Shown: piece after piece, positions 1 to 64,000 of the stretch
Layout of the letters: each line of letters begins with the position of its first letter
Position numbering within the stretch: the stretch's first letter is position 1
Assembly (NCBI RefSeq): GCF_000787835.1
Contig: NZ_BBPP01000001.1
Location: 41,009 to 105,008 of the forward strand
Length of the DNA stretch: 64,000 nucleotides
Direction: 5' to 3'
DNA from: Streptacidiphilus melanogenes
Lineage (GTDB): Bacteria > Actinomycetota > Actinomycetes > Streptomycetales > Streptomycetaceae
Translations under genes and position numbers: made by a program
The notes under the pieces: generated by a model
What the model was told of the DNA's origin: nothing
Databases searched by the model: none
What the model saw: the letters and a program-made list of their open reading frames with translations, nothing else

Positions 1-957
1 GCTGGAGACCCCGCCGTGCCGGGCGCCGACCGGCCGAGCGCGTCCGGTGAAGCCGCGCCGGGCGGGATGGCGAACCCGGGTGACCTTGCCGCGTCGGGCT
101 CCGGTCCCGCCGCCGAGCGCCGCGCGGCGGGCGACGCAGCTGTCGCGGCGGCTCGCGTCCCCGGCGCCGCCGAAGCCGCCCACGGCGGAGCGGCCGCGCA
201 GGTCGGGCCGTCGGCGGAGGCGGGCACCCCGGTCGGCGTCGGCACCGCCGCCGGGGCCGGGACGCACAGCTCCCTCGGCGGGACCGCCGAAGAGCGCGTG
301 CCCGGGTATCCGCGGCCGGAGCGGGCGGTGCGGGCGTTGGCGCATGTCACGCGGTACGCGCAGTGGCGGGCGCGGAGCGCGGAGCCGCGGACCGTTCCCG
401 AGTTCGAGGACGTCGCCGAGCAGCAGGCGCGGGCCCTTGTGGCCGAGGCCCTCGGCCACGGCAAAGCGGCCGCGCTCGACGCGGCCACCGCAGCCCGGCT
501 GCTGGCCTGCTACGGGGTGCCGGTCGACGCCGACGCCGGGCAGGCGCAGGTGCCGGCTCCCGACGGCGTCTTCGTGGACACCACCGTCTCCGCCTCCGTC
601 GACCCGGCCGTCGGCGCGATCCTCTCCTTCGGGCTCGCGGGCGTCGCCTCCGAGCTGCTCGGGGACGTCGCGCACCGGCTGATTCCGGCCACGGAGTCCG
701 AGGCGGCGTCGCTGGTCCGGGAGATCAAGGCAGCCCCGCTCCTCTTCGGCTGGCGCGGCTCGGAGCCGGTCGACACCGCCGCCCTGGAGCAGCTGCTGCT
801 GCGCGTCTCGCAGCTCGTGGACGACCTGCCGGAGGTGGCCTCGCTCACGCTGGAGCCGGTGCGCGTAGGGCGCAAGCGCCTCGCGGTGCTGGGTGCGGAC
901 GTCCGTTTGGCCCGACTGCCCGCACGGACCGACCTCGGACCGCGCGCGCTGGCGTAA
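1..957 (+). CDS. Pat-like acyl-CoA synthetase/GNAT protein, C-terminal part (5' truncated by window)
   Basis: The reading frame is open from base 1, so only the C-terminal 318 codons are present. Roughly the first 90 residues are an Ala/Gly/Pro-rich linker. Next comes a segment (PGYPRPERAVRALAHV) that resembles the end of the CoA-ligase core of NDP-forming acyl-CoA synthetases. After it come the last parts of an ATP-grasp domain: LLACYGVPV, the glycine-rich FGLAGVASELLGD, and KAAPLLFGWRG. Family knowledge: fused GNAT/acyl-CoA synthetase proteins (Pat) acetylate acyl-CoA synthetases in response to cAMP or metabolites in actinobacteria. The ATP-grasp portion looks abnormally short, because the usual lysine-bearing subdomain between LLACYGVPV and the glycine-rich motif is missing. 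Enzymatic activity of the ligase part is therefore doubtful. A GNAT domain, if present, lies outside the window. Confidence 0.75.
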   Translation, partial: AGDPAVPGADRPSASGEAAPGGMANPGDLAASGSGPAAERRAAGDAAVAAARVPGAAEAAHGGAAAQVGPSAEAGTPVGVGTAAGAGTHSSLGGTAEERVPGYPRPERAVRALAHVTRYAQWRARSAEPRTVPEFEDVAEQQARALVAEALGHGKAAALDAATAARLLACYGVPVDADAGQAQVPAPDGVFVDTTVSASVDPAVGAILSFGLAGVASELLGDVAHRLIPATESEAASLVREIKAAPLLFGWRGSEPVDTAALEQLLLRVSQLVDDLPEVASLTLEPVRVGRKRLAVLGADVRLARLPARTDLGPRALA

Positions 958-988
958 GCGGGGCCCGGGTCATGCCAGGATGGTAGGT

Positions 989-1585
989 ATGGCGAAGACC
1001 GGTACGACGACCACCACCCAGGGGCTGCGCTCCGCGATCGAGCGCAGCGGCTACTACCCGACCCTCGTGTCCGAGGCCGTCGAGCAGGCCGTGGGCAGCG
1101 AGAGCGTCGAGGCCTTCCTGGTGCACCAGGAGACCACCTTCGACGCCAACGAGGTCCGCCGCCACGTGACCGTGCTGGTGCTGACCGACACCCGCTTCAT
1201 CGTCAGCCACACCGACGAGCAGGGCGCCGACGACACATCGCCGGTGCCGTACGCGACGACCTCCACCGAGAGCGTCAAGATCGGCCGGATCTCGTCGGTC
1301 GTCGTCAGCCGTGTCGTCGCCAACCCGGAGACGTACGTGCGCGGCTCGCTGCCGCGCGAGGTGGTGCTCACGATCGGCTGGGGCGCGGTCTCCCGGATCG
1401 ACCTGGAACCGGCCGCCTGCGGCGACCCGAACTGCGACGCCGACCACGGCTACACCGGCTCGACCACCGCCGACGACCTCTCGCTGCGCGTCAGCGAGGC
1501 GGGCGACGGCCCGGAGACGGTCGCCCAGGCGCTCGCCTTCGCCCGGGCCCTGTCCGAGGCCACGGCGAGCACCGCGGACCAGTAG
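989..1585 (+). CDS. DUF5998 family protein
   Basis: A 198-residue protein starting MAKTGTTTTTQGLRSAIERS. It matches the actinobacterial DUF5998 family as I recognise it: a hydrophilic, soluble, mixed alpha/beta protein without signal peptide or membrane segment. Function is unknown. A pair of cysteines sits in ACGDPNCDADHG near residue 150. The ATG at 989 is preferred because homologues begin MAK; an in-frame ATG at 980 is possible. The gene lies 31 bp after the Pat-like gene and upstream of a phosphodiesterase and tdk, all on the same strand, so it may share a transcript. The 170 bp to the next gene show no clear terminator. Confidence 0.75.
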   Translation: MAKTGTTTTTQGLRSAIERSGYYPTLVSEAVEQAVGSESVEAFLVHQETTFDANEVRRHVTVLVLTDTRFIVSHTDEQGADDTSPVPYATTSTESVKIGRISSVVVSRVVANPETYVRGSLPREVVLTIGWGAVSRIDLEPAACGDPNCDADHGYTGSTTADDLSLRVSEAGDGPETVAQALAFARALSEATASTADQ

Positions 1586-1759
1586 GAGCCCGGTCGTGCC
1601 GGCAGGTGTCCCCACCCCCGCCTCCGGGCGGGACCGGGGCCGGGAACGCCCCCGTTCGGGGCTCGGCCCGGACGTCGTCGCTGTCCCCGGCCCGATACCG
1701 CAGGATCCACTGAGCCCCTCGCCCTTCGCCGCCTGTCCGCGTCCCGCAGAAACGACTTG

Positions 1760-2944
1760 ATGACTCTCCCTCACACCGCCGCGCCGGTCCCCGCCTACGG
1801 CTCGGCCGCCCTCGCGGACGTCCTGCCCGCGGTCGCGGCCGGCCTCGGCCTGACCGAGACCGACGGCGTGCCCGCGACCGGTCTGCGGCTGCCCGCCGCG
1901 GACCGCGTCTGCGTCTTCCTGATCGACGGCCTGGGCTGGGAGCTGCTGCGCAGCCACCCGGACGAGGCGCCGTTCCTCACCTCGCTGCTGCCGAGCTCGC
2001 TCGCGGGCAGCGGGCGTCCGCTCACGGCCGGGTTCCCGGCGACCACCGCGACCAGCCTGGCGTCCTTCGGCACCGGCCGTCCGCCCGGCGAGCACGGCCT
2101 GGCCGGATACCTGGTCCGCATCCCCGGCGAGCGGCGGCTGATGAACCAGCTGCGCTGGCAGCCGCACGTCACCCCGCGCAGCTGGCAGCCGTACCCGACC
2201 GTCTTCCGGCGCACCCACGCGCACGGCGTGGCGACCTGCCAGGTCTCCTCGCCGACTTTCGAGTTCACCCCGCTCACCGAGGTGGCGCTCTCCGGTGGCG
2301 AGTTCCTCGGCCGGCTCACCGGCGAGGAGCGGATGGACCTGGCCGCCGAGCGCCTGGCTGCCGCCGACCGTTCCCTCGTCTACACGTACTACAGCGAGCT
2401 CGACGGCATGGGTCACCGTCACGGCGCGGCCTCCGACGCCTGGCGCGGCCAGCTCATGGCCGTTGACCGGCTCGCCCAGCGCCTCGCCGAGCAGCTGCCG
2501 CCGCGCTCCGCGCTGTACATCACCGCCGACCACGGCATGGTCGACGTGCCGACGGATCCGGCCGCAGGGGCGCGCATCGACATGGACGCGCCCGAGCAGG
2601 AGGACCTGCGCGCGGGCATGCTGCTGCTCGGCGGCGAGGGCCGGGCCCGCCACCTCTACGCCCAGCCCGGCGCGGAGTCCGATCTGCTCGCCGCCTGGCG
2701 CGAGCGCCTCGGGGACCGCTTCTGGATCGCCTCCCGCGACGAGGCGATCGAGGCGGGCTGGTTCGGCCCCGTCGTCGAGGACCGCGTGCGCGGACGCATC
2801 GGCGACGTCGTCGCGGTCGCCGCGTCCGACGCGGCGATCACCGCTACCCGCCGCGAGCCGGGGGAGTCGTCCATGGTCGGCATGCACGGCTCGCTGCTCG
2901 ACTCCGAACTGCTGGTGCCGCTGCTGGAGGTGCGCCGTGGCTGA
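1760..2944 (+). CDS. alkaline phosphatase superfamily protein (nucleotide pyrophosphatase/phosphodiesterase type)
   Basis: 394 residues. The alkaline-phosphatase-superfamily metal and nucleophile motifs are visible in order: VFLIDGLGWELL (metal Asp), the nucleophile region FPATTATSLASFGTG, YYSELDGMGHRHG (Asp and His ligands) and ITADHGMVD (Asp-His). This pattern is that of type I phosphodiesterases/nucleotide pyrophosphatases, which hydrolyse phosphodiester or pyrophosphate bonds. There is no signal peptide, so a cytoplasmic location is inferred. The start could be TTG 1757 or ATG 1760; ATG is preferred. The 3' end overlaps the GTG of tdk by 8 bp, indicating translational coupling. A second superfamily member lies just beyond tdk on the opposite strand. 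Confidence 0.85.
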   Translation: MTLPHTAAPVPAYGSAALADVLPAVAAGLGLTETDGVPATGLRLPAADRVCVFLIDGLGWELLRSHPDEAPFLTSLLPSSLAGSGRPLTAGFPATTATSLASFGTGRPPGEHGLAGYLVRIPGERRLMNQLRWQPHVTPRSWQPYPTVFRRTHAHGVATCQVSSPTFEFTPLTEVALSGGEFLGRLTGEERMDLAAERLAAADRSLVYTYYSELDGMGHRHGAASDAWRGQLMAVDRLAQRLAEQLPPRSALYITADHGMVDVPTDPAAGARIDMDAPEQEDLRAGMLLLGGEGRARHLYAQPGAESDLLAAWRERLGDRFWIASRDEAIEAGWFGPVVEDRVRGRIGDVVAVAASDAAITATRREPGESSMVGMHGSLLDSELLVPLLEVRRG

Positions 2945-3614
2945 GCTGGTCTTCTTCTCCGGGACCATGGACTGCGGCAAGTCCACGCTGGCGCTGCAGA
3001 TGGACCACAACCACCGTGCCCGGGGCCGTCGCGGGATCATCTTCACCCGCAACGACCGCGCGGGCGCGGCGACGCTCTCCAGCCGGCTCGGCCTCAGCAC
3101 CGAGGCCGTCGAGGTCCGCGACGGCCTCGACTTCCACCACTACGTGGTGAAGCTCCTCTCCGCCGGCGAGCGGATCGACTACCTGATCTGCGACGAGGCC
3201 CAGTTCTTCGAGACGCCCCAGGTCGACCAGCTGGCACGGGTCGTGGACGACCTGGCGATCGACGTCTACACCTTCGGCATCACCACGGACTTCCGCACCC
3301 GGCTCTTCCCCGGCTCGGCCCGGCTGATCGAACTCGCGGACCGGGTCGAGGTGCTGCAGGTCGAAGCCCTGTGCTGGTGCGGCGCGCGGGCGACGCACAA
3401 CGCGCGCACGGTGGGCGGCGTCATGGTGGTCGAGGGTGCCCAGGTGGTCGTCGGCGACGTGGTCGTCAACGAGGACCAGATCGGCTACGAGGTGCTGTGC
3501 CGCAGGCACCACCGCAAGCGCATGACCTCCGCCACGGCGCGCGCCGGCGCCCTCTCCCCGGACGTCCTCCCCTTTGACGGCGTCGCCCCCGTCCCGGGGC
3601 AGCAGCACCCCTGA
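2937..3614 (+). CDS. tdk: thymidine kinase
   Basis: 225 residues, GTG start. Thymidine kinase phosphorylates thymidine to dTMP using ATP (pyrimidine salvage, cytoplasm). The type II (prokaryote/poxvirus) family is shown by the P-loop SGTMDCGKST at residues 8-17, the Walker B-like ICDEAQFF, and the C-terminal structural zinc ligands in ALCWCGARATHNAR and VLCRRHH. The length is usual for the family. The start overlaps the preceding phosphodiesterase by 8 bp, so the two are probably co-translated. The C-terminal 25 residues are Ala/Pro-rich and not conserved. The identification is secure. Confidence 0.95.
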   Translation: MAELVFFSGTMDCGKSTLALQMDHNHRARGRRGIIFTRNDRAGAATLSSRLGLSTEAVEVRDGLDFHHYVVKLLSAGERIDYLICDEAQFFETPQVDQLARVVDDLAIDVYTFGITTDFRTRLFPGSARLIELADRVEVLQVEALCWCGARATHNARTVGGVMVVEGAQVVVGDVVVNEDQIGYEVLCRRHHRKRMTSATARAGALSPDVLPFDGVAPVPGQQHP

Positions 3615-3772
3615 GGGGGAGGCGCCTCCACGGCAGTGCCCGGCGGGGAAGGTGCCCGCCGCCCCGGCCCCGGCCGGGAGGCGCCCCGGCACGGTGCCGG
3701 AGCGCGCCCATGTGGTCCGAGCCGCAGGTCGGCGCGGCCTGGTGTTCCCGGGGCGTCCCGCCTGACCGGTGG

Positions 3773-4681
3773 TCAGATCAGTTCGAGCTCTTCCTTGGTG
3801 GCCCGCGCCGCGGATGCGGCGAACGGGAGGCCGTCCAGGGTCCAGTGCCGGTCGGGCTGGAGGCCGAGGGAGGCGAAGACCTGCGGGACGACGTCCACGT
3901 GGCGCAGCGGGGCGGTGATCGCGCCCGGCGTGAACTCCGGGCCGCTGCAGGCGATCCAGGCCGTGCGCTCGAGCACGCTGTCGCCGCCGTGACCGCCCTC
4001 GTCGACGTGGCCGTGGTCGGTGACGACGATGACGGTCCAGTCCTCCTCGGCGTAGGTCGGCCGGGCCCGGACCGCGTCGAGGAGACGTCCGAGACGCTCG
4101 TCCGCGCGCAGGATCGCGTCGCGGTAGTCCGCGTCGCAGCCGCGCAGGTGTGCGGTCTCGTCGACGGCGCCCATGTAGACGAAGGACGCCTCGGGGTCCT
4201 CCTCGCGCAGGACGGCGACGGCATCGCGGACCATGCGCTCGTCGACGGCCTCCCAGTCCTCGCACGTCTCCGCCGCCGGGGCGACGAAGCTGAGGCGGCC
4301 GGGCCCGTTGAACAGCGGGCCGCCGCTGCGCGCCAGCACCAGCGGCTCCCACGCCGCCGCCACGTACGTGCGGCGGCCGAAGCCGTGGGTGAGGCGGGTG
4401 AGGAAGTCGGGGAACACGGCCAGCCGGTGGCCGGTGAAGTCGTTGTTCCACACCGCGTGCTTGGTGACGTGGACGCCGGTGGCGATCGTGGCCCAGCACG
4501 GGCCGGACATGGTCGGGGTGCCCGCGTCGATCACGACGGGCGCGAGGAAGCCGGCGTCGGTGACCTCGTCCAGGCGGGGCATGTCCAGTTCGGCGAGCAT
4601 GTCGAGGCGGACGCCGTCGATGCCGACGACGAGGACACGGCGGGCGCGCTCGTGCCGGTCGGACTGGTGCGGAAGTGGCAT
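3773..4681 (-). CDS. alkaline phosphatase family protein (type I phosphodiesterase/sulfatase fold)
   Basis: 302 residues. Metal-binding and catalytic motifs of the alkaline-phosphatase superfamily are present: VLVVGIDGVRLDML near the N terminus, TPTMSGPCWATIATG (nucleophile Thr/Ser region), VYMGAVDETAHLRG (Asp/His) and VVTDHGHVDEGGHGG (Asp-His and His). It is closest to the phosphodiesterase/nucleotide pyrophosphatase group; the substrate cannot be told. No signal peptide is visible. It is convergent with tdk. Upstream, a TAGGGT hexamer lies on the minus strand at 4726-4721, about 40 nt before the ATG, and an AGGGG Shine-Dalgarno precedes the start. The gene is therefore probably transcribed alone. 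It is not a close duplicate of the gene at 1760. Confidence 0.85.
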   Translation of the reverse strand: MPLPHQSDRHERARRVLVVGIDGVRLDMLAELDMPRLDEVTDAGFLAPVVIDAGTPTMSGPCWATIATGVHVTKHAVWNNDFTGHRLAVFPDFLTRLTHGFGRRTYVAAAWEPLVLARSGGPLFNGPGRLSFVAPAAETCEDWEAVDERMVRDAVAVLREEDPEASFVYMGAVDETAHLRGCDADYRDAILRADERLGRLLDAVRARPTYAEEDWTVIVVTDHGHVDEGGHGGDSVLERTAWIACSGPEFTPGAITAPLRHVDVVPQVFASLGLQPDRHWTLDGLPFAASAARATKEELELI

Positions 4682-4821
4682 GCGGTGCCCCTGAGCTGGG
4701 TCGTGCGAACGGTTCCCGTCACCCTAACGGGGGACGCTGCGCCGCATGAGCGCGTACCACACCTCTGCGCCGATGAACTTGTCGGGACAAGTCGGTGAAC
4801 GCCCAGGGTGGCCGTGCCCGT

Positions 4822-5598
4822 TCACGCCTCCGAGAGCCGCACCAGCGCGAACGGACCTCCCTGCGGGTCGCGCAGGAACGCCACCTCGCCGTAGCGCGCC
4901 GGCGGCAGCGACCGCTCCAGGCTGCCGCCGAGGGCGACCGCCGTCTTGACCGCCACGTCGAGGTCGGCGACCGCGAAGTAGACGCGCCAGCGCGGACGCG
5001 GGTCCTCGGGATCGGCCGCGCGGATGCCCGCGACCCGGTGGCCGCCGTAACGGAGCAGTATGGCGTCGTCCTCGCGGCCGATCTCGGCGCGGCCGTCCTC
5101 GACGGCCGCCAGGCCGAAGACCTTGGCGTAGAAGTCGGCGGAGTCGAGGACCGAGGGCGTGCGCAGCTCGCTCCAGACCACCGCGCCGGGCTCGCGCCGC
5201 ACCTGCCAACCCCGGTGCCCGCGGGGCTCCCACACGCCGAAGACCGCGCCCGCCGGGTCCGCCGCGACCACGAGCCGTCCGGCGTCGGCGGAGTCCAGCG
5301 GGCCGAGCGCGACGGTGCCGCCGCAGTCGCGGATCCGGTTGGCCACCTCGTCCGCGCTGTCCACCGAGAAGTAGGTGATCCAGTCCACGGGGAAGCCGGC
5401 CGTCTCTTCGAACTGCCCGATACCGGCGACGAGGAGCCCGTCCAGGGTCGCCCGCAGGTAGGGGCCGAGGCGGTCGGGACCGCCCAGGTACTCCCAGCCG
5501 AGCAGGCCCGAGTAGTACGCGCAGGCCGCGTGGAGGTCATGTGCCATCAGGCTCACCCAGCAGGGGGTCCCCTGTGGCTGCCGCAAGCTCTCACTCAC
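4822..5598 (-). CDS. two-domain VOC (glyoxalase/bleomycin-resistance fold) protein
   Basis: 258 residues from the GTG at 5598. The start is chosen because the conserved sequence begins VSESLRQPQGTPCWVSL and the upstream codons are unlike the family. Two consecutive betaalphabetabetabeta modules are visible. The first begins at WVSLMAHDLHAACAYYSGLLGWEY; the second begins near WSELRTPSVLDSADFYAKVFG. This layout matches Streptomyces glyoxalase-like proteins of about 260 residues with two VOC domains. Family members bind or modify small molecules through a metal site; the ligand here is unknown. The gene follows on the same strand behind the phosphodiesterase promoter and is divergent from the rhodanese gene, with 58 bp between starts. 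Confidence 0.85.
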   Translation of the reverse strand: MSESLRQPQGTPCWVSLMAHDLHAACAYYSGLLGWEYLGGPDRLGPYLRATLDGLLVAGIGQFEETAGFPVDWITYFSVDSADEVANRIRDCGGTVALGPLDSADAGRLVVAADPAGAVFGVWEPRGHRGWQVRREPGAVVWSELRTPSVLDSADFYAKVFGLAAVEDGRAEIGREDDAILLRYGGHRVAGIRAADPEDPRPRWRVYFAVADLDVAVKTAVALGGSLERSLPPARYGEVAFLRDPQGGPFALVRLSEA

Positions 5599-5656
5599 GC
5601 CCCCGATGCTCCCACCCCGGGCCCGCGAGCGCTGCCCTTGGCACGACAATGTCCCT

Positions 5657-6517
5657 ATGAATGAGCCCGTCACCACTCTGATCGACCCCGCCGGCCTCGC
5701 CGAGCTGCTCGCCGGGGAGCGGCCGCCGACGCTGCTCGACGTCCGCTGGAGCCTCGGCGGCCCGCCGGGGGAGGACGAGTTCGCCAAGGGGCATCTGCCG
5801 GGCGCGCACTACGTCGACCTGGACCGTGAGCTCGCCGCCGCGCCGGGTGTGGCGGGTCGTCACCCGCTGCCCTCGCCCGAGGTGCTGCAGGCCGCGCTAC
5901 GGCGCGCGGGCGTCCGTGCGGACCGTGACGTCGTCGTGTACGACGCGGCCACCTCCATGTCCGCGGCCCGCGCCTGGTGGCTGCTGCGCTGGGCCGGGCA
6001 CGCGCGCGTGCGCGTGCTGGACGGCGGCCTGCAGGCGTGGAGTGAGGCGGGCCTGCCGCTGTCGACGGTGGAACCGTCGCAGGAGCCGGGCGACTTCACC
6101 GTCGTGCCGGGCGGCCTCCCGACGGTCGACGCGGACGGTGCGGCGGCGTGGCCCGCGGTGTCCGGCCCCGCGCAGGTCCTGCTCGACGCACGCGCGGGCG
6201 AGCGCTACCGCGGCGAGGCGGAGCCCGTGGACCCCCGTGCCGGCCACATCCCCGGCGCGCTGTCCGCGCCGACGTCGGACAACGTGGACGCCTCCGGCCG
6301 CTTCCTGCCTCCGGCGGACCTCGCCACCCGATTCCGCGCGCTGGGCGCGACGGCGGACGCCGACATCGCGGTCTACTGCGGCTCGGGCGTGACGGCGGCT
6401 CACACGATCCTCGCCCTCGAACTCGCGGGCCTCCCGGCCACGCTCTACCCGGGCAGCTGGAGCGAGTGGTCCACCGACCCCTCCCGCCCCGCAGCCACGG
6501 GCCCGAACCCACGCTGA
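5657..6517 (+). CDS. sseA: rhodanese-type sulfurtransferase
   Basis: 286 residues. Two tandem rhodanese domains are present: an N-terminal structural one (LLDVRWSLGGPPG...AKGHLPGAHYVDLD) and a C-terminal catalytic one. The active-site loop is VYCGSGVTAAH with Cys241 as the persulfide-carrying residue, and the C-terminal LYPGSWSEWSTDP is typical of thiosulfate/3-mercaptopyruvate sulfurtransferases. It transfers sulfane sulfur from thiosulfate or mercaptopyruvate to cyanide or thiol acceptors in the cytoplasm. The ATG at 5657 has no clear Shine-Dalgarno. A GACAAT hexamer lies 6 nt upstream, so leaderless translation is possible but weaker than at other genes here. The gene ends in front of the large repeat region. 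Confidence 0.9.
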   Translation: MNEPVTTLIDPAGLAELLAGERPPTLLDVRWSLGGPPGEDEFAKGHLPGAHYVDLDRELAAAPGVAGRHPLPSPEVLQAALRRAGVRADRDVVVYDAATSMSAARAWWLLRWAGHARVRVLDGGLQAWSEAGLPLSTVEPSQEPGDFTVVPGGLPTVDADGAAAWPAVSGPAQVLLDARAGERYRGEAEPVDPRAGHIPGALSAPTSDNVDASGRFLPPADLATRFRALGATADADIAVYCGSGVTAAHTILALELAGLPATLYPGSWSEWSTDPSRPAATGPNPR

Positions 6518-6532
6518 CACACCCTCAGCGAC

Positions 6533-6977
6533 GCGGGCCACCAAGCACCACGGATCATTGACCCACCGACGCACGCTGCCCCCGCCCGGGGACGACGGCC
6601 GCCCCCAGCAGTGGCACGAGCGGTCAGGCGTGATCCCGCAGACAGTCGCAGCACACCAGGGGCGCGGGGATAAGCCCGAGATGCGCCTCCGCCGCCTGGG
6701 CGCGACACGCCACCCGCCTGCGGGTGGTCCTCCTCGGGCAGGGCCATCCGTGGCGCGGGCCACCAAGCACCACGGATCACTGACCCACCGGCGCGCGCTG
6801 CCCCCGCCCGGGGACGACGGCCGCCCCCGGCAGTGGCACGAGCGGTCAGGCGTGATCCCGCGGACAGTTTGCAGCACACCAGGGGCGCGGGGATTAGCCC
6901 GAGATGCGCCTCCGCCGCCTGGGCGCGACAAGCCACCCGCCTGCCTGTGGTCCTCCTCGCGCAGGGCCATCCGCACA
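6533..6977. repeat. 222-bp tandem direct repeat, two copies
   Basis: Copy 1 runs 6533-6754 and copy 2 from 6755 to about 6977. They differ at roughly a dozen positions, including one single-base insertion in copy 2. Both contain the blocks CCGCCCGGGGACGACGGCCG, CAGCACACCAGGGGCGCGGG and GGGCCATCCG. No coding potential is convincing. The repeat lies between the convergent genes sseA and sepH. The AGGGGCGCGGGGA arm inside copy 2 (6881-6893) can pair with TCCTCGCGCCCCT at 6997-7009 (12 of 13 pairs). The unit therefore appears to be an expanded form of the intergenic hairpin family found at 20.0, 22.6 and 29.7 kb. Confidence 0.9.
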
Positions 6978-7146
6978 GCGTGGTTGCTCGCGCAGTTCCT
7001 CGCGCCCCTGAGGCGTTGCGTGGCCGCTCGCCTGCAGCTCCTCGCCCCTGAGGTCCTGCATGGTCGCCTGCGTGCCGCGCGGTGGGCCGAGGCTCGCACG
7101 GTTGCGTGGTGGGCCCGCCAGCGGCCCCGGCGGAACCGCCGGGGCG
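6978..7146. repeat. remainder of convergent spacer with GC-rich intergenic repeat arms
   Basis: This stretch between the tandem repeat and the sepH stop contains TGGTTGCTCGCGCAGTTCCT followed by CGCGCCCCTGAGG, the right-hand arm of the dispersed repeat family. Further partial copies follow (CTCGCCCCTGAGG at about 7040). No gene is visible. It probably functions as the shared 3' region, or terminator, for sseA and sepH. Confidence 0.6.
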
Positions 7147-8271
7147 TCAGTCCTGCTTCTTGCGGCGGGTGCCGAAGACGATCTCGTCCCAGCTGGGCAC
7201 AGCTGCCCTGCGGCCGGGGCGGACGCCGTCCGCCTCGGCCTGGCGGTCGGTGGAGCCGATAAGGCGGTCGCGGTGGGGCGTGGCCATGCGGGGCATGAGG
7301 ACGTCGGCGTAGGCCGCGCCCGCGCCGGCGGCGGCCGCCGCCGGGGGGACCTCCGACTCCTCGGCGAGCGAGGACTCGTCCGGCAGCGCGGACGGCAGCG
7401 CCGTCGGCACGACGTCGAGGTCGAGGAAGTCGACCGAGTCCAGCTGGTCCGCGACGGTCGACGGGGAAACGGGCGCCGCCGCGGCCGACGCCGCAGGCGC
7501 GGTCGGCTCGGGGGAGCGCTCGACGACGCGCTCCACGCGCTCCACGCGCTCGACCCGCTCCACGCGGTCGAGCGACGGGCGCGGCGGCGAGAGCCGCTCC
7601 AGCGGCGGCCGCTCCGGGGCGAGGGGACGCATGCCCATGCCGCGGTCGGCTCCGGGGAGGCGCGCGATGCGGGGGATGAACGGGTGCGTCGGCTCCGCCG
7701 CCAGCGCGGGCGACTCGCCGATCAGGGCGCGGGCTTCGTCGTCGCAGGGCTGGACCAGACGGCGCGGCGGGTCGTACGTCCACCGGGCCTCCCGGGCCGC
7801 GGAGTCCGCGCGGAAGCTGAGGATGATCTCCCAGGTGCCGTCGTCGCGACGGTAGGAGTCCCAGACCGTGCTGTCCTTCTCCGCACCGCGCAGCAGCAGG
7901 CGCTCGGTGACGGCGTCACCGAGCTGCGGGCCGGTGGACTCGCCGGCGCGGCGCACCGGGGTCTTCCGGGCGCGCTCGGCCATGAACGCGCGCTCGGCGA
8001 GGACGGGACCTTCGAAGCGGCGGACCCGCTCGACGGAGATGCCGGCCTGCTGCGCGACCTCCTCGGCCGTCGCACCGGCGCGGATGCGCGCCTGGATGTC
8101 GCGGGGGCGGAGGTGGCTCTCGACGTCGATCTGACCGAGGCGCGGCCGGTCGCCGCGGACGGCGGCGCGCAGGCGCTCGTCAATCGGAAGGAAGTATTCC
8201 GTCGAATCGGCAGCCTTGAGCACCAGCCGTGAGCCGTCATTGCTGACGGCTACGACGCGCAGTTCGGGCAC
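7147..8271 (-). CDS. sepH: septation protein SepH
   Basis: 374 residues. The N terminus VPELRVVAVSNDGSRLVLK and the following SHLRPRDIQARIRAGATAEE match SepH (DUF3071). SepH is a conserved actinobacterial cell-division protein that binds FtsZ and stimulates assembly of Z-ring filaments. The N-terminal DUF3071 domain includes a helix-turn-helix-like segment (TAEEVAQQAGISVERVRRFE). The C-terminal half is low-complexity and disordered. A run of RVE repeats (DRVERVERVERVERVVERS) lies about two thirds along. The GTG at 8271 is chosen by homology and by a GGGAGG Shine-Dalgarno 6-7 nt upstream; the longer open frame is not conserved. It is convergent with sseA. Confidence 0.92.
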   Translation of the reverse strand: MPELRVVAVSNDGSRLVLKAADSTEYFLPIDERLRAAVRGDRPRLGQIDVESHLRPRDIQARIRAGATAEEVAQQAGISVERVRRFEGPVLAERAFMAERARKTPVRRAGESTGPQLGDAVTERLLLRGAEKDSTVWDSYRRDDGTWEIILSFRADSAAREARWTYDPPRRLVQPCDDEARALIGESPALAAEPTHPFIPRIARLPGADRGMGMRPLAPERPPLERLSPPRPSLDRVERVERVERVERVVERSPEPTAPAASAAAAPVSPSTVADQLDSVDFLDLDVVPTALPSALPDESSLAEESEVPPAAAAAGAGAAYADVLMPRMATPHRDRLIGSTDRQAEADGVRPGRRAAVPSWDEIVFGTRRKKQD

Positions 8272-8740
8272 GGTTACCTCCCGGGTGGTGCCTGCCGACG
8301 TCACCTGCGTCGCTGCTCCCGTAACGAGTGTGGCGTGCCGACGTCCGGCGGACCACAACATTGCAGAGTTACCCGGCGGGTCAGCCTCGGTCCGCGACTC
8401 ACCGTTATGGCACAGTTACTTCTTTTGACTGCCTGTCACTGTTCCATTGTTCCGACTCCCGGATCCGCGCCTTTCGCGGCGAGCACCCCGGGACGAGCCT
8501 CGCCGACCGCGCGCAGTCGGGCTTCACGCCACACTACTCCAAACGTGGCCCCCGGATGGTGCGGCTCGCGGCTCAAGTCTGCCCCGAATCGCTGGATTCT
8601 CAAGGGTCGCCACTCCGATGGCGGTCGTCCGCGCGGCTTACGGTGATCATCTTCACACATTTCGGCCATCCGGAACCGTGGGGTCCTTCGAACGGTCGTA
8701 CCTGGTGCACCATGGACAAAGGCAGCATCGAGGGGCATTG
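8272..8740. other. divergent intergenic region sepH / membrane protein
   Basis: 469 bp separate the two starts. A relatively AT-rich patch with TTGACT at 8425-8430 lies in the middle and may be part of a promoter for the rightward gene. The rest is GC-rich and shows no convincing reading frame on either strand. Nothing else can be supported. Confidence 0.4.
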
Positions 8741-9565
8741 ATGGAGGATCTGGAAAATCAGGGCGGAAAGCCCGAGCGCAGGACCCTCGATCTGAGTCTC
8801 GCCCAGGTGACCGCGAGTGCGCTCGCCGCGGTGGTCGGCGCGGTCCTCGCGTCGCAGTTGGGCGTCTACGGAACGATCCTGGGCGCGGCCGTGGTCAGCG
8901 TCGGCGCGACCACCGGGACGGCCGTGTTCCAGCACGTGTTCCGGCGCACCGGCGAGCAGTTGCGGGAGATGGCGACGACGCCGACGCCGATCGAACAGGC
9001 ACGCCCGGTGGCGGGGCCCGCCGAGGCGGAGGAGACGCAGGTCTTCGACCCGTTCGACCCCGGCGGCGAGCACACGCGGATGATGGCGCGAATCAGTCCC
9101 CCGGACCGGGCCGAGGCCGTCGCCGTGTACCGCGGGCGCGCCAATCTCAAACCCAAGAGCTGGAAGGTCTACGCCGTCACGGCCGCGATCGTCTTCGCAC
9201 TCGCGATGGGCACCGTCGGCGTGATCGAACTGGCGTCGGGCAAGCCCGCGGCGAACCTCTTCGGCGGCGGTGACGAGGGCGGCGCCAAGCCGAAGGGCAG
9301 CACCTCCGCACCTGTCGACCCGTCACCCGGCGCGTCCACCGGTCGCAACGGCGGCAGCGCCGGCACCGCAGAGAAGAGCGACAGCCGCACCTCGCCGAGC
9401 CCGGACGCCTCCACCCGCCCGGATCCGAGCACCAGCCCGGAGCAGGACCCGGCGACCCCGACGCCCACCCCGCACGACTCGACCGCCACGGGCGGCAGCG
9501 GCTCCGACGCGTCCCCGGCCGCCTCCGACGCCGCCGCGGCACCCCGGACCGCGCCCTCGCCCTGA
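8741..9565 (+). CDS. membrane-anchored protein with Ser/Thr/Pro-rich tail
   Basis: 274 residues; family not recognised by name. A hydrophobic segment at residues 20-62 (SLAQVTASALAAVVGAVLAS...) may form one or two helices. A second clear membrane span lies at about 143-165 (WKVYAVTAAIVFALAMGTVG). The C-terminal 100 residues are rich in Ser, Thr, Pro, Asp and Ala with no fold, as in cell-wall-spanning extracellular tails. Between the helices is an acidic cytoplasmic-looking loop. The start is ATG 8741, with GAGGGGC upstream. Similar membrane proteins sit beside sepH in Streptomyces from memory. The 3' end is 34 bp from a convergent gene. Confidence 0.7.
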   Translation: MEDLENQGGKPERRTLDLSLAQVTASALAAVVGAVLASQLGVYGTILGAAVVSVGATTGTAVFQHVFRRTGEQLREMATTPTPIEQARPVAGPAEAEETQVFDPFDPGGEHTRMMARISPPDRAEAVAVYRGRANLKPKSWKVYAVTAAIVFALAMGTVGVIELASGKPAANLFGGGDEGGAKPKGSTSAPVDPSPGASTGRNGGSAGTAEKSDSRTSPSPDASTRPDPSTSPEQDPATPTPTPHDSTATGGSGSDASPAASDAAAAPRTAPSP

Positions 9566-9599
9566 GCCCCTGGGCCCGGGACCCGCGCCCGCGCAGCGG

Positions 9600-10916
9600 T
9601 CAGTCGCCCAGGACGCGCCGCAGATAGTCGTTGGCGAAGCGCCGTTCCGGGTCGACGCGGTCCCGCAGCGCGGTGAAGTCGCCGAAGTGCGGGTAGACGC
9701 CCGCGAGGTACTCCGCGTCGCGGGTGTGCAGCTTGCCCCAGTGCGGACGGCCCTGGTGGGCCGTCATGATCCGCTCCACCTCCGCGAAGTAGCCCGGCTG
9801 CTCCGTCCCCCGATACAGGTGCACGGCGATGTACGCCGTGTCGCGGCCGCTCGCGGTCGAGAGCCAGAGGTCGTCGGCGGGGGCGACGCGCACCTCGACC
9901 GGGAAGGAGATCTTCCAGTCCGAGCGCTCGACCGTGCGCTTGAGCTCGCGCAGCAGCGCCGTGGCCGCCTCACGGGGGACGGCGTACTCCATCTCGACGA
10001 AGCGCACCCGGCGCGGGCTGGTGAAGACCTTGTAGGACGTGTCCGTGTAGGTCCGCTCGGACCAGGCCCGGCTGGAGATCTTCGCTATCGCGGGGATGGT
10101 CCTCGGGAAGGCCCGGCCGACCCGGCAGGCGCCCTCCCAGACGGTGTTGGAGACGAAGTCGTCGTCGAGCCAGCGCCGGAACTCCGGCAGCGGCGCGGCC
10201 GGGCCCGTGCTGCGGTTGTTGCGCTTGGTGGTGCAGCCCTCGGTGTGCGGGAACCAGTAGAACTCGAAGTGCTCGTTGTCGCTCGCCAGCTCGTCGAAGC
10301 GGTCGAGCACCTCGTCGAAGCGCATCGGCGCCTCGTGCGCCGTCAGCAGGAAGGCCGGTTCGACGCCGAAGGTGATCGCGCTGACGACGCCCAGCGCGCC
10401 GAGCCCCAGCCGCGCGCCCTGGAACAGCTGCGGGTCCTGGCTGGGGGAGCACCGGGTGACCGTGCCGTCGGCGAGGACGATCTCCAGGGCCTTGATCTGT
10501 GCGGCGATGGAGCCGGAGGCGCGGCCGGTGCCGTGGGTGCCGGTGCTGGTGGCCCCGGCGACGGTCTGCACCATGATGTCGCCCATGTTGGTCAGGGCCA
10601 GGCCGGCGTGGTGCAGCAGCAGGTTCAGCCGCTCCAGCGGCAGCCCGGACTCGACGGTGACGGTCCCGCCCTCGACGTCGACCTCGCGGACGGCGGTCAG
10701 CCCGTCCGGGCGGACCAGGACGCCGTCGGTCACCGCGATCGGGGTGAACGAGTGACCGCTGCCGACGGCCTTGACCGGAAGCCCGTCGGCCGCCGCCGCG
10801 GCGACCGCCTCGGCCAGCTCGGTGACGGAGCCGGGTGTCACCACCCGGCTCGGGCGGGCGCTCTGGTTACCGGCCCAGTTGCTCCACAGGCTCGGCTGGG
10901 TCGTTGGACTCGACAC
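9600..10916 (-). CDS. D-arabinono-1,4-lactone oxidase family FAD-linked oxidoreductase
   Basis: 438 residues. The N-terminal FAD-binding PCMH domain contains AVGSGHSFTPIA; the His of GSGHS is the covalent flavin attachment site in the aldonolactone oxidase/alditol oxidase family. The C-terminal ALO domain ends with HWGKLHTRDAEYLAGVYP, the family's substrate/active-site signature. It oxidises an aldonolactone or sugar alcohol using oxygen; the true substrate is unknown. The longest frame starts with GTG 10922. GTG 10916 is preferred because GGGAGG lies 7 nt upstream of it but only 1 nt before 10922. The first 50 bp overlap the 3' end of the MFS gene, so the two genes form a translationally coupled unit. 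Confidence 0.88.
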   Translation of the reverse strand: MSSPTTQPSLWSNWAGNQSARPSRVVTPGSVTELAEAVAAAAADGLPVKAVGSGHSFTPIAVTDGVLVRPDGLTAVREVDVEGGTVTVESGLPLERLNLLLHHAGLALTNMGDIMVQTVAGATSTGTHGTGRASGSIAAQIKALEIVLADGTVTRCSPSQDPQLFQGARLGLGALGVVSAITFGVEPAFLLTAHEAPMRFDEVLDRFDELASDNEHFEFYWFPHTEGCTTKRNNRSTGPAAPLPEFRRWLDDDFVSNTVWEGACRVGRAFPRTIPAIAKISSRAWSERTYTDTSYKVFTSPRRVRFVEMEYAVPREAATALLRELKRTVERSDWKISFPVEVRVAPADDLWLSTASGRDTAYIAVHLYRGTEQPGYFAEVERIMTAHQGRPHWGKLHTRDAEYLAGVYPHFGDFTALRDRVDPERRFANDYLRRVLGD

Positions 10917-12138
10917 GTGCACCCTCCCGCTGCTCCGGCGCCGACCGGAGCCGGCGGGACCCGAGGAACGCCGTGGCGACCGAGAGCCCCGCCGCGGCCA
11001 CGGTCACCCAGTAGCCGCTGGAGGCGCCCGCGGCGTCCACCGTCCAGCCCGCGGCCGAGGAGCCGAAGGCCACCCCCACGGCCAGCCCGGTGGTGGTCCA
11101 GGTCATGCCCTCGGTCAGCTTGGCCGTCGGCACGATCCGTTCCACCAGCGCCATGGTGGTGACCATGGTGGGGGAGATGGACAACCCGGCGACGAACAGC
11201 GCCACCGCCAGGGCCACGAGGTTCTTCACGAATAGGAGCGGCAGCATACTCACCCCGAGGGTGACGATCCCCACCAGGAACCGGCGCGAGAGCGGTCCCT
11301 TCAGCCTGAGCGCGCCGAAGACGATGCCGGCCACGCAGGAGCCGAGCGCGTAGATCGCCAGCACGACGGAGGAGAGCGCCTTGTGGTGCAGGTGGTCCGC
11401 GAAGGCCACGGTGACCACCTCGACGCTGCCGAACACGGCCCCGACGCCGACGAAGGTGAGCACCAGCACCAGCAGTCCGCGCGTACGCAGGGCGGAGCTG
11501 CCCGCGGTGGCGTGGGCGTGCGGGTGGACGGGCGGCTCGGTGCGGTCCTGGGCGCAGAACATCAGCGTGCCGAGGGCCAGCAGGACCAGCGCCGAGAGCG
11601 GCCCGGCCTCCGGGAACCAGGAGGTGGAGAGCCCCACGGCCAGGATCGGCCCGACGATGAAGACGATCTCGTCGACGACCGACTCGAAGGAGTAGGCGGT
11701 GTGCAGCAGCGGAGAGCCCTGGTAGAGGTTCGCCCAGCGGGCGCGCACCAGTGAGCCCATGGCGGGCATGCAGCCGACCACGGCGGCGCAGACGAAGAGC
11801 GTCCAGTCCGGCGCGCCGAAGGCGGCGCAGAGCAGCAGCGCCCCCATCGCGATCACGGTCACGCCGGTGGCGCGCAGCGCGATCTTGCTCTGCCCGTACC
11901 GGTCGACCAGCCGGGCCACCTGCGGTCCGAGCAGCGCGGCGGCGAGGGCGATGGTCGCCGAGACCGCGCCGCCGAGGGCGTAGTCGCCGCGCAGCGAGGA
12001 GAGCATGGTCACCATGCCGATGCCCATCATCGACATGGGCATCCGCGCGATGAACCCGGCGGCGGAGAACGCGAGGCTGCCGGGGGCCTCGGCAAAGATC
12101 CGCCGGTAGGCGGAGAGCGCGGACAGCGCGGAGGGCAC
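10867..12138 (-). CDS. MFS transporter
   Basis: 423 residues, twelve predicted hydrophobic segments, no extra domains. The first cytoplasmic loop motif is present as [18 protein letters not shown], typical of the major facilitator superfamily. Substrate cannot be predicted. The start is GTG 12138, with GGAG a few bases upstream. It overlaps the lactone oxidase start by 50 bp, so co-expression is expected. Perhaps it exports or imports a sugar-derived compound handled by the oxidase, but this is inference. The region upstream (12139-12366) is divergent with ferrochelatase. That region carries a short direct repeat of ACGGACGGGCCC around 12270-12290. Confidence 0.88.
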
Positions 12139-12366
12139 AGGAGCTCCGTAAGGGATATGGGTGGTTTACACAGCTTACGCGGCTCCTGGCGACCCGCCCA
12201 GCGCATATCTCAGGGGTTGGGCACGTCATCCGGCGCTCATCGGGCCCGTCCTCAGGCGGGTTCACGGACGGGCCCACGGACGGGCCCGATGGGCGGCTCA
12301 GCGGACGGGGCGTCCGATGGCCGACCGGCTCCACGGGGAGGGCGGTGCGCGTGTAAAGATCGGGGC

Positions 12367-13509
12367 ATGTCCGACGCGCATGCTCCGTACGACGCCCTGC
12401 TTCTGCTCTCCTTCGGCGGCCCGGAGGGCCCCGAGGACGTCGTGCCCTTCCTGGAGAACGTCACCCGGGGACGCGGTATCCCCAAGGAGCGTCTGGCCGA
12501 GGTCGGGCAGCACTACTTCCTCTTCGGCGGCGTCAGCCCCATCAACGCGCAGAACCGCGAGCTGCTCGCGGCGCTGCGCGCCGACTTCGCCGACCACGGC
12601 CTGGACCTGCCGGTCTACTGGGGCAACCGGAACTGGGCCCCCTACCTGGTGGACACCCTGCGCGAGATGGCCGCCGACGGCCACCGCCGCGTCCTGGTCC
12701 TGGCCACCAGCGCCTACGCCAACTACTCCGGCTGCCGCCAGTACCGCGAGAACCTCGCCGCCGCACTCACCGCGCTCCGCGAGGAGGGCGCACCCGGCGC
12801 GGCCGAGCTGCGGGTGGACAAGCTGCGGCTCTTCTACAACCACCCCGGCTTCGTCGGGCCGATGATCGAGTCCACGCTCACCGCACTCGACTCCCTCCCG
12901 GAGGCCGTGCGCAGGGGCGCGCGCCTGGCCTTCACCACCCACTCCATCCCCGACGTGCTGGCCGACTCCTCGGGCGCTCCCGGAGACCCCGCGCGAGGCA
13001 CGTCCGGCGGCGCCTACGTGGCCCAGCACCGCGAGGTCGCCCGCCTTATCGCCGAGGCCGTCGGCGAGGCGACGGGCGTGGCCGACCGCCCGTGGGAGCT
13101 GGTCTACCAGAGCCGCAGCGGCGCGCCGCACATCCCGTGGCTGGAGCCCGACATCTGCGACCACCTGGAGACCCAGCACGCGGACGGCGCGGCAGCGGTC
13201 GTCATGATCCCGATCGGCTTCGTCTCCGATCACATGGAGGTCAAGTACGACCTCGACACCCAGGCCCGCGAGAAGGCCGAGGAGCTCGGCCTGCCCGTGG
13301 CCCGCGCCGCCACCGTCGGCGCGGACCCGCGCTTCGCCGCGGCGATCCGCGAGCTCGTTCTGGAGCGCGCCGCGCGGACCCGCGGCGAGCGGGTCGCCCC
13401 CTGCGCGCTGGGCGCGCTCGGCGCTTCCCACGACGTCTGCCCGGTCGGCTGCTGCCCGGCCGCCCGCGGCGCGGCGCCCGCCGCGGCGGGCGAGGCCTGG
13501 ACCGACTGA
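12367..13509 (+). CDS. hemH: coproporphyrin III ferrochelatase
   Basis: 380 residues. Inserts ferrous iron into coproporphyrin III (or protoporphyrin IX) in the last part of haem synthesis; actinobacteria use the coproporphyrin-dependent route (CpfC). Recognised by [14 protein letters not shown] at the N terminus, [11 protein letters not shown], the conserved [11 protein letters not shown], and [11 protein letters not shown] with the catalytic His. The C-terminal [10 protein letters not shown] provides cysteines, in line with actinobacterial ferrochelatases that carry a 2Fe-2S cluster. ATG 12367 is used; no well-spaced Shine-Dalgarno is seen, but TAAAGA lies 7 nt upstream, so a leaderless transcript is possible. 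It is followed after 46 bp by the inositol monophosphatase gene on the same strand. Confidence 0.93.
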
Positions 13510-13555
13510 CGGCCCGTCCGCTCCACCTCCCGTGTTTCTCGAAGGGGAACGCACC

Positions 13556-14362
13556 ATGACGGATCATCAGAAGCTGTACGCGGAACTCCTCGACGTCGCC
13601 GTGGAAGCCGCGTCCCGCGCGGGCGCGCTGCTGCGCGACGGGCGCCCGGCCGATCTCGGCGTCGCGGCGACGAAGAGCAGCGCGGTCGACGTGGTGACCG
13701 AGATGGACCTGGCCGCGGAGAAGCTGATCACCGAGATGCTCGCCGAACGCCGTCCGGAGGACGGGCTGTTGGGAGAGGAGGGCGCGTCCCGGGAGGGGAC
13801 CAGCGGGGTGCGCTGGGTCATCGACCCGCTCGACGGGACGGTCAACTACCTCTACGGACTGCCCGCGTGGGCGGTCAGCATCGCCGCCGAGCTCGACGGC
13901 GAGGTCGTCGTCGGCGTCGTCGAGGTCCCGCCGCGCGGCGAACGCGTGCAGGCGGTGCGGGGTCAGGGCGCCCGCCTGAACGGGCGCGCCCTCACGGTTC
14001 GCAGCGCGCCCCCGATGGACCGGGCCCTGATCGGCACCGGCTTCGGCTACCTCCAGCAGCGCCGCGCCCGCCAGGCGGAGGTCCTCGCCTCGCTGCTGCC
14101 CCGCGTCCGCGACATCCGCCGCGGCGGCTCCGCGGCGGTGGACCTCTGCGACGTCGCGGCAGGGCGGCTCGACGGGTACTACGAGCGCGGCCTCAACCCC
14201 TGGGACTACAGCGCCGGCGCGCTCATCGCCGCCGAGTCCGGCGCCCTGGTCTCCGGCCGCCCCGGTCTCCCCCCGAGCCCGGAACTCACCGTCGCCGCAC
14301 CCCCCGGCCTCTTCGAGCCCCTCCAGACCGCCCTGGAGGCCCTGGGAGCCTGGCACGACTGA
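13556..14362 (+). CDS. inositol monophosphatase family protein
   Basis: 268 residues. Mg-dependent phosphatase fold with the three metal-site motifs: KSSAVDVVTEMD (first), LLGEEG and WVIDPLDGTVNYLYG (the DPxDGT motif), and GLNPWDYSAGALIAAESG (WD motif). Substrate in the cell may be inositol-1-phosphate or a related sugar phosphate or PAP; not resolvable from sequence. Start ATG 13556 with GAAGGGGA upstream; the frame extends to an upstream ATG but this is the usual family start. It lies 46 bp behind hemH and is likely co-transcribed. A perfect 10-bp-stem hairpin at 14484-14506 follows. Confidence 0.9.
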   Translation: MTDHQKLYAELLDVAVEAASRAGALLRDGRPADLGVAATKSSAVDVVTEMDLAAEKLITEMLAERRPEDGLLGEEGASREGTSGVRWVIDPLDGTVNYLYGLPAWAVSIAAELDGEVVVGVVEVPPRGERVQAVRGQGARLNGRALTVRSAPPMDRALIGTGFGYLQQRRARQAEVLASLLPRVRDIRRGGSAAVDLCDVAAGRLDGYYERGLNPWDYSAGALIAAESGALVSGRPGLPPSPELTVAAPPGLFEPLQTALEALGAWHD

Positions 14363-14483
14363 GGCCCTCCGGGGCGTCCGGTCCCGGGCGCTTCACGGCA
14401 GGGCGGGGGGCCGTCGACGGCGGAGTGCGCCCGCGGTGGCGCAGCTCCCTGCCCGGTACACGGGCTCGCCCCGCACACGAAGG

Positions 14484-14506
14484 CGCCCCGGACAGGGTCC
14501 GGGGCG
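14484..14506. terminator. perfect hairpin between convergent genes
   Basis: CGCCCCGGAC, loop AGG, GTCCGGGGCG: a 10-bp perfect GC stem with a 3-nt loop, no T-tract. It lies between the inositol monophosphatase gene and the small minus-strand gene, so it probably serves as a bidirectional terminator. Confidence 0.7.
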
Positions 14507-14564
14507 GGGCCGGGGGTGCGGGGCGAGGGGTTGGGCGGGCGAGGGCGGGGTGGGCCGGGAAGGG

Positions 14565-14750
14565 TCAGGCCGCGGTGCGCGGAGCGGTCGGCATCAGTTC
14601 GATGCCGTGCTCCGCCGCGAGACGACGCAGGTCGTCAAGCTCGGACTGCTCGACCTCGGCCAGGAAGTCGTCTCCCGACTCCAGGGCCCGGTGCAGGTCC
14701 TGCTCGGCGTTGCGGATGCGCTGGAGGATGCCGGCGGTGAAGGCGTCCAT
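14565..14750 (-). CDS. small conserved hypothetical protein (61 aa)
   Basis: 61 residues, MDAFTAGILQRIRNAEQDLH..., predicted almost entirely helical, acidic, probably a short coiled coil. From memory, very similar small proteins occur at this place, beside cutRS, in many Streptomyces genomes; function unknown. Start ATG 14750 is preferred because a purine-rich AAGGGGGTCAA lies just upstream. The extended frame to 14837 has no Shine-Dalgarno and poor composition. It is divergent from cutR, with 348 bp between starts. Confidence 0.7.
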   Translation of the reverse strand: MDAFTAGILQRIRNAEQDLHRALESGDDFLAEVEQSELDDLRRLAAEHGIELMPTAPRTAA

Positions 14751-15098
14751 AGGTTGACCCCCTTGCTGGTGTCGTGGCGGCCCCGGGTTACGGGGGACCC
14801 GGCGCGGATGGCCGCACGGCGGGCGGGTGCGAAACACATGACACGCATGTGCCTGCAGCGCACATTGCGCTGGTGCATCGCGGGTGTAATCAGCGTCCTC
14901 CCCAAGCGTCCGAGCGGGGAAACCTCGGACGGGGAGCGATTTGCGTCACACCGGGGCCGAGCGCGGCCGGGCCCGGTCACGCCCCGCTTACCAGTGCTTT
15001 ACGGCGGGTCGAGGCAGGATGGAAGCCTGCCGGACACGGTGGGATGACTCCGTGCGCGCGCCCCCATCCGGCGCGCGCCCGCCCCGAAAGGACCTTTG
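14751..15098. promoter_or_regulatory. divergent regulatory region upstream of cutR
   Basis: 348 bp without a gene. It contains several inverted repeats. The clearest has perfect 8-bp arms, CGTCCGAG (14907-14914) and CTCGGACG (14924-14931), flanked by CTCCCC and GGGGAG that extend the stem with a bulge. A short palindrome around GCGCACATTGCGC lies upstream. A purine-rich GAAAGGA precedes the cutR GTG. The roles are not known; the region probably holds both divergent promoters and possibly a CutR autoregulatory site. Confidence 0.5.
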
Positions 15099-15752
15099 GT
15101 GCGAGTACTCGTGGTCGAGGACGAGCAACTGCTCGCCGATGCCGTCGCCACCGGCCTGCGTCGTGAGGCCATGGCCGTGGACGTGGTGTACGACGGCCAG
15201 GCCGCGCTGGACCGGATCGCGCTCAACGAGTACGACGTCGTGGTGCTCGACCGCGACCTGCCGCTGGTCCACGGCGACGACGTGTGCCGCAAGCTGGTCG
15301 AGGAGGCGCTGCCGACGCGCGTGCTGATGCTGACGGCCGCCGGTGACATCAGCGACCGCGTCGAGGGGCTGGAGCTGGGCGCCGACGACTACCTGCCGAA
15401 GCCGTTCGCCTTCAGCGAACTCGTCGCGCGGGTAAGGGCCCTGGGTCGGCGCGCGACGACCCCGCTGCCGCCGGTGCTGGAGCGGGCCGGGATCACGCTG
15501 GACCCGGGTCGCCGCGAGGTGCTGCGCGAGGGCAAGCCGATCTCCCTCGCGCCGAAGGAGTTCGCCGTCCTGGAGGTGCTGATGCGGGCCGGCGGGGCCG
15601 TGGTCTCCGCCGAGCAGCTGCTGGAGAAGGCCTGGGACGAGCACACCGACCCGTTCACCAACGTCGTCCGGGTCACCGTCATGACGCTGCGACGCAAGCT
15701 CGGCGAGCCCGCGGTGATCATCACGGTGCCGGGCTCTGGATACCGGATCTGA
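15099..15752 (+). CDS. cutR: response regulator CutR
   Basis: 217 residues, OmpR/PhoB family. Receiver domain: acidic pocket E8/D9, phosphoacceptor D51 (DYDVVVLDRDLP region), Thr/Lys switch with K101 in DDYLPKPF. The C-terminal winged helix contains LAPKEFAVLEVLMRAGGAVVS and ends TVPGSGYRI. The sequence is very close to Streptomyces CutR as I remember it, including LVHGDDVCRKL. CutRS is the conserved two-component system first linked to a copper/melanin phenotype and later to cell-envelope protein-folding stress. The GTG at 15099 is preferred over TTG 15096; GAAAGGA precedes it. It is separated from cutS by 3 bp, so they form one operon. Confidence 0.93.
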   Translation: MRVLVVEDEQLLADAVATGLRREAMAVDVVYDGQAALDRIALNEYDVVVLDRDLPLVHGDDVCRKLVEEALPTRVLMLTAAGDISDRVEGLELGADDYLPKPFAFSELVARVRALGRRATTPLPPVLERAGITLDPGRREVLREGKPISLAPKEFAVLEVLMRAGGAVVSAEQLLEKAWDEHTDPFTNVVRVTVMTLRRKLGEPAVIITVPGSGYRI

Positions 15753-15755
15753 GTC

Positions 15756-17066
15756 GTGACCACCACAGAGACCAGAGGCCTGCGGGGCGGCGGCAGCGGC
15801 AGCCACCCCGACCACGGGAACCACATCGACATCAGGGAGTCGCTGCTCCCCTTCCGGCCCACCCTGCGCATCAGGCTGACCATGTTCTACGGCGGGATGT
15901 TCCTGCTCGCCGGGCTGATCATGGTGTTGGCGATGTACCTCTTCGTGAACCAGGCCTTCAGTAGCGCCACCCGGATCCCCTCGATCCACGTGGGTCCGAA
16001 CGTCACGATCACCACGCAGGACGGCACGCCGCTCACCGGCGACGAGTTCCGCGCGTGGCTCTACGCCTACCAGCACCAGGAGGCGTCCGACGCCCTGCAC
16101 GTGCTGGTCTGGAAGTCCCTGGCGGCGCTGCTCGCGCTGCTGATCCTTGCGGTCTTCTTCGGCTACGCCATGGCCGGCCGCGTGCTGAGCCCGCTGGGCC
16201 GGATCACCCGGACCGCGCGCCAGGTGGCCTCCTCCGACCTGCACCGCCGGATCGAGCTGGACGGGCCGGACGACGAGCTCAAGGAGCTGGCGGACACCTT
16301 CGACGACATGCTGGACCGGCTGGACCGATCCTTCGAGTCGCAGCAGAAGTTCGTCGCCAACGCCTCGCACGAGCTGCGCACGCCGCTGGCGATCAACCGC
16401 ACCCTGCTGGAGGTCCAGCTCTCCGACCCGGCGGCCCCGCCGGAGCTGGTGCAGCTGGGCAAGACGCTGCTGGCCACCAACGAGCGCAGCGAGCAGCTGG
16501 TCGAGGGCCTGCTGCTGCTCGCCCGCAGCGACAACGAGCTGAGCGAGCGCAAGCCGGTCGACCTCGGCGAGGTGGCCCGGCAGGCGCTGGAGCAGACCCG
16601 CGGCGAGGCCGAGCAACGGGGCGTCCGACTCCGCTCGACGCTGCCGCCGCAGTCGGGCGAGGTCGTGGTGGCCGGCAACGGCGTGCTGCTGGAGCGGGTG
16701 GCGCTGAACCTGATCCAGAACGCGGTGAAGTACAACCTGCCCAAGGACGGCTGGGTGGACGTGCAGGTGCACGCCGCCGTCAACGGGGGCGGGGAGCTGG
16801 TGGTGGTCAACAGCGGCCCCGTCGTGCCCGGCTACGACGTGGAGAACATATTCGAGCCGTTCCGGCGCGGAAAGGGCCGGGAGCGGACGCACAGCGACAA
16901 GGGCGTGGGCCTCGGTCTCTCGATCGTCCGCTCGGTCGTCAGGGCCCACAACGGCTCGATCGAGGCCGTCCCGCGCGCCGAGGGCGGTCTGCTGATCCGC
17001 GTCCGGATCCCGGCCGCCAAGGCCCCGACGCTGCCTCCGCTGCCGACCAGGGGCGCCATCGGCTGA
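15756..17066 (+). CDS. cutS: sensor histidine kinase CutS
   Basis: 436 residues. Two membrane helices (about 43-66 and 115-140) flank an extracytoplasmic sensor of about 50 residues. HAMP (SPLGRITRTARQVASSDLHRRIELD), HisKA with H205 in NASHELRTPLAIN, and HATPase_c with N-box LIQNAVKYN and G-box GVGLGLSIVRS follow. It phosphorylates CutR. The sensor loop, and indeed the whole protein, contains no cysteine. My recollection is that well-studied Streptomyces CutS proteins have two conserved sensor cysteines, so this is a notable variant. GTG 15756 starts 3 bp after cutR. A hairpin at 17197-17224 follows. Confidence 0.92.
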   Translation: MTTTETRGLRGGGSGSHPDHGNHIDIRESLLPFRPTLRIRLTMFYGGMFLLAGLIMVLAMYLFVNQAFSSATRIPSIHVGPNVTITTQDGTPLTGDEFRAWLYAYQHQEASDALHVLVWKSLAALLALLILAVFFGYAMAGRVLSPLGRITRTARQVASSDLHRRIELDGPDDELKELADTFDDMLDRLDRSFESQQKFVANASHELRTPLAINRTLLEVQLSDPAAPPELVQLGKTLLATNERSEQLVEGLLLLARSDNELSERKPVDLGEVARQALEQTRGEAEQRGVRLRSTLPPQSGEVVVAGNGVLLERVALNLIQNAVKYNLPKDGWVDVQVHAAVNGGGELVVVNSGPVVPGYDVENIFEPFRRGKGRERTHSDKGVGLGLSIVRSVVRAHNGSIEAVPRAEGGLLIRVRIPAAKAPTLPPLPTRGAIG

Positions 17067-17196
17067 CCTCTCCCGGTCCCCGCCGCCCCTCGCGTACCCC
17101 TCGCTCACCTGCAAGGGGGCGGAACGTGCTGTTCCGCTCGAGCTCCGCGACGGCTCTTTGACGACCGGCAAGTAACTGAATGCCCAGCTTGTGACG

Positions 17197-17224
17197 TGCG
17201 CCCGCGGCCTTGCCAGCGGGCGCA
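17197..17224. terminator. hairpin downstream of cutS
   Basis: TGCGCCCGC, 10-nt loop, GCGGGCGCA: a perfect 9-bp stem. It is 130 bp past the cutS stop and just upstream of the desaturase operator, so it probably ends cutRS transcription. Confidence 0.6.
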
Positions 17225-17233
17225 TCGTCAACC

Positions 17234-17263
17234 TACGGTGGCGTAACCTACGGAACCGTAGGT
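17234..17263. promoter_or_regulatory. palindromic operator upstream of acyl-ACP desaturase
   Basis: ACCTACGGAACCGTAGGT at 17246-17263 has perfect 8-bp arms with a 2-nt centre. Directly abutting it is a related half-palindrome, TACGGTGGCGTA (17234-17245). The pair lies 73-102 bp before the desaturase GTG. This is the form expected for a TetR-type fatty-acid regulator bound as two dimers at a desaturase promoter. The cognate regulator is not in the immediate neighbourhood. Confidence 0.7.
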
Positions 17264-17335
17264 GAGAGTGCTCCACGCCGTACGCGTGCCGTCCCGCAGT
17301 GCGTACCGCGAACCGTATTCGAGAGTTGGATTGCC

Positions 17336-18316
17336 GTGACGATCGCCCCCGACCGCCCCGCCGGCCGCACCGGCTGGACCGACGTGCAGCTCATCCACGC
17401 CCTGGACGAGGTCGTCGAGCGCGAGCTCAACCGGCACCTCGGCGTCGCCAAGGAGTGGATGCCGCACGAGTACGTGCCGTGGAGCATGGGCCGCGACTTC
17501 GACGGCCTGATGGGCGGCGAGGCCTGGTCGGTCGAGCAGTCCCAGGTCACCGACGTCGCGCGGGTCTCCCTCGTGGTCAACCTGCTGACCGAGGACAACC
17601 TGCCGAGCTACCACCACGAGATCGCGTCCATGTTCGGCCGGGACGGCGCCTGGGGCACCTGGGTGCACCAGTGGACGGCCGAGGAGGGCCGCCACTCGAT
17701 CGTCATGCGCGACTACCTGCTGACCACGCGCGCGGTCGACCCGGTCGCCCTGGAGCGGGCGCGGATGACGCACATGGCCGAGGGGTTCGAGTCGGACAAC
17801 AACCACTCGATGCTGCACTCGGTGGCCTACGTCTCCTTCCAGGAGCTCGCCACGCGCATCTCGCACCGGAACACCGGCCACAGCTCCGGCGACCCGATGT
17901 GCGACCGCATGCTGGCCCGCATCGCCACCGACGAGAACCTGCACATGGTCTTCTACCGGAACCTGCTGAAGGCCGCCCTGGAGATCGCCCCCGACCAGGC
18001 CATGCGCGCCATCGCCGACGTCGTGATCAACTTCCGGATGCCCGGCCACAGCATGCCCGGCTTCGAGCGCGCGGCGGTCCAGATCGCCGTCGGCGGGATC
18101 TACAACCTGCGGATCCACCACGACGACGTGCTGCAGCCGGTGCTGCGCCACCTGAAGGTCATGGAGATCACCGGTCTGGGCCCGGAAGGCCTCCAGGCCC
18201 AGCAGGAGCTCGGTTTGTTCCTCGACGGGCTCGATGCCCAGGCGACCCGCTTCGACGAGCGTCAGGCGGCCATTCTGGCCCGTCGGCAGGCCGCTCAGGA
18301 GCGCCGGGCCGGCTAG
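17336..18316 (+). CDS. acyl-ACP desaturase (ferritin-like diiron)
   Basis: 326 residues. Soluble stearoyl-ACP-desaturase family enzyme, which introduces a double bond into acyl-ACP or acyl-CoA with oxygen and reduced ferredoxin. Diiron ligand motifs are visible: TAEEGRHSIVMRDYL (EExxH) and ATDENLHMVFYR (DExxH-type second motif), with further ligand Glu residues in the N-terminal helices. Related to mycobacterial DesA1/DesA2. The GTG at 17336 is preferred: homologues start about 10 residues before GRTGWTDVQLI, and GAGAG lies upstream. Expression is probably controlled by the palindromes at 17234-17263. The C terminus ends with a charged Arg/Ala/Gln helix. Confidence 0.92.
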   Translation: MTIAPDRPAGRTGWTDVQLIHALDEVVERELNRHLGVAKEWMPHEYVPWSMGRDFDGLMGGEAWSVEQSQVTDVARVSLVVNLLTEDNLPSYHHEIASMFGRDGAWGTWVHQWTAEEGRHSIVMRDYLLTTRAVDPVALERARMTHMAEGFESDNNHSMLHSVAYVSFQELATRISHRNTGHSSGDPMCDRMLARIATDENLHMVFYRNLLKAALEIAPDQAMRAIADVVINFRMPGHSMPGFERAAVQIAVGGIYNLRIHHDDVLQPVLRHLKVMEITGLGPEGLQAQQELGLFLDGLDAQATRFDERQAAILARRQAAQERRAG

Positions 18317-18761
18317 CCGGGCGGGTTCGTCGTCCTTGGTCGTCTTCGCTGCCCTTCGCCGTCGTTCGCCGTTCATGCGCCGACAAGTCCGGACTTTCCA
18401 GAACCGTGACGAACGTCACAAACTGGTATGTCACTGTGGGTGTGCGCACATTTTCAGCCAAAGTGACGCCGAACACCCGATGACGCACAGTGATCGGGCG
18501 GGTGGCCGCAGAGCCTTGTGGTTCCGGGGTTTCCACTCGCCATGATCACGGTAAGTGGTCAATGAAGGATAGCCGCCCGGCCCCCGCTGACCTCCCCGAA
18601 CAGCCCCCGCGATCACCTCTTCGGGGGTCTGATCGGGTGTCGATTGAGTAACGGACCTTGAAGTAAGGCAAAATCTCGCCCTCGGGTCGGGCACAAGTCC
18701 GGCCCCCTGCGCGTTACGTGCGCTGGAGACAACCGCAACACGCCCAAAGGGGGAGAGTGAT
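18317..18761. promoter_or_regulatory. 445-bp intergenic region with Crp-like palindrome
   Basis: No convincing gene. GTGACGAACGTCAC at 18406-18419 is a perfect 6+2+6 palindrome and fits the Streptomyces Crp half-site pattern GTG(N6)GNCAC. The stretch 18410-18490 is AT-richer than its surroundings. TTGAGT (18644-18649) and TTGAAG (18658-18663) lie near the start of the downstream gene and could be part of its promoter. A 21-codon frame from 18480 is too short to judge. Confidence 0.45.
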
Positions 18762-19061
18762 ATGGCGACTGACTACGACACCCCACGCAAGACCGACGAC
18801 GACCTCGAATCGGACAGCATCGAGGAACTCAAGGCACGCCGGAACGAGAAGACGACCAGCTCGGTCGATGTCGACGAGTTCGAGGCTGCCGAGGGTCTGG
18901 AGCTGCCCGGAGCGGACCTCAGCAATGAGGAGCTGTCCGTCCGGGTCCTTCCGCGCCAGGCTGACGAGTTCACCTGCTCGAGCTGCTTCCTGGTGCACCA
19001 CCGGAGCCAGCTGGCCAACGAGAAGAACGGCCAGCCGATCTGCCGGGACTGCGCCGCCTGA
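18762..19061 (+). CDS. DUF4193 family protein
   Basis: 99 residues. An acidic N-terminal half (DDDLESDSIEELKARRNEK) is followed by a C-terminal zinc-ribbon-like module: CSSCFLVHHRSQL and CRDCAA give four cysteines in two CxxC pairs. This is the actinobacterial DUF4193 family, small and widely conserved, of unknown function and often close to dut as it is here. The start ATG has GGGGGAGAG upstream. It is followed after 24 bp by a gene of unknown function on the same strand, so probably a two-gene operon. Confidence 0.88.
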   Translation: MATDYDTPRKTDDDLESDSIEELKARRNEKTTSSVDVDEFEAAEGLELPGADLSNEELSVRVLPRQADEFTCSSCFLVHHRSQLANEKNGQPICRDCAA

Positions 19062-19085
19062 TCGAGCGGTGTAGGAAGGGGACTC

Positions 19086-19940
19086 ATGGGACCGTTCCGC
19101 AAGCCGCAGAGATCCTCAGGCGCCGGGAAGGACCCGGCCGGACCGTCAGCGAACGAACCTGGTGTGACGCTCGACGAGACGACGGCCGACCTCGCCCGGA
19201 TCGCCGACGAGATGGAGGTCTGGGACGGGTCCGCAGGCGCGGACTCCGTCCCCGCCGAGCAAGGCCGGATGGCCTCGCTCGCGCGGAAGCTGGGGCGCGG
19301 CCTCGGCAGGGGAGCCAAGGACGGCGCGACCGGCCTGGCCGACCGGCTGATGACGGCCGCACCCCGGATCAAGGTGCGCGACGTGGCAACACTCCGCGCG
19401 CACCATCCCGACGCGCGTAGCGCGGAGGAGCTGGCCGACCGCATCGCGGCCGCCGGCGCCCGCGCCGCAGGCGCGGTCGGCGCGGGCGCGGGTGCGGTGG
19501 CGATGATGCCGGTGCCGTTCGCGATGCCCGTCGAGATCGCCGCGGAGCTGCTCGCAGTGGCGGCCGTGGAGTTCAAGATGATCGCGGAGCTGTACGAGGC
19601 CTACGGCCAGCCCGCACCGGGCAACACGAAGCAGCGGTCCGTGGCGTACCTCTCGGTCTGGTCCGAGCGCCGCGGCCTGGATGTCGCCTCTCCGGCCACG
19701 ATCCTGGCCCTCAGCAAGAGCGCGGCGCTGCGGAAGTCCATCCGCCGACGCCTCGCCCGCTCGGGCTTCCGCAAGCTCCCCACGCTGACGCCCTTCATGA
19801 TCGGCGCCGCGGCGGGCGCCTACGTCAACCGCCGCGACACGGCTCGGCTCGCCGCGGACATCCGCCGCTCCCTCCGCGAACGCCAGCCCGCCGACCCGAA
19901 CTACTGGCTCACCGCCAGACCGCCCCACGACGAGCCCTAG
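19086..19940 (+). CDS. conserved hypothetical protein
   Basis: 284 residues; family not recognised with certainty. A hydrophilic N terminus is followed by a predicted helical region (RIAAAGARAAGAVGAGAGAVAMMPVPFAMP) with enough hydrophobicity for one membrane-associated helix around residues 125-160. After that comes a basic segment (KSAALRKSIRRRLARSGFRK) and a second hydrophobic stretch, LTPFMIGAAAGAYVNRRDT. The last part resembles EcsC-type membrane-associated proteins, but that is a guess. GGAAGGGG precedes the ATG. It follows DUF4193 and ends before the convergent spacer with the intergenic repeat element. Confidence 0.6.
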   Translation: MGPFRKPQRSSGAGKDPAGPSANEPGVTLDETTADLARIADEMEVWDGSAGADSVPAEQGRMASLARKLGRGLGRGAKDGATGLADRLMTAAPRIKVRDVATLRAHHPDARSAEELADRIAAAGARAAGAVGAGAGAVAMMPVPFAMPVEIAAELLAVAAVEFKMIAELYEAYGQPAPGNTKQRSVAYLSVWSERRGLDVASPATILALSKSAALRKSIRRRLARSGFRKLPTLTPFMIGAAAGAYVNRRDTARLAADIRRSLRERQPADPNYWLTARPPHDEP

Positions 19941-20016
19941 CCCCCGCACCCAGGCTCCGCCGCGTGGACGCGCGGTGTCGGCCCGAGAACGTGTTCCCGC
20001 AGGTGGTTGCAGACCG

Positions 20017-20126
20017 CTCAGGGGCGCGAGGAACTGCGCGACAAGCCAGCCTGTGTGGTGAGTCGCTCAGCGAGCAGGGCCGTCCCGTACAGGGTGGTTG
20101 CTCGCGCAGTTCCCCGCGCCCCTGGA
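20017..20126. repeat. dispersed structured intergenic repeat, type A
   Basis: Left arm 20020-20041 and right arm 20102-20123 form a 22-bp stem with one mismatch (AGGGGCGCG... / ...CGCGCCCCT). The loop contains GTGTGGTGAGTCGCTCAGCG, where GCTCAGCGAGC can form an apical hairpin. A second tier pairs CAAGCC with GGTTG. The loop is closely similar to the copy at 22567-22669, so these are homologous elements and not two unrelated terminators. It sits between convergent genes. Confidence 0.85.
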
Positions 20127-20148
20127 AGGCCGCGTCCCTGGGGTGCGC

Positions 20149-20583
20149 CTAGCGCGCAGCGTCGAGCGCGGCGGCGAGGCGGTCGGGGGTGCGGGTGGAG
20201 AGGTACAGGTAGGGCGTCGGGTCGTCGGGGTCGGTGACCTCGACCCGGAGCGCGGTGTGGATGTACCCCCGCAGCAGCATGAACGCGCGGGCGTCCGCCT
20301 TGCGCGTGCGCCAGGCGAAGGCCTCGTCCCGGTCCAGGATCTCCGCCTTGCCGAGCGCGGAGACCGGGATCTTCGCCTCGCCGGCGAGAAGGTGGCCCTG
20401 GGTGACCCGGATCCGGGGAGAGCCGTAGCTGCTCAGCAGCACCGCGCCGCCGACCCCGCCCGCGACCAGGCCCAGCAGGGCCGCGATCGGGCTGAAGATC
20501 AGCAGGACCAGCATGAAGGAGATGCCCAGGCCCGCCGGCAGCAGCCACAGGACCGCCGGTGCGGAGAGGCGTTCGTCGTACAT
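20149..20583 (-). CDS. DUF3093 domain-containing membrane protein
   Basis: 144 residues, MYDERLSAPAVLWLLPAGLG... Two N-terminal membrane helices (about 9-32 and 33-53) are followed by a cytoplasmic beta-rich domain (RIRVTQGHLLAGEAKIPVSALGKAEIL). This is the DUF3093 family, found beside dut in actinobacteria; function unknown. The ATG at 20583 is preferred. An ATG at 20592 is in frame, but CACAAT lies exactly 7 nt before 20583 with no Shine-Dalgarno, suggesting a leaderless start. It is divergent from the thioesterase gene (78 bp) and convergent with the gene at 19086. Confidence 0.85.
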   Translation of the reverse strand: MYDERLSAPAVLWLLPAGLGISFMLVLLIFSPIAALLGLVAGGVGGAVLLSSYGSPRIRVTQGHLLAGEAKIPVSALGKAEILDRDEAFAWRTRKADARAFMLLRGYIHTALRVEVTDPDDPTPYLYLSTRTPDRLAAALDAAR

Positions 20584-20649
20584 GGCCACCATTGTGCGCC
20601 GCGCGCGCGGCACGCCCGACCGCGGGGCCCTCGCGGGTGCCGCTCCCTG

Positions 20650-20662
20650 TAGGGTCGCGGGG
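20650..20662 (+). promoter_or_regulatory. -10 box of predicted leaderless transcript (thioesterase)
   Basis: TAGGGT at 20650-20655 is followed by 6 nt and then the GTG start at 20662. There is no Shine-Dalgarno. Transcription should start at or within one base of the start codon. Confidence 0.6.
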
Positions 20663-21249
20663 TGACCGATGCAGCACGGCCCAGCTTGACGCCCCCGCCC
20701 GAGGCGGCACCTCCCGTCCGCCACCCCGAGGCCCCGGCACCGGGCGAGCTGATCGGGTCGCACTACGACTTCTGCTTCGCCTGCGGCCCGGCCCAGCCTT
20801 CCGGCCTGCACCTCGAGGCGCGGGCCGGCGAGGGCGTGGAGATCTTCGCCGAGTTCACCGTCGCCCCCACCCACCAGGGCGGCCCGGGGCTCGCCCACGG
20901 CGGCGTGCTGGTGACGGCGATGGACGACGCTCTCGGCACGCTGAACTGGCTGCTGCACACCGCCTCGGTCACGGCTCGGCTGGAAACCGACTTCCGCCGC
21001 CCGGTCCCGGTCGACTCCACCCTCTACCTCCACACCTGGGTGGAGGCCGTGTCCGGTCGCAAGATCTACTGCAGCGGCGAGGCCCGTCTCGACGCCCCGG
21101 ACGGCCCCGTCGCGCTGACCGCGCGGGCGCTGTTCATCCAGGTCGCCCTGGAGCACTTCGTCAACCACGGCCGTCCTGAGGACATCAAGGCGGCCATGGA
21201 CAACCCCGACCTGCACAAGCGCGTTCGCGCGTTCGAGGTGAACCCGTGA
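20662..21249 (+). CDS. PaaI-family hotdog thioesterase
   Basis: 195 residues. A hydrophilic Pro/Ala-rich N terminus of about 30 residues precedes a single hotdog domain with FCFACGPAQPSGLHLEA and the PaaI-type signature GGPGLAHGGVLVTAMDDALG. The HGG with the following Asp is the usual catalytic environment for acyl-CoA thioester hydrolysis. Substrate unknown. GTG start at 20662, apparently leaderless. The stop overlaps the dut start by 4 bp (GTGA), so dut and the DUF3710 gene follow on the same mRNA. Confidence 0.88.
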   Translation: MTDAARPSLTPPPEAAPPVRHPEAPAPGELIGSHYDFCFACGPAQPSGLHLEARAGEGVEIFAEFTVAPTHQGGPGLAHGGVLVTAMDDALGTLNWLLHTASVTARLETDFRRPVPVDSTLYLHTWVEAVSGRKIYCSGEARLDAPDGPVALTARALFIQVALEHFVNHGRPEDIKAAMDNPDLHKRVRAFEVNP

Positions 21250-21764
21250 GTTCCGACCTGCGCCCCGTCGACGTCCTGCTCCGCCGGATCGACGAGGACC
21301 TGCCCGTCCCCGCCTACGAGCACCCCGGCGACGCGGGCGCCGACCTGCGCACCACAGTCGACGCCGTGCTGGAGCCCGGCGAGCGGGCCGTCCTGCCGAC
21401 CGGGATCGCCGTCGCGCTGCCGGACGGGTACGCGGCCTTCGTACACGCGCGCTCCGGCCTGGCCGCACGGTGCGGCGTTGCCCTCGTCAATGCCCCCGGA
21501 ACGGTCGATGCCGGGTACCGTGGTGAGATCAAGGTGATCGTCGTCAACCTCGACCCGCGCGAGCGGGTGGTCTTCCACCGAGGGGACCGGATCGCCCAGC
21601 TGGTGGTCCAGCGGGTGGAGAAGGTCCGCTTCCACGAGGTGGCGGAACTGCCGGGGTCGGCGCGCGCCGCAGGAGGCTTCGGGTCGACGGGGGGCCATGC
21701 CGCGGTTAGCATTCCCGCGGCCGGGCAGAAAGACTCTTCGGTACCCGACCGGGAAGGACAGTGA
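21246..21764 (+). CDS. dut: dUTP diphosphatase
   Basis: 172 residues. Hydrolyses dUTP to dUMP and pyrophosphate, keeping uracil out of DNA and supplying dTMP synthesis; works as a trimer. The five trimeric dUTPase motifs are visible: PGDAGADL (1), HARSGLAARCG (2), NAPGTVDAGYRGEIKV (3), RGDRIAQLVV (4) and the flexible C-terminal GGFGSTGGH (5). It has an extra tail of about 20 residues after motif 5. GTG 21246 overlaps the upstream thioesterase stop by 4 bp, and the DUF3710 gene starts 2 bp after its stop. Confidence 0.96.
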   Translation: MSSDLRPVDVLLRRIDEDLPVPAYEHPGDAGADLRTTVDAVLEPGERAVLPTGIAVALPDGYAAFVHARSGLAARCGVALVNAPGTVDAGYRGEIKVIVVNLDPRERVVFHRGDRIAQLVVQRVEKVRFHEVAELPGSARAAGGFGSTGGHAAVSIPAAGQKDSSVPDREGQ

Positions 21765-21766
21765 CC

Positions 21767-22534
21767 GTGTTCCGTCGTCGCGCCAAGGGCGAGGACGCTG
21801 GCAATCAGCTCGACGAGCTGGCCGACGCCGACAGCAACGAGTTCGAGGACGCCTCCGAGCTGGAGGACGGTGAGACGGGGGAGCGGGTCGGCCTGCCGCC
21901 GGCGCCGCGCCCCGAGGGCCCGTTCGACATCTCCGAGGTCGACGACGCCAAGGACGGCCGGGTGGACCTGGGCGGTCTGCTGGTCCCCGGTGTCGACGGC
22001 ATGGAGCTGCGGGTCGAGGTGGCCGGTGACGCGATCGTCGCGGCGACGCTCGTGCTCGGCAACAGCGCGATCCAGCTGCAGGCCTTCGCCGCTCCGAAGT
22101 CCGAGGGCATCTGGGGCGAGGTCCGCCAGGAGATCGCCGACGGCATCGAGCAGCAGGGCGGCGCGATCGACGAGGAGGAGACCGCGCTGGGCTGGGGCCT
22201 GCGCGCTCGCGTCCCCGTTCAGCTGCCCGACGGCACGCAGGGGGTCCAGCTGGTCCGCTTCGTCGGCTGCGACGGCCCGCGGTGGTTCCTGCGCGGCGTG
22301 ATCAGTGGCCAGGCGGCCATGCAGGATGACGCGGCGGCGGTGCTGGAGCAGGTCTTCCGCCAGACGATCGTCTGCCGCGGCGAGGGGCCGATGGCCCCCC
22401 GCGACCCGATCGTGCTGCGTCTGCCCGAGGACGCGCAGATGGTCCCGGACGGCATGCCCCAGCAGGGGCGTCCCGCCTCGATGGGCGACCTCAACCCCTT
22501 CGAGCGCGGCCCGGAGATCACCGAAGTCCGCTAG
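21767..22534 (+). CDS. DUF3710 domain-containing protein
   Basis: 255 residues. The N-terminal 55 residues are very acidic (ADADSNEFEDASELEDGE). They are followed by the conserved DUF3710 domain (GPFDISEVDDAKDGRVDLGG, RFVGCDGPRWFLRGVI). Function unknown; it is a constant neighbour of dut in actinobacteria. GTG 21767 is chosen because GGAAGGA lies 8 nt upstream; the in-frame GTG 21761 would leave only 2 nt. It ends before the spacer that holds two intergenic repeat elements. Confidence 0.88.
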   Translation: MFRRRAKGEDAGNQLDELADADSNEFEDASELEDGETGERVGLPPAPRPEGPFDISEVDDAKDGRVDLGGLLVPGVDGMELRVEVAGDAIVAATLVLGNSAIQLQAFAAPKSEGIWGEVRQEIADGIEQQGGAIDEEETALGWGLRARVPVQLPDGTQGVQLVRFVGCDGPRWFLRGVISGQAAMQDDAAAVLEQVFRQTIVCRGEGPMAPRDPIVLRLPEDAQMVPDGMPQQGRPASMGDLNPFERGPEITEVR

Positions 22535-22565
22535 ACCTTCGCTCCCGCAGGTCGTTGCACTTTGT

Positions 22566-22670
22566 TAGGGGCGCGGAGAACTGCGCGACAAGCCACCGAG
22601 TGTGGTGAGTCGCTCAGCGAGCAGAGCCATCCGCACAGGGTGGTTGCCCGCGCAGCTCTCCGCGCCCCTC
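22566..22670. repeat. dispersed structured intergenic repeat, type A
   Basis: Arms 22567-22586 and 22650-22669 pair over 20 bp with one mismatch. The stem continues with ACAAGCCACC against GGGTGGTTG. The apical loop GCTCAGCGAGC and surrounding GTGTGGTGAGTCGCTCAGCG are nearly identical to the 20-kb copy. It lies in the spacer between the convergent DUF3710 and amidase genes. Confidence 0.85.
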
Positions 22671-22685
22671 AGGCGTCTGCAGCTG

Positions 22686-22761
22686 CCTGAGGGGCGGGAA
22701 TCCTGCGGGCTCGCGCCCACGCGGCGGAGCCGCAGGTTTGTGCAGCTCCGCGCCCCTCAGG
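22686..22761. repeat. dispersed structured intergenic repeat, type B
   Basis: Outer arms CCTGAGGGGCG (22686-22696) and CGCCCCTCAGG (22751-22761) are perfect. Inside is the hairpin GCGGC-GGA-GCCGC (22721-22733), within a core CGCCCACGCGGCGGAGCCGC that is repeated in the 29.7-kb element. It directly follows the type A copy in the same convergent spacer. Confidence 0.8.
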
Positions 22762-22779
22762 CGTGGCTACTGAACGATG

Positions 22780-24210
22780 TCACCACACGCTGGGCTTGCG
22801 GGCGGCCCAAGGCCGGGCGGACTCGAGCTGCGCCGAGAGTGAGATCAGCGTCGACTCGTCGCCGTAGCGGCCGCCCAGCATGACGCCGATGGGGAGGCCG
22901 TCGGCGGTCCAGTGGACCGGGAGGTTGACGGACGGCTGGCCCGTCGCGTTGTAGAGCGGGGTGAAGGGCGTGAACGCGGCGATCGCGTCGAACTCCGCGG
23001 CCGGGTCCGCGTCGTTGCGGAGGCCGCCGACGAGGGCCGGGGGCTGGGCCAGGGTGGGGGAGAGGATGACGTCGTACGCCTCCTGGAGCTGGGCGACCAG
23101 CAGACCGACCGCGCGGAACGCGTAGAGCGCCATCGCGAAGTCGGGGCCGGAGACGTTCCCGCCCTGCGCGCGCAGGTGGCGCGTGAGCGGCATCAGCTTG
23201 TCCTCGTCCTCGGGGGCGACCGGCGTCTGCGTGGCCATCACGGCCCAGACCTGGCCGAAGACGTTGCGCAGGGTGTCGTCCGCCGGGAGGTCCAGCGTCT
23301 CGACGGTGTGGCCGAGGGACGCCAGCAGCTCCGCGGCCGACTCCGTGGCCGCCAGGCAGTCGGCGTGGACCTCGACGCCGGGGACGGGGGCCTGGGTCAG
23401 GACGGCCACCCGCAGCGAGCCGGGGTCGCGGTCCGCGAAGCCGCGGAACGTCTCGCCGGGCGCCAGTGACGGCGCCGCGTACGGCTCGCCGGGCATGCTT
23501 CCGGCGAGGACGTCCAGCAGGGCCGCGGCGTCGCGGACGGTGCGCGCCAGCGGGCCGGAGGTGGAGAGGCCCGAGATGTCGTAGAAGGTCGGGCCGGACG
23601 CCACCCGGCCGCGGCTCGGCTTGATGCCGAACAGGCCGCAGACGGAGGCGGGGATGCGGATGGAGCCGCCGCCGTCGCTGCCGTGGGCGAGTGGCGCGAG
23701 GCCGGAGGCCACCGCGGTGCCCGCGCCGCCGCTGGAGCCGCCGGCCGAGCGCTCGAGGTCCCAGGGGGTGCGTGCGGGTGCGGCGACGAGGTTCTCGGAG
23801 TAGCAGGGCAGGCCGAACTCGGGGGTCTGCGTCTTGCCGAGCAGGACCGTCCCGGCGGCGCGCAGGCGGGTGACGACGTGGTCGTCGACGGCGGGCACGT
23901 TCTCCGCGTACGCGGCGGAGCCCAGGGTGGCCCGCACGCCCGCGACGAAGTTGAGGTCCTTGACGGGCACGGGGACGCCGTGGAGCGGCGACAGCGGGCG
24001 CTCCTCGCGGCGTGCCTCGGCCGCGTCCGCCTCGGCCTGGCGGGCCTGCTCCATGGCGATGTCCGGAGTCACCGTGACGTACGCCCCGACCGTGTCGTTG
24101 AGCCGGTCGATCCGTTCCAGGTAGTGCTCGGTCAGTTCGACGGGGGAGAGCTTTCCCGTCGCGATCAGCTCACCCTGCTCCAACGCGGTCAGGTCGTGCA
24201 GTTGGGTCAT
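22780..24210 (-). CDS. amidase (amidase-signature family)
   Basis: 476 residues. Amidase-signature enzymes hydrolyse amide bonds with a Ser-cisSer-Lys triad. The catalytic Lys is K84 in GVPVPVKDLN. The cis-Ser and nucleophilic Ser lie in the Gly/Ser-rich RSAGGSSGGAGTAVASG and GSDGGGSIRIPAS regions. The substrate is unknown; no GatB/GatC genes are adjacent, so this is not the tRNA amidotransferase subunit. ATG 24210 (MTQLHDLTALEQ) is preferred over an upstream codon because homologues start there. It lies 120 bp downstream of nagB on the same strand. Confidence 0.9.
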   Translation of the reverse strand: MTQLHDLTALEQGELIATGKLSPVELTEHYLERIDRLNDTVGAYVTVTPDIAMEQARQAEADAAEARREERPLSPLHGVPVPVKDLNFVAGVRATLGSAAYAENVPAVDDHVVTRLRAAGTVLLGKTQTPEFGLPCYSENLVAAPARTPWDLERSAGGSSGGAGTAVASGLAPLAHGSDGGGSIRIPASVCGLFGIKPSRGRVASGPTFYDISGLSTSGPLARTVRDAAALLDVLAGSMPGEPYAAPSLAPGETFRGFADRDPGSLRVAVLTQAPVPGVEVHADCLAATESAAELLASLGHTVETLDLPADDTLRNVFGQVWAVMATQTPVAPEDEDKLMPLTRHLRAQGGNVSGPDFAMALYAFRAVGLLVAQLQEAYDVILSPTLAQPPALVGGLRNDADPAAEFDAIAAFTPFTPLYNATGQPSVNLPVHWTADGLPIGVMLGGRYGDESTLISLSAQLESARPWAARKPSVW

Positions 24211-24330
24211 CCCCGGCCTCCTCGCCGTGCCTGCGAACCGGCAGCTACCAACGGGTAGCTCCCGGCGCGATCCTCGCACCGGGAGCCGGAGACCCGCCAG
24301 GGTCGGGGAGCGAAAAGCCCGCAGCCGCCG

Positions 24331-25116
24331 TTACAGGCCCTGCCAGTGCGGCTTGGCCGCGTACGTGGCGCGGAAGTAGTCGGCCAGCTTCAGGCCCTTG
24401 GCCGCGGACTCGTCGACCACGACGGTCGCGTGCCGGTGCAGCTGCAGAGCCGAGGCGGGGACCAGCGCGGAGACGGGGCCCTCCACGGTGGCCGCCACGG
24501 CGTCCGCCTTGCCCGCGCCGGTGGCGAGCAGGACGAGGTGCCGGGCGTCGAGGATGGTGCCGATGCCCTGGGTGATCACGTGGTGCGGCACCTGGTCGAT
24601 GTCGTCGTCGAAGAAGCGCGCGTTGTCGATCCGGGTCTGGTCCGTGAGCGTCTTGATCCGGGTGCGCGAGGCGAGCGAGGAGCAGGGCTCGTTGAAGCCG
24701 ATGTGGCCGTCGGTGCCGATGCCGAGCAGTTGCAGGTCGACGCCGCCGGCGTCGGCCAGTGCCTGGTCGTAGGCGGCGCAGGCGGCGGTGATGTCGGCGG
24801 CGTTGCCGTCGGGGCCCATGAACGAGGACTCGTCGAGGCCCAGCGGCTCGACGACCTCGCGCAGCACGGTGGAGCGGTAGGACTCCGGGTGTCCGGCGCG
24901 GAGGCCGACGTACTCGTCGAGCTGGCAGATCCGGGCCCGGGAGGCGTCGACGCCGCCGGAGCGCACCTTCGCGGCGAGCGCGTCGTAGATCGGCAGCGGG
25001 GTCGAGCCCGTGGCCACGCCCAGCAGCGCGTCCGGCTTACGGGTCAGCAGGTCGGCGATCGCCGTGGCGATGAGCTCGCCGCCCGCCGCGGCGTCAGGAA
25101 CGATCACAACTTCCAC
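24331..25116 (-). CDS. nagB: glucosamine-6-phosphate deaminase
   Basis: 261 residues, the typical length. Converts glucosamine-6-phosphate to fructose-6-phosphate and ammonia in aminosugar catabolism. Recognised by GVATGSTPLPIYDALA (phosphate loop), CQLDEYVGLRAGHPESYR (catalytic Asp), and GIGTDGHIGFNEPCSS. An almost canonical DasR operator lies 31-46 nt upstream of the ATG, so it is expected to be repressed by the GntR regulator DasR and induced by aminosugar phosphate. That regulon links chitin and N-acetylglucosamine use to development and antibiotic production in Streptomyces. It is divergent from kdpD. Confidence 0.96.
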   Translation of the reverse strand: MEVVIVPDAAAGGELIATAIADLLTRKPDALLGVATGSTPLPIYDALAAKVRSGGVDASRARICQLDEYVGLRAGHPESYRSTVLREVVEPLGLDESSFMGPDGNAADITAACAAYDQALADAGGVDLQLLGIGTDGHIGFNEPCSSLASRTRIKTLTDQTRIDNARFFDDDIDQVPHHVITQGIGTILDARHLVLLATGAGKADAVAATVEGPVSALVPASALQLHRHATVVVDESAAKGLKLADYFRATYAAKPHWQGL

Positions 25117-25146
25117 GCTGGCCTACCTACCGATCTGGAGAGCTGG

Positions 25147-25162
25147 AGAGGTATAGACCAAT
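25147..25162 (-). promoter_or_regulatory. DasR-responsive element (dre) of nagB
   Basis: On the minus strand the sequence reads ATTGGTCTATACCTCT. Compared with the dre core TGGTCTAGACCA it matches 10 of 12 positions. It is centred about 38 nt before the nagB ATG, the usual position for DasR repression. Confidence 0.75.
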
Positions 25163-25168
25163 CTAGCA

Positions 25169-25222
25169 GCAGGGGCGGTCGCCGCGCTCCCCCTCTTCGC
25201 GGCGGTGGGCGGCCGCCCCTGC
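25169..25222. other. nested perfect hairpin in nagB/kdpD divergent spacer
   Basis: GCAGGGGCGG (25169-25178) pairs perfectly with CCGCCCCTGC (25213-25222). Inside, CGCCGCG pairs with CGCGGCG around a CT-rich loop. It lies between the dre site and the kdpD start, so it would be in the kdpD leader if transcription begins near the dre. Confidence 0.6.
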
Positions 25223-25304
25223 ACACCACCGCTTCGCACGAGTGGCCAGGTCACGTACGCTCACAGTCGGGTCGACCGTCGGGTCGGCAAGGAGAATGGT
25301 CGAC

Positions 25305-27869
25305 ATGGGACGCGGCAGGCTGCGGATCTACCTGGGGGCGGCCCCGGGCGTGGGCAAGACCTACGCCATGCTCGGCGAGGGCCGGCGTCGCGCCGAGCGC
25401 GGCACCGACGTCGTCGTCGCCTTCGTGGAGACCCACGGACGGGCCAACACCGCCGCGCAGGTCGACGGCCTGGAGGTCGTGCCCCGCAGGGTCATCACCC
25501 ACCGCGGCGCGGAGTTCACCGAGATGGACCTCGACGCGGTGCTGGCACGCCGTCCCGCGGTCGCCCTGGTGGACGAGCTCGCCCACACCAACGTGCCCGG
25601 CTCGCGCAACGCCAAGCGCTGGCAGGACGTCGAGGGACTGCTCGACGCCGGGATCGACGTCATATCCACGGTCAACATCCAGCACCTGGAGTCGCTGGGC
25701 GACGCCGTCGAGGGCATCACCGGCGTGCGCCAGCAGGAGACCGTGCCGGACGAGGTGGTGCGCCGTGCCGACCAGATCGAACTGGTCGACATGGCCCCGG
25801 AGGCGCTGCGCCGCCGCCTCGCCCACGGCAACGTCTACGCGCCCGAGAAGATCGACGCCGCGCTCGCGCACTACTTCCGGCCCGGCAACCTCACCGCCCT
25901 GCGCGAGCTGGCACTGCTCTGGGTCGCCGACCGCGTCGACGAGTACCTGCAGCGGTACCGCGCCGAGAACCACATCGCCAGCACCTGGCAGGCCCGCGAG
26001 CGCATCGTCGTCGGCCTCACCGGCGGTCCCGAGGGCCGCACGCTGATCCGCCGTGCCGCCCGGATCGCCGCCAAGGGCTCCGGAAGCGAGATCCTCGCCG
26101 TCTACGTCTCCCGCAGCGACGGGCTGAGCAGCGCCTCGCCCAAGGAGCTGACCGTCCAGCGGGCCCTGGTCGAGGACCTCGGCGGCACCTTCCACCACGT
26201 GCTCGGCGACGACGCGGCCGAGGCGCTGCTGGACTTCGCCCGTGGCGTCAACGCCACCCAGATCGTGCTCGGCTCCAGCCGGCGCAAGGCCTGGCAGTGG
26301 ATCTTCGGTCCGGGCGTCGGAGCCACCGTCGCCCGCGAGGCCGGCGACATCGACGTGCACATCGTCACCCACGAGCAGGTCGCCCGCGGCCGGGTGCGGC
26401 CGATCCGGCGGATCGCCAACCTCGGCCTGCCCCGCACCGTGGCCGGCTGGCTGGTCGGCGTCGGCGGGCCGCTGCTGCTCACCTGGGTGCTCAGCTTCTT
26501 CCCCTCGACCAGCAACAACCACACCGAGATGCTGCTCTACCTCGGCCTCACCGTCGGCGCGGCGCTGCTCGGCGGGCTCTTCCCCGCGCTGGCCTCGGCA
26601 GCGGTCGGGTCGTTGCTGATTAACTGGTTCTACACCCCGCCGCTGCACACGCTGACCATCAGCTCGATGCAGAACATCCTGGCCGTGGCCGTCTTCCTCG
26701 CCGTGGCGCTCTCGGTGGCCTACGTCGTCGACCTCGCCGCAAGACGCACCGCCGAGGCCGCCCGCAGCCGCGCCGAGGCGGAGACGCTGAGTTTCCTCGC
26801 CGGCAGTGTGCTCGGCGGCACGAGTGGGCTGCCCGCACTGCTGGAGCGGGTCAGGGAGACCTTCCAGATGGAGTCGGTGGCGCTGCTGGAGCGCCCCGAC
26901 GAGTTCGCTCCGTGGCGCACCGCCGGCAGCATCGGACCCAGTCCGGTCAGCCGCCCCGAGGACGCCGATGTCGACGTGCCCGTGGGCGACCACCTCGCGC
27001 TCGCGCTCAGCGGCCGCGTGCTGCCCGCCGGGGACCGCCGCGTGCTGGTCGCCTTCGCCACCCAGGCGGCGGTGCTGCTGGAGAAGCGCCGCCTGGAGGA
27101 GGAGGCCGCCGAGGCGCGCCGCCTCGCCGAGGGCAACCGGATCCGCACCGCGCTGCTCGCCGCCGTCTCGCACGACCTGCGCACCCCACTCGCCGGGATC
27201 AAGGCGTCCGTGAGCTCGCTGCGCTCCGACGACGTCTCCTGGGAGCCGGAGGACGAGGCGGAGCTGCTGGCGGGCATCGAGGCCGGCGCGGACCGGCTGG
27301 ACCACCTGATCGGCAACCTGCTCGACATGAGCCGCCTGCAGACCGGCACGGTCGTGCCGATCGTCCGCGAGATCGACCTCGACGAGGTCGTCCCGCTGGC
27401 CCTGCTCGGCGTCGCCCCGGACGCCGTGCGCACCGAGATACCCGAGACGCTGCCGATGATCTCCGCCGACGCGGGCCTGCTGGAGCGGGCGCTCGGCAAC
27501 GTGATCGAGAACGCGGTCAAGTACAACGCGGGCAACCGCGCCGGGCCCGGCGGCGAGGCCTGCCGGGTCGCGGTCTCCGCCAGCGAGCTGAACGGCCGCG
27601 TCGAGGTGCGGGTCGCCGACCACGGCCCCGGCATCCCCGACGAGGCCAAGGACCGGGTCTTCGAGCCCTTCCAGCGCTACGGCGACGCCCCGCGCGGCGC
27701 GGGCGTGGGGCTCGGCCTCGCGGTCGCCCGCGGCTTCGTCGAGGCGACCGGCGGCACGCTGACCGCCGAGGACACACCAGGGGGCGGCCTGACCATGGTG
27801 TTCACTCTTCCGTGTGCGGCATACGCCGCAGCACCACTGGTCGCCCACGAAAGGCAGCAACTCACATGA
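25305..27869 (+). CDS. kdpD: osmosensitive K+ channel histidine kinase KdpD
   Basis: 854 residues. N-terminal KdpD sensor domain with Walker A GAAPGVGKT (residues 11-19) and VDELAHTNVPGSRNAKR; a universal-stress-like domain (about 225-350); four clustered membrane helices (about 375-480); a GAF-like segment; HisKA with H623 in AVSHDLRTPLAGIKAS; and HATPase with VIENAVKYN and GVGLGLAVARG. It senses low K+ and ionic strength and phosphorylates KdpE. ATG 25305 is chosen (AAGGAGA 10 nt upstream); ATG 25296 would leave 1 nt. The stop overlaps the kdpE ATG (ATGA). The KdpFABC pump genes are not adjacent. Confidence 0.95.
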   Translation: MGRGRLRIYLGAAPGVGKTYAMLGEGRRRAERGTDVVVAFVETHGRANTAAQVDGLEVVPRRVITHRGAEFTEMDLDAVLARRPAVALVDELAHTNVPGSRNAKRWQDVEGLLDAGIDVISTVNIQHLESLGDAVEGITGVRQQETVPDEVVRRADQIELVDMAPEALRRRLAHGNVYAPEKIDAALAHYFRPGNLTALRELALLWVADRVDEYLQRYRAENHIASTWQARERIVVGLTGGPEGRTLIRRAARIAAKGSGSEILAVYVSRSDGLSSASPKELTVQRALVEDLGGTFHHVLGDDAAEALLDFARGVNATQIVLGSSRRKAWQWIFGPGVGATVAREAGDIDVHIVTHEQVARGRVRPIRRIANLGLPRTVAGWLVGVGGPLLLTWVLSFFPSTSNNHTEMLLYLGLTVGAALLGGLFPALASAAVGSLLINWFYTPPLHTLTISSMQNILAVAVFLAVALSVAYVVDLAARRTAEAARSRAEAETLSFLAGSVLGGTSGLPALLERVRETFQMESVALLERPDEFAPWRTAGSIGPSPVSRPEDADVDVPVGDHLALALSGRVLPAGDRRVLVAFATQAAVLLEKRRLEEEAAEARRLAEGNRIRTALLAAVSHDLRTPLAGIKASVSSLRSDDVSWEPEDEAELLAGIEAGADRLDHLIGNLLDMSRLQTGTVVPIVREIDLDEVVPLALLGVAPDAVRTEIPETLPMISADAGLLERALGNVIENAVKYNAGNRAGPGGEACRVAVSASELNGRVEVRVADHGPGIPDEAKDRVFEPFQRYGDAPRGAGVGLGLAVARGFVEATGGTLTAEDTPGGGLTMVFTLPCAAYAAAPLVAHERQQLT

Positions 27870-28549
27870 CCCGGGTCCTGGTCGTCGACGACGAACCCCA
27901 GATCGTCCGCGCCCTGGTGATCAACCTGAAAGCCCGGGGCTACGAGGTGGACGCCGCCCACGATGGCGCCTCCGCGCTGGAGCTGGCCGCCGCCCGCCAC
28001 CCCGACGTGGTCCTGCTCGACCTCGGTCTGCCGGACATGGACGGCACCGAGGTGATCCGCGGCCTGCGCGGCTGGACCAAGGTGCCGATCATCATCCTCT
28101 CGGCCCGGCAGAACTCGGACGAGAAGGTCCAGGCGCTGGACGTGGGCGCGGACGACTACGTCACCAAGCCCTTCGGCATGGACGAGCTGCTCGCCCGGTT
28201 GCGCGCGGCGGTCCGGCGCGGCGCGCCGGTCGGGCTCGAGGCCGAGAGCGCGACGGTCACCACGGCGAGCTTCACCGTCGACCTGGCCGCCAAGCGGGTC
28301 AGCCGCGACGGCAAGGACATCCGGCTGACCCCGACCGAATGGCATCTGCTGGAGGTGCTGGTCCGCAACAGCGGACGCCTCGTCAGCCAGAAGCAGCTCC
28401 TCCAGGAGGTCTGGGGTCCCGCCTACGGCACCGAGAGCAACTACCTGCGGGTCTACATGGCGCAGCTGCGGCGCAAGCTGGAGGTCGACCCGAGCGCCCC
28501 GAAGCACTTCGTCACCGAGCCCGGCATGGGTTACCGCTTCGAGTTGTGA
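27866..28549 (+). CDS. kdpE: response regulator KdpE
   Basis: 227 residues, OmpR/PhoB class. D8/D9 acidic pair, phosphoacceptor D52 in VLLDLGLPDMDG, K101 in DDYVTKPFGM. The winged helix has LTPTEWHLLEVLVRNSGRLVS and the C-terminal EPGMGYRFEL. Activates kdpFABC transcription under K+ limitation in bacteria studied. Overlaps kdpD by 4 bp and is translationally coupled to it. Its nearest likely targets here are the K+ uptake regulators and the permease at 29.8-33.5 kb; that is inference. Confidence 0.95.
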   Translation: MTRVLVVDDEPQIVRALVINLKARGYEVDAAHDGASALELAAARHPDVVLLDLGLPDMDGTEVIRGLRGWTKVPIIILSARQNSDEKVQALDVGADDYVTKPFGMDELLARLRAAVRRGAPVGLEAESATVTTASFTVDLAAKRVSRDGKDIRLTPTEWHLLEVLVRNSGRLVSQKQLLQEVWGPAYGTESNYLRVYMAQLRRKLEVDPSAPKHFVTEPGMGYRFEL

Positions 28550-28586
28550 TCCGTGCGGGCGGGCCCTCCGCGCCAGGTCCGGGCTG

Positions 28587-28599
28587 TACCCTTCGGGCA
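28587..28599 (+). promoter_or_regulatory. -10 box of predicted leaderless transcript (OB-fold protein)
   Basis: TACCCT at 28587-28592, then 6 nt, then ATG at 28599. No Shine-Dalgarno is present. Confidence 0.6.
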
Positions 28600-28997
28600 T
28601 GAGCAGTGAGATCTCCAGCGCGCGCCCGCAGGGGCGACTGCGCCGCATGTTCAGCAAGCTGAGCAGCAGCAACGAGGAGCTGAACGCGGAGCAGCTGCGG
28701 CAGGACGTCGAAGAGACCGGTGCCATCCCCATCGTGTCCTGCGGCGACCGCCAGGAGGTCACCGTCAGCGGCACGCTGCGCGCGGTGACGCTGCGCCCGC
28801 GCGCCGGCGTCCCGGCGCTGGAGGCCGAGCTCTTCGACGGCACCGACGCGCTGGACGTCGTCTGGCTCGGCCGTCGCTCGATCGTGGGAATCGAGCCGGG
28901 GCGCAAGCTCATCGCCCACGGCCGTATCAGCCATGCACGGGGGCGCCGGGTTCTCTTCAACCCGCGCTACGAACTGCGTCCCCACGGACAGGAGTGA
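28599..28997 (+). CDS. OB-fold nucleic-acid-binding-like protein
   Basis: 132 residues. The central part (CGDRQEVTVSGTLRAVTLRPRAGVPALEAELFDGTDALDVVWLGRRSIVGIEPGRKLIAHGRI) has the strand pattern of an OB fold, as in tRNA-anticodon/RecG-like wedge domains found in many actinobacterial proteins of this size. No catalytic motif. Probably binds nucleic acid or acts as a small adaptor. The ATG at 28599 fits a leaderless start. It is 5 bp upstream of the DUF3159 gene and co-transcribed with it. Confidence 0.85.
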   Translation: MSSEISSARPQGRLRRMFSKLSSSNEELNAEQLRQDVEETGAIPIVSCGDRQEVTVSGTLRAVTLRPRAGVPALEAELFDGTDALDVVWLGRRSIVGIEPGRKLIAHGRISHARGRRVLFNPRYELRPHGQE

Positions 28998-29001
28998 CCG
29001 C

Positions 29002-29715
29002 GTGAGCCACCGCGCAGCGTCGGCCGAGGCCGCCGCCGACACCTCCCTCATCGACGCGTTCGGCGGGATCCGCGGCATGGTCGACATGACCGTGCCCGGC
29101 CTGGTCTTCGTCGTCCTCTACACGATCACGAAGAGCGTCGCGATCTCGTCGTGGTCGGCGGTGGGTGTCACCCTGCTGCTGGTCGTCTGGCGCCTGCTGC
29201 GCCGGGAGACGCTGAAGCACGCCTTCGGCGGCGTGCTGGGCGTCGCCATCGGCGCGTTCATCGCCATGGAGTCCGGCAAGCCGCAGAACTTCTACCTGCC
29301 GTCGATGATCTACGGCCTGGTGCTGATGGTCGTCTACGCGGTCTCGGCGCTGGTCCGCTGGCCGCTGCTGGGCGTCATGCTGGGCCCGGTGCTCGGCGAG
29401 AACATGACCTGGCGCACGCAGAACCCCGGCCGCCTCGCGGCCTACACGAAGGCCACCTGGGTCTGGGTCGCCCTCTTCGCACTGCGCGCGGCGATCCTCT
29501 TCCCGCTCTACTGGGCGGGCCAGATCACCTGGCTCGGCGTCGCCAAGATCGGCCTGGGCGTCCCCCCGTGGCTGGTCGCCATCTACCTCTCCTGGTTGAT
29601 CCTCTCCAAGGCCCCGGCCCCGATCAAGGTCACCCAGGACGAGGACCCGGAGGACTCCGACGCCCCGGAGCACCAGGGCGCCCGCGCGACGGACGACGCC
29701 TTGTCCGAGCGGTAG
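29002..29715 (+). CDS. DUF3159 family integral membrane protein
   Basis: 237 residues from GTG 29002; GGAG lies 8 nt upstream inside the end of the preceding gene. Five or six membrane helices are visible (for example VPGLVFVVLYTITKSVAISS, VGVTLLLVVWRLLRRE, SMIYGLVLMVVYAVSALV, VWVALFALRAAILFPLYW). An acidic C-terminal tail follows. It matches the actinobacterial DUF3159 family, whose function is unknown. In this window it is placed between KdpDE and the TrkA pair. A structured repeat element follows it before the convergent trkA-like gene. Confidence 0.88.
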   Translation: MSHRAASAEAAADTSLIDAFGGIRGMVDMTVPGLVFVVLYTITKSVAISSWSAVGVTLLLVVWRLLRRETLKHAFGGVLGVAIGAFIAMESGKPQNFYLPSMIYGLVLMVVYAVSALVRWPLLGVMLGPVLGENMTWRTQNPGRLAAYTKATWVWVALFALRAAILFPLYWAGQITWLGVAKIGLGVPPWLVAIYLSWLILSKAPAPIKVTQDEDPEDSDAPEHQGARATDDALSER

Positions 29716-29726
29716 TTGCAAGCCCA

Positions 29727-29822
29727 AGGGGCGCGGGGCTCTGCTGATTCAGCGACACACCACTTCGGTGGTTTGTCGCGCCCACGCGGCGGAGCCGCAG
29801 GTCGGCAGAACCCCGCGCCCCT
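29727..29822. repeat. dispersed structured intergenic repeat, type B, three-way-junction form
   Basis: Outer arms 29727-29744 and 29805-29822 pair over 18 bp with one mismatch. Two internal hairpins follow: CGACACACCAC, TTCG loop, GTGGTTTGTCG (29753-29778, one mismatch) and GCGGC-GGA-GCCGC (29786-29798). The second shares the core CGCCCACGCGGCGGAGCCGC with the element at 22.7 kb. A TTCG tetraloop closed by C-G is typical of stable RNA. It lies between convergent genes. Confidence 0.85.
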
Positions 29823-29833
29823 GGACAGTGCAG

Positions 29834-30496
29834 CTAACTCTGGGACGCGAACAGAGCCTCGAGCTCCGATTCCCGTTCCGCAGTCGCGACGAAGAGCAGT
29901 TCGTCGCCGCCCTCGAGGACGTCGCTGCCGGACGGCACCAGCACGCGGCCCTCGCGGATGATGGTGACCAGCGCCGTGTCGTCCGGCCAGTCGATCGACT
30001 TGACCTGGGTGCCGACCACCGGCGCGTCCGCGCCGAGGGTGAGTTCGACGAGGTTCGCGTCGCCCTGGCTGAACCGCATCAGGGTGACCAGGTCACCGAC
30101 GCTCACGGCCTCCTCGACCAGCGCGGACATCAGGCGCGGCGTCGAGACGGCGACGTCGACGCCCCAGGCCTCGTTGAAGAGCCACTCGTTCTTCGGGTTG
30201 TTCACCCGGGCGACGACCCGCGGCACGCCGTACTCGGTCTTGGCCAGCAGCGAGACGACCAGGTTGACCTTGTCGTCGCCGGTGGCGGCGATCACGACGT
30301 TGCAGCGCTGCAGCGCCGCCTCGTCGAGCGCGGTGATCTCGCACGCGTCGGCCAGCAGCCACTCCGCCTGGGGGACTCGCTCGACCGAGATGGACTTCGG
30401 GTTCTTGTCGACGAGGAGCACCTCGTGACCGTTCTCCAGGAGCTCGCCCGCGATGGAACGACCCACCGCACCCGCTCCGGCGATTGCTACGCGCAT
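29834..30496 (-). CDS. TrkA/RCK potassium-uptake regulatory protein (downstream member of pair)
   Basis: 220 residues. N-terminal Rossmann RCK_N domain with RVAIAGAGAVGRSIAGELL (dinucleotide-binding GxGxxG), then RCK_C domain (about 135-215: GDANLVELTLGADAPVVGTQ...). Such proteins gate K+ channels/transporters (Trk, Ktr) in response to NAD(H), ATP/ADP or c-di-AMP. Mycobacterial counterparts are CeoB/CeoC. Its start overlaps the stop of the upstream trkA-like gene by one base (TGATG), so they are one operon. No Trk membrane subunit is next to it; the divergent KimA-like permease is the nearest transporter. Confidence 0.93.
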   Translation of the reverse strand: MRVAIAGAGAVGRSIAGELLENGHEVLLVDKNPKSISVERVPQAEWLLADACEITALDEAALQRCNVVIAATGDDKVNLVVSLLAKTEYGVPRVVARVNNPKNEWLFNEAWGVDVAVSTPRLMSALVEEAVSVGDLVTLMRFSQGDANLVELTLGADAPVVGTQVKSIDWPDDTALVTIIREGRVLVPSGSDVLEGGDELLFVATAERESELEALFASQS

Positions 30497-31158
30497 CAGT
30501 GCTCCTCCGGGCCCTTCGCGAAGACGGCCTCGACGGCCTCCAGATCGGCAGTGCGCAACATCACATGCACCAGGTCGCCCTCCTGCAGCACCATGTCCGG
30601 CGCCGGCAGGACGCCCTGGCCGAGGCGGGTCACGAAGGCGACGCGGACCTCGGCCTCCTGCTCCAGCTTGCTGACGCGGTGGCCGATCCAGGCGGGGGAG
30701 TAGGGGATCTCGGCCAGCTGGACGGTGCCGCTCGGGTCCTGCCAGTTCGGCTCGGAGCCGGACGGGAGGAGGCGGCGGAGCATCTGGTCGGCGGTCCAGC
30801 GGACCGTGGCGACGGTCGGGATGCCGAGGCGCTGGTAGACCTCGGCGCGGCGCGGGTCGTAGATCCGGGCGGCGACGTTCTCGACGCCGAAGTTCTCCCG
30901 GGCCACCCGGGCCGCGATGATGTTGGAGTTGTCGCCGCTGCTGACGGCGGCGAACGCGCCGGCCTCTTCGATTCCGGCCTCACGGAGCGTGTCCTGGTCG
31001 AAGCCGACCCCGGTCACCCGCTTGCCGATGAAGTCCGACCCGAGACGGCGGAACGCCGTGGGGTCCTGGTCGACGACCGCGACCGAGTGACCCTGCTTCT
31101 CGAGGGTGCGCGCGAGGGTGGATCCCACGCGTCCGCAGCCCATGATGACGATGTGCAC
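30496..31158 (-). CDS. TrkA/RCK potassium-uptake regulatory protein (upstream member of pair)
   Basis: 220 residues from GTG 31158, with GAAGGA 6 nt upstream; the extra N-terminal codons in the open frame are not conserved. RCK_N domain: HIVIMGCGRVGSTLARTLE with GxGxxG, and DNSNIIAARVARENFGVENV; RCK_C domain at the C terminus (SPAWIGHRVSKLEQEAEVRV...). It pairs with the next gene in the mycobacterial CeoB/CeoC style. The divergent intergenic region to the permease carries an inverted repeat, GGTGACA...TGTCACC, at 31193-31223 in its promoter area. Confidence 0.93.
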   Translation of the reverse strand: MHIVIMGCGRVGSTLARTLEKQGHSVAVVDQDPTAFRRLGSDFIGKRVTGVGFDQDTLREAGIEEAGAFAAVSSGDNSNIIAARVARENFGVENVAARIYDPRRAEVYQRLGIPTVATVRWTADQMLRRLLPSGSEPNWQDPSGTVQLAEIPYSPAWIGHRVSKLEQEAEVRVAFVTRLGQGVLPAPDMVLQEGDLVHVMLRTADLEAVEAVFAKGPEEH

Positions 31159-31192
31159 GATCGTCCTTCCCGTGTCGGTGTTCGAAGTCGAT

Positions 31193-31223
31193 GGTGACAC
31201 CCTCTTAACGCCCTCTTGTCACC
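31193..31223. promoter_or_regulatory. inverted repeat in trkA-like/kimA-like divergent promoter
   Basis: GGTGACA (31193-31199) and TGTCACC (31217-31223) are perfect 7-bp arms. The 17-nt centre holds two direct copies of CCCTCTT. It lies 35-65 bp upstream of the trkA-like start; a regulator, possibly responding to K+, is inferred. Confidence 0.5.
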
Positions 31224-31371
31224 AGGGTGGCACTCCCGGAAGGATTTGGTACCCACAGCGCGGCAGTTGAACAACCTCCGTCGCGGAACCCTCACAGGAG
31301 GTAACGGGCCCTCCCCGCCTGCGAAGCCCCTGTTTTTTGGACCCTGCTACCTGCGAACCTTCGGCAGCATC

Positions 31372-31385
31372 TACCATCCTCTGCG
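31372..31385 (+). promoter_or_regulatory. -10 box of predicted leaderless transcript (KimA-like permease)
   Basis: TACCAT at 31372-31377, 7 nt, then GTG at 31385. No Shine-Dalgarno is seen, so a riboswitch leader is not possible from this promoter. Confidence 0.55.
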
Positions 31386-33466
31386 TGCCAAAACTCACGG
31401 ACCTGTCTAAGCGCATCCTTATCGGTCGCGCGTTGCAGAGCGACAAGCTCGGCGAGACCCTGCTGCCCAAGCGGATCGCTCTGCCGGTCTTCGCCTCCGA
31501 CGCGCTCTCCTCGGTCGCCTACGCGCCCGAGCAGATCTTCCTGTCCCTGTCGGTGGCAGGCATTGCCACGATCCACTTCTCCTGGTGGGTCGGCGCGATC
31601 GTCGCGCTCGTGATGCTGGTCGTCGTGGCGTCCTACCGCCAGAACGTCCACGCGTACCCCAGCGGAGGCGGCGACTACGAGGTCGCCACCGTCAACCTCG
31701 GCGGCAACGCGGGCCTCACCGTGGCTGCCGCCCTGCTGGTCGACTACGTGCTGACCGTGGCCGTGTCGACGACCTCCGGCGTCGCCAACATCGTCTCCGC
31801 CGTCCCGTCCCTGCACGGACACGAGGTGGCCCTCTCGGTCACCCTGGTGCTGGTGCTGATGGCGATGAACCTGCGCGGTGTGCGCGAGTCCGGCACCGCC
31901 TTCGCGATCCCGACCTACGCCTTCATGGGCGGGATCTTCGTGATGATGATCTGGGCCGCGATCCGGAACTTCGGATTCGGCACGCACATGCACGCCGCCA
32001 GCGCCGGCTTCTCGCTGGTGCCGGAGCCCGGCCACGTGGACCCGACCGGCATCGCCATGGTCCTGCTGCTGCTGAAGACCTTCTCCTCCGGCTGCGCCGC
32101 GCTGACCGGTGTCGAGGCGATCTCCAACGGCGTCCCGGCCTTCCGCAAGCCGAAGAGCAAGAACGCCGCCACCACGCTGCTGATGATGGCCCTGATCGCC
32201 GTCACGATGCTCATCGGCATCATCTGGATGGGCAACCTGACCGGCCTGAAGATGGCCGAGAACACCGGCCAGCTGCACGGCGCCCCGGCCGGCTACCAGC
32301 AGAAGACGGCGATCGCCCAGATCTCCGAGGCGGTCTTCTCCAACTTCCACCTGGGCTTCTACTTCATCGCCGCGGTCACCGGCCTGATCCTGGTGCTGGC
32401 CGCCAACACGGCCTTCAACGGCTTTCCGGTGCTCGGCTCGATCCTCGCCCAGGACCGCTACCTGCCGCGCCAGCTGCACACCCGCGGTGACCGGCTCGCC
32501 TTCTCCAACGGCATCATCCTGCTGGCGGGCGTGGCGATCGTCTTCATCGTCGGCTACGGCGCGGACCCGAACCGCCTGATCCAGCTCTACATCATCGGCG
32601 TCTTCGTCTCCTTCAACATGAGCCAGACCGGCATGATCCGGCACTGGACCCGTCTGCTGAAGACCGAGACCGACCCGGCCGAGCGCCGGCGCATGATCCG
32701 CAGCCGCGTGATCAACGCGATCGGCCTGACCTGCACCGCCTGCGTGCTCGTCGTCGTCCTGGCGACCAAGTTCATGTCCGGCGCCTGGATGTCCTGCCTG
32801 CTGATGGTCGTCTTCTTCATCACGATGAAGGGGATCAACAAGCACTACAACCGGGTCTCCGCCGAGCTCGCCCTCGACGACGCCGAGGCTGAGGCGGAGG
32901 CGCTGCCGGCCCGCATCCACGGCGTGGTGCTGGTCTCCAAGCTGCACAAGCCGACCCTGCGGGCGATCGCCTACGCGCAGCTGTCCTCGCGCGGCAGCGC
33001 GCGGCTGGAGGCGGTCACCGTCGACGTCGACCCGCTCGACACCAAGGCGCTGCAGGAGGAGTGGGAGCGCCGCGGCATCGAGGTGCCGCTGAAGGTGCTG
33101 CACTCGCCCTACCGCGAGATCACCGGCCCGGTCGTGGAGTACGTGCGCCAGCTGCGCAGCAGCAACCCGCGCGACGTCGTCACGGTCTACATCCCGGAGT
33201 ACGTCGTCGGCCACTGGTACGAGCACCTGCTGCACAACCAGAGCGCGCTGCGCCTCAAGGGCCGCCTGCTGTTCAAGCCCGGTGTGATGGTGACCTCGGT
33301 ACCCTGGCAGCTGGAGTCCTCCGAGCGCCGCCGCAAGCAGCGCCCGTGGAACGCGCCGGGGCAAATCCGGCGCGGCGACGTCGGACGCCGCGAGGAGCGG
33401 CCGTCGGCGACCGCCTCCGCCGCACCCGCTCCCGTACCCTCAGCCGCTAAGGACGACCAGGCGTGA
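31385..33466 (+). CDS. KimA-like APC-superfamily potassium transporter
   Basis: 693 residues. The N terminus SDALSSVAYAPEQIF, the SYRQNVHAYPSGGGDYEVA segment and LLVDYVLTVAVSTTSG are very like Bacillus KimA, the high-affinity K+/H+ symporter whose activity is controlled by c-di-AMP. Twelve membrane helices occupy about residues 30-500. A cytoplasmic C-terminal domain of about 170 residues follows, and then a Pro/Ala-rich tail. The start is GTG 31385. The position beside the RCK pair and 3 kb from KdpDE supports a potassium role. A general amino-acid permease is the alternative, but the KimA-specific motifs make it less likely. The stop overlaps the methyltransferase start by 4 bp. Confidence 0.85.
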   Translation: MPKLTDLSKRILIGRALQSDKLGETLLPKRIALPVFASDALSSVAYAPEQIFLSLSVAGIATIHFSWWVGAIVALVMLVVVASYRQNVHAYPSGGGDYEVATVNLGGNAGLTVAAALLVDYVLTVAVSTTSGVANIVSAVPSLHGHEVALSVTLVLVLMAMNLRGVRESGTAFAIPTYAFMGGIFVMMIWAAIRNFGFGTHMHAASAGFSLVPEPGHVDPTGIAMVLLLLKTFSSGCAALTGVEAISNGVPAFRKPKSKNAATTLLMMALIAVTMLIGIIWMGNLTGLKMAENTGQLHGAPAGYQQKTAIAQISEAVFSNFHLGFYFIAAVTGLILVLAANTAFNGFPVLGSILAQDRYLPRQLHTRGDRLAFSNGIILLAGVAIVFIVGYGADPNRLIQLYIIGVFVSFNMSQTGMIRHWTRLLKTETDPAERRRMIRSRVINAIGLTCTACVLVVVLATKFMSGAWMSCLLMVVFFITMKGINKHYNRVSAELALDDAEAEAEALPARIHGVVLVSKLHKPTLRAIAYAQLSSRGSARLEAVTVDVDPLDTKALQEEWERRGIEVPLKVLHSPYREITGPVVEYVRQLRSSNPRDVVTVYIPEYVVGHWYEHLLHNQSALRLKGRLLFKPGVMVTSVPWQLESSERRRKQRPWNAPGQIRRGDVGRREERPSATASAAPAPVPSAAKDDQA

Positions 33467-34830
33467 CCTCCCGCCGCAGCACCGCCACCACCCGCCGCAC
33501 CGCCCCGTCGGACGCGCCGTCGCTCGTCGGCGAGCGCTACGAGGTCGAGGTGGGCCCGGTGGCCCACGGCGGCCACTGCGTCGCCCGCCACGAGGGCCGG
33601 GTCCTGTTCGTCCGGCACGCGCTGCCGGGCGAGCTGGTGATCGCCGAGGTGACGGACGGCACGGCGTCCTCGCGCTTCCTGCGCGCGGACGCGGTGGAGG
33701 TGCTGCGGCCCGCCAAGGAGCGCGTCGCGCCGCCGTGCCCGTACGCGGGCCCTGGGCAGTGCGGCGGCTGCGACTGGCAGCACGTCACACCGGGCGGGCA
33801 GCGCAAGCTCAAGGTCGCGGTGCTGACCGAGCAACTGCGGAACCTCGCCGGGCTGACCCCGCAGGAGGCGGGCTGGGACGGCAGCGTCGAGCCCGCCCCC
33901 GGCGACAAGCTCCCGGCCGGTGAGGTGCCGGCCTGGCGCACCCGGGTGCAGTACGCGGTCGACCCGGCCACGGGCCGCGCCGGGCTGCGCCGCCACCGCT
34001 CGCACGAGGTGGTGCCCGTCGAGCGGTGCCTGATCGCGGCTCCGGGCGTGCAGGAGCTCGGGATCGAGCAGCGGGAGTGGCCGCAGATCGCGAGCGTCGA
34101 GGCGATCGCCGCCTCCGGCTCCTCCGACCGGGCCGTGATCCTCGTCCCGACGCCGGGCGGCCGTCTGCCGATCGTCGAGCTGGACAAGCCCGTCTCGGTG
34201 CAGCGCATCGACGACCAGGGCGGGTACCACCGCGTCCACGGCCGTGCCTTCGTGCGCGAGCGCGCGGCGGACCGCACCTGGCGGGTCAGCAACGGCGGCT
34301 TCTGGCAGATCCACCCGGCCTCGGCCGACACGCTCGTGAACGCCGTGCTGGACGGCCTGGAGCCGCGCGAGGGCGAGAACGCGCTCGACCTGTACTGCGG
34401 CGTCGGCCTGTTCGCGGGCGCGCTCGCGGACCGGCTCGGCGAGGACGGCGCGGTGCTCGGCATCGAGTCGAGCAAGCAGGCCGTTGCCGACGCCCGCCAC
34501 AACCTCGCCGACCTGATCGGCGAGCAGCGGGTGCGGATCGAGGCCGGCCAGGTCGAGAAGCTGCTGCCGCGCACGGGCATCGAGGAGACCGACCTGATCG
34601 TCCTGGACCCGCCGCGCTCCGGCGCGGGCCGGGAGACGGTGAAGCACCTGGCGGGCCTCGGCGCCCGTCGCATCGCCTACGTCGCCTGCGACCCGGCGGC
34701 GCTCGCCCGGGATCTCGCCTTCTTCGCCGCGTCCGGCTACCACCCGGTCCGGCTGCGGGCGTTCGACCTGTTCCCGATGACGCACCACTTCGAGTGCGTG
34801 GCGATTCTGGAGCCTCGCGGCGGGGAATGA
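33463..34830 (+). CDS. 23S rRNA/tRNA m5U methyltransferase (RlmD/TrmA family, TRAM domain)
   Basis: 455 residues. TRAM domain at about 22-85 (GERYEVEVGPVAHGGHCVAR). An Fe-S cluster cysteine group follows (C92, C100, C103 in CPYAGPGQCGGCDW, plus VERCLIA). The C-terminal SAM-binding Rossmann fold has DLYCGVGLFAGALA and LDPPRSGAGRETVK, and the catalytic Cys409 is in AYVACDPAALARDL. It forms 5-methyluridine in rRNA or tRNA; which site cannot be told. GTG 33463 overlaps the permease stop (GTGA), so it is translated from the same mRNA as the KimA-like protein. This coupling is common in Streptomyces by recollection. Confidence 0.9.
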   Translation: MTSRRSTATTRRTAPSDAPSLVGERYEVEVGPVAHGGHCVARHEGRVLFVRHALPGELVIAEVTDGTASSRFLRADAVEVLRPAKERVAPPCPYAGPGQCGGCDWQHVTPGGQRKLKVAVLTEQLRNLAGLTPQEAGWDGSVEPAPGDKLPAGEVPAWRTRVQYAVDPATGRAGLRRHRSHEVVPVERCLIAAPGVQELGIEQREWPQIASVEAIAASGSSDRAVILVPTPGGRLPIVELDKPVSVQRIDDQGGYHRVHGRAFVRERAADRTWRVSNGGFWQIHPASADTLVNAVLDGLEPREGENALDLYCGVGLFAGALADRLGEDGAVLGIESSKQAVADARHNLADLIGEQRVRIEAGQVEKLLPRTGIEETDLIVLDPPRSGAGRETVKHLAGLGARRIAYVACDPAALARDLAFFAASGYHPVRLRAFDLFPMTHHFECVAILEPRGGE

Positions 34831-34870
34831 CCCCTGCTACCGGTCCTGTCCGAAAACCGCCCCTTCCTGT

Positions 34871-34892
34871 GCTAGCAGAAACGCGCTAGCTT
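34871..34892. promoter_or_regulatory. repeated GCTAGC operator and -10 box of toxin-antitoxin operon
   Basis: Two copies of the palindrome GCTAGC (34871-34876 and 34885-34890) are spaced 14 bp start to start. The second overlaps TAGCTT (34887-34892), which sits 6 nt before the ATG at 34899. There is no Shine-Dalgarno. The layout predicts a leaderless antitoxin mRNA under autoregulation by the RHH protein. Confidence 0.55.
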
Positions 34893-34898
34893 CAACGT

Positions 34899-35135
34899 AT
34901 GAGTAAAAAACAGTTGAATGTCCGGGTTGACGCCACCACGGCCGAGATCGCGCGCACGAGGGCGGAACAGGAGGGGATCAGCATGAACCAGTACATCGAG
35001 AAGCTGGTCCAGCAGGACATGGGTGAGACAGGACGCGCCTTCGTGGACGCCGCGGCGCAGTTCATGAAGGAGTACGAGGCGGTCTTCCTCGCGGAGTTCG
35101 GCGGAGACCGAGAGGGCCCGGGACAGCGGCGTTGA
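34899..35135 (+). CDS. ribbon-helix-helix antitoxin (Arc/HicB-like)
   Basis: 78 residues. The first 42 residues (MSKKQLNVRVDATTAEIART...GISMNQYIEKLVQQD) form a ribbon-helix-helix DNA-binding motif: strand QLNVRVD, helix, turn, helix. The C-terminal half is a charged helix that probably binds the toxin. It is a known Streptomyces antitoxin type found before Doc-like genes. Its codons start AT-rich (ATGAGTAAAAAACAG). The TGA overlaps the toxin's Shine-Dalgarno sequence GAAAGGA (35134-35140), which should couple synthesis. It lies between two RNA methyltransferase genes. Confidence 0.8.
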   Translation: MSKKQLNVRVDATTAEIARTRAEQEGISMNQYIEKLVQQDMGETGRAFVDAAAQFMKEYEAVFLAEFGGDREGPGQRR

Positions 35136-35148
35136 AAGGATCCAGTCG

Positions 35149-35616
35149 TTGACTGTCAATGTCGAGATCGACCTGTCCTGGCTGCTCATGGTCGCCGAGC
35201 AGTACACACCGGGCGACCCCCGGGTCACCGACTACGGCTCCCTCGTCGCGGCGGTGACCCGGCATCAGGCCGAGATCTTCGACGTCCTCGTCTACCCCGA
35301 ACCCGAGGACCGCGCGGCCGCGCTGATGCACCAACTGATCAGGGTGCCCGCGCTGGAGCGCAACAACGAACTGTTCGCGACGGCCGTGGCCTTCGCCTAC
35401 CTGGTTGCCGGCGGCGCCACGGTGGCCACCACGACCCGCGAGATGCGCGCCCTCTCCCGGGCCGTCCGGGAAGGGCGCCTCGGCGTCGGCGGCACGGCGC
35501 AGCGGCTGGCCGGCTGGGTCGTCGACCAGACTCCTGAGGGCGTCTCCGAACGTGCCGACGACGATTCCGACGACCCCGACGAGGAGTCGGGCGAGGAAGG
35601 CTCCGGCGAGGACTGA
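35149..35616 (+). CDS. Doc/Fic-like toxin component with degenerate active site
   Basis: 155 residues from a TTG start 8 nt after GAAAGGA. The fold pattern follows Doc: an N-terminal helix pair (LSWLLMVAEQYTPGDPRVTDYG), the AEIFDV region, then LIRVPALERNNELFATAVAFAYLV, which aligns with the Fic/Doc signature HxFx(D/E)xNKR. Only the central Asn is kept: His, Lys and Arg positions are replaced. So the protein is probably a Doc relative that no longer transfers phosphate or AMP in the usual manner, or uses another chemistry. It has an acidic C-terminal tail of 25 residues. The upstream RHH gene makes a toxin-antitoxin pair likely. Confidence 0.7.
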   Translation: MTVNVEIDLSWLLMVAEQYTPGDPRVTDYGSLVAAVTRHQAEIFDVLVYPEPEDRAAALMHQLIRVPALERNNELFATAVAFAYLVAGGATVATTTREMRALSRAVREGRLGVGGTAQRLAGWVVDQTPEGVSERADDDSDDPDEESGEEGSGED

Positions 35617-35636
35617 CCGGCGAGGACCACCGCACC

Positions 35637-36467
35637 ATGCTCCACGACATCGTCCCCTGGCTGCGCTGCCCGCTCTGCCGCGCCGAGTTGACGCTCGACC
35701 AGAGCGCCCTGCGCTGCCCCGCGCGTCACTCCTTCGACGTGGCCAGACAGGGCTACGCCAACCTGCTCCCCGGCGGCGCCCACACCGGCACCGGCGATAC
35801 CGCGGCCATGGTCGCCGCCCGCGTCGACTTCCTCGGCGCCGGCCACTACGCGCCGATCGCCGACGCGCTCGCCGCCGCCGTCCCGGCCGGGACGCAGCGC
35901 CTCGTCGACCTCGGCGCGGGCACCGGCTCCTACCTGGCGCGGGTCCTCGACGCGGTGCCCGCGGCGCACGGACTGGCCCTGGACATCTCCAAGTTCGCGC
36001 TGCGCCGGGCGGCGAAGGCCCACCCGCGCGCGGGCGCGGTCGTCTGCGACGCCTGGCGGCCCCTACCGCTGCGGGACGGCGTGGCGGACGTGGTGCTGAA
36101 CGTCTTCGCGCCGCGCCGGGGCGAGGAGATCCGGCGGGTGCTGCGACCGGGCGGACTGCTGCTCGTCGTGACCCCGACGCCGCGCCACCTGGCCGAGCTG
36201 GTCCGGGAACTGGGCCTGCTCGGCGTCGACGACCGCAAGGACGAACGCCTCGCCAAGGCCCTGGAGCCGCACCTGGCCCCGGTCGGCGCCGAGAATCACA
36301 CCTTCACGATGAAGCTCACGCACACCGAGGTGGCCACCGTCGTCGGCATGGGCCCGAGCGCCTGGCACACGGACGCGGCGGCCCTGACGGAACGGATCGC
36401 CGCCCTGCCCGACCCGGTCCCCGTCACGGCGTCGGTGACCCTCAGCCGCTTCGTCGCGCCCGCCTGA
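35637..36467 (+). CDS. 23S rRNA (guanine-N1)-methyltransferase, RlmA family
   Basis: 276 residues. An N-terminal zinc module (C11, C14, C27, H31 in CPLC...CPARHSFD) precedes a class I SAM fold with LVDLGAGTGSYLARVL and a C-terminal segment. Members methylate N1 of G745/G748 in 23S rRNA; in actinomycetes one branch (TlrB) gives tylosin resistance, so antibiotic protection is possible. The start ATG is 21 bp after the toxin gene. Zinc ligands and catalytic fold appear intact. Confidence 0.88.
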   Translation: MLHDIVPWLRCPLCRAELTLDQSALRCPARHSFDVARQGYANLLPGGAHTGTGDTAAMVAARVDFLGAGHYAPIADALAAAVPAGTQRLVDLGAGTGSYLARVLDAVPAAHGLALDISKFALRRAAKAHPRAGAVVCDAWRPLPLRDGVADVVLNVFAPRRGEEIRRVLRPGGLLLVVTPTPRHLAELVRELGLLGVDDRKDERLAKALEPHLAPVGAENHTFTMKLTHTEVATVVGMGPSAWHTDAAALTERIAALPDPVPVTASVTLSRFVAPA

Positions 36468-36848
36468 GCGGCCGAGAGCCGCGGCTCACCGCCCGCGAGC
36501 AGGCGGCCCGGGAGCGACGCCGCACGGCGGACCGGTGCGCCGCGCGAGAGGCGCGGCTCCGCTCGACGGACCGGGCGCGGGTCGCGGCCCTGCCGGGTGT
36601 TGGCGCGCAGTGCTCCACTCGCCGCCTGCCACGCGCGCGGCTCCGGTCGGCGGACCGGGGCTCGGGCCCGTACCCTCCCGGGGTGGCGCGGGGGTGCCCT
36701 GTTTCCGGCCGCGTGACCGGGCCGGCCGCGCCTCGGGCCGGCTCTCCGCGTTCCTGGCGCGCCCCGGCGTCCTGCGGCGTCCCCCGGCGGGGTGGATCAT
36801 CCGCTGGCGAGACGTTTCCGCAGGTCATCGTCGTAATAGGCTCGCGCT
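36468..36848. other. 381-bp intergenic region with diverged direct repeat
   Basis: No gene is supported. Two similar blocks, GCGCGGCTCCGCTCGACGGA at 36551 and GCGCGGCTCCGGTCGGCGGA at 36635, are 84 bp apart. The last 12 bp hold the TAGGCT promoter box of the next gene. Confidence 0.5.
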
Positions 36849-36849
36849 G
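36837..36849 (+). promoter_or_regulatory. -10 box of predicted leaderless transcript (ATP-binding protein)
   Basis: TAGGCT, the classical Streptomyces -10 hexamer, at 36837-36842, 6 nt, then GTG at 36849. No Shine-Dalgarno. Confidence 0.65.
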
Positions 36850-37997
36850 TGCCTCTTCGCCCCGCGCTGACCGAGCTGAGACCGACCGCCTTCAAGTCCT
36901 TCCGCGACGCCGTTCTCCCGCTCGACGCGGTGACCCTGGTGCACGGCGCGCCGGGCGCGGGCAAGTCCAACGCCCTGGAGGCGCTGGTCGTGCTCGCCGT
37001 CCTGGCCGAGGGCGAGGACGCGGGCACGGCCCTGGCCGCCGCCCGCGGCGGAGCGGCGGGGTGCGTGCCCTTCGGGGAGGACACGGTCCGGCTCGGCTGC
37101 TCGGTGGACGGGCCGCACGGGGAGGCGCGTCTGGACGTCACCGTGCGGGTCGAGGGTGACGCCGCGGTCGTCGTCGGGGAGCGTCTCGCGCTCGGCGGCC
37201 GGCTGCTGGTGACCACGGGCGCGGTCGACCCGGTCGCCGGACGGATCGACGTCGCCTGGCACAGCGACGGGCGTCAGGGCGACATCCGCGCGCCGCTCTC
37301 CGCATCCGCGCTCGTCACCGCCCAACTGCCGCTGCGCGTCGCGGGAGCGACGACGGGGGAGCGGCTGGTGCTCGGCGCGGCCGAGCAGGTGCTCACCGCG
37401 CTGCGCGAGATCTTCGCCCTCGACCCCGCGCCGGCCAGGATGCGCGCGTGGGTCCGGGCCGACGACGACGCCCGCCTGCGCGGCACCGCCGAGAACCTCT
37501 CGGCGGTGATCGCCAGGATCGAGGGCGAGTGCCGGATCCGCTTCGGCAAACTCGTGCAGGCGGCTCGGGAGATGAGCGCCGTCCCGGTCAGCGGCCTCGG
37601 CGCGCTGCGCCGCAGCGAGGGCGACGGGGCCGCGTGGGTCTGCGCCGCCTTGGACGAGCCGGGCGGACGCCGCGTCGCGGCGGACACCCTCCCCTCCGGA
37701 GCCCTGCGCCAACTGGCCTTCGCCACCGCGCTGCTGACCGGTCCCGGGGTGCTGCAGATGAGCCCGGCCGCCGAGATCCCGGACGCGGAGCGCCTGCTGC
37801 AGATCCTCGCGGACGGCCTCGACCTCGGCCTGCCGCCGGAGCGCACCGCCGCGCTGCTCTCGCTCGCGACGGAGGTGGCCGCGCGCGGCCATGTGCGCTT
37901 GCTGGCCACGGCGGGCGTCCCGGTCTCCGTCCCGGGCGTGCGCACGCTGCTGTGCCGTCGTGACGAGGCGGGGTACAGCGTGTTTCGGGGAGAATGA
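36849..37997 (+). CDS. ATP-binding protein with RecF/SMC-like N terminus
   Basis: 382 residues. N terminus: LRPTAFKSFRDAVLPLDAVTLVHGAPGAGKSNALEALVVL, with Walker A GAPGAGKS at residues 33-40, in the arrangement typical of RecF/AAA_21/Rad50-type ATPases (FKSFRDA before the P-loop). The remaining part has an LSGALRQLAF-like segment (TLPSGALRQLAFATALL) in the position of an ABC signature. No clear Walker B acidic pair is visible, so the fold may be partly degenerate. Function unknown, perhaps DNA-related. The next gene begins 6 bp after the stop. Confidence 0.75.
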   Translation: MPLRPALTELRPTAFKSFRDAVLPLDAVTLVHGAPGAGKSNALEALVVLAVLAEGEDAGTALAAARGGAAGCVPFGEDTVRLGCSVDGPHGEARLDVTVRVEGDAAVVVGERLALGGRLLVTTGAVDPVAGRIDVAWHSDGRQGDIRAPLSASALVTAQLPLRVAGATTGERLVLGAAEQVLTALREIFALDPAPARMRAWVRADDDARLRGTAENLSAVIARIEGECRIRFGKLVQAAREMSAVPVSGLGALRRSEGDGAAWVCAALDEPGGRRVAADTLPSGALRQLAFATALLTGPGVLQMSPAAEIPDAERLLQILADGLDLGLPPERTAALLSLATEVAARGHVRLLATAGVPVSVPGVRTLLCRRDEAGYSVFRGE

Positions 37998-38002
37998 TCC
38001 GC

Positions 38003-38449
38003 ATGGACGCATCCACGCCGCAGGACGAGCAGCCGCAGAGCGAGCAGCCGCAGGGCGGCCAGGGACCGGGCGGGCAGGGACCGGGGCGGCGGGGACCGGC
38101 CGGGTCCGAGCAGGGCCTGACGGTCGAGGTGCTCATGGAGCGGCTGCGGGCCTTCGCTGCGGCGCGGAACTGGCAGCCGTACCACACGCCGAAGAACCTG
38201 GTCGCGGCGCTCAGCGTGGAGGCGGCCGAACTGCTGGAGATCTTCCAGTGGTTGACCCCGGAGCAGGCCGCCGAGGTGATGAGCCACCCCAGGCGCGCGC
38301 ATCAGGTCGAGGACGAGGTGGCGGACGTCCTCGCCTACCTGCTGCAGTTCTGCGGTGTTCTGGGCGTCGATCCGCTGGCCGCACTGGCCGCGAAGATCGA
38401 GCGCAACGAGCTGCGCTTCCCGGCGGCGGAGCCGCAACCACTGGACTGA
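38003..38449 (+). CDS. MazG-like nucleotide pyrophosphohydrolase
   Basis: 148 residues. A low-complexity Gln/Pro/Gly N terminus of 38 residues is followed by a compact all-alpha NTP-PPase domain: LVAALSVEAAELLEIFQWLTPEQ and HQVEDEVADVLAYLLQFC carry the conserved Glu/Asp metal ligands (ExxE and ExxD pattern). Such proteins (MazG/RS21-C6 class) hydrolyse non-canonical or damaged (d)NTPs to monophosphates. ATG 38003 is preferred because GGGGAG lies 10 nt upstream; ATG 37994 overlaps the preceding stop but has only 1 nt spacing. Confidence 0.85.
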   Translation: MDASTPQDEQPQSEQPQGGQGPGGQGPGRRGPAGSEQGLTVEVLMERLRAFAAARNWQPYHTPKNLVAALSVEAAELLEIFQWLTPEQAAEVMSHPRRAHQVEDEVADVLAYLLQFCGVLGVDPLAALAAKIERNELRFPAAEPQPLD

Positions 38450-38626
38450 GCGGCACGGTCACTCACTCCTGCGGGTGGCCGGGTTTTCCACATCCCCCGG
38501 GTTGTCCACAGATCGCGGGCGGCCGCGGACGGCGGTCGGCCCTCGGGCGGAGTCTGGGTCCATCAGAAGGTGGGCGCGGACGGGGATCCCGTCGGCCCGA
38601 CCCGGACCTGAGGGGTGGGTGGCGTC

Positions 38627-39205
38627 ATGGAAGCACAGCGACTGATCAAGACGACCCGGCACGCGCTGGTGGAGGCGCGGTCCGCGACGGACGTCACGGT
38701 GGAGGCGTGGCAGGCGTGCCGCGTCACCGAGGCCGTGGCGCAGGCGGCGGCCCTGGCGCTGACGGACCGGGCGCTGGGGGGCGGCCCCGGCTGCGGGCCG
38801 GTGGAGATCGCCCGGGCGCTGGCCGAGGCGGGCGCCCACGCCGCCGAGTGCATCGGCCGTCCGCCGGACGAGCCGGTGACGGGCGACCGGGCCGCCAGGC
38901 TCAGCGAGCTGGCGGATCCCCTGGCGACGGTGCGGGAGCTGCGCGTGCTGCTGCGGGAGGTGTGCCAGTCGCTGCTGGTGGTCGCTCTCGGGGCGGAGGA
39001 GCAGAGCCTTTACTGGTCCTGCGTGGACGGCGTCGACGCCGCCTTCGAGGCCCGCGAGCTCGCCACCGAGCTGATGGGCGCGCTCGGCGAGGAGCCGCCG
39101 GACCCGGCGGCCACCGAACCGGCCGGGGTGACCGAGGCGGCCGAAGGGTCGAGCGAGGAGGGGCTGGCGCGCGTCGGCGTCAGGCTCGATCCGCCTCCGG
39201 GGTGA
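38627..39205 (+). CDS. DUF6099-type conserved hypothetical protein
   Basis: 192 residues, almost wholly alpha-helical by sequence: MEAQRLIKTTRHALVEARSATDVTVEAWQ..., with repeated helices about 25 residues long and an acidic C-terminal tail. It resembles the Streptomyces family I know as DUF6099; function unknown. ATG 38627 is used; the GTG/ATG-rich upstream codons are not conserved. The 3' end runs 26 bp into the 3' end of the opposite-strand gene at 39180, so the two mRNAs overlap tail to tail. Confidence 0.7.
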   Translation: MEAQRLIKTTRHALVEARSATDVTVEAWQACRVTEAVAQAAALALTDRALGGGPGCGPVEIARALAEAGAHAAECIGRPPDEPVTGDRAARLSELADPLATVRELRVLLREVCQSLLVVALGAEEQSLYWSCVDGVDAAFEARELATELMGALGEEPPDPAATEPAGVTEAAEGSSEEGLARVGVRLDPPPG

Positions 39206-39350
39206 AGGTCCCGCCCTCCAGGTCCTCCTCGGCGGCCCGGGCCGCCGAGGGCTGCAGCTCGGCGTCGAGCTGGACCAGGTCGGCGCTGAGCGCGGCCAGC
39301 ATCTGCTCCATCTGCGCCAGCAGATTCTGTGGGTTCGGTGGTTCGGACAT
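39180..39350 (-). CDS. small coiled-coil hypothetical protein (56 aa)
   Basis: 56 residues, MSEPPNPQNLLAQMEQMLAA..., with hydrophobic residues spaced as a short coiled coil in the N-terminal two thirds and an acidic tail. GAGGAGGA lies about 13 nt before the ATG. Comparable short proteins occur beside dapD or MazG-like genes in Streptomyces from memory. Overlaps by 26 bp the end of the gene on the other strand. Confidence 0.55.
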   Translation of the reverse strand: MSEPPNPQNLLAQMEQMLAALSADLVQLDAELQPSAARAAEEDLEGGTFTPEADRA

Positions 39351-39530
39351 GGCTGGGCTGATCCTCCTCGGAGCGGGGACGGCACCGGCGTCCAGTGCCG
39401 GTCCCGTGCGGCCAACGATCAGACCAACCGACCGGTCACTCCCCGTCACACCCAAGAGCGCACCCGCCCGCGGCAGTTCACCCCCTAGCGGGACGCCGTT
39501 CGAACGGGGCGTCCTCGCCTGCTGGAGCCT

Positions 39531-39565
39531 CGTCAGGGGCGGGGCGCTGCCCCGCGCCCCTGACG
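39531..39565. terminator. hairpin downstream of dapD
   Basis: CGTCAGGGGCG (39531-39541) pairs perfectly with CGCCCCTGACG (39555-39565), and GGGC with GCCC inside. It is 40 bp past the dapD stop. The arms resemble the dispersed GGGGCGCG repeat family. Confidence 0.65.
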
Positions 39566-39605
39566 GGTCCGCAGCTGACCGAGCGTCCGCAACCGGACGT
39601 CCGCC

Positions 39606-40616
39606 TCAGTTGTGCGCGTGCAGGTCCGCGTTCAGACCGCCCCAGCTGCCGCTGCGGGCGATGACCTCGACCGCGCCCGACTGGGAGTTGCGGCGGAACA
39701 GGAGGTTCGACTGACCGGACAGCTCGACGGCCTTGGCCACGCTGCCGTCGGGGGTGGTGACCCGGGTGCCCGCGGTCACGTAGAGGCCGGCCTCGACGAC
39801 GCAGTCGTCGCCGAGGGAGATGCCGATACCGGCGTTCGCGCCGAGCAGGCACCGCTGGCCCACCGAGACGACCTGCTTGCCGCCACCGGACAGCGTGCCC
39901 ATGATCGACGAGCCGCCGCCGATGTCGCTGTGGTCGCCGACGACCACACCGGCCGAGATGCGGCCCTCGACCATGGAGGTGCCGAGCGTCCCGGCGTTGA
40001 AGTTGACGAAGCCCTCGTGCATCACGGTGGTGCCCTCGGCCAGGTGCGCGCCGAGGCGGACGCGGTCCGCGTGGGCGATCCGGACGCCGGTGGGGGCGAC
40101 GTAGTCGGTCATGCGCGGGAACTTGTCGATCCCGTAGACGGCCAGCTGGCCGCCCTCCGCGCGCACCGAGAGGCGCGTCGCCTCGACCTGGGCGACGGGG
40201 ACGGGGCCGATGCTGGTCCAGGCGACGTTGGCCAGCAGGCCGAAGATCCCGTCCAGGTTCTGGCCGTGCGGCTGGACCAGGCGGTGGCTCAGCAGGTGGA
40301 GGCGCAGGTACACGTCGTGGGTGTCCAGCGGCTTGTCGTCGAGCGAGCCGATCACCGTGCGGACCGCGATCACCTCGACCCCCCGGCGCGGGTCCACCCG
40401 GAGGGCGGCGGCCGCGCCGCTGCCCAGCTCCGCCTCGGCCTGCTCAGCGGTCAGGCGGACGGACCCGGCCGGGCCGGACTCCTCCGACCCCGCCGCGACC
40501 AGCTTCGGCGCGGGGAACCAGGTGTCGAGGACGGTGCCGTCGGCGGCGAGGGTGGCCAGGCCGACGCCGGTGGCGCCGCCCGTGGGAGCGGTGGAGGTGG
40601 AGGTCTCAGTAGTCAC
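39606..40616 (-). CDS. dapD: 2,3,4,5-tetrahydropyridine-2,6-dicarboxylate N-succinyltransferase
   Basis: 336 residues, the length of the actinobacterial DapD form. Transfers succinyl from succinyl-CoA to tetrahydrodipicolinate in the lysine/meso-diaminopimelate pathway, so it feeds peptidoglycan and lysine. An N-terminal domain ([20 protein letters not shown]) is followed by a left-handed beta-helix of hexapeptide repeats (for example [20 protein letters not shown]) and a C-terminal domain. [20 protein letters not shown] fits the acyl-CoA binding area. Divergent from the isochorismatase-like gene with 163 bp between. Confidence 0.95.
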
Positions 40617-40779
40617 GCCTGAACGCTAACCAATCGGGCGGACGGATGCCGAACCCGTCCCGCTGGACGGACTGCGTGTCCGCCCTGCGGCGACCGCCGC
40701 CGGGGGTGACCGGATCGTTCCGGTGCTCGACCCGATGCGGCCTTATCAAAGAGCATCGTTCGAGGCCAGACTAGGTCTC

Positions 40780-41331
40780 ATGAGTCGCGCACTGATCGTC
40801 ATCGATGTCCAGGAATCGTTCCGCGCCCGTGCCGAGGGGCCCGAGGGGTGGGCGGGGATCGACAACCCCAAGATCGCCGAGCCGGTCAACCGGCTGGTCC
40901 GGCTGGCCCGCCGGCAGGGCGACACCGTCGTCTGGGTCCTGCACGAGGAGCCGGGCACCGGGACCTCGTTCGACCCGGCCAGCGGCCACGTCCGGCTGCT
41001 GGACGAGCTGGAGCAGCCGGTCGACGGCGAGATCACCGTCCGCAAGACCAGTCACAACGCGTTCACGACCACCAGCCTGCAGCAGCAGCTGACCGAGCGG
41101 GGCGTGACCGAGCTGGTCCTCTGCGGCATCCGCACCGAGCAGTGCGTGGAGACCACCACGCGCGTGGGCAGCGACTTCGGCTACCGCTGCACCTTCGTCA
41201 CCGACGCCACCACCACCCACCCGATCGGTTCGCTGAGCGCCGCCGCCGTCATCGAGCGCACCGAGGCGGTGCTGCGGGGCCGCTTCGCCGAGATCGCCAC
41301 CGTCGACGAGCTGGTTGCCGCCGCCGGGTGA
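40780..41331 (+). CDS. isochorismatase-family cysteine hydrolase
   Basis: 183 residues. The triad of the family is visible: D9 (VIDVQESF), K89 (VRKTSHNAF) and C122 (CGIRTEQCVETT). Such enzymes hydrolyse isochorismate, nicotinamide or N-carbamoyl compounds; the substrate is unknown. ATG 40780 has only a weakly placed GAGG. The nine bases before it include AGAC-TAG-GTCT, an odd-centred palindrome that could be an operator. A GlxA-type regulator follows 91 bp downstream on the same strand, a common pairing. Confidence 0.88.
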   Translation: MSRALIVIDVQESFRARAEGPEGWAGIDNPKIAEPVNRLVRLARRQGDTVVWVLHEEPGTGTSFDPASGHVRLLDELEQPVDGEITVRKTSHNAFTTTSLQQQLTERGVTELVLCGIRTEQCVETTTRVGSDFGYRCTFVTDATTTHPIGSLSAAAVIERTEAVLRGRFAEIATVDELVAAAG

Positions 41332-41422
41332 CGAGCAGGTCACACGGGCCGTGGGGGCCATGGGGGGCCTGGCGGGCGAAGGGGGGCGAAGGGGGGTGAC
41401 GGGGTTGGGCGATGATGGGCCG

Positions 41423-42343
41423 GTGACGTGCCGCATCGTCTTCCTCCTGGTGCCAGGGGTCCATCTGCTGGACCTGGCCGGTCCCGCCCAGGTCTTCGGG
41501 ACCGCGGCGGCCTTCGGCCACCCTTACGAGCTCCACTACGTCGCGGAGCGGGAGTCCGTGCTCAGTGCACAGGGCCTCCCGCTCCAGGCCGGCACGGTCT
41601 GGCCGGAGCTCGGGGTGGACGACCTGCTGGTGGTGCCGGGTTGGCACGTGCCGGACGATCCGGACCCCACCCTGCCGCTGCCGCTCGGGCCTGCCTCGCT
41701 GGAGGCCTTGCGGGCCCACCACGCGACCGGTGGCACCGTCGCCAGCGTCTGCGCGGGGACGCAGGCGCTGGGCGCCGCCGGACTGCTCGACGGGCGGCGC
41801 TGCACGACCCACCACGATCTGCAGGACGAGCTCGCGCGCCGCCACCCGCGGGCCCACGTGGTGCGGGACGTGCTGTTCACCACCGACGACCGGGTGGTGA
41901 CCTCTGCCGGCATCGCGTCGGGGATCGACCTCGCGCTGCACCTGGTCGCCGGACGGCACGGGCCGGCCGTGGCCGCGCAGGTGGCGCGGGACATGGTGGT
42001 CTACGCCCGTCGCAACGGCCACGAGCCGCAGGCGAGCGCGATGCTGCGGCACCGCTCGCATCTCGACGACAGCGTCCACCGGGTGCAGGACCTGATCGAC
42101 GCCCGGTTCGCCGAGGCGCTGCCGCTGAGCCGCCTGGCCGCGGCGGGCGGGGTCAGCGAGCGGACGCTGACCCGCGCCTTCAGCCGGGCCACCGGCGGGC
42201 TGACGCCGCTGCGCTACCAGCAGGCGCTGCGGCTCGAGCGAGCGGAGCACCTGATCAGCCACGGTGCCACTGTCGAGGCGGCGGCCCGCGACGTCGGTTT
42301 CGACGACGCCAGGATGCTGCGCCGACTGCGCTCGCGGGGCTGA
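41423..42343 (+). CDS. GlxA-family AraC-type transcriptional regulator
   Basis: 306 residues. N-terminal DJ-1/PfpI-like ligand domain (about 1-175) with SVCAGTQALGAAGLLDG at the nucleophile-elbow position, then two helix-turn-helix motifs of AraC type (SRLAAAGGVSERTLTRAFSR and the start of the second). The second HTH stops at GFDDARMLRRLRSRG, some 10-15 residues earlier than relatives, so the C terminus may be shortened. The start GTG 41423 lacks a good Shine-Dalgarno; GATGAT lies 6 nt upstream. It probably regulates the upstream isochorismatase-like gene. Confidence 0.85.
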   Translation: MTCRIVFLLVPGVHLLDLAGPAQVFGTAAAFGHPYELHYVAERESVLSAQGLPLQAGTVWPELGVDDLLVVPGWHVPDDPDPTLPLPLGPASLEALRAHHATGGTVASVCAGTQALGAAGLLDGRRCTTHHDLQDELARRHPRAHVVRDVLFTTDDRVVTSAGIASGIDLALHLVAGRHGPAVAAQVARDMVVYARRNGHEPQASAMLRHRSHLDDSVHRVQDLIDARFAEALPLSRLAAAGGVSERTLTRAFSRATGGLTPLRYQQALRLERAEHLISHGATVEAAARDVGFDDARMLRRLRSRG

Positions 42344-42516
42344 CGGGACCGGCCAACTCCGTTGTTCCCTGTGGAACATGAGTGACATTCAGCTTACTTA
42401 CAGAGAATTCACAGCTCTCGCTCAGTCCTTTCTCTCGCTCCTCTTGTTGTCACCCCGAATCGGGGTGTGTGATGTGGACTCGTCAGAACTCCCTTCCCCA
42501 AACAGGAGGTATGAGG
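42344..42516. promoter_or_regulatory. AT-richer upstream region with CACCCCGA/TCGGGGTG palindrome
   Basis: 173 bp that are visibly less GC-rich than the rest of the window. CACCCCGA (42451-42458) and TCGGGGTG (42460-42467) form a perfect 8-bp palindrome around one base. The end carries a strong AGGAGG (42504-42509) for the downstream secreted protein. Confidence 0.6.
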
Positions 42517-43497
42517 ATGTTCCGGATACGACGCGGTGCCACCGCGTCCATCGCCGCCGGGTGTGGCATCGCCTTAGCCGCCCTCTTCGCCGGCGCCCCC
42601 TCCGGCGTCGCGGCCCCGCGGTCCGCCACCCCGCAGGCGGCCGCCCCGCAGGTGCACGTGCAGACGGGCGACGTCCGCCTGGTCCGCTCCCACGGGCACG
42701 TCTACCGGGTGGAGATCCACGGCCGCCACGGCGTGATCCCGATGCGCGGCGCGCGCGGCGACGCCGTGCGGAAGCAGGTGGGCCGGGCCCCCGCCGACAG
42801 CACGTTGATCTACAACGGCGGGCCCGTCCAGCACCAGGTGGGTGTCTACCTGGTCTTCTGGGGCAACCAGTGGGACAGCGACGGCAACGGCGTGCAGCAG
42901 TACCAGACCGACCTCTTCAACGGTCTCGGTACGTCGTCGGACAGCTGGTCCACCGTCACCTCGCAGTACACCGACGACAGCGGTCAGGGCCCGTCGTTCG
43001 GCGGTCCAGTGCTCGGCGGCACCTGGGTGGACGACTCCGCGCCCGCCCCGGCCAATGCCCAGCAGGCCGACATCGCCGCTGAGGCCGACGCCGCCGCGTC
43101 CCACTTCGGCGTCTCCGGTCCGGACGTGCAGATCGTCGTGATGAGCCCGAGCGGCACCTCGCCCGACGGCTTCCCCAACAGCGGCTTCTGCGCCTGGCAC
43201 GACTACGACGGCACGGTCTCCTACACCAACATGCCCTACGTCCTCGACGCCGGTTCGAGCTGCGGCGCGAACTCGGTGGCGAACCAGCTGGACGGTTTCA
43301 GCATCGTCGGCGGCCACGAGTACGCCGAGTCGCTGACCGACCCGCAGCCCTCCAGCGGCTGGGTCGCCTCCGACGGCGAGGAGGACGGCGACCTCTGCGC
43401 CTGGCAGAACCTGGGCACGATCTCCCTGCCCACGGGCGACTTCGCCATGCAGCCGACATGGAGCAACGCAGCCGGCGGCTGCGCGATGTCGGGCTGA
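42517..43497 (+). CDS. secreted EXORDIUM-like protein with HEYAE motif
   Basis: 326 residues. ATG 42517 is chosen: AGGAGG ends 7 nt upstream, while ATG 42511 leaves 1 nt. Signal peptide: FRIRRGATASIAAGCGIALAALFAG, cleavage after GVAAP-like residues near 36. The mature part has YNGGPVQHQVGVYLVFWGNQW and ends with the conserved GHEYAESLTDPQPSSGW and CAWQN. This pattern resembles bacterial homologues of the plant phosphate-induced protein 1/EXORDIUM family; the HExxE sequence could bind a metal, so a peptidase role is possible but unproved. Cysteines C217/C243-type pairs suggest disulfides outside the cell. It is the only clearly exported protein here apart from the XylF lipoprotein. Confidence 0.75.
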   Translation: MFRIRRGATASIAAGCGIALAALFAGAPSGVAAPRSATPQAAAPQVHVQTGDVRLVRSHGHVYRVEIHGRHGVIPMRGARGDAVRKQVGRAPADSTLIYNGGPVQHQVGVYLVFWGNQWDSDGNGVQQYQTDLFNGLGTSSDSWSTVTSQYTDDSGQGPSFGGPVLGGTWVDDSAPAPANAQQADIAAEADAAASHFGVSGPDVQIVVMSPSGTSPDGFPNSGFCAWHDYDGTVSYTNMPYVLDAGSSCGANSVANQLDGFSIVGGHEYAESLTDPQPSSGWVASDGEEDGDLCAWQNLGTISLPTGDFAMQPTWSNAAGGCAMSG

Positions 43498-43520
43498 CGC
43501 ACCACCGCACCGAAGCGCCA

Positions 43521-43558
43521 GGCGGCGGGTCCTGGACGGCCGACAGCGACCCGCCGCC
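43521..43558. terminator. bidirectional hairpin between convergent genes
   Basis: GGCGGCGGGTC (43521-43531) and GACCCGCCGCC (43548-43558) are perfect 11-bp arms with a 16-nt loop. The hairpin lies 24 bp after the secreted-protein gene and 10 bp before the end of the GNAT gene. Confidence 0.75.
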
Positions 43559-43567
43559 GATCAGGGC

Positions 43568-44035
43568 TCAGGCCAGCCGTAGCTCGGCGGCCACCTGGCC
43601 GTAGATCATCTCGCCGGTCGGACGGAAGCCCAGGTTCAGATAGAAGTACTCCGGGCCGTGGCGGCCCGGCAGCCACAGCACGCTGACCCGGCGCTCGCCG
43701 CGACTGCGGGCCTCGGCGCAGATCGCGGCGACCGCGAACCGGCCGTAACCTCGCCCCTGGTGCTCGGCGGCGATGTTCAGCCGCCAGATCCCGCAGCGGA
43801 ACGCCTCGACAGGGCTGCGCGGGTCGAAACTGCCCATCACGAAGCCGACCAGTAGATCCCGATCGAAGACAAGCCGTGGCCAGGCGTGGGACCCGTGGAC
43901 GTAGGCGTCGGCGAGCGACTTCATCACCGGGGCGACGAAGCCGTTCTGCTCCGGGCGGACCACCAGAGCGCAGGCAGCATCGACGTTCGCGGCCGTGACC
44001 TGTTCCAGTCGCAGCCAAGGTGAGCAGGGCGTCAT
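43568..44035 (-). CDS. GNAT family N-acetyltransferase
   Basis: 155 residues. Acetyl-CoA pyrophosphate-binding motif A is visible as LNIAAEHQGRGYGRFAVAAIC (Q/RxxGxG/A), with the beta5-helix LWLPGRHGPEYFYLNLGFRP at the end. It acetylates an amine of unknown identity; the N-terminal region resembles the spermidine/diamine acetyltransferase group (VVRPEQNGFVAPVMKSLADAYVHG). ATG 44035 is preferred. It is divergent from the Hen1 gene with 132 bp between starts. Confidence 0.88.
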   Translation of the reverse strand: MTPCSPWLRLEQVTAANVDAACALVVRPEQNGFVAPVMKSLADAYVHGSHAWPRLVFDRDLLVGFVMGSFDPRSPVEAFRCGIWRLNIAAEHQGRGYGRFAVAAICAEARSRGERRVSVLWLPGRHGPEYFYLNLGFRPTGEMIYGQVAAELRLA

Positions 44036-44167
44036 GGCGGCACGATACGTACTCGGATGCCCGGGCAGAAGATCTGGGATCCGATCCGTCCCGCCAGAAC
44101 CCCTCGAGACCCCTTCCAGGGCGAAAGTCCGTGGGCGAAAGTCGAACACCTGGTCATACTCATCCCT

Positions 44168-45652
44168 GTGTTCCTGACGATCAGCACCACCGGCACCGAC
44201 CAGCGACCCGCCACCGACCTGGGTTTTCTCCTGCACAAGCACCCGGAGAAAGCCCAGTCCTTCAGCACGGCCCACGGCCTCGCGCACGTCTTCTACCCCG
44301 AGGCGACCGCCGAGCGCTGCACGGCCGCGCTGCTGCTGGAGGTCGACCCGATAGCCCTGGTCCGCCGGGGCCGCGGCGCCAAGGGTCGCGGGGGCTCCCC
44401 GGACTTCGCGCTCGCCCAGTACGTCAACGACCGCCCCTACGCGGCCTCCTCGCTGCTCGCGGTCGCCATGAGCGCCGTCTTCAAGAGCGCCATGAAGGGC
44501 GACTGCAAGAACCGGCCCGAGCTGGCCGCCGTGCCGCAGCCGCTGACGATCGAGCTGCCCGCCGTCCCGGCCAAGGGCGGCGCGGAGCTGGTGCGCCGTC
44601 TGTTCGAGCCGCTGGGCTGGCTGGTCGAGGCTGATCCGCTGCCACTGGACCCGGCCTTCCCGGAGTGGGGCGACTCCCGCTACGTGGGGCTGCGCCTGAC
44701 CGGAACGCTGCGGCTGGCCGAGGCGCTCAGCCAGCTCTACGTGCTGCTGCCGGTTCTGGACGACGCGAAGCACTACTGGGTCGCCCCGGACGAGGTCGAC
44801 AAGCTGCTCGCCCGTGGTGAGGGCTGGCTGGCCGAGCACCCCGAGCGGCAGCTGATCGTCCGCCGCTACTTCTCCCGCCGCTGGTCGCTCGCACGCACCG
44901 CCAACGAGCGGCTGGAGCTGGCCCGTCTGGCCGAGGCCGACGACCGCGAGCCGGAGGAGCTCGACAACGCCGTCCCGGAGGAGACCGCGACTGCGGAGGG
45001 CGAGCCGGAGGAGCCGAAGCCGACCCCGTTGGCGGTCCGCCGCCGAGCCGCCATCGTCGAGCGGCTGCGCGAAGCCGGTGCCAAGCGCGTCCTCGACCTC
45101 GGCTGCGGCGAGGCGGCTCTGGTCGCCGAGCTGCTGAAGGACCGGACCTTCACCGAGATCGTCGGTGTCGAGGTCTCGGCCCGCGCGCTCGCCATCGCCG
45201 CCCGCCGCCTCCGCCTGGACCGGATGAACGAGCGCCAGGCTGCGCGGGTCAAGCTCCTGCAGGGTGCGCTGACCTACACCGACGCGCGCCTGACCGGCTA
45301 CGACGCGGCCGTCCTCGCCGAGGTGATCGAGCACGTCGACGAGGAGCGCCTGCCGGCGCTCGAGTACGCGGTCTTCGGCGCCGCCCGGCCCGGCGTGGTC
45401 GTGGTGACCACGCCCAACGTCGAGTACAACGTGCGCTGGGAGTCGCTGCCCGCCGGTCATGTCCGGCACGGCGACCACCGCTTCGAGTGGGACCGGGCGC
45501 AGTTCCGGGCTTGGGCGGAGCGCACCGCCGAGACCTACGGCTACGCCGTCGGCCTCGGTCCCGTCGGCGACGAGGACCCCGAAGTCGGCCCGCCCACCCA
45601 GCTCGCCGCCTTCACCCGCACCGACGACACCACGACCCCGAAGGGAGCGTGA
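44168..45652 (+). CDS. hen1: 3'-terminal RNA ribose 2'-O-methyltransferase Hen1
   Basis: 494 residues. Bacterial Hen1: an N-terminal domain (about 1-255) specific to the RNA-repair form and a C-terminal SAM-dependent methyltransferase with VLDLGCGEAALVAELL. Metal ligands are E385, E388, H389 (EVIEH) and H437 (RHGDHRFEW). It methylates the 2'-OH at the 3' end of a cleaved RNA before ligation, so that the repaired junction cannot be cut again. The start is GTG 44168; it has no Shine-Dalgarno, while CATACT lies 7 nt upstream. The Pnkp gene begins 4 bp after its stop, so they form the well-known Hen1-Pnkp RNA-repair operon. Confidence 0.93.
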   Translation: MFLTISTTGTDQRPATDLGFLLHKHPEKAQSFSTAHGLAHVFYPEATAERCTAALLLEVDPIALVRRGRGAKGRGGSPDFALAQYVNDRPYAASSLLAVAMSAVFKSAMKGDCKNRPELAAVPQPLTIELPAVPAKGGAELVRRLFEPLGWLVEADPLPLDPAFPEWGDSRYVGLRLTGTLRLAEALSQLYVLLPVLDDAKHYWVAPDEVDKLLARGEGWLAEHPERQLIVRRYFSRRWSLARTANERLELARLAEADDREPEELDNAVPEETATAEGEPEEPKPTPLAVRRRAAIVERLREAGAKRVLDLGCGEAALVAELLKDRTFTEIVGVEVSARALAIAARRLRLDRMNERQAARVKLLQGALTYTDARLTGYDAAVLAEVIEHVDEERLPALEYAVFGAARPGVVVVTTPNVEYNVRWESLPAGHVRHGDHRFEWDRAQFRAWAERTAETYGYAVGLGPVGDEDPEVGPPTQLAAFTRTDDTTTPKGA

Positions 45653-45656
45653 CCCG

Positions 45657-48326
45657 ATGACCGACACCGAGGCGCGCTCGAAGCGTACGCTCGCCGTCCC
45701 CGACCTCTCCCTGGTCGTGCTCGTCGGCACCACCGGCTCGGGCAAGTCCAGCTTCGCCGCCCGGCAGTTCCTGCCGACGCAGGTCGTCTCCTCCGACGTC
45801 TGTCGCGGCCTGGTCTCGGACGACCCCAACGACCAGGCGGCCACCGGCGACGCCTTCGACGTGCTCCACTACATCGCCGGCAAGCGCCTGGCCGCGGGCC
45901 GGATCACCGTCGTCGACGCGACCAACGTGCAGCAGGAGTCGCGGCGCAAACTGGTCGAGCTGGCGCGGGAGCACGACGTGCTGCCCGTCGCCATCGTGCT
46001 GGACCTGCCGCCACAGCTGTGCGCGGAGCGTAACTCCCGCAAGCCGGACCGGGCGCACTTCCCGCCGCGCGTGCTGCAGCGTCAGCAGAGCGAGCTGCGT
46101 CGCTCGCTGCGCCACCTGGAGCGCGAGGGCTTCCGCAAGGTGCACGTGCTGCGCAGCGAGGCCGAGGTCGACGCCGCCGAGGTCGTCTACGAGAAGCGGT
46201 ACAACGACCTCAGGCACCTGACCGGCCCGTTCGACGTCATCGGCGACATCCACGGCTGCCGCTCCGAGCTGGTCACCCTGCTGGGCAGGCTCGGCTACGC
46301 GGTGACCTGCGACGCCGACGGCCGCGCGGTCGACGCCGCGCACCCGGACGGCCGCACCGCCGTGTTCGTCGGCGACCTGGTGGACCGCGGCCCGGACACG
46401 CCGGGGGTGCTGCGCCTGGTGATGGGCATGGTCGCGGCCGGCCACGCGCTCTGCGTGCCGGGCAACCACGAGAACAAGCTCGGCCGCGCGCTCGCGGGCC
46501 GCAAGGTGACGGTCAGCCACGGCCTGAAGGAGTCGCTGGACCAGCTCGCCGCCGAGCCGCCGGAGTTCGTGGCGCAGGTGCGGGAGTTCATCGACGGCCT
46601 GGTCAGCCACTACCTCCTGGACGACGGCCGGCTGGTGGTCTGCCACGCGGGCCTGCCCGAGAAGTACCACGGCCGCACCAGCGGCCGGGTGCGCTCGCAC
46701 GCCCTCTACGGCGACACGACGGGCGAGACCGACGAGTACGGCCTGCCCGTCCGCTACCCGTGGGCGGAGGAGTACCGCGGCCAGGCGCTGGTCGTCTACG
46801 GGCACACCCCGACGCCGGTCGCGAGCTTCCTCAACAACACCATCTGCCTGGACACCGGCTGCGTCTTCGGCGGGAAGATGACCGCGCTGCGCTACCCGGA
46901 GCGGGAGCTGGTCGAGGTCGACGCCGAGCAGGTCTGGTACGAGCCGGTCCGCCCGCTGATCAGCGACGCGCCCGGCGCGCGAGAGGGCCGTCCGCTGGCG
47001 CTGACGGACGTCGCGGGCAAGCGCATCGTGGAGACCCGTCACCACGGCCGGGTCGCCGTCCGCGAGGAGAACGCGGCCGCCGCCCTGGAGGTGATGAGCC
47101 GCTTCGCGATCGATCCGCGTCTGCTCGCCTACCTGCCGCCGACCATGGCCCCGGTGGCCACCTCGCAGCGCGAGGGCTACCTCGAGCACCCGGACGAGGC
47201 CTTCGCCGCCTACCGGGCGGACGGCGTGCGCCGGGTCGTGTGTGAGGAGAAGCACATGGGCTCGCGCGCGGTCGTCCTGGTCTGCCGGGACGCGGAGGGC
47301 TCGGCCGGGGAGAAGCGCTTCGGCGTGCCGACCGGCGGCCAGATCTGGACCCGCACCGGCCGGGCCTTCCTCGACGACGTCACCGTGCCTGGCGTCCCCG
47401 TCGAGCACGGCGAGCACGGCGAGCACGGCGAGCCCGGCGGGCACGGCAGCCACGGCGCGGTGACGCGCGCGGTGCTGGACCGGCTGCGCGCCGCGGCGGA
47501 GTCCGCCGGGCTCTTCGCGGAGCTGGACAGCGACTGGCTGCTGCTCGACACCGAGCTGTTGCCGTGGTCGCTGAAGGCCGAGGGCCTGCTGCGCCGTCAG
47601 TACGCGGCGGTCGGCGCCGCCTCCGGCGCGGCGCTCGGCGCGGCCCGGGCCGCGCTCGCGGCGGCGTCCCGGCGCGGGGTCGACGGCCTCGACGTCGCCG
47701 AGCTGTCCGAGCGGCAGGCGGCGCGGGCCGCGGACGCCGCCGCGTTCACCGAGGCGTACCGGCGCTACTGCTGGACCGTCGAGGGGCTGGACTCGGTGCG
47801 GCTCGCGCCGTTCCAGCTGCTCGCGGCCGAGGGCGCGAACCTGGCCGTGCTCCCGCACGACCGGCACCTCGCCTGGATCGACCGCCTCGTCGACGCGGAC
47901 GTCTCGCCGTTGCTCCGTCCGACGCGGCGGCTCGTCGTCGACACCGAGGACCCGGAGTCCTGCGCGGCCGGCGCGGCCTGGTGGGAGGAGCTGACCGCGC
48001 GCGGCGGGGAGGGCATGGTCGTCAAGCCGATGGCCTCGCTGGTCCGCTCGGAGGCCGGGGGCGGCCGGCTGGTCCAGCGGGGCGTGAAGGTCCGCGGCCG
48101 CGAGTACCTGCGGATCATCTACGGCCCCGACTACACCCGCCCGGAGCACCTGACCCGCCTGCGCTCCCGCGCCCTCGGCCACAAGCGCTCGCTCGCGCTG
48201 CGCGAGTACGCGCTCGGCGTCGAGGCCCTGGACCGCCTGGCGGCGGGCGAGCCGCTGTGGCGCGTGCACGAGGCGGTCTTCGCGGTCCTGGCCCTGGAGT
48301 CGGAACCGGTCGACCCCCGGTTGTAG
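45657..48326 (+). CDS. pnkp: polynucleotide kinase-phosphatase/RNA ligase Pnkp
   Basis: 889 residues. Three catalytic domains: 5' kinase with Walker A GTTGSGKS (24-31); a binuclear-metal phosphatase (about 185-460) with DVIGDIHGC, FVGDLVDRGPD and VPGNHENK; and a ligase/adenylyltransferase domain with K532 in EEKHMGSRAV and the C-terminal EGMVVKP. It repairs RNA ends (5' phosphorylation, removal of 2',3'-cyclic phosphate, ligation) together with Hen1. A run of EHG triplets (583-600) from a 9-bp tandem repeat interrupts the ligase domain. ATG 45657; GGGAG is 11 nt upstream. A large hairpin at 48340-48411 follows. Confidence 0.95.
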   Translation: MTDTEARSKRTLAVPDLSLVVLVGTTGSGKSSFAARQFLPTQVVSSDVCRGLVSDDPNDQAATGDAFDVLHYIAGKRLAAGRITVVDATNVQQESRRKLVELAREHDVLPVAIVLDLPPQLCAERNSRKPDRAHFPPRVLQRQQSELRRSLRHLEREGFRKVHVLRSEAEVDAAEVVYEKRYNDLRHLTGPFDVIGDIHGCRSELVTLLGRLGYAVTCDADGRAVDAAHPDGRTAVFVGDLVDRGPDTPGVLRLVMGMVAAGHALCVPGNHENKLGRALAGRKVTVSHGLKESLDQLAAEPPEFVAQVREFIDGLVSHYLLDDGRLVVCHAGLPEKYHGRTSGRVRSHALYGDTTGETDEYGLPVRYPWAEEYRGQALVVYGHTPTPVASFLNNTICLDTGCVFGGKMTALRYPERELVEVDAEQVWYEPVRPLISDAPGAREGRPLALTDVAGKRIVETRHHGRVAVREENAAAALEVMSRFAIDPRLLAYLPPTMAPVATSQREGYLEHPDEAFAAYRADGVRRVVCEEKHMGSRAVVLVCRDAEGSAGEKRFGVPTGGQIWTRTGRAFLDDVTVPGVPVEHGEHGEHGEPGGHGSHGAVTRAVLDRLRAAAESAGLFAELDSDWLLLDTELLPWSLKAEGLLRRQYAAVGAASGAALGAARAALAAASRRGVDGLDVAELSERQAARAADAAAFTEAYRRYCWTVEGLDSVRLAPFQLLAAEGANLAVLPHDRHLAWIDRLVDADVSPLLRPTRRLVVDTEDPESCAAGAAWWEELTARGGEGMVVKPMASLVRSEAGGGRLVQRGVKVRGREYLRIIYGPDYTRPEHLTRLRSRALGHKRSLALREYALGVEALDRLAAGEPLWRVHEAVFAVLALESEPVDPRL
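47402..47455 (+). repeat. 9-bp tandem repeat within pnkp
   Basis: Six head-to-tail 9-mers: three perfect CGAGCACGG and three altered (CGAGCCCGG, CGGGCACGG, CAGCCACGG). They encode EHG EHG EHG EPG GHG SHG. The reading frame stays intact. Confidence 0.9.
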
Positions 48327-48339
48327 GCGCAGTCCCGGG

Positions 48340-48411
48340 GGCGTGGGGCGATCCTTCTCGGGCGGTCGGAGCTCACCGCACCGACCGCTGCGGGAGGATG
48401 GCCCCACGCCC
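48340..48411. terminator. long nested hairpin downstream of pnkp
   Basis: Outer arms GGGCGTGGGGC (48340-48350) and GCCCCACGCCC (48401-48411) are perfect over 11 bp. Inside, ATCCT pairs with AGGAT, and GCGGTCGG (48362-48369) with CCGACCGC (48381-48388). It starts 14 bp after the pnkp stop. Confidence 0.75.
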
Positions 48412-48466
48412 GCGGGAGTTGCCGCCGAACCCGTCACGGAACACGGAAAGCAGCAGGGAACAGCTC

Positions 48467-49000
48467 ATGACCTACCGCATCCACCGCGTCCAGCCCGAGG
48501 ACTGGCAGCGCGTCCGCGACATCCGCCTGCGGATGACCAAGGACACGCCCATGGCGTACCTGGAGTCCCACCAGACCGTGCTGGACCACGCCGAGGACTT
48601 GTGGCGGTTCCGTGCCGCGCGCAGCACGCAGCCCGGGAACACCGGCTACGCCGCCGTCCTGGAGGAGACCGGGGAGTGGGTCGGCGTCATGAACGCCTAC
48701 GTTCCTGCCGCGGACCCCGGGCAGGCGCCGGAACGGGCATGGCTGGTGGGCGTCTGGGTGGACCCGGCCCACCGTGGCCCGGGTGTCGGCCTCACGGACG
48801 CGCTGCTGGACACCTGCATCGCCTGGGCCAGGGACGAGGCCGGCGCTCCGGCGCTGTACCTGGAGGTGCACGAGCGCAACGCGCGCGCCATCCACTTCTA
48901 CCGGCGTCGCGGCTTCCTGCCGACCGGCCACACCCAGCCGTACGACCTCGACCCGGAGACCATGGAGCTGGAGATGAAGCTTCCGCTCGGCACTGCATAA
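48467..49000 (+). CDS. GNAT family N-acetyltransferase
   Basis: 177 residues. Motif A is VGVWVDPAHRGPGVGLTDALLD (Q/R-x-x-G-x-G/A pattern with hydrophobic beta4), and motif B is YLEVHERNARAIHFYRRRGF. The sequence is of the general Rim-type/PhnO-like acetyltransferase group; substrate unknown. AGGGA lies 8 nt before the ATG. It is 91 bp before argF on the same strand, with the argF promoter between, so the two need not be co-transcribed. Confidence 0.88.
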   Translation: MTYRIHRVQPEDWQRVRDIRLRMTKDTPMAYLESHQTVLDHAEDLWRFRAARSTQPGNTGYAAVLEETGEWVGVMNAYVPAADPGQAPERAWLVGVWVDPAHRGPGVGLTDALLDTCIAWARDEAGAPALYLEVHERNARAIHFYRRRGFLPTGHTQPYDLDPETMELEMKLPLGTA

Positions 49001-49090
49001 CCATCCACTCCTATGCACGTATATGCTGGACGTCAGTCGTCACCGATCCCCGTGGCGCCTCCGTCCGCCCACGTCTGCCAGGAGCCCGGC

Positions 49091-50092
49091 ATGGCCTTCA
49101 ATCTGCGCAACCGGCACTTCCTCAAGGAGTCGGACTTCACCGCCCAGGAGTTCCGCTTCCTGGTCGACCTGTCGGCCCAGCTCAAGGCAGCCAAGTACGC
49201 GGGGACGGAACAGCCGCGCCTGCGCGGCAGGAACATCGCGCTGATCTTCGAGAAGGGCTCCACCCGCACCCGCTGCGCGTTCGAGGTCGCGGCGGCGGAC
49301 CAGGGCGCGCACACCGTCTACCTGGACCCGTCCGGCTCGCACCTCGGCAGCAAGGAGTCCGTGAAGGACAGCGCCCGGGTGCTGGGCCGGATGTTCGACG
49401 CCATCGAGTACCGCGGCCATGGCCAGGAGATCGTCGACGAGCTGGCGCGCCACGCCGGCGTCCCGGTCTGGAACGGCCTCACCGACGAGTGGCACCCCAC
49501 CCAGATGCTGGCGGACGTGCTGACCATCCAGGAGCACAGCACCAAGCCGCTGGGCGAGGTCTCCCTCGCCTACCTCGGCGACGCCCGCAACAACATGGGC
49601 AACTCCCTCCTCGTCACCGGCGCCCTCCTCGGCATGGACATCCGCATCGTCGCGCCGAAGGCGCTCTGGCCCACCGACGAGGTCCAGTCCGAGGCCCGCC
49701 GCCTCGCCGCGGACAGCGGCGCGCGCATCACCCTCACCGACGACGTCTCGGCCGGCGTCGCGGGCGTCGACTTCCTCTACACCGACGTCTGGGTCTCCAT
49801 GGGCGAACCCAAGGAGGTCTGGGCCGAGCGCATCGCCCTGCTCGCCCCGTACCAGGTCTCCATGGACACCGCCCGCGCCACCGGCAACCCCGACGTCAAG
49901 TTCCTCCACTGCCTCCCGGCCTTCCACGACCTCGGCACCGAGGTCGGCCGCCAGATGCACGTGGCCACAGGCATGTCCGAACTCGAGTGCACGGACGAAC
50001 TCTTCGAGTCCAAGCACTCCATCGTCTTCGACCAGGCGGAGAACCGCCTCCACACCATCAAGGCCGTCATGGTCGCGACGCTGGGCGACTGA
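49091..50092 (+). CDS. argF: ornithine carbamoyltransferase
   Basis: 333 residues. Makes citrulline from ornithine and carbamoyl phosphate in arginine biosynthesis. Conserved: [15 protein letters not shown] (carbamoyl-phosphate binding STRTR), [15 protein letters not shown] (the HPTQ motif), [11 protein letters not shown], and HCLPAFHD (catalytic Cys). No arginine deiminase or carbamate kinase genes are adjacent, so the anabolic form is likelier. The upstream region 48992-49027 contains TGCATAACC, TATGCACG and TATGCT, which resemble ArgR half-sites and a -10 box, but an ArgR operator cannot be confirmed from sequence alone. An isolated argF outside the arg cluster is usual in Streptomyces. 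Confidence 0.95.
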
Positions 50093-50105
50093 CGCCTTCG
50101 CGCGC

Positions 50106-50520
50106 TCACGCCGTGCCGAGGTCGCCTTCGAGGACGGTCTCGGTGATCGGCGGCCGGGTCCCACAAGGCGAGGATCTCGTTCGCCAGGACGTCGTACAGA
50201 CGCAGCACGAGCCGGTCCCCCGGGGAGACCTCCGCCACGAAGGAGACGCTGTCGGTCCCGGACGCCGCGAGTGCGGCGCGCACCCGGTTGACCCCTTCGT
50301 GCTCGTCCCGGCTGTCCGCAGCCGGCTGTGCGCTTCCGAGCTGCGGGAGGTGCGGCGCGGTGCGGAGGCTCCACCTGTGCGAGCCGGTTCGTCCCGTCAG
50401 GCGCCCGCCGGGTGCGGCCGGCGCCTCCGCATTGGTCTCCCGAAGGATCCTCAGCAGCGGTTCCCGGGTGCCGAAGGCGTGGAGGGCGGAGGCGTCGCGG
50501 ACGCGGTGTGCGTCAGTCAC
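50106..50520 (-). pseudogene. frameshifted hypothetical gene
   Basis: GTG at 50520 begins a good frame (VTDAHRVRDASALHAFGTRE...) that loses coding character after EILALWDP. Changing frame in the run GGGACCCGGCCGCCGATC near 50155 gives PPITETVLEGDLGTA and a stop at 50106-50108. The span of 415 bp is not a multiple of 3, in agreement with a one-base insertion (or two-base loss). The encoded protein would be about 137 residues, of unknown family. Either a recent mutation or a sequencing error. It is convergent with argF (13 bp apart) and follows the WYL regulator on the minus strand. Confidence 0.6.
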
Positions 50521-50561
50521 GCCGCAGACGCCAGCGCTCCGCACTGACGCCCGAGCCGCCG

Positions 50562-51515
50562 CTAGGCCGTAGCCTCTCGCGCCCGGTTGCCGAGGGTGCG
50601 GAGCTGGTCGACAAGCGCTGGGGGCGACTGGACGGTGAAGGGCAGGTCGAGCATCAGCAGCCGGACCGCCATCCAGTCGAGGCGGTCTGCGTCGGCGCTC
50701 CAGCGGGCGCGGCCGTCGGGCAGTTGGGTGACCTCGCCCGGGGCTTGGCCGAGCTTCGAGCGGAGCAGGTCCGGGTCCGCGTCGAAGTCGACCACCACCG
50801 GGGAGGACGGCCACATCCGGCGCAGCTTGTCCTGGACGAAGGCCGCCGCGTCCGAGGCGGGCAGCTCTCGGGCGGTCGAGCGGGCGCCCGTCGCGGTCGG
50901 AGTGAGGAGGCGGTCCACGCGGAAGAGGCGCCAGTCGTCGCGGTCCAGGTCCCAGGCGACCAGGTACCAGCGGCGTCCGGTCGCCACCAGGCGCTGCGGT
51001 TCGACGTGGCGGCGCGTCTCCGCGCCGTCCGCCGCGCGGTAGGAGAAGCGGACGCGTTCGTGGTTGGTGATCGCGCCCGCGATCACCGTCAGCACGGCCG
51101 GTTCGACCCGAGGGCCGCCGCCCGTCATGGTGACCACGGCGGCGCCCAGCGCGCCCACGCGGTAGCGCAGGCGTGAGGGCAGGACCTGCTCCAGTTTCGT
51201 CAGCGCGCGCAGGGACGCGTCCTCGATGCCGTCGACCGCGCTGCCCGCTGCCGCGCGCAGGCCGACCGCGATGGCGACGGCCTCCTCGTCGTCGAGCAGC
51301 AGCGGCGGCAGCGCGCGGCCCGCGACCAGCCGGTAGCCGCCGACGGAGCCCATGGTGGCCTCGACCGGATAGCCGAGGTCCCGCAGGCGGTCGACGTCGC
51401 GGCGAATGGTACGGGTGCTGACCTCGAGCCGGTCGGCGAGCTCCGTGCCCGACCACTCCCGCGGTGTCTGCAGCAAGGAGAGCAGATTCAACAGTCGTGC
51501 CGAGGTGTCCATCAT
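50562..51515 (-). CDS. WYL-domain transcriptional regulator (HTH_11/YafY type)
   Basis: 317 residues. N-terminal winged helix HTH_11 (ARLLNLLSLLQTPREWSGTE...VSTRTIRRDVDRLRDLGYPV), then a WYL domain with GRRWYLVAWDLDRDDWRLFRVDRL and a WCX C-terminal part. WYL regulators sense nucleotides or small ligands. The usual start is the ATG at 51515 or the next codon (MMDTS). It is divergent from an MFS exporter, and the shared spacer contains the inverted repeat AGGACA-N5-TGTCCT, so it likely controls that exporter and itself. Confidence 0.9.
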   Translation of the reverse strand: MMDTSARLLNLLSLLQTPREWSGTELADRLEVSTRTIRRDVDRLRDLGYPVEATMGSVGGYRLVAGRALPPLLLDDEEAVAIAVGLRAAAGSAVDGIEDASLRALTKLEQVLPSRLRYRVGALGAAVVTMTGGGPRVEPAVLTVIAGAITNHERVRFSYRAADGAETRRHVEPQRLVATGRRWYLVAWDLDRDDWRLFRVDRLLTPTATGARSTARELPASDAAAFVQDKLRRMWPSSPVVVDFDADPDLLRSKLGQAPGEVTQLPDGRARWSADADRLDWMAVRLLMLDLPFTVQSPPALVDQLRTLGNRAREATA

Positions 51516-51538
51516 GTTTTCCAGAGTCCGCGACCACT

Positions 51539-51555
51539 AGGACAAGACCTGTCCT
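51539..51555. promoter_or_regulatory. inverted repeat operator between WYL regulator and MFS exporter
   Basis: AGGACA (51539-51544), AGACC, TGTCCT (51550-51555). A further related half-site, AGGTCCTGTC, follows at about 51571. It is 24-40 bp upstream of the regulator start. Confidence 0.7.
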
Positions 51556-51592
51556 ATATCCCGCATAGCTTAGGTCCTGTCAACGCGAGAAC

Positions 51593-51617
51593 AGCAGGCA
51601 GCAGGCAGCAGGCAGCT
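51593..51617. repeat. 7-bp tandem repeat in 5' region of MFS gene
   Basis: Three head-to-tail copies of GCAGGCA (from AGCAGGCAGCAGGCAGCAGG) precede a looser GC-rich continuation. It lies in the untranslated region before the exporter ATG at 51653. Confidence 0.7.
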
Positions 51618-51652
51618 GCAAGTGGCAGGCAAGCGGCAGGGGAGAAGAACAG

Positions 51653-55994
<4,342 letters not shown>

Positions 55995-56015
55995 GCGCGC
56001 GCCGCCGCATCCGCG

Positions 56016-56052
56016 CGAACGGCCCTGCTCCCCTCGGGAGCAGGGCCGTTCG
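56016..56052. terminator. strong intrinsic terminator of acnA
   Basis: A perfect 17-bp stem (56016-56032 with 56036-56052, CGAACGGCCC.../...GGGCCGTTCG) closed by a CTC loop and followed by GCGTTTTCC. The strongest single hairpin in the window. Confidence 0.92.
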
Positions 56053-56071
56053 GCGTTTTCCTGACAGGGCG

Positions 56072-56115
56072 TTGACTGGCCTAACCCCAGATGTAACCCT
56101 GTATGGGGTTAGGCC
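56072..56115. promoter_or_regulatory. promoter and 12-bp inverted repeat of the RHH-ClpN gene
   Basis: TTGACT (56072-56077) is a good -35; TAACCC at 56094-56099 is at -10 distance. GGCCTAACCCCA (56078-56089) and TGGGGTTAGGCC (56104-56115) are perfect 12-bp arms that enclose the -10. This should be an operator for a repressor, perhaps the gene's own N-terminal RHH domain. Confidence 0.8.
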
Positions 56116-56141
56116 ATAGCGAACGTCTCCCGGAGGCACGC

Positions 56142-56894
56142 ATGCCCAAGATCAACGTCTATCTGCCCGACGACCTCGCCGCCGCGGTGAAGGCCGCCGA
56201 GATCCCCGTCTCGGCCGTGTGCCAGAAGGCACTGGCCGACGCCGTCCAGGCGGTGACGCTCGCCCGCAAGGGCGTCGCCCTGCTGCGCGACCCGGGCTTC
56301 GACCCGGACGCCCGTCCGGAACTGGCCGCGCGTCTCGCCGGTCGGATGACGGACCGGCTCAAGGCGTCGGTCGAGCTTGCCCACCAGGCCGCGGGGGAGG
56401 GGCCGGTCGGCACGCGGCACCTGCTCGTCGGCTTGATCGACGAGGGCGGCAACCTCGGGGTCCGGCTGCTGCCCGCGCTCGGCGAGGAGCCCGACGCGCT
56501 GCGCGAGGCCGCGCTGGCGAGCACCGCGGAGGAGCCGCTGCCGAACGCGACCGGGGCGGCGGGCGCGGCGGGCGGCTTCTGGACGGGCCTCACCATGCCC
56601 GCCCGCAGCGCGATCGGCGCCGCGCTGGAGGCGGCGCTCGACCTCGGCCACAACTACATCGGCTGCGAGCACCTCCTGCTCGGCCTGCTCGCCGAGGAGC
56701 AGAGCGGCGCGGGCCACCTCCTCGCCGCCGCCGGCCTGGATGCCGCCGCGGTCCGCCGCGCGATCACCACCGCGATGGCCGGCTTCGCCCAGGCTCGCCA
56801 GAACACGACCCCGCCCGGCACCGAATCCCTGCTGCGCCAGCTCGCCCAGCGCCTCGATGGCATCGAACACCGCCTCGGTGCGGCGGGCCTCTGA
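56142..56894 (+). CDS. RHH-like N terminus fused to ClpN-repeat domain
   Basis: 250 residues. ATG 56142 (MPKINVYLPDDLAAAVKAAE) with CGGAGG upstream. Residues 1-40 look like a ribbon-helix-helix DNA-binding module (KINVYLPDDL strand and two helices). Two Clp N-terminal (Clp_N) repeats follow: about 80-145 (AHQAAGEGPVGTRHLLVGLIDEGGN) and about 168-230 (LEAALDLGHNYIGCEHLLLGLLAEEQSGAGHLL). There is no ATPase. Clp_N domains bind proteolysis substrates or adaptors. The protein could be a stress-responsive autorepressor that links DNA binding to proteolysis; the inverted repeat at 56078-56115 supports self-control. Exact function unknown. Confidence 0.85.
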   Translation: MPKINVYLPDDLAAAVKAAEIPVSAVCQKALADAVQAVTLARKGVALLRDPGFDPDARPELAARLAGRMTDRLKASVELAHQAAGEGPVGTRHLLVGLIDEGGNLGVRLLPALGEEPDALREAALASTAEEPLPNATGAAGAAGGFWTGLTMPARSAIGAALEAALDLGHNYIGCEHLLLGLLAEEQSGAGHLLAAAGLDAAAVRRAITTAMAGFAQARQNTTPPGTESLLRQLAQRLDGIEHRLGAAGL

Positions 56895-56940
56895 GCGACG
56901 TGCATGATCTAGCAGGGCGAAAAAATCGAAAATCTGTTCC

Positions 56941-56953
56941 TATACTGGTGGAG
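56941..56953 (+). promoter_or_regulatory. -10 box of predicted leaderless transcript
   Basis: TATACT at 56941-56946, 6 nt, then GTG at 56953. The upstream 30 bp (GCGAAAAAATCGAAAATC) are unusually AT-rich for this genome. Confidence 0.65.
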
Positions 56954-57324
56954 TGAACACCTCGCCCGTCCCTCCCGGCTGGCCGGAGCGCGTGCAGCCC
57001 CCTGGCAGCCCCGGCTGGGAGGAGTCTGCGCGCAGGTGGCTCTACGACCAGGTGCCGGGCGAGTGGCGGCGGTACCACGTGCTCTACAAGCACCCGCTGA
57101 TGCTCGCCCGGGACGTCCGCTACCTCACCGACGGCTCGCTCCAGGTCGCCCGCACCGCCTACTCGCGTGCCCGGGTGGAGCTCGCCGACCACTTCGAGCC
57201 CCATGCCATCGAGGAGCGCCTCCGCGCCTACGCGGAGGAGGGCGCCAGGCTCAGCGTCCTGGCCCGCCAGGTGCAGTTGGTCGAGGACGCCCTCTCGGGC
57301 GTGCGATGGGTGCCCAAGCTCTGA
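56953..57324 (+). CDS. conserved hypothetical protein (123 aa)
   Basis: 123 residues, probably soluble and helical: WEESARRWLYDQVPGEWRRYHVLYKHPLMLARDVRYLTDG..., a pattern of long amphipathic helices with many Arg, Tyr and Glu residues. It resembles a small Streptomyces family of unknown function near acnA, from memory. No domain is recognised. GTG 56953 is preceded by TATACT at exactly -12 and no separate Shine-Dalgarno, so it is likely leaderless. It precedes the flavin-dependent monooxygenase gene on the same strand by 99 bp. Confidence 0.7.
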   Translation: MNTSPVPPGWPERVQPPGSPGWEESARRWLYDQVPGEWRRYHVLYKHPLMLARDVRYLTDGSLQVARTAYSRARVELADHFEPHAIEERLRAYAEEGARLSVLARQVQLVEDALSGVRWVPKL

Positions 57325-57380
57325 CGGTGGAGCGCGCAGACGCTTGTTCTCTTGTGTGCGCGGTGGTACCCATGCCGAGG

Positions 57381-57397
57381 ACTGACGCATCGTCAGT
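57381..57397. promoter_or_regulatory. ACTGACG-CAT-CGTCAGT palindrome upstream of monooxygenase
   Basis: Perfect 7-bp arms around CAT, 27 bp before the GTG at 57424. The core ACTGACGCATC also occurs (reverse-complemented) in the operators at 60049 and 60107. Confidence 0.6.
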
Positions 57398-57423
57398 TGT
57401 CGGACGCCGGAAGGGACAAGCCC

Positions 57424-58413
57424 GTGACGGTCACCACGCTGCGCTTCAACCAGGTCGCGCCCGGCCTGGACCGCAAGGATGTCGCCGCCCGCTATCGCGC
57501 CACCGTCGAGATGGCCGCGCACGCCGAGGCGAACGGCTTCGACCTGATCACCCTGGAGGAGCACCACGGCGTCGTCGACGGCTGGAGCCCGGCGCCCATC
57601 GCGACCGCGGCGGCGATCGCGGGGGCCACCAGCCGCATCCCGATGATGCTGTGCGCGCTGATCACGCCGCTGTACGACCCACTGCGGCTGGCCGAGGAGC
57701 TCACCGTGCTGGACCACCTCAGCGACGGGCGGGTCACCACCGTCGCGGGGCTCGGCTACCGGCCGGCCGAGTACGAGCTGATGGGCGTCGCGTGGAAGGA
57801 GCGCGGTCGGATCCAGGACGAGGTGCTGGCCGCGCTGGTGGCGGCCTGGACGGGGGAGGAGTTCGAGTACCGCGGGCGCACGGTGCGGCTCACCCCGCCG
57901 CCGCTGACCGCGCCGCATCCGCCGCTGATCGTCGGCGGCTCGTCCAAGGCCGCCGCCCGGCGCGCGGTCCGGCTGCGGCTGCCGCTGTTCACCGCCGCCT
58001 ACCTGCCCGAACTGGTCGAGTACTACGAGTCGTTGGCTGCGGCGGCAGACTGGCACGAGGGCTTCGTCCTGCTGCCGCCGGAGCGCACCCGGATGATCCA
58101 CTGCACCGAGGACCCCGACCGCGCCTGGGCGCGGTACGGCGAGCACTTCCTCCACGAGGCCAGCACCTACGCCTCCTGGCAGACGCCCGACATCCGCTCG
58201 GCCGTGGCCACACGGGCACTGACGGTCGACCAGCTCCGCGCGGAGGGCGTCTACTGCTGCCTGACCCCGCAGGAGTGCGTGGCGGTCGCCGAGGCGGAGG
58301 GTCCGATGGGCACCCTGCTGCTGCACCCGATGTGCGGCGGCATGCCGGTGGAGGCGGGCTGGGAGAGCCTGCGCCTCTTCACGGACGAAGTGATGCCGCG
58401 GATCCGCCCCTGA
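57424..58413 (+). CDS. LLM-class flavin-dependent oxidoreductase
   Basis: 329 residues of the luciferase-like TIM-barrel type. Signatures: EMAAHAEANGFDLITLEEHHGVVDGW near the N terminus (as in bacterial luciferase and F420-dependent enzymes), then GRVTTVAGLGYRPAEYELMGV and PPLIVGGSSKAAARRAVRL. It uses FMNH2 or F420 to oxidise an unknown substrate. GTG 57424 has GGAAGGGA upstream. The promoter carries a palindrome related to the nearby TetR operators, so control by one of the two TetR proteins at 58-60 kb is likely. It is convergent with the first TetR gene, 25 bp away. Confidence 0.88.
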   Translation: MTVTTLRFNQVAPGLDRKDVAARYRATVEMAAHAEANGFDLITLEEHHGVVDGWSPAPIATAAAIAGATSRIPMMLCALITPLYDPLRLAEELTVLDHLSDGRVTTVAGLGYRPAEYELMGVAWKERGRIQDEVLAALVAAWTGEEFEYRGRTVRLTPPPLTAPHPPLIVGGSSKAAARRAVRLRLPLFTAAYLPELVEYYESLAAAADWHEGFVLLPPERTRMIHCTEDPDRAWARYGEHFLHEASTYASWQTPDIRSAVATRALTVDQLRAEGVYCCLTPQECVAVAEAEGPMGTLLLHPMCGGMPVEAGWESLRLFTDEVMPRIRP

Positions 58414-58438
58414 GCATCGCGCCCGACTGCTTCACGCC

Positions 58439-59077
58439 TCAGTCCGGGGCGGTCAGGTAGCCCCGCAGGAGCTTCTTGCACTCGGCGATGAGCACCGGGT
58501 CGCCCTCGGCGTCCTGGCGGAAGGCGAGGCGCAGGACCGCGTCCGCGCACTCCAGTGCGACCTGCAGGGAGATGCGGGCGGCCGCGCGGTCCTCGCCGCC
58601 GATGAGATCGCCGAGGAGGGCCCAGAGCCGGTCGGCGACCGCCGCGTTGTTCTCCAGTACCGAATCGAGCAGGTGGACGCTCTGCGCGTCCTCGCGGCCG
58701 ACCGCCCCGAAGTCAACGACGCCGAAGCCGGGCACGGCGCGGTGCATGGCGACGTACTCCTCCACCGCGAGGTCGACCATGGTCGCGATGTCGGAGGGCC
58801 GCTCCGCCTCCATGCGCCGGGTGAGCCGGTCCATGAAGTGTTCGAGGTTGCGCTCGGCGAGCGCGCCCAGCAGTCCGTCGATTCCGGGGAAGAACTGGTA
58901 GAGCGTGCCGATCGGCACCTCCGCGCGACGGGCGACCTCCTTGGTGGTCAGCGCGGTGTAGCCGACCTCGTCGAGCAGGCGCGCGGTGGCATCGAGGATG
59001 CGGTCGAAGCGCTCCTGACTGCGTCGCTGCACGGGCCGACGACGGACGCTGCCTTCGGATGGCGCGGGAACGTGCAT
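58439..59077 (-). CDS. TetR-family transcriptional regulator
   Basis: 212 residues. N-terminal TetR helix-turn-helix: RRSQERFDRILDATARLLDE, VGYTALTTKEVARRAEVPIGTLYQFFPG. The C-terminal ligand domain is distinct from the TetR at 60133. ATG 59077 is preferred (MHVPAPSEGSVRRRP). It lies 56 bp downstream of the hydroxyacyl-CoA dehydrogenase on the same strand. It may control that gene or the monooxygenase, but its ligand is unknown. Confidence 0.9.
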   Translation of the reverse strand: MHVPAPSEGSVRRRPVQRRSQERFDRILDATARLLDEVGYTALTTKEVARRAEVPIGTLYQFFPGIDGLLGALAERNLEHFMDRLTRRMEAERPSDIATMVDLAVEEYVAMHRAVPGFGVVDFGAVGREDAQSVHLLDSVLENNAAVADRLWALLGDLIGGEDRAAARISLQVALECADAVLRLAFRQDAEGDPVLIAECKKLLRGYLTAPD

Positions 59078-59133
59078 GGCCTCACTCTGCCTGATCGAGT
59101 GCGGCCTTGGCGAGCCACTAACGTGAGTTCTTC

Positions 59134-60015
59134 TCACGTTCCTTTGGGGGTTGCCGCGTAGTCGTGGAAGCCGCGGCCGGACTTGCGGCCCAGCAGGCCT
59201 GCCTGCACCATCCGCGCCAGCAGCGGCGGTGCCGAGTGCAGCGGCTCCTTGTACTCCGCGTACATCGACTCGGCGATCGCCTGCACGGTGTCCAGCCCGA
59301 TCAGGTCGGCGAGTGCCAACGGACCCAGCGGGTGTGCGCAGCCCTGCACCATGCCCTGGTCGATGTCCTCGGCCGAGGCGAAGCCGGACTCCAGCATCCG
59401 GATCGCGGAGAGCAGATAGGGCACCAGCAGCGCGTTGACGACGAAGCCCGCCCGGTCGCCGGAGCGGATCACGTGTTTGGCCAGGACACCGGTGACGAAC
59501 GCCTCGGCGCGCTGCGCGGTCCGCTCGGAGGTGAGGAGCGAGGGAACGAGCTCGACCAGCGGCAGGACCGGCACCGGGTTGAAGAAGTGGATGCCGATGA
59601 CCTGGCCCGGTCGTGAGGTCGCCGTCGCGAGCTTGACCATGGGGATCGAGGAGCTGTTGGAGGCGAGGATCGCGTCCGGGTCCTCGACGGCCCGGTCCAG
59701 CCGCGCGAAGACCTCGGTCTTGATCCGCTCGGACTCGGCGACCGCCTCCACCACCAGCTCCCGGTCGGCGAAGTCGGACAGGTCGGTGGTCCAGCGCAGG
59801 CGGCCGAGGGCCTTCTCGCGCTCCGGCTCGCTCAGCCGGCCGCCGCGGACTGCGCGGGCGAGCGAGTGCTCGACGCGTCCGCGCCCGGCGGCCAGCGCGT
59901 CCGCGTCGATCTCGCCGACCAGGACGTCGAGTCCGGCGCGGGCGCAGACCTCGGCCACGCCGGAGCCCATCAGTCCGGCGCCGACGACTCCGACGCGGTG
60001 GACGGGCTGGTTCAT
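59134..60015 (-). CDS. 3-hydroxyacyl/3-hydroxybutyryl-CoA dehydrogenase
   Basis: 293 residues. N-terminal NAD-binding Rossmann domain (VGVVGAGLMGSGVAEVCARAG), catalytic region with SNSSSIPMVKLA and HFFNPVPVLPLVELV (catalytic His), and C-terminal helical dimerisation domain (HPLGPLALADLIGLDT). Oxidises or reduces 3-hydroxyacyl-CoA with NAD(P). The promoter (TTGACA on the minus strand 60089-60084, CTAACT at 60065-60060) overlaps the 60049-60062 palindrome, so it is probably repressed by the divergent TetR protein. Confidence 0.93.
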   Translation of the reverse strand: MNQPVHRVGVVGAGLMGSGVAEVCARAGLDVLVGEIDADALAAGRGRVEHSLARAVRGGRLSEPEREKALGRLRWTTDLSDFADRELVVEAVAESERIKTEVFARLDRAVEDPDAILASNSSSIPMVKLATATSRPGQVIGIHFFNPVPVLPLVELVPSLLTSERTAQRAEAFVTGVLAKHVIRSGDRAGFVVNALLVPYLLSAIRMLESGFASAEDIDQGMVQGCAHPLGPLALADLIGLDTVQAIAESMYAEYKEPLHSAPPLLARMVQAGLLGRKSGRGFHDYAATPKGT

Positions 60016-60048
60016 CTCAGACCTCCGTGCAGCAGGATCCGTTGTTTG

Positions 60049-60062
60049 ACTGATGCGTCAGT
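60049..60062. promoter_or_regulatory. TetR operator 1, ACTGATGCGTCAGT
   Basis: 14-bp near-palindrome that overlaps the -10/+1 region of the dehydrogenase promoter. An identical copy lies 58 bp away at 60107. Confidence 0.85.
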
Positions 60063-60106
60063 TAGCCCGCTGGATGCGCCCAGTGTCAAGGGGAGTCTTG
60101 TGTCTG

Positions 60107-60120
60107 ACTGATGCGTCAGT
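60107..60120. promoter_or_regulatory. TetR operator 2, ACTGATGCGTCAGT
   Basis: Identical to operator 1, ending directly before the AGGA Shine-Dalgarno of the TetR gene. Binding there would repress the regulator's own translation start region and its promoter. Confidence 0.85.
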
Positions 60121-60132
60121 AGGATGATCTGT

Positions 60133-60744
60133 ATGACGGACGAGGACCGGCGGGGAGCGATCCTGGAGGCCACCTGGCAGCTGATCGCCGAGCGGGGCTT
60201 CCACGCCGTGCGGATCAGCGACATCGCCAAGGTGTGCGGCACCAGCACGGGCACGGTGCACTACTACTTCCCGGGCAAGGACGACGTGCTGACGCAGGCG
60301 CTGAAGCACTGCGTCGAGCAGGCGTTCATCCGGCAGAGCCGGGAGCTGCGCGCCATCGACGACGCCCACGAGCGGCTGCTCAAGCTGATCGACATGCAGC
60401 TGCCCCGGACGGGCCGGGTGCGTGACGAGTGGTCGATCTGGCTCCAGTACTGGGCCGAGGCCGTGGTCCGGCCGGAGTTCCGGCCCGCGCACAACGAGTT
60501 CTACGCCCGCTGGCACCAGACCGTGGTGCGGATCGTCCGGCGCGGCCAGAGGCAGGGCGTCTTCCGTGCGGACGTGTCGCCGGAGGAGCTGGCCGTCCAC
60601 CTGACCGCGCTCACGGACGGCGCCGCGATCCAGGTGCTCACCGGTCGCCCCGGCATGACCGTCTCGGTGATGCGGGAGCTGCTGATCGGCTATGTCCAGC
60701 GGGAACTGCTCGCCGACGGGCGCACCTTCCCGGAACCCGCATGA
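60133..60744 (+). CDS. TetR-family transcriptional regulator (divergent)
   Basis: 203 residues. [51 protein letters not shown]. The C-terminal domain is of the fatty-acid/acyl-CoA-sensing kind (TetR_C), as suits its place next to a hydroxyacyl-CoA dehydrogenase. ATG 60133 is preferred over 60124 because AGGA lies 8 nt upstream. Two identical operators (60049, 60107) in the shared spacer argue for joint control of both divergent genes. The stop overlaps the NUDIX start (ATGA). Confidence 0.92.
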
Positions 60745-61403
60745 GCGCGGACGCCGCCGCGCAGCCCGAGCCCCGGCCGCACCCCGAGCGGCCCCAGCCG
60801 CAGCCCGGCGCCGACCACGACGCGATCCGCCGCAACCTCGCCGCCTTCCCGCGTCGCTCGGCCGTGGGCGAGCGTGCCGCCGCCGTCGCGGTCTGCGTGC
60901 TGCCGTCGCCGACCGGGCCGCAGCTGCTGATGATCAAGCGCGCGGCCCGGGGCCGCAACGCCGGGCAGTGGGCGCTGCCCGGCGGCCGGGTCGAGCCGGG
61001 GGAGACCTCCGTCCGGACCGCCCTGCGTGAACTCGCCGAGGAGACCGGCGTCGAGGCCCCCGCCTCCGCCGTGGCCGGCCTGCTGGACGACTACCTCGCG
61101 GGCACCGGCTTCGTGATCACCCCGGTCGTGGTGCTGCTCGACGCACCGCCCGCGCGGCTGCGCCGCTGCCCGCGCGAGGTGCACTCGCTGCACCGCATCC
61201 CGCTCGCCCGGCTCTGCGACGCGGACGTGCCGCGCTGGCGGGAGACGCGCGACGGCGGCCGGCTGCTGCAGATGCCGCTGCGCCGCAACATGGTCGTGCA
61301 CGCGCCGACCGGCGCGCTGTTGTGGCAGTTCCGCGAGGTGGCGCTGCTCGGTCGGCACACCCGGGTGAGCGATCTGGACGAGCCGGAGTTCGCGCGCACC
61401 TGA
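60741..61403 (+). CDS. NUDIX hydrolase
   Basis: 220 residues. The NUDIX box is complete: [20 protein letters not shown] followed by ETGVE (GX5EX7REUXEEXGU). A Pro/Gln-rich N terminus precedes it. It hydrolyses a nucleoside diphosphate-linked compound or CoA derivative; the resemblance to CoA pyrophosphatases (NudL) would fit its neighbours, but the LLTxRxxxL-type CoA motif is only loosely present ([21 protein letters not shown]). ATG 60741 overlaps the TetR stop by 4 bp. Confidence 0.9.
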
Positions 61404-61532
61404 GCGGCTGCCCGAAGGCAGCGCTTGCCTTCGCCCTCCCCCGTGCCGCTCGGGGCAGCACCGGCGCGCTTCCGCAACGTTTCGGGCATCTCTTTCCCTT
61501 CAGCCTTGACACGACTTCATCCCATTGGCTCT

Positions 61533-61559
61533 GCTTGAAGTTCAGAAGTTGTATTCAAG
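61533..61559. promoter_or_regulatory. CTTGAA...TTCAAG inverted repeat upstream of ROK gene
   Basis: CTTGAA (61533-61538) and TTCAAG (61554-61559) are separated by 15 nt within an AT-richer stretch. TTGACA occurs at 61506-61511. A site for autoregulation by the ROK protein is possible but not shown. Confidence 0.45.
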
Positions 61560-61618
61560 GCCGAAAGCAGGCCGCGAACAGGTCTCCGCCGCAAGGGCGC
61601 GGGGAGGATGGATCGATC

Positions 61619-62797
61619 ATGTCCGTGGAAACGCCGGGTTCACAGTCGTCGCTGCACCGGGCCAACCTGGAGCGTGTGCTCCGGGCCGTCCGGATGGCCG
61701 GATCGCTGACCCAGGCCGAGATCGCGCGGAGCACGGGGCTCTCCGCCGCGACGGTCTCCAACATCGTCCGTGAGCTCAGCGAGGCCGGGACGGTGGTGGT
61801 CACGCCCACCTCCTCCGGCGGACGCCGCGCCCGCAGCGTCTCGCTCAGCGCGGACGCGGGCATCGTGGTCGGCGTCGACTTCGGCCACTCCCACCTGCGG
61901 GTGGCCATCGGCAACCTGGCCCACCGGGTGCTGGCGGAGGAGAGCGAGCCGATCGACACCGACGCCTCCGCCGACCAGGGCTTCGGCCGCGCCGAGCAGT
62001 TGGTGGCACGGCTGCTGGAGCAGACCGGCTTTCCCGCCGAGAAGGTCATCGGCGTCGGGCTCGGCGTCCCCGGGCCGATCGACGTGGAGACCGGCGCGCT
62101 CGGCTCGACCGCGATCCTGCCGGGCTGGACCGGCATCGCGCCGGCGCAGGAGCTCTCCCGTCGCCTCGGCATGGCCGTGCTCGTCGACAACGACGCGAAC
62201 CTCGGCGCACTGGGCGAGCTGGTCTGGGGCGCCGGCCGCGGGCTCTCGGACCTCGCCTACATCAAGGTGTCCAGCGGCGTCGGCGCCGGCCTGGTGATCG
62301 CCGGGCAGATCTACCGGGGTCCCGGCGGCACGGCCGGCGAGATCGGCCACATCACCCTGGACGAGGCGGGCCCGGTCTGCCGCTGCGGCAACCGCGGCTG
62401 CCTGGAGACCTTCGTCAGCGCCCGGCACATCCTCGCGCTGCTGCAGCAGAGCCACGGCGCGGACCTGAGCATGCCGAAGGTGGTGCAGCTGGCCCAGCGC
62501 GGCGACCTCGGCTGCCGCCGCGTGATCGCGGACGCCGGCCGTCAGATCGGCACCGGCGTCGCCAACCTCTGCAACCTGCTGAACCCGCGCCGGGTCATCC
62601 TCGGCGGCGACCTGGCCGAGGCGGGGGACCTGGTGCTCGACCCGATAAGGGAGTCCGTGGCCCGCTACGCCATCCCGAGCGCCGCGCGGCAACTGTCGGT
62701 CGTGCCCGGAACGTTGGGCGGAAGGGCTGAGGTCCTTGGAGCCTTGGCGTTGGTCATGTCCGAAATGAGCGATTCCAACGCATTGACCACGGGGTGA
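61619..62797 (+). CDS. rok7B7: ROK-family transcriptional regulator, Rok7B7-like
   Basis: 392 residues. N-terminal winged helix (RAVRMAGSLTQAEIARSTGLSAATVSNIVREL), then a ROK kinase-like domain with VVGVDFGHSHLRVAIGNL, the phosphate loop VDNDANLGALGE, and the ROK zinc motif CRCGNRGCLE. The immediate downstream xylF-like gene is the arrangement of Streptomyces rok7B7 and xylFGH, where Rok7B7 controls xylose transport, carbon catabolite repression and antibiotic production. The name rests on synteny remembered, not a database search. ATG 61619 with GGGGAGG 11 nt upstream. Confidence 0.9.
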   Translation: MSVETPGSQSSLHRANLERVLRAVRMAGSLTQAEIARSTGLSAATVSNIVRELSEAGTVVVTPTSSGGRRARSVSLSADAGIVVGVDFGHSHLRVAIGNLAHRVLAEESEPIDTDASADQGFGRAEQLVARLLEQTGFPAEKVIGVGLGVPGPIDVETGALGSTAILPGWTGIAPAQELSRRLGMAVLVDNDANLGALGELVWGAGRGLSDLAYIKVSSGVGAGLVIAGQIYRGPGGTAGEIGHITLDEAGPVCRCGNRGCLETFVSARHILALLQQSHGADLSMPKVVQLAQRGDLGCRRVIADAGRQIGTGVANLCNLLNPRRVILGGDLAEAGDLVLDPIRESVARYAIPSAARQLSVVPGTLGGRAEVLGALALVMSEMSDSNALTTG

Positions 62798-62965
62798 TGT
62801 CCGCATTCCGGGGGCTTGGTTGCCGCCATGTCTTCAGGAAGATAACGAATGGATTCGGATCGCCTGTTCATCGACTTTAATTATTGACGTCAGCCTGGGG
62901 TGCGGGGTTGACTCCTCACACCTCGGTCGCAGTGTGGCGACCGCGTCAGGGAGGCACCCCAAACG
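62798..62965. promoter_or_regulatory. xylF upstream region
   Basis: 168 bp with an AT-rich run (CGACTTTAATTATTGACGTC at 62872-62891), containing TTGACG at 62884-62889, and a second TTGACT at 62908-62913. No matching TANNNT box is obvious. AGGGAGG lies at about 62949-62954, before the xylF ATG. Control by the ROK protein is expected. Confidence 0.55.
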
Positions 62966-64000
62966 ATGAACAGCACTCTGCGCCGCACGGTCGTGGTAAC
63001 CACCGCCGTTTCCATCGCGCTCGGCCTGGCCGCTTGTGGCAAGGCCGGCAGCTCCAACGCCAGCTCGTCTTCTTCCTCCAGCTCCGCCGCCGGCGGCTCC
63101 CAGGCCATCGGCCTGCTGCTCCCCGAGAACACCACCACCCGGTACGAGCAGTTCGACAAGCCGCTGTTCGAGGCCAAGGTCAAGGCCCTGGCCCCGAACG
63201 TCACCGTCCAGTACGCCAACGCCGGTGGCAGCGCCCAGACCCAGGCGCAGCAGGTCCAGACGATGATCAACCAGGGCGTCAAGGTCCTCGTGATCGACGC
63301 CCAGGACTCGGCCCAGATCAAGGCCTCCGTCCAGGCCGCCCACGACAAGGGCATCAAGGTCGTCGCCTACGACCGCCTGGCCCAGGGCCCGGTCGACGCC
63401 TACGTCTCCTTCGACAACGAGAAGGTCGGCGAGCTGCAGGGCCAGGGCCTGCTCCAGGCCATGGGCTCCGCCGCGACCGCGTCCGCCAAGGTCGTCGAGA
63501 TCGACGGCGACTCGGCCGACCCGAACGCCGCCGACTTCAAGAAGGGCTTCACCACCGCCGTCCAGGGCAAGGTCGACATCGCCTACGACGCCTCCGGTCT
63601 GTGGAAGCCCGACGTGGCCGCGCAGAAGGCCACCGCCGCCTTCAACCAGCTCGGTGCGAAGAACGTCGCGGGCGTCTACTCCGCCAACGACGGCATGGCC
63701 GCCGGTATCGTCACCTCGATGAAGAACGCGGGCGTCAAGGCCCCGATCGGTGGCCAGGACGCCCAGCTCGACGCGGTCCAGCGCATCGTGGCCGGCACCC
63801 AGGCGTACACGGTCTACAAGGCCTACAAGCCGGAGGCCGAGGCGGCCGCCACGCTCGCCGTCGACCTGCTGAACGGCCAGTCCATCACCTCGGTCGCCAC
63901 CGCCACCAAGACCAGCCTCTCCGGCAACACGGTCCCGTCCGACCTGCTCACCCCGGTCCTGCTGACCAAGGCGAACATCAAGGACACCGTCGTCGCCGAC
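62966..64000 (+). CDS. xylF: xylose/sugar ABC transporter substrate-binding lipoprotein (3' truncated by window)
   Basis: 345 codons, open to the right edge. Lipoprotein signal peptide: MNSTLRRTVVVTTAVSIALG, then lipobox L21-A-A-C24; Cys24 becomes the lipid-anchored first residue. A Ser/Ala linker leads to a type I periplasmic-binding-protein fold (IGLLLPENTTTRYEQFDKPL, VYSANDGMAAGIVTSMKNAG), very like the xylose-binding XylF/ChvE family. It delivers sugar to the XylGH transporter, whose genes should follow outside the window. Start ATG 62966 with AGGGAGG upstream. Confidence 0.92.
   Translation, partial: MNSTLRRTVVVTTAVSIALGLAACGKAGSSNASSSSSSSSAAGGSQAIGLLLPENTTTRYEQFDKPLFEAKVKALAPNVTVQYANAGGSAQTQAQQVQTMINQGVKVLVIDAQDSAQIKASVQAAHDKGIKVVAYDRLAQGPVDAYVSFDNEKVGELQGQGLLQAMGSAATASAKVVEIDGDSADPNAADFKKGFTTAVQGKVDIAYDASGLWKPDVAAQKATAAFNQLGAKNVAGVYSANDGMAAGIVTSMKNAGVKAPIGGQDAQLDAVQRIVAGTQAYTVYKAYKPEAEAAATLAVDLLNGQSITSVATATKTSLSGNTVPSDLLTPVLLTKANIKDTVVAD

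Follow-up and report, generated by a model that had tools for sequence, protein, structure and literature searches.

The window, a stretch of 64,000 nucleotides from Streptacidiphilus melanogenes, carries a cutRS locus. The sensor histidine kinase gene cutS (15756..17066, +) has a GTG start and encodes 436 aa; its translation contains no cysteine at any of the 436 residues, which confirms the earlier observation that both the sensor loop and the kinase as a whole are Cys-free. The extracytoplasmic sensor loop spans about residues 66-115 (15951..16100, +), the span first proposed. It is followed by a HAMP domain (residues 139-190; 16170..16325, +) and by HisKA (196-260) and HATPase_c (309-421) domains (16341..17018, +), giving a HAMP-HisKA-HATPase layout in Pfam, and the model alone predicts two transmembrane (TM) helices. 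All three domains exceed their Pfam cut-offs, so the catalytic part is normal, as had been anticipated. The nearest named relative among the best 80 of 181 matches is S. neutrinimicus (97%).

The response regulator gene cutR (15096..15752, +) ends 3 bp before cutS and encodes Response_reg and Trans_reg_C domains, with a recognition helix, DPFTNVVRVTVMTLRRKL, as in Streptomyces. Two upstream genes serve as syntenic markers: 12367..13509 (+, start inferred), which we take to be hemH (ferrochelatase), and 13532..14362 (+), presumably an inositol-monophosphatase-like gene (IMPase). On the other side, a fatty acid (acyl-ACP) desaturase gene (PF03405; 17336..18316, +, start inferred) adjoins cutS, and an operator-like palindrome, CCTACGGAACCGTAGG, lies in its promoter (17247..17262), which is without a CutR-like box.

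Orthology of CutS and the reach of the cysteine absence

The neighbours of cutS are conserved whether or not the kinase has a pair of loop cysteines (Cys+ or Cys-). Among the named loci, taken from the best 80 of 181 matches, hemH is found at 53 of 55 Cys+ and 24 of 25 Cys- loci, IMPase at 54 of 55 and 25 of 25, and cutR at all 55 and all 25. IMPase, cutR and cutS also occur together in eight of nine regions of the outgroup family f17, the ninth being cut by a contig end. The CutR recognition helix is identical in every displayed variant of 17 Streptomycetaceae genera; some outgroup CutR rows deviate from it, a few by several residues. By position and sequence, the window gene is a true positional orthologue of CutS, and the conserved gene order and recognition helix suggest that the sensor changed while the output stayed. 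The idea that the window kinase is a paralogue mistaken for CutS is almost certainly wrong: its own genome does contain 33 matches to it (CutS itself included), but the synteny with hemH, IMPase and cutR already refutes this reading, and identity to Streptomyces CutS is 60-65%, compared with only 41% for the next-best kinase in the same genome. A second, Cys-bearing CutS copy was also considered and rejected, as that next-best kinase (L002) has no loop cysteine; this check found a readable kinase in five of the nine loci L002-L010, among them L005, which is CssS.

The original prediction correctly ascribed sensor cysteines to Streptomyces CutS: in McLean et al. 2025 (PMC12802291), two sensor cysteines are invariant in more than 100 Streptomyces proteins and are proposed to report disulfide state. 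The same paper counts at least two extracellular cysteines in only 6.9% of CutS reciprocal-best hits in 2,936 genomes from all bacteria. Within the best 80 of 181 matches, the loop pair is present in 55 named relatives (54 titled Streptomyces and 1 Wenjunlia) and absent in 25 (5 Streptacidiphilus, 11 Kitasatospora and 9 titled ‘Streptomyces’), 17 of which have a single cysteine inside TM2; because this set holds the best matches only, distant Streptomyces are under-sampled in it. In a tree of 128 rows, all nine Cys-free rows titled Streptomyces nest within the Kitasatospora group. We note these as mis-titled records (L019, L020, L022, L025, L028, L030, L031, L034 and L035), and the sensor cysteines of CutS could act as a quick check of genus labels. 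Cysteines after residue 150 are absent in 78 of the best 80 of 181 matches, so a Cys-free cytoplasmic half is unremarkable.

Across the family, 199 of 200 genomes have a CutS match. We read the loop in 17 Streptomycetaceae genera, several of them represented by one genome, and found two cysteines in 10 (g5, g6, g7, g8, g9, g10, g12, g13, g16 and g17) and none in 7 (g1, g2, g3, g4, g11, g14 and g15). The genus of the window (g1, Streptacidiphilus) has a CutS match in 13 of 14 genomes, and all 12 readable loops lack the pair; the loops of L179 (contig end) and L102 (a run of N, in the same genus) were left out of the counts. All 21 rows drawn from seven further families likewise lack the pair. 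Absence that is shared clade-wide rules out chance and identifies a conserved clade trait. In the genera sampled, comparison of the loops shows the pair to be confined, within Streptomycetaceae, to the Streptomyces-plus group. The window CutS had been cast as a departure from a rule, an emphasis that is misplaced given that the readable loops of Streptacidiphilus, Kitasatospora and five further genera, and every row from the other families, are also without the pair. An alignment of orthologues had been proposed as the deciding comparison, with a Cys-free majority counting against the idea; outside the Streptomyces-plus group most orthologues do lack the cysteines, but inside it they have them. 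The observation of a Cys-free CutS is thus confirmed, and the interpretation first placed on it is partly supported.

Gain or loss of the cysteine pair

We constructed a tree from CutR and cytosolic CutS, with the sensor columns excluded (84 rows, 490 columns). From 171 distinct rows, 7 were dropped for a missing or short CutR, truncation or N (in L188 and L189, CutR lies on the opposite strand), and the remaining 164 were thinned to 128, which make up the all-row tree and of which 84 were used here. On the 84-row tree, one change of the cysteine trait suffices. The outgroup and the basal genera g2, g4 and g15 are Cys-; so is the Streptacidiphilus-Kitasatospora clade, which includes g3 and g11 and has support of 100/99. 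All Cys+ rows group together, a clade whose support is weak to moderate (74/57; 71% of bootstrap trees). An alternative tree that places the g8 row L162 and g10 outside the Cys+ clade, and that needs two changes, is not rejected (p-AU 0.07). The spacing of the loop cysteines is 9 in g10 (segment positions 50 and 59), 12 in g12 and 16-24 in most other genera, and the different spacing in g10 makes two origins of the pair possible.

Secondary loss would mean that the Streptomycetaceae ancestor, or the ancestor of all but g2, g4 and g15, had the pair and that the Streptacidiphilus-Kitasatospora clade lost it. We regard this as unlikely. The well-supported clade does stand beside the Cys+ group, and it is without the CutR-like htrA3 core that basal g2 has (see below), which could point to at least one loss in this clade; but secondary loss needs two or more changes, compared with one for gain, and g2, g4, g15 and all 21 rows from other families argue against it by being Cys-. 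On the tree, the pair was most likely gained once, in the Streptomyces-plus lineage, rather than lost in Streptacidiphilus.

CutR sites, CssS and the desaturase neighbour

All 28 Cys- genomes and 21 of the 22 Cys+ genomes carry an htrA3-like gene, G032 having a paralogue-level match only; the gene is so named by homology and because the published sites TATATAAA and TAAATAAA occur upstream. The consensus TAWATAAA, with at most one mismatch, precedes this gene at 8 of 21 Cys+ loci; all eight belong to the 15 Streptomyces, and four of them are exact matches. It was found at none of the 28 Cys- loci, including that of the genome of the window (G000), where absence of the consensus does not equate to absence of binding, and in none of nine paralogue promoters. 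In the promoter alignment, most Streptomyces htrA3-like promoters have a TAAAG-type core in the same register. The core RTAAAGR occurs at 14 of 21 Cys+ htrA3-like promoters (12 of 15 Streptomyces) and 4 of 28 Cys- promoters, with the qualification that it was shaped on the promoters before counting, so that its p-value is not independent for Cys+; the Fisher tests on the site counts, moreover, take no account of relatedness. Three of the Cys- matches account for 3/3 promoters of basal g2, all at the same promoter position, and the fourth (L282, g1) is a ribosome-binding site. With that match set aside, the core is found in 0 of 22 promoters of the clade of the window (g1, g3, g11 and g14); it is also found in neither of two promoters of the Cys+ genus g6, so site and cysteines do not simply go together. 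A looser form of the core was dropped, having more antisense than sense matches in Cys- promoters (11 versus 8). The presence of the core in g2 suggests that the CutR-htrA3 link may predate the cysteine pair: from these motifs, a CutR-like site at htrA3 seems to be older than the cysteines and to be missing in the clade of the window.

Three printed Kitasatospora htrA3-like promoters share a TAAGGATTCTTA-like element, possibly a diverged site. In two Streptacidiphilus genomes and one Kitasatospora genome (L239, L245 and L247), a conserved leader, which we presume resembles a TPP riboswitch, lies upstream of the htrA3-like gene, before a divergent permease-like gene; the Cys+ genomes G076 and G017 have a different divergent gene there, read as a phosphodiesterase. 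The CutR box is rare: 374 kb contain 7 matches when one mismatch is allowed, and no exact match. Upstream of htrB-cssRS, where 10 of 25 regions were readable (15 being without the protease), no CutR site was found in G000 or in the one readable Streptomyces, and there was one antisense one-mismatch match, in g5. The window contains TAATTAAA at 62876-62883 (-), with an ORF at 62966, read as a sugar-binding protein, 82 bp further on; 0.15 such matches are expected in the window. TAATTAAA is among the bound sites listed in the CutR paper (McLean et al. 2025, PMC12802291).

CssS, likewise a two-TM sensor kinase, belongs to the same stress network, and the genome of the window has the htrB-cssR-cssS order (L230). 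We found CssS matches in 27 of 30 genomes searched; the three without a match at 1e-70 all have a Cys+ CutS. All 29 CssS loci (27 genomes), which cover each of the Cys- CutS genera tried, have a cysteine pair in a loop of about 118-153 aa (the loop cut also caught a TM1 residue in three loci), whereas the loop of the window CutS is about 50 aa long and has none. Its occurrence in all Cys- CutS genera tried implies that the CssS pair is older in the family than the CutS pair. Two Kitasatospora genomes (G128 and G104) have a second CssS-like kinase (L256 and L259) with no htrA-like gene within 1.5 kb, and in both this second copy outscores the other copy against Streptacidiphilus CssS.

A PF03405 desaturase lies beside cutS in 5 of 7 Cys-free genera and in 0 of 10 Cys-bearing genera sampled. 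By locus, it is found at 41 of 43 in Cys- family genera versus 0 of 39 in Cys+ genera, counted in 1.5 kb flanks of which a few are at contig ends; the named loci from the best 80 of 181 matches (25 of 25 Cys- versus 0 of 55 Cys+) overlap with these counts. Gene order and sensor type therefore switch nearly together (window 17336-18316; L011-L035, L091-L120 and L150-L177), with g3 and g15 as exceptions. This association is what favours a membrane-state sensor, in which the tiny loop would sense the state of lipid or bilayer and the operon would work with the adjacent acyl-ACP desaturase; DesK is a parallel for a kinase that works with a desaturase. We consider this reading very improbable. No CutR-like box was found in any of 66 desaturase promoters (59, plus 7 of g2 and g4), which weakens the lead that the neighbour offers and makes us reject control of the desaturase by CutR, and the gene is served by a separate promoter that carries a palindromic operator. 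In addition, g3 and g15 are Cys- without an adjacent desaturase, and the pattern of desaturase and cysteines represents few events on the tree. A palindrome like CCTACGGNNCCGTAGG, preceded by CAACYTACGGTG, recurs in the printed desaturase promoters of Streptacidiphilus and g11, and a variant form in those of Kitasatospora, g2 and g4; the strict form occurs in 3 of 25 named Cys-free loci (from the best 80 of 181 matches). From these promoters, the palindrome looks like the operator of a separate repressor.

Sensor structure and implications

In the AlphaFold model of the window CutS, residues 37-71 form the first helix and 84-86/92-94 a small hairpin, and from residue 95 a helix continues into TM2. 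The modelled stretch of S. griseus CutS shows the same succession of elements (TM1 helix, hairpin, helix into TM2), with Cys 56 after the hairpin and Cys 74 in the last helix; these align with D89 and Y105 of the window CutS. Model confidence is weak for both (mean pLDDT 67 and pTM 0.42 for the window CutS; 70 and 0.46 for the S. griseus stretch). In the mechanism that we propose, the Cys-free loop, consisting of the hairpin and the helix into TM2 and HAMP, would hold and switch the kinase by non-covalent contacts, and the window CutS would answer some cue from the envelope that is not the redox state of its own thiols. A disulfide (C56-C74 in the modelled S. griseus stretch) would later have been superimposed on the same loop element in Streptomyces as an added redox lock that keeps the kinase off; judging from the models, it may staple an element that ordinary contacts hold in the Cys-free form. 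If Streptacidiphilus senses secretion stress through thiols at all, CssS, which keeps its cysteine pair, would be the kinase responsible.

The statement that this CutS ‘must sense something else’ therefore survives in part: a protein without the loop pair cannot use that internal disulfide, but the Cys-free form appears to be the older design. We found no functional data on Cys-free CutS in a limited full-text literature search that included Kitasatospora and Streptacidiphilus. The published C85S,C103S change in S. venezuelae CutS yields a constitutively active system (McLean et al. 2025, PMC12802291), and by analogy the window protein, as the natural equivalent, could be always on for want of the disulfide lock. 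We doubt this: the Cys- loops keep a shared pattern, unlike a decaying sensor (the majority consensus is FNxxLxxxQ before TM2 in a mostly Cys- alignment), a permanently active kinase is unlikely to have been retained by 199 of 200 genomes of the family, and the mutant result need not transfer to a protein that never had the bond. We think it probable, instead, that the window encodes a CutS orthologue in the ancestral Cys-free form, which switches by non-thiol means and to which a disulfide was added later in Streptomyces.

Compared with CutRS of S. coelicolor and S. venezuelae, as described by McLean et al. in 2023 (PMC10433416) and 2025 (PMC12802291), the window shares the gene order, the HAMP-HisKA-HATPase kinase and the CutR recognition helix, but is without the sensor cysteines and without a recognizable CutR site at the htrA3-like promoter, and has a desaturase downstream. 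Lacking two loop cysteines, the window CutS is, on its sequence, a CutS orthologue and not a member of the disulfide-sensing form. The Cys-free CutS homologues of McLean et al. 2025 show the same absence; they are, however, a count of reciprocal-best hits over 2,936 bacterial genomes, whereas the relatives described here are positional orthologues inside Streptomycetaceae, with the trait placed on a tree. Cys-free CutS homologues at large are already in print; the tree placement and the contrast with CssS come from the present analysis.

A broader scenario, to which we give only a small chance, is that CutRS was an old envelope- or membrane-state sensor, ancestrally located beside an acyl-ACP desaturase within Streptomycetaceae, and that Streptomyces lost the neighbour, gained the disulfide and turned the system into a redox and secretion-stress switch, CssS already being one. 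If this is true, Streptacidiphilus and Kitasatospora, with their Cys-free CutS, would offer a living control for the addition of a disulfide sensor to an existing kinase. The disulfide model of CutS rests on cysteines that are invariant in Streptomyces, and Cys-free positional orthologues with the same response regulator suggest CutRS signalling that is independent of that bond, which makes them natural partners for swapping domains. Of the two secretion-stress kinases, CssS, with its cysteines in every locus examined, stands out by contrast as the older candidate for a thiol sensor.
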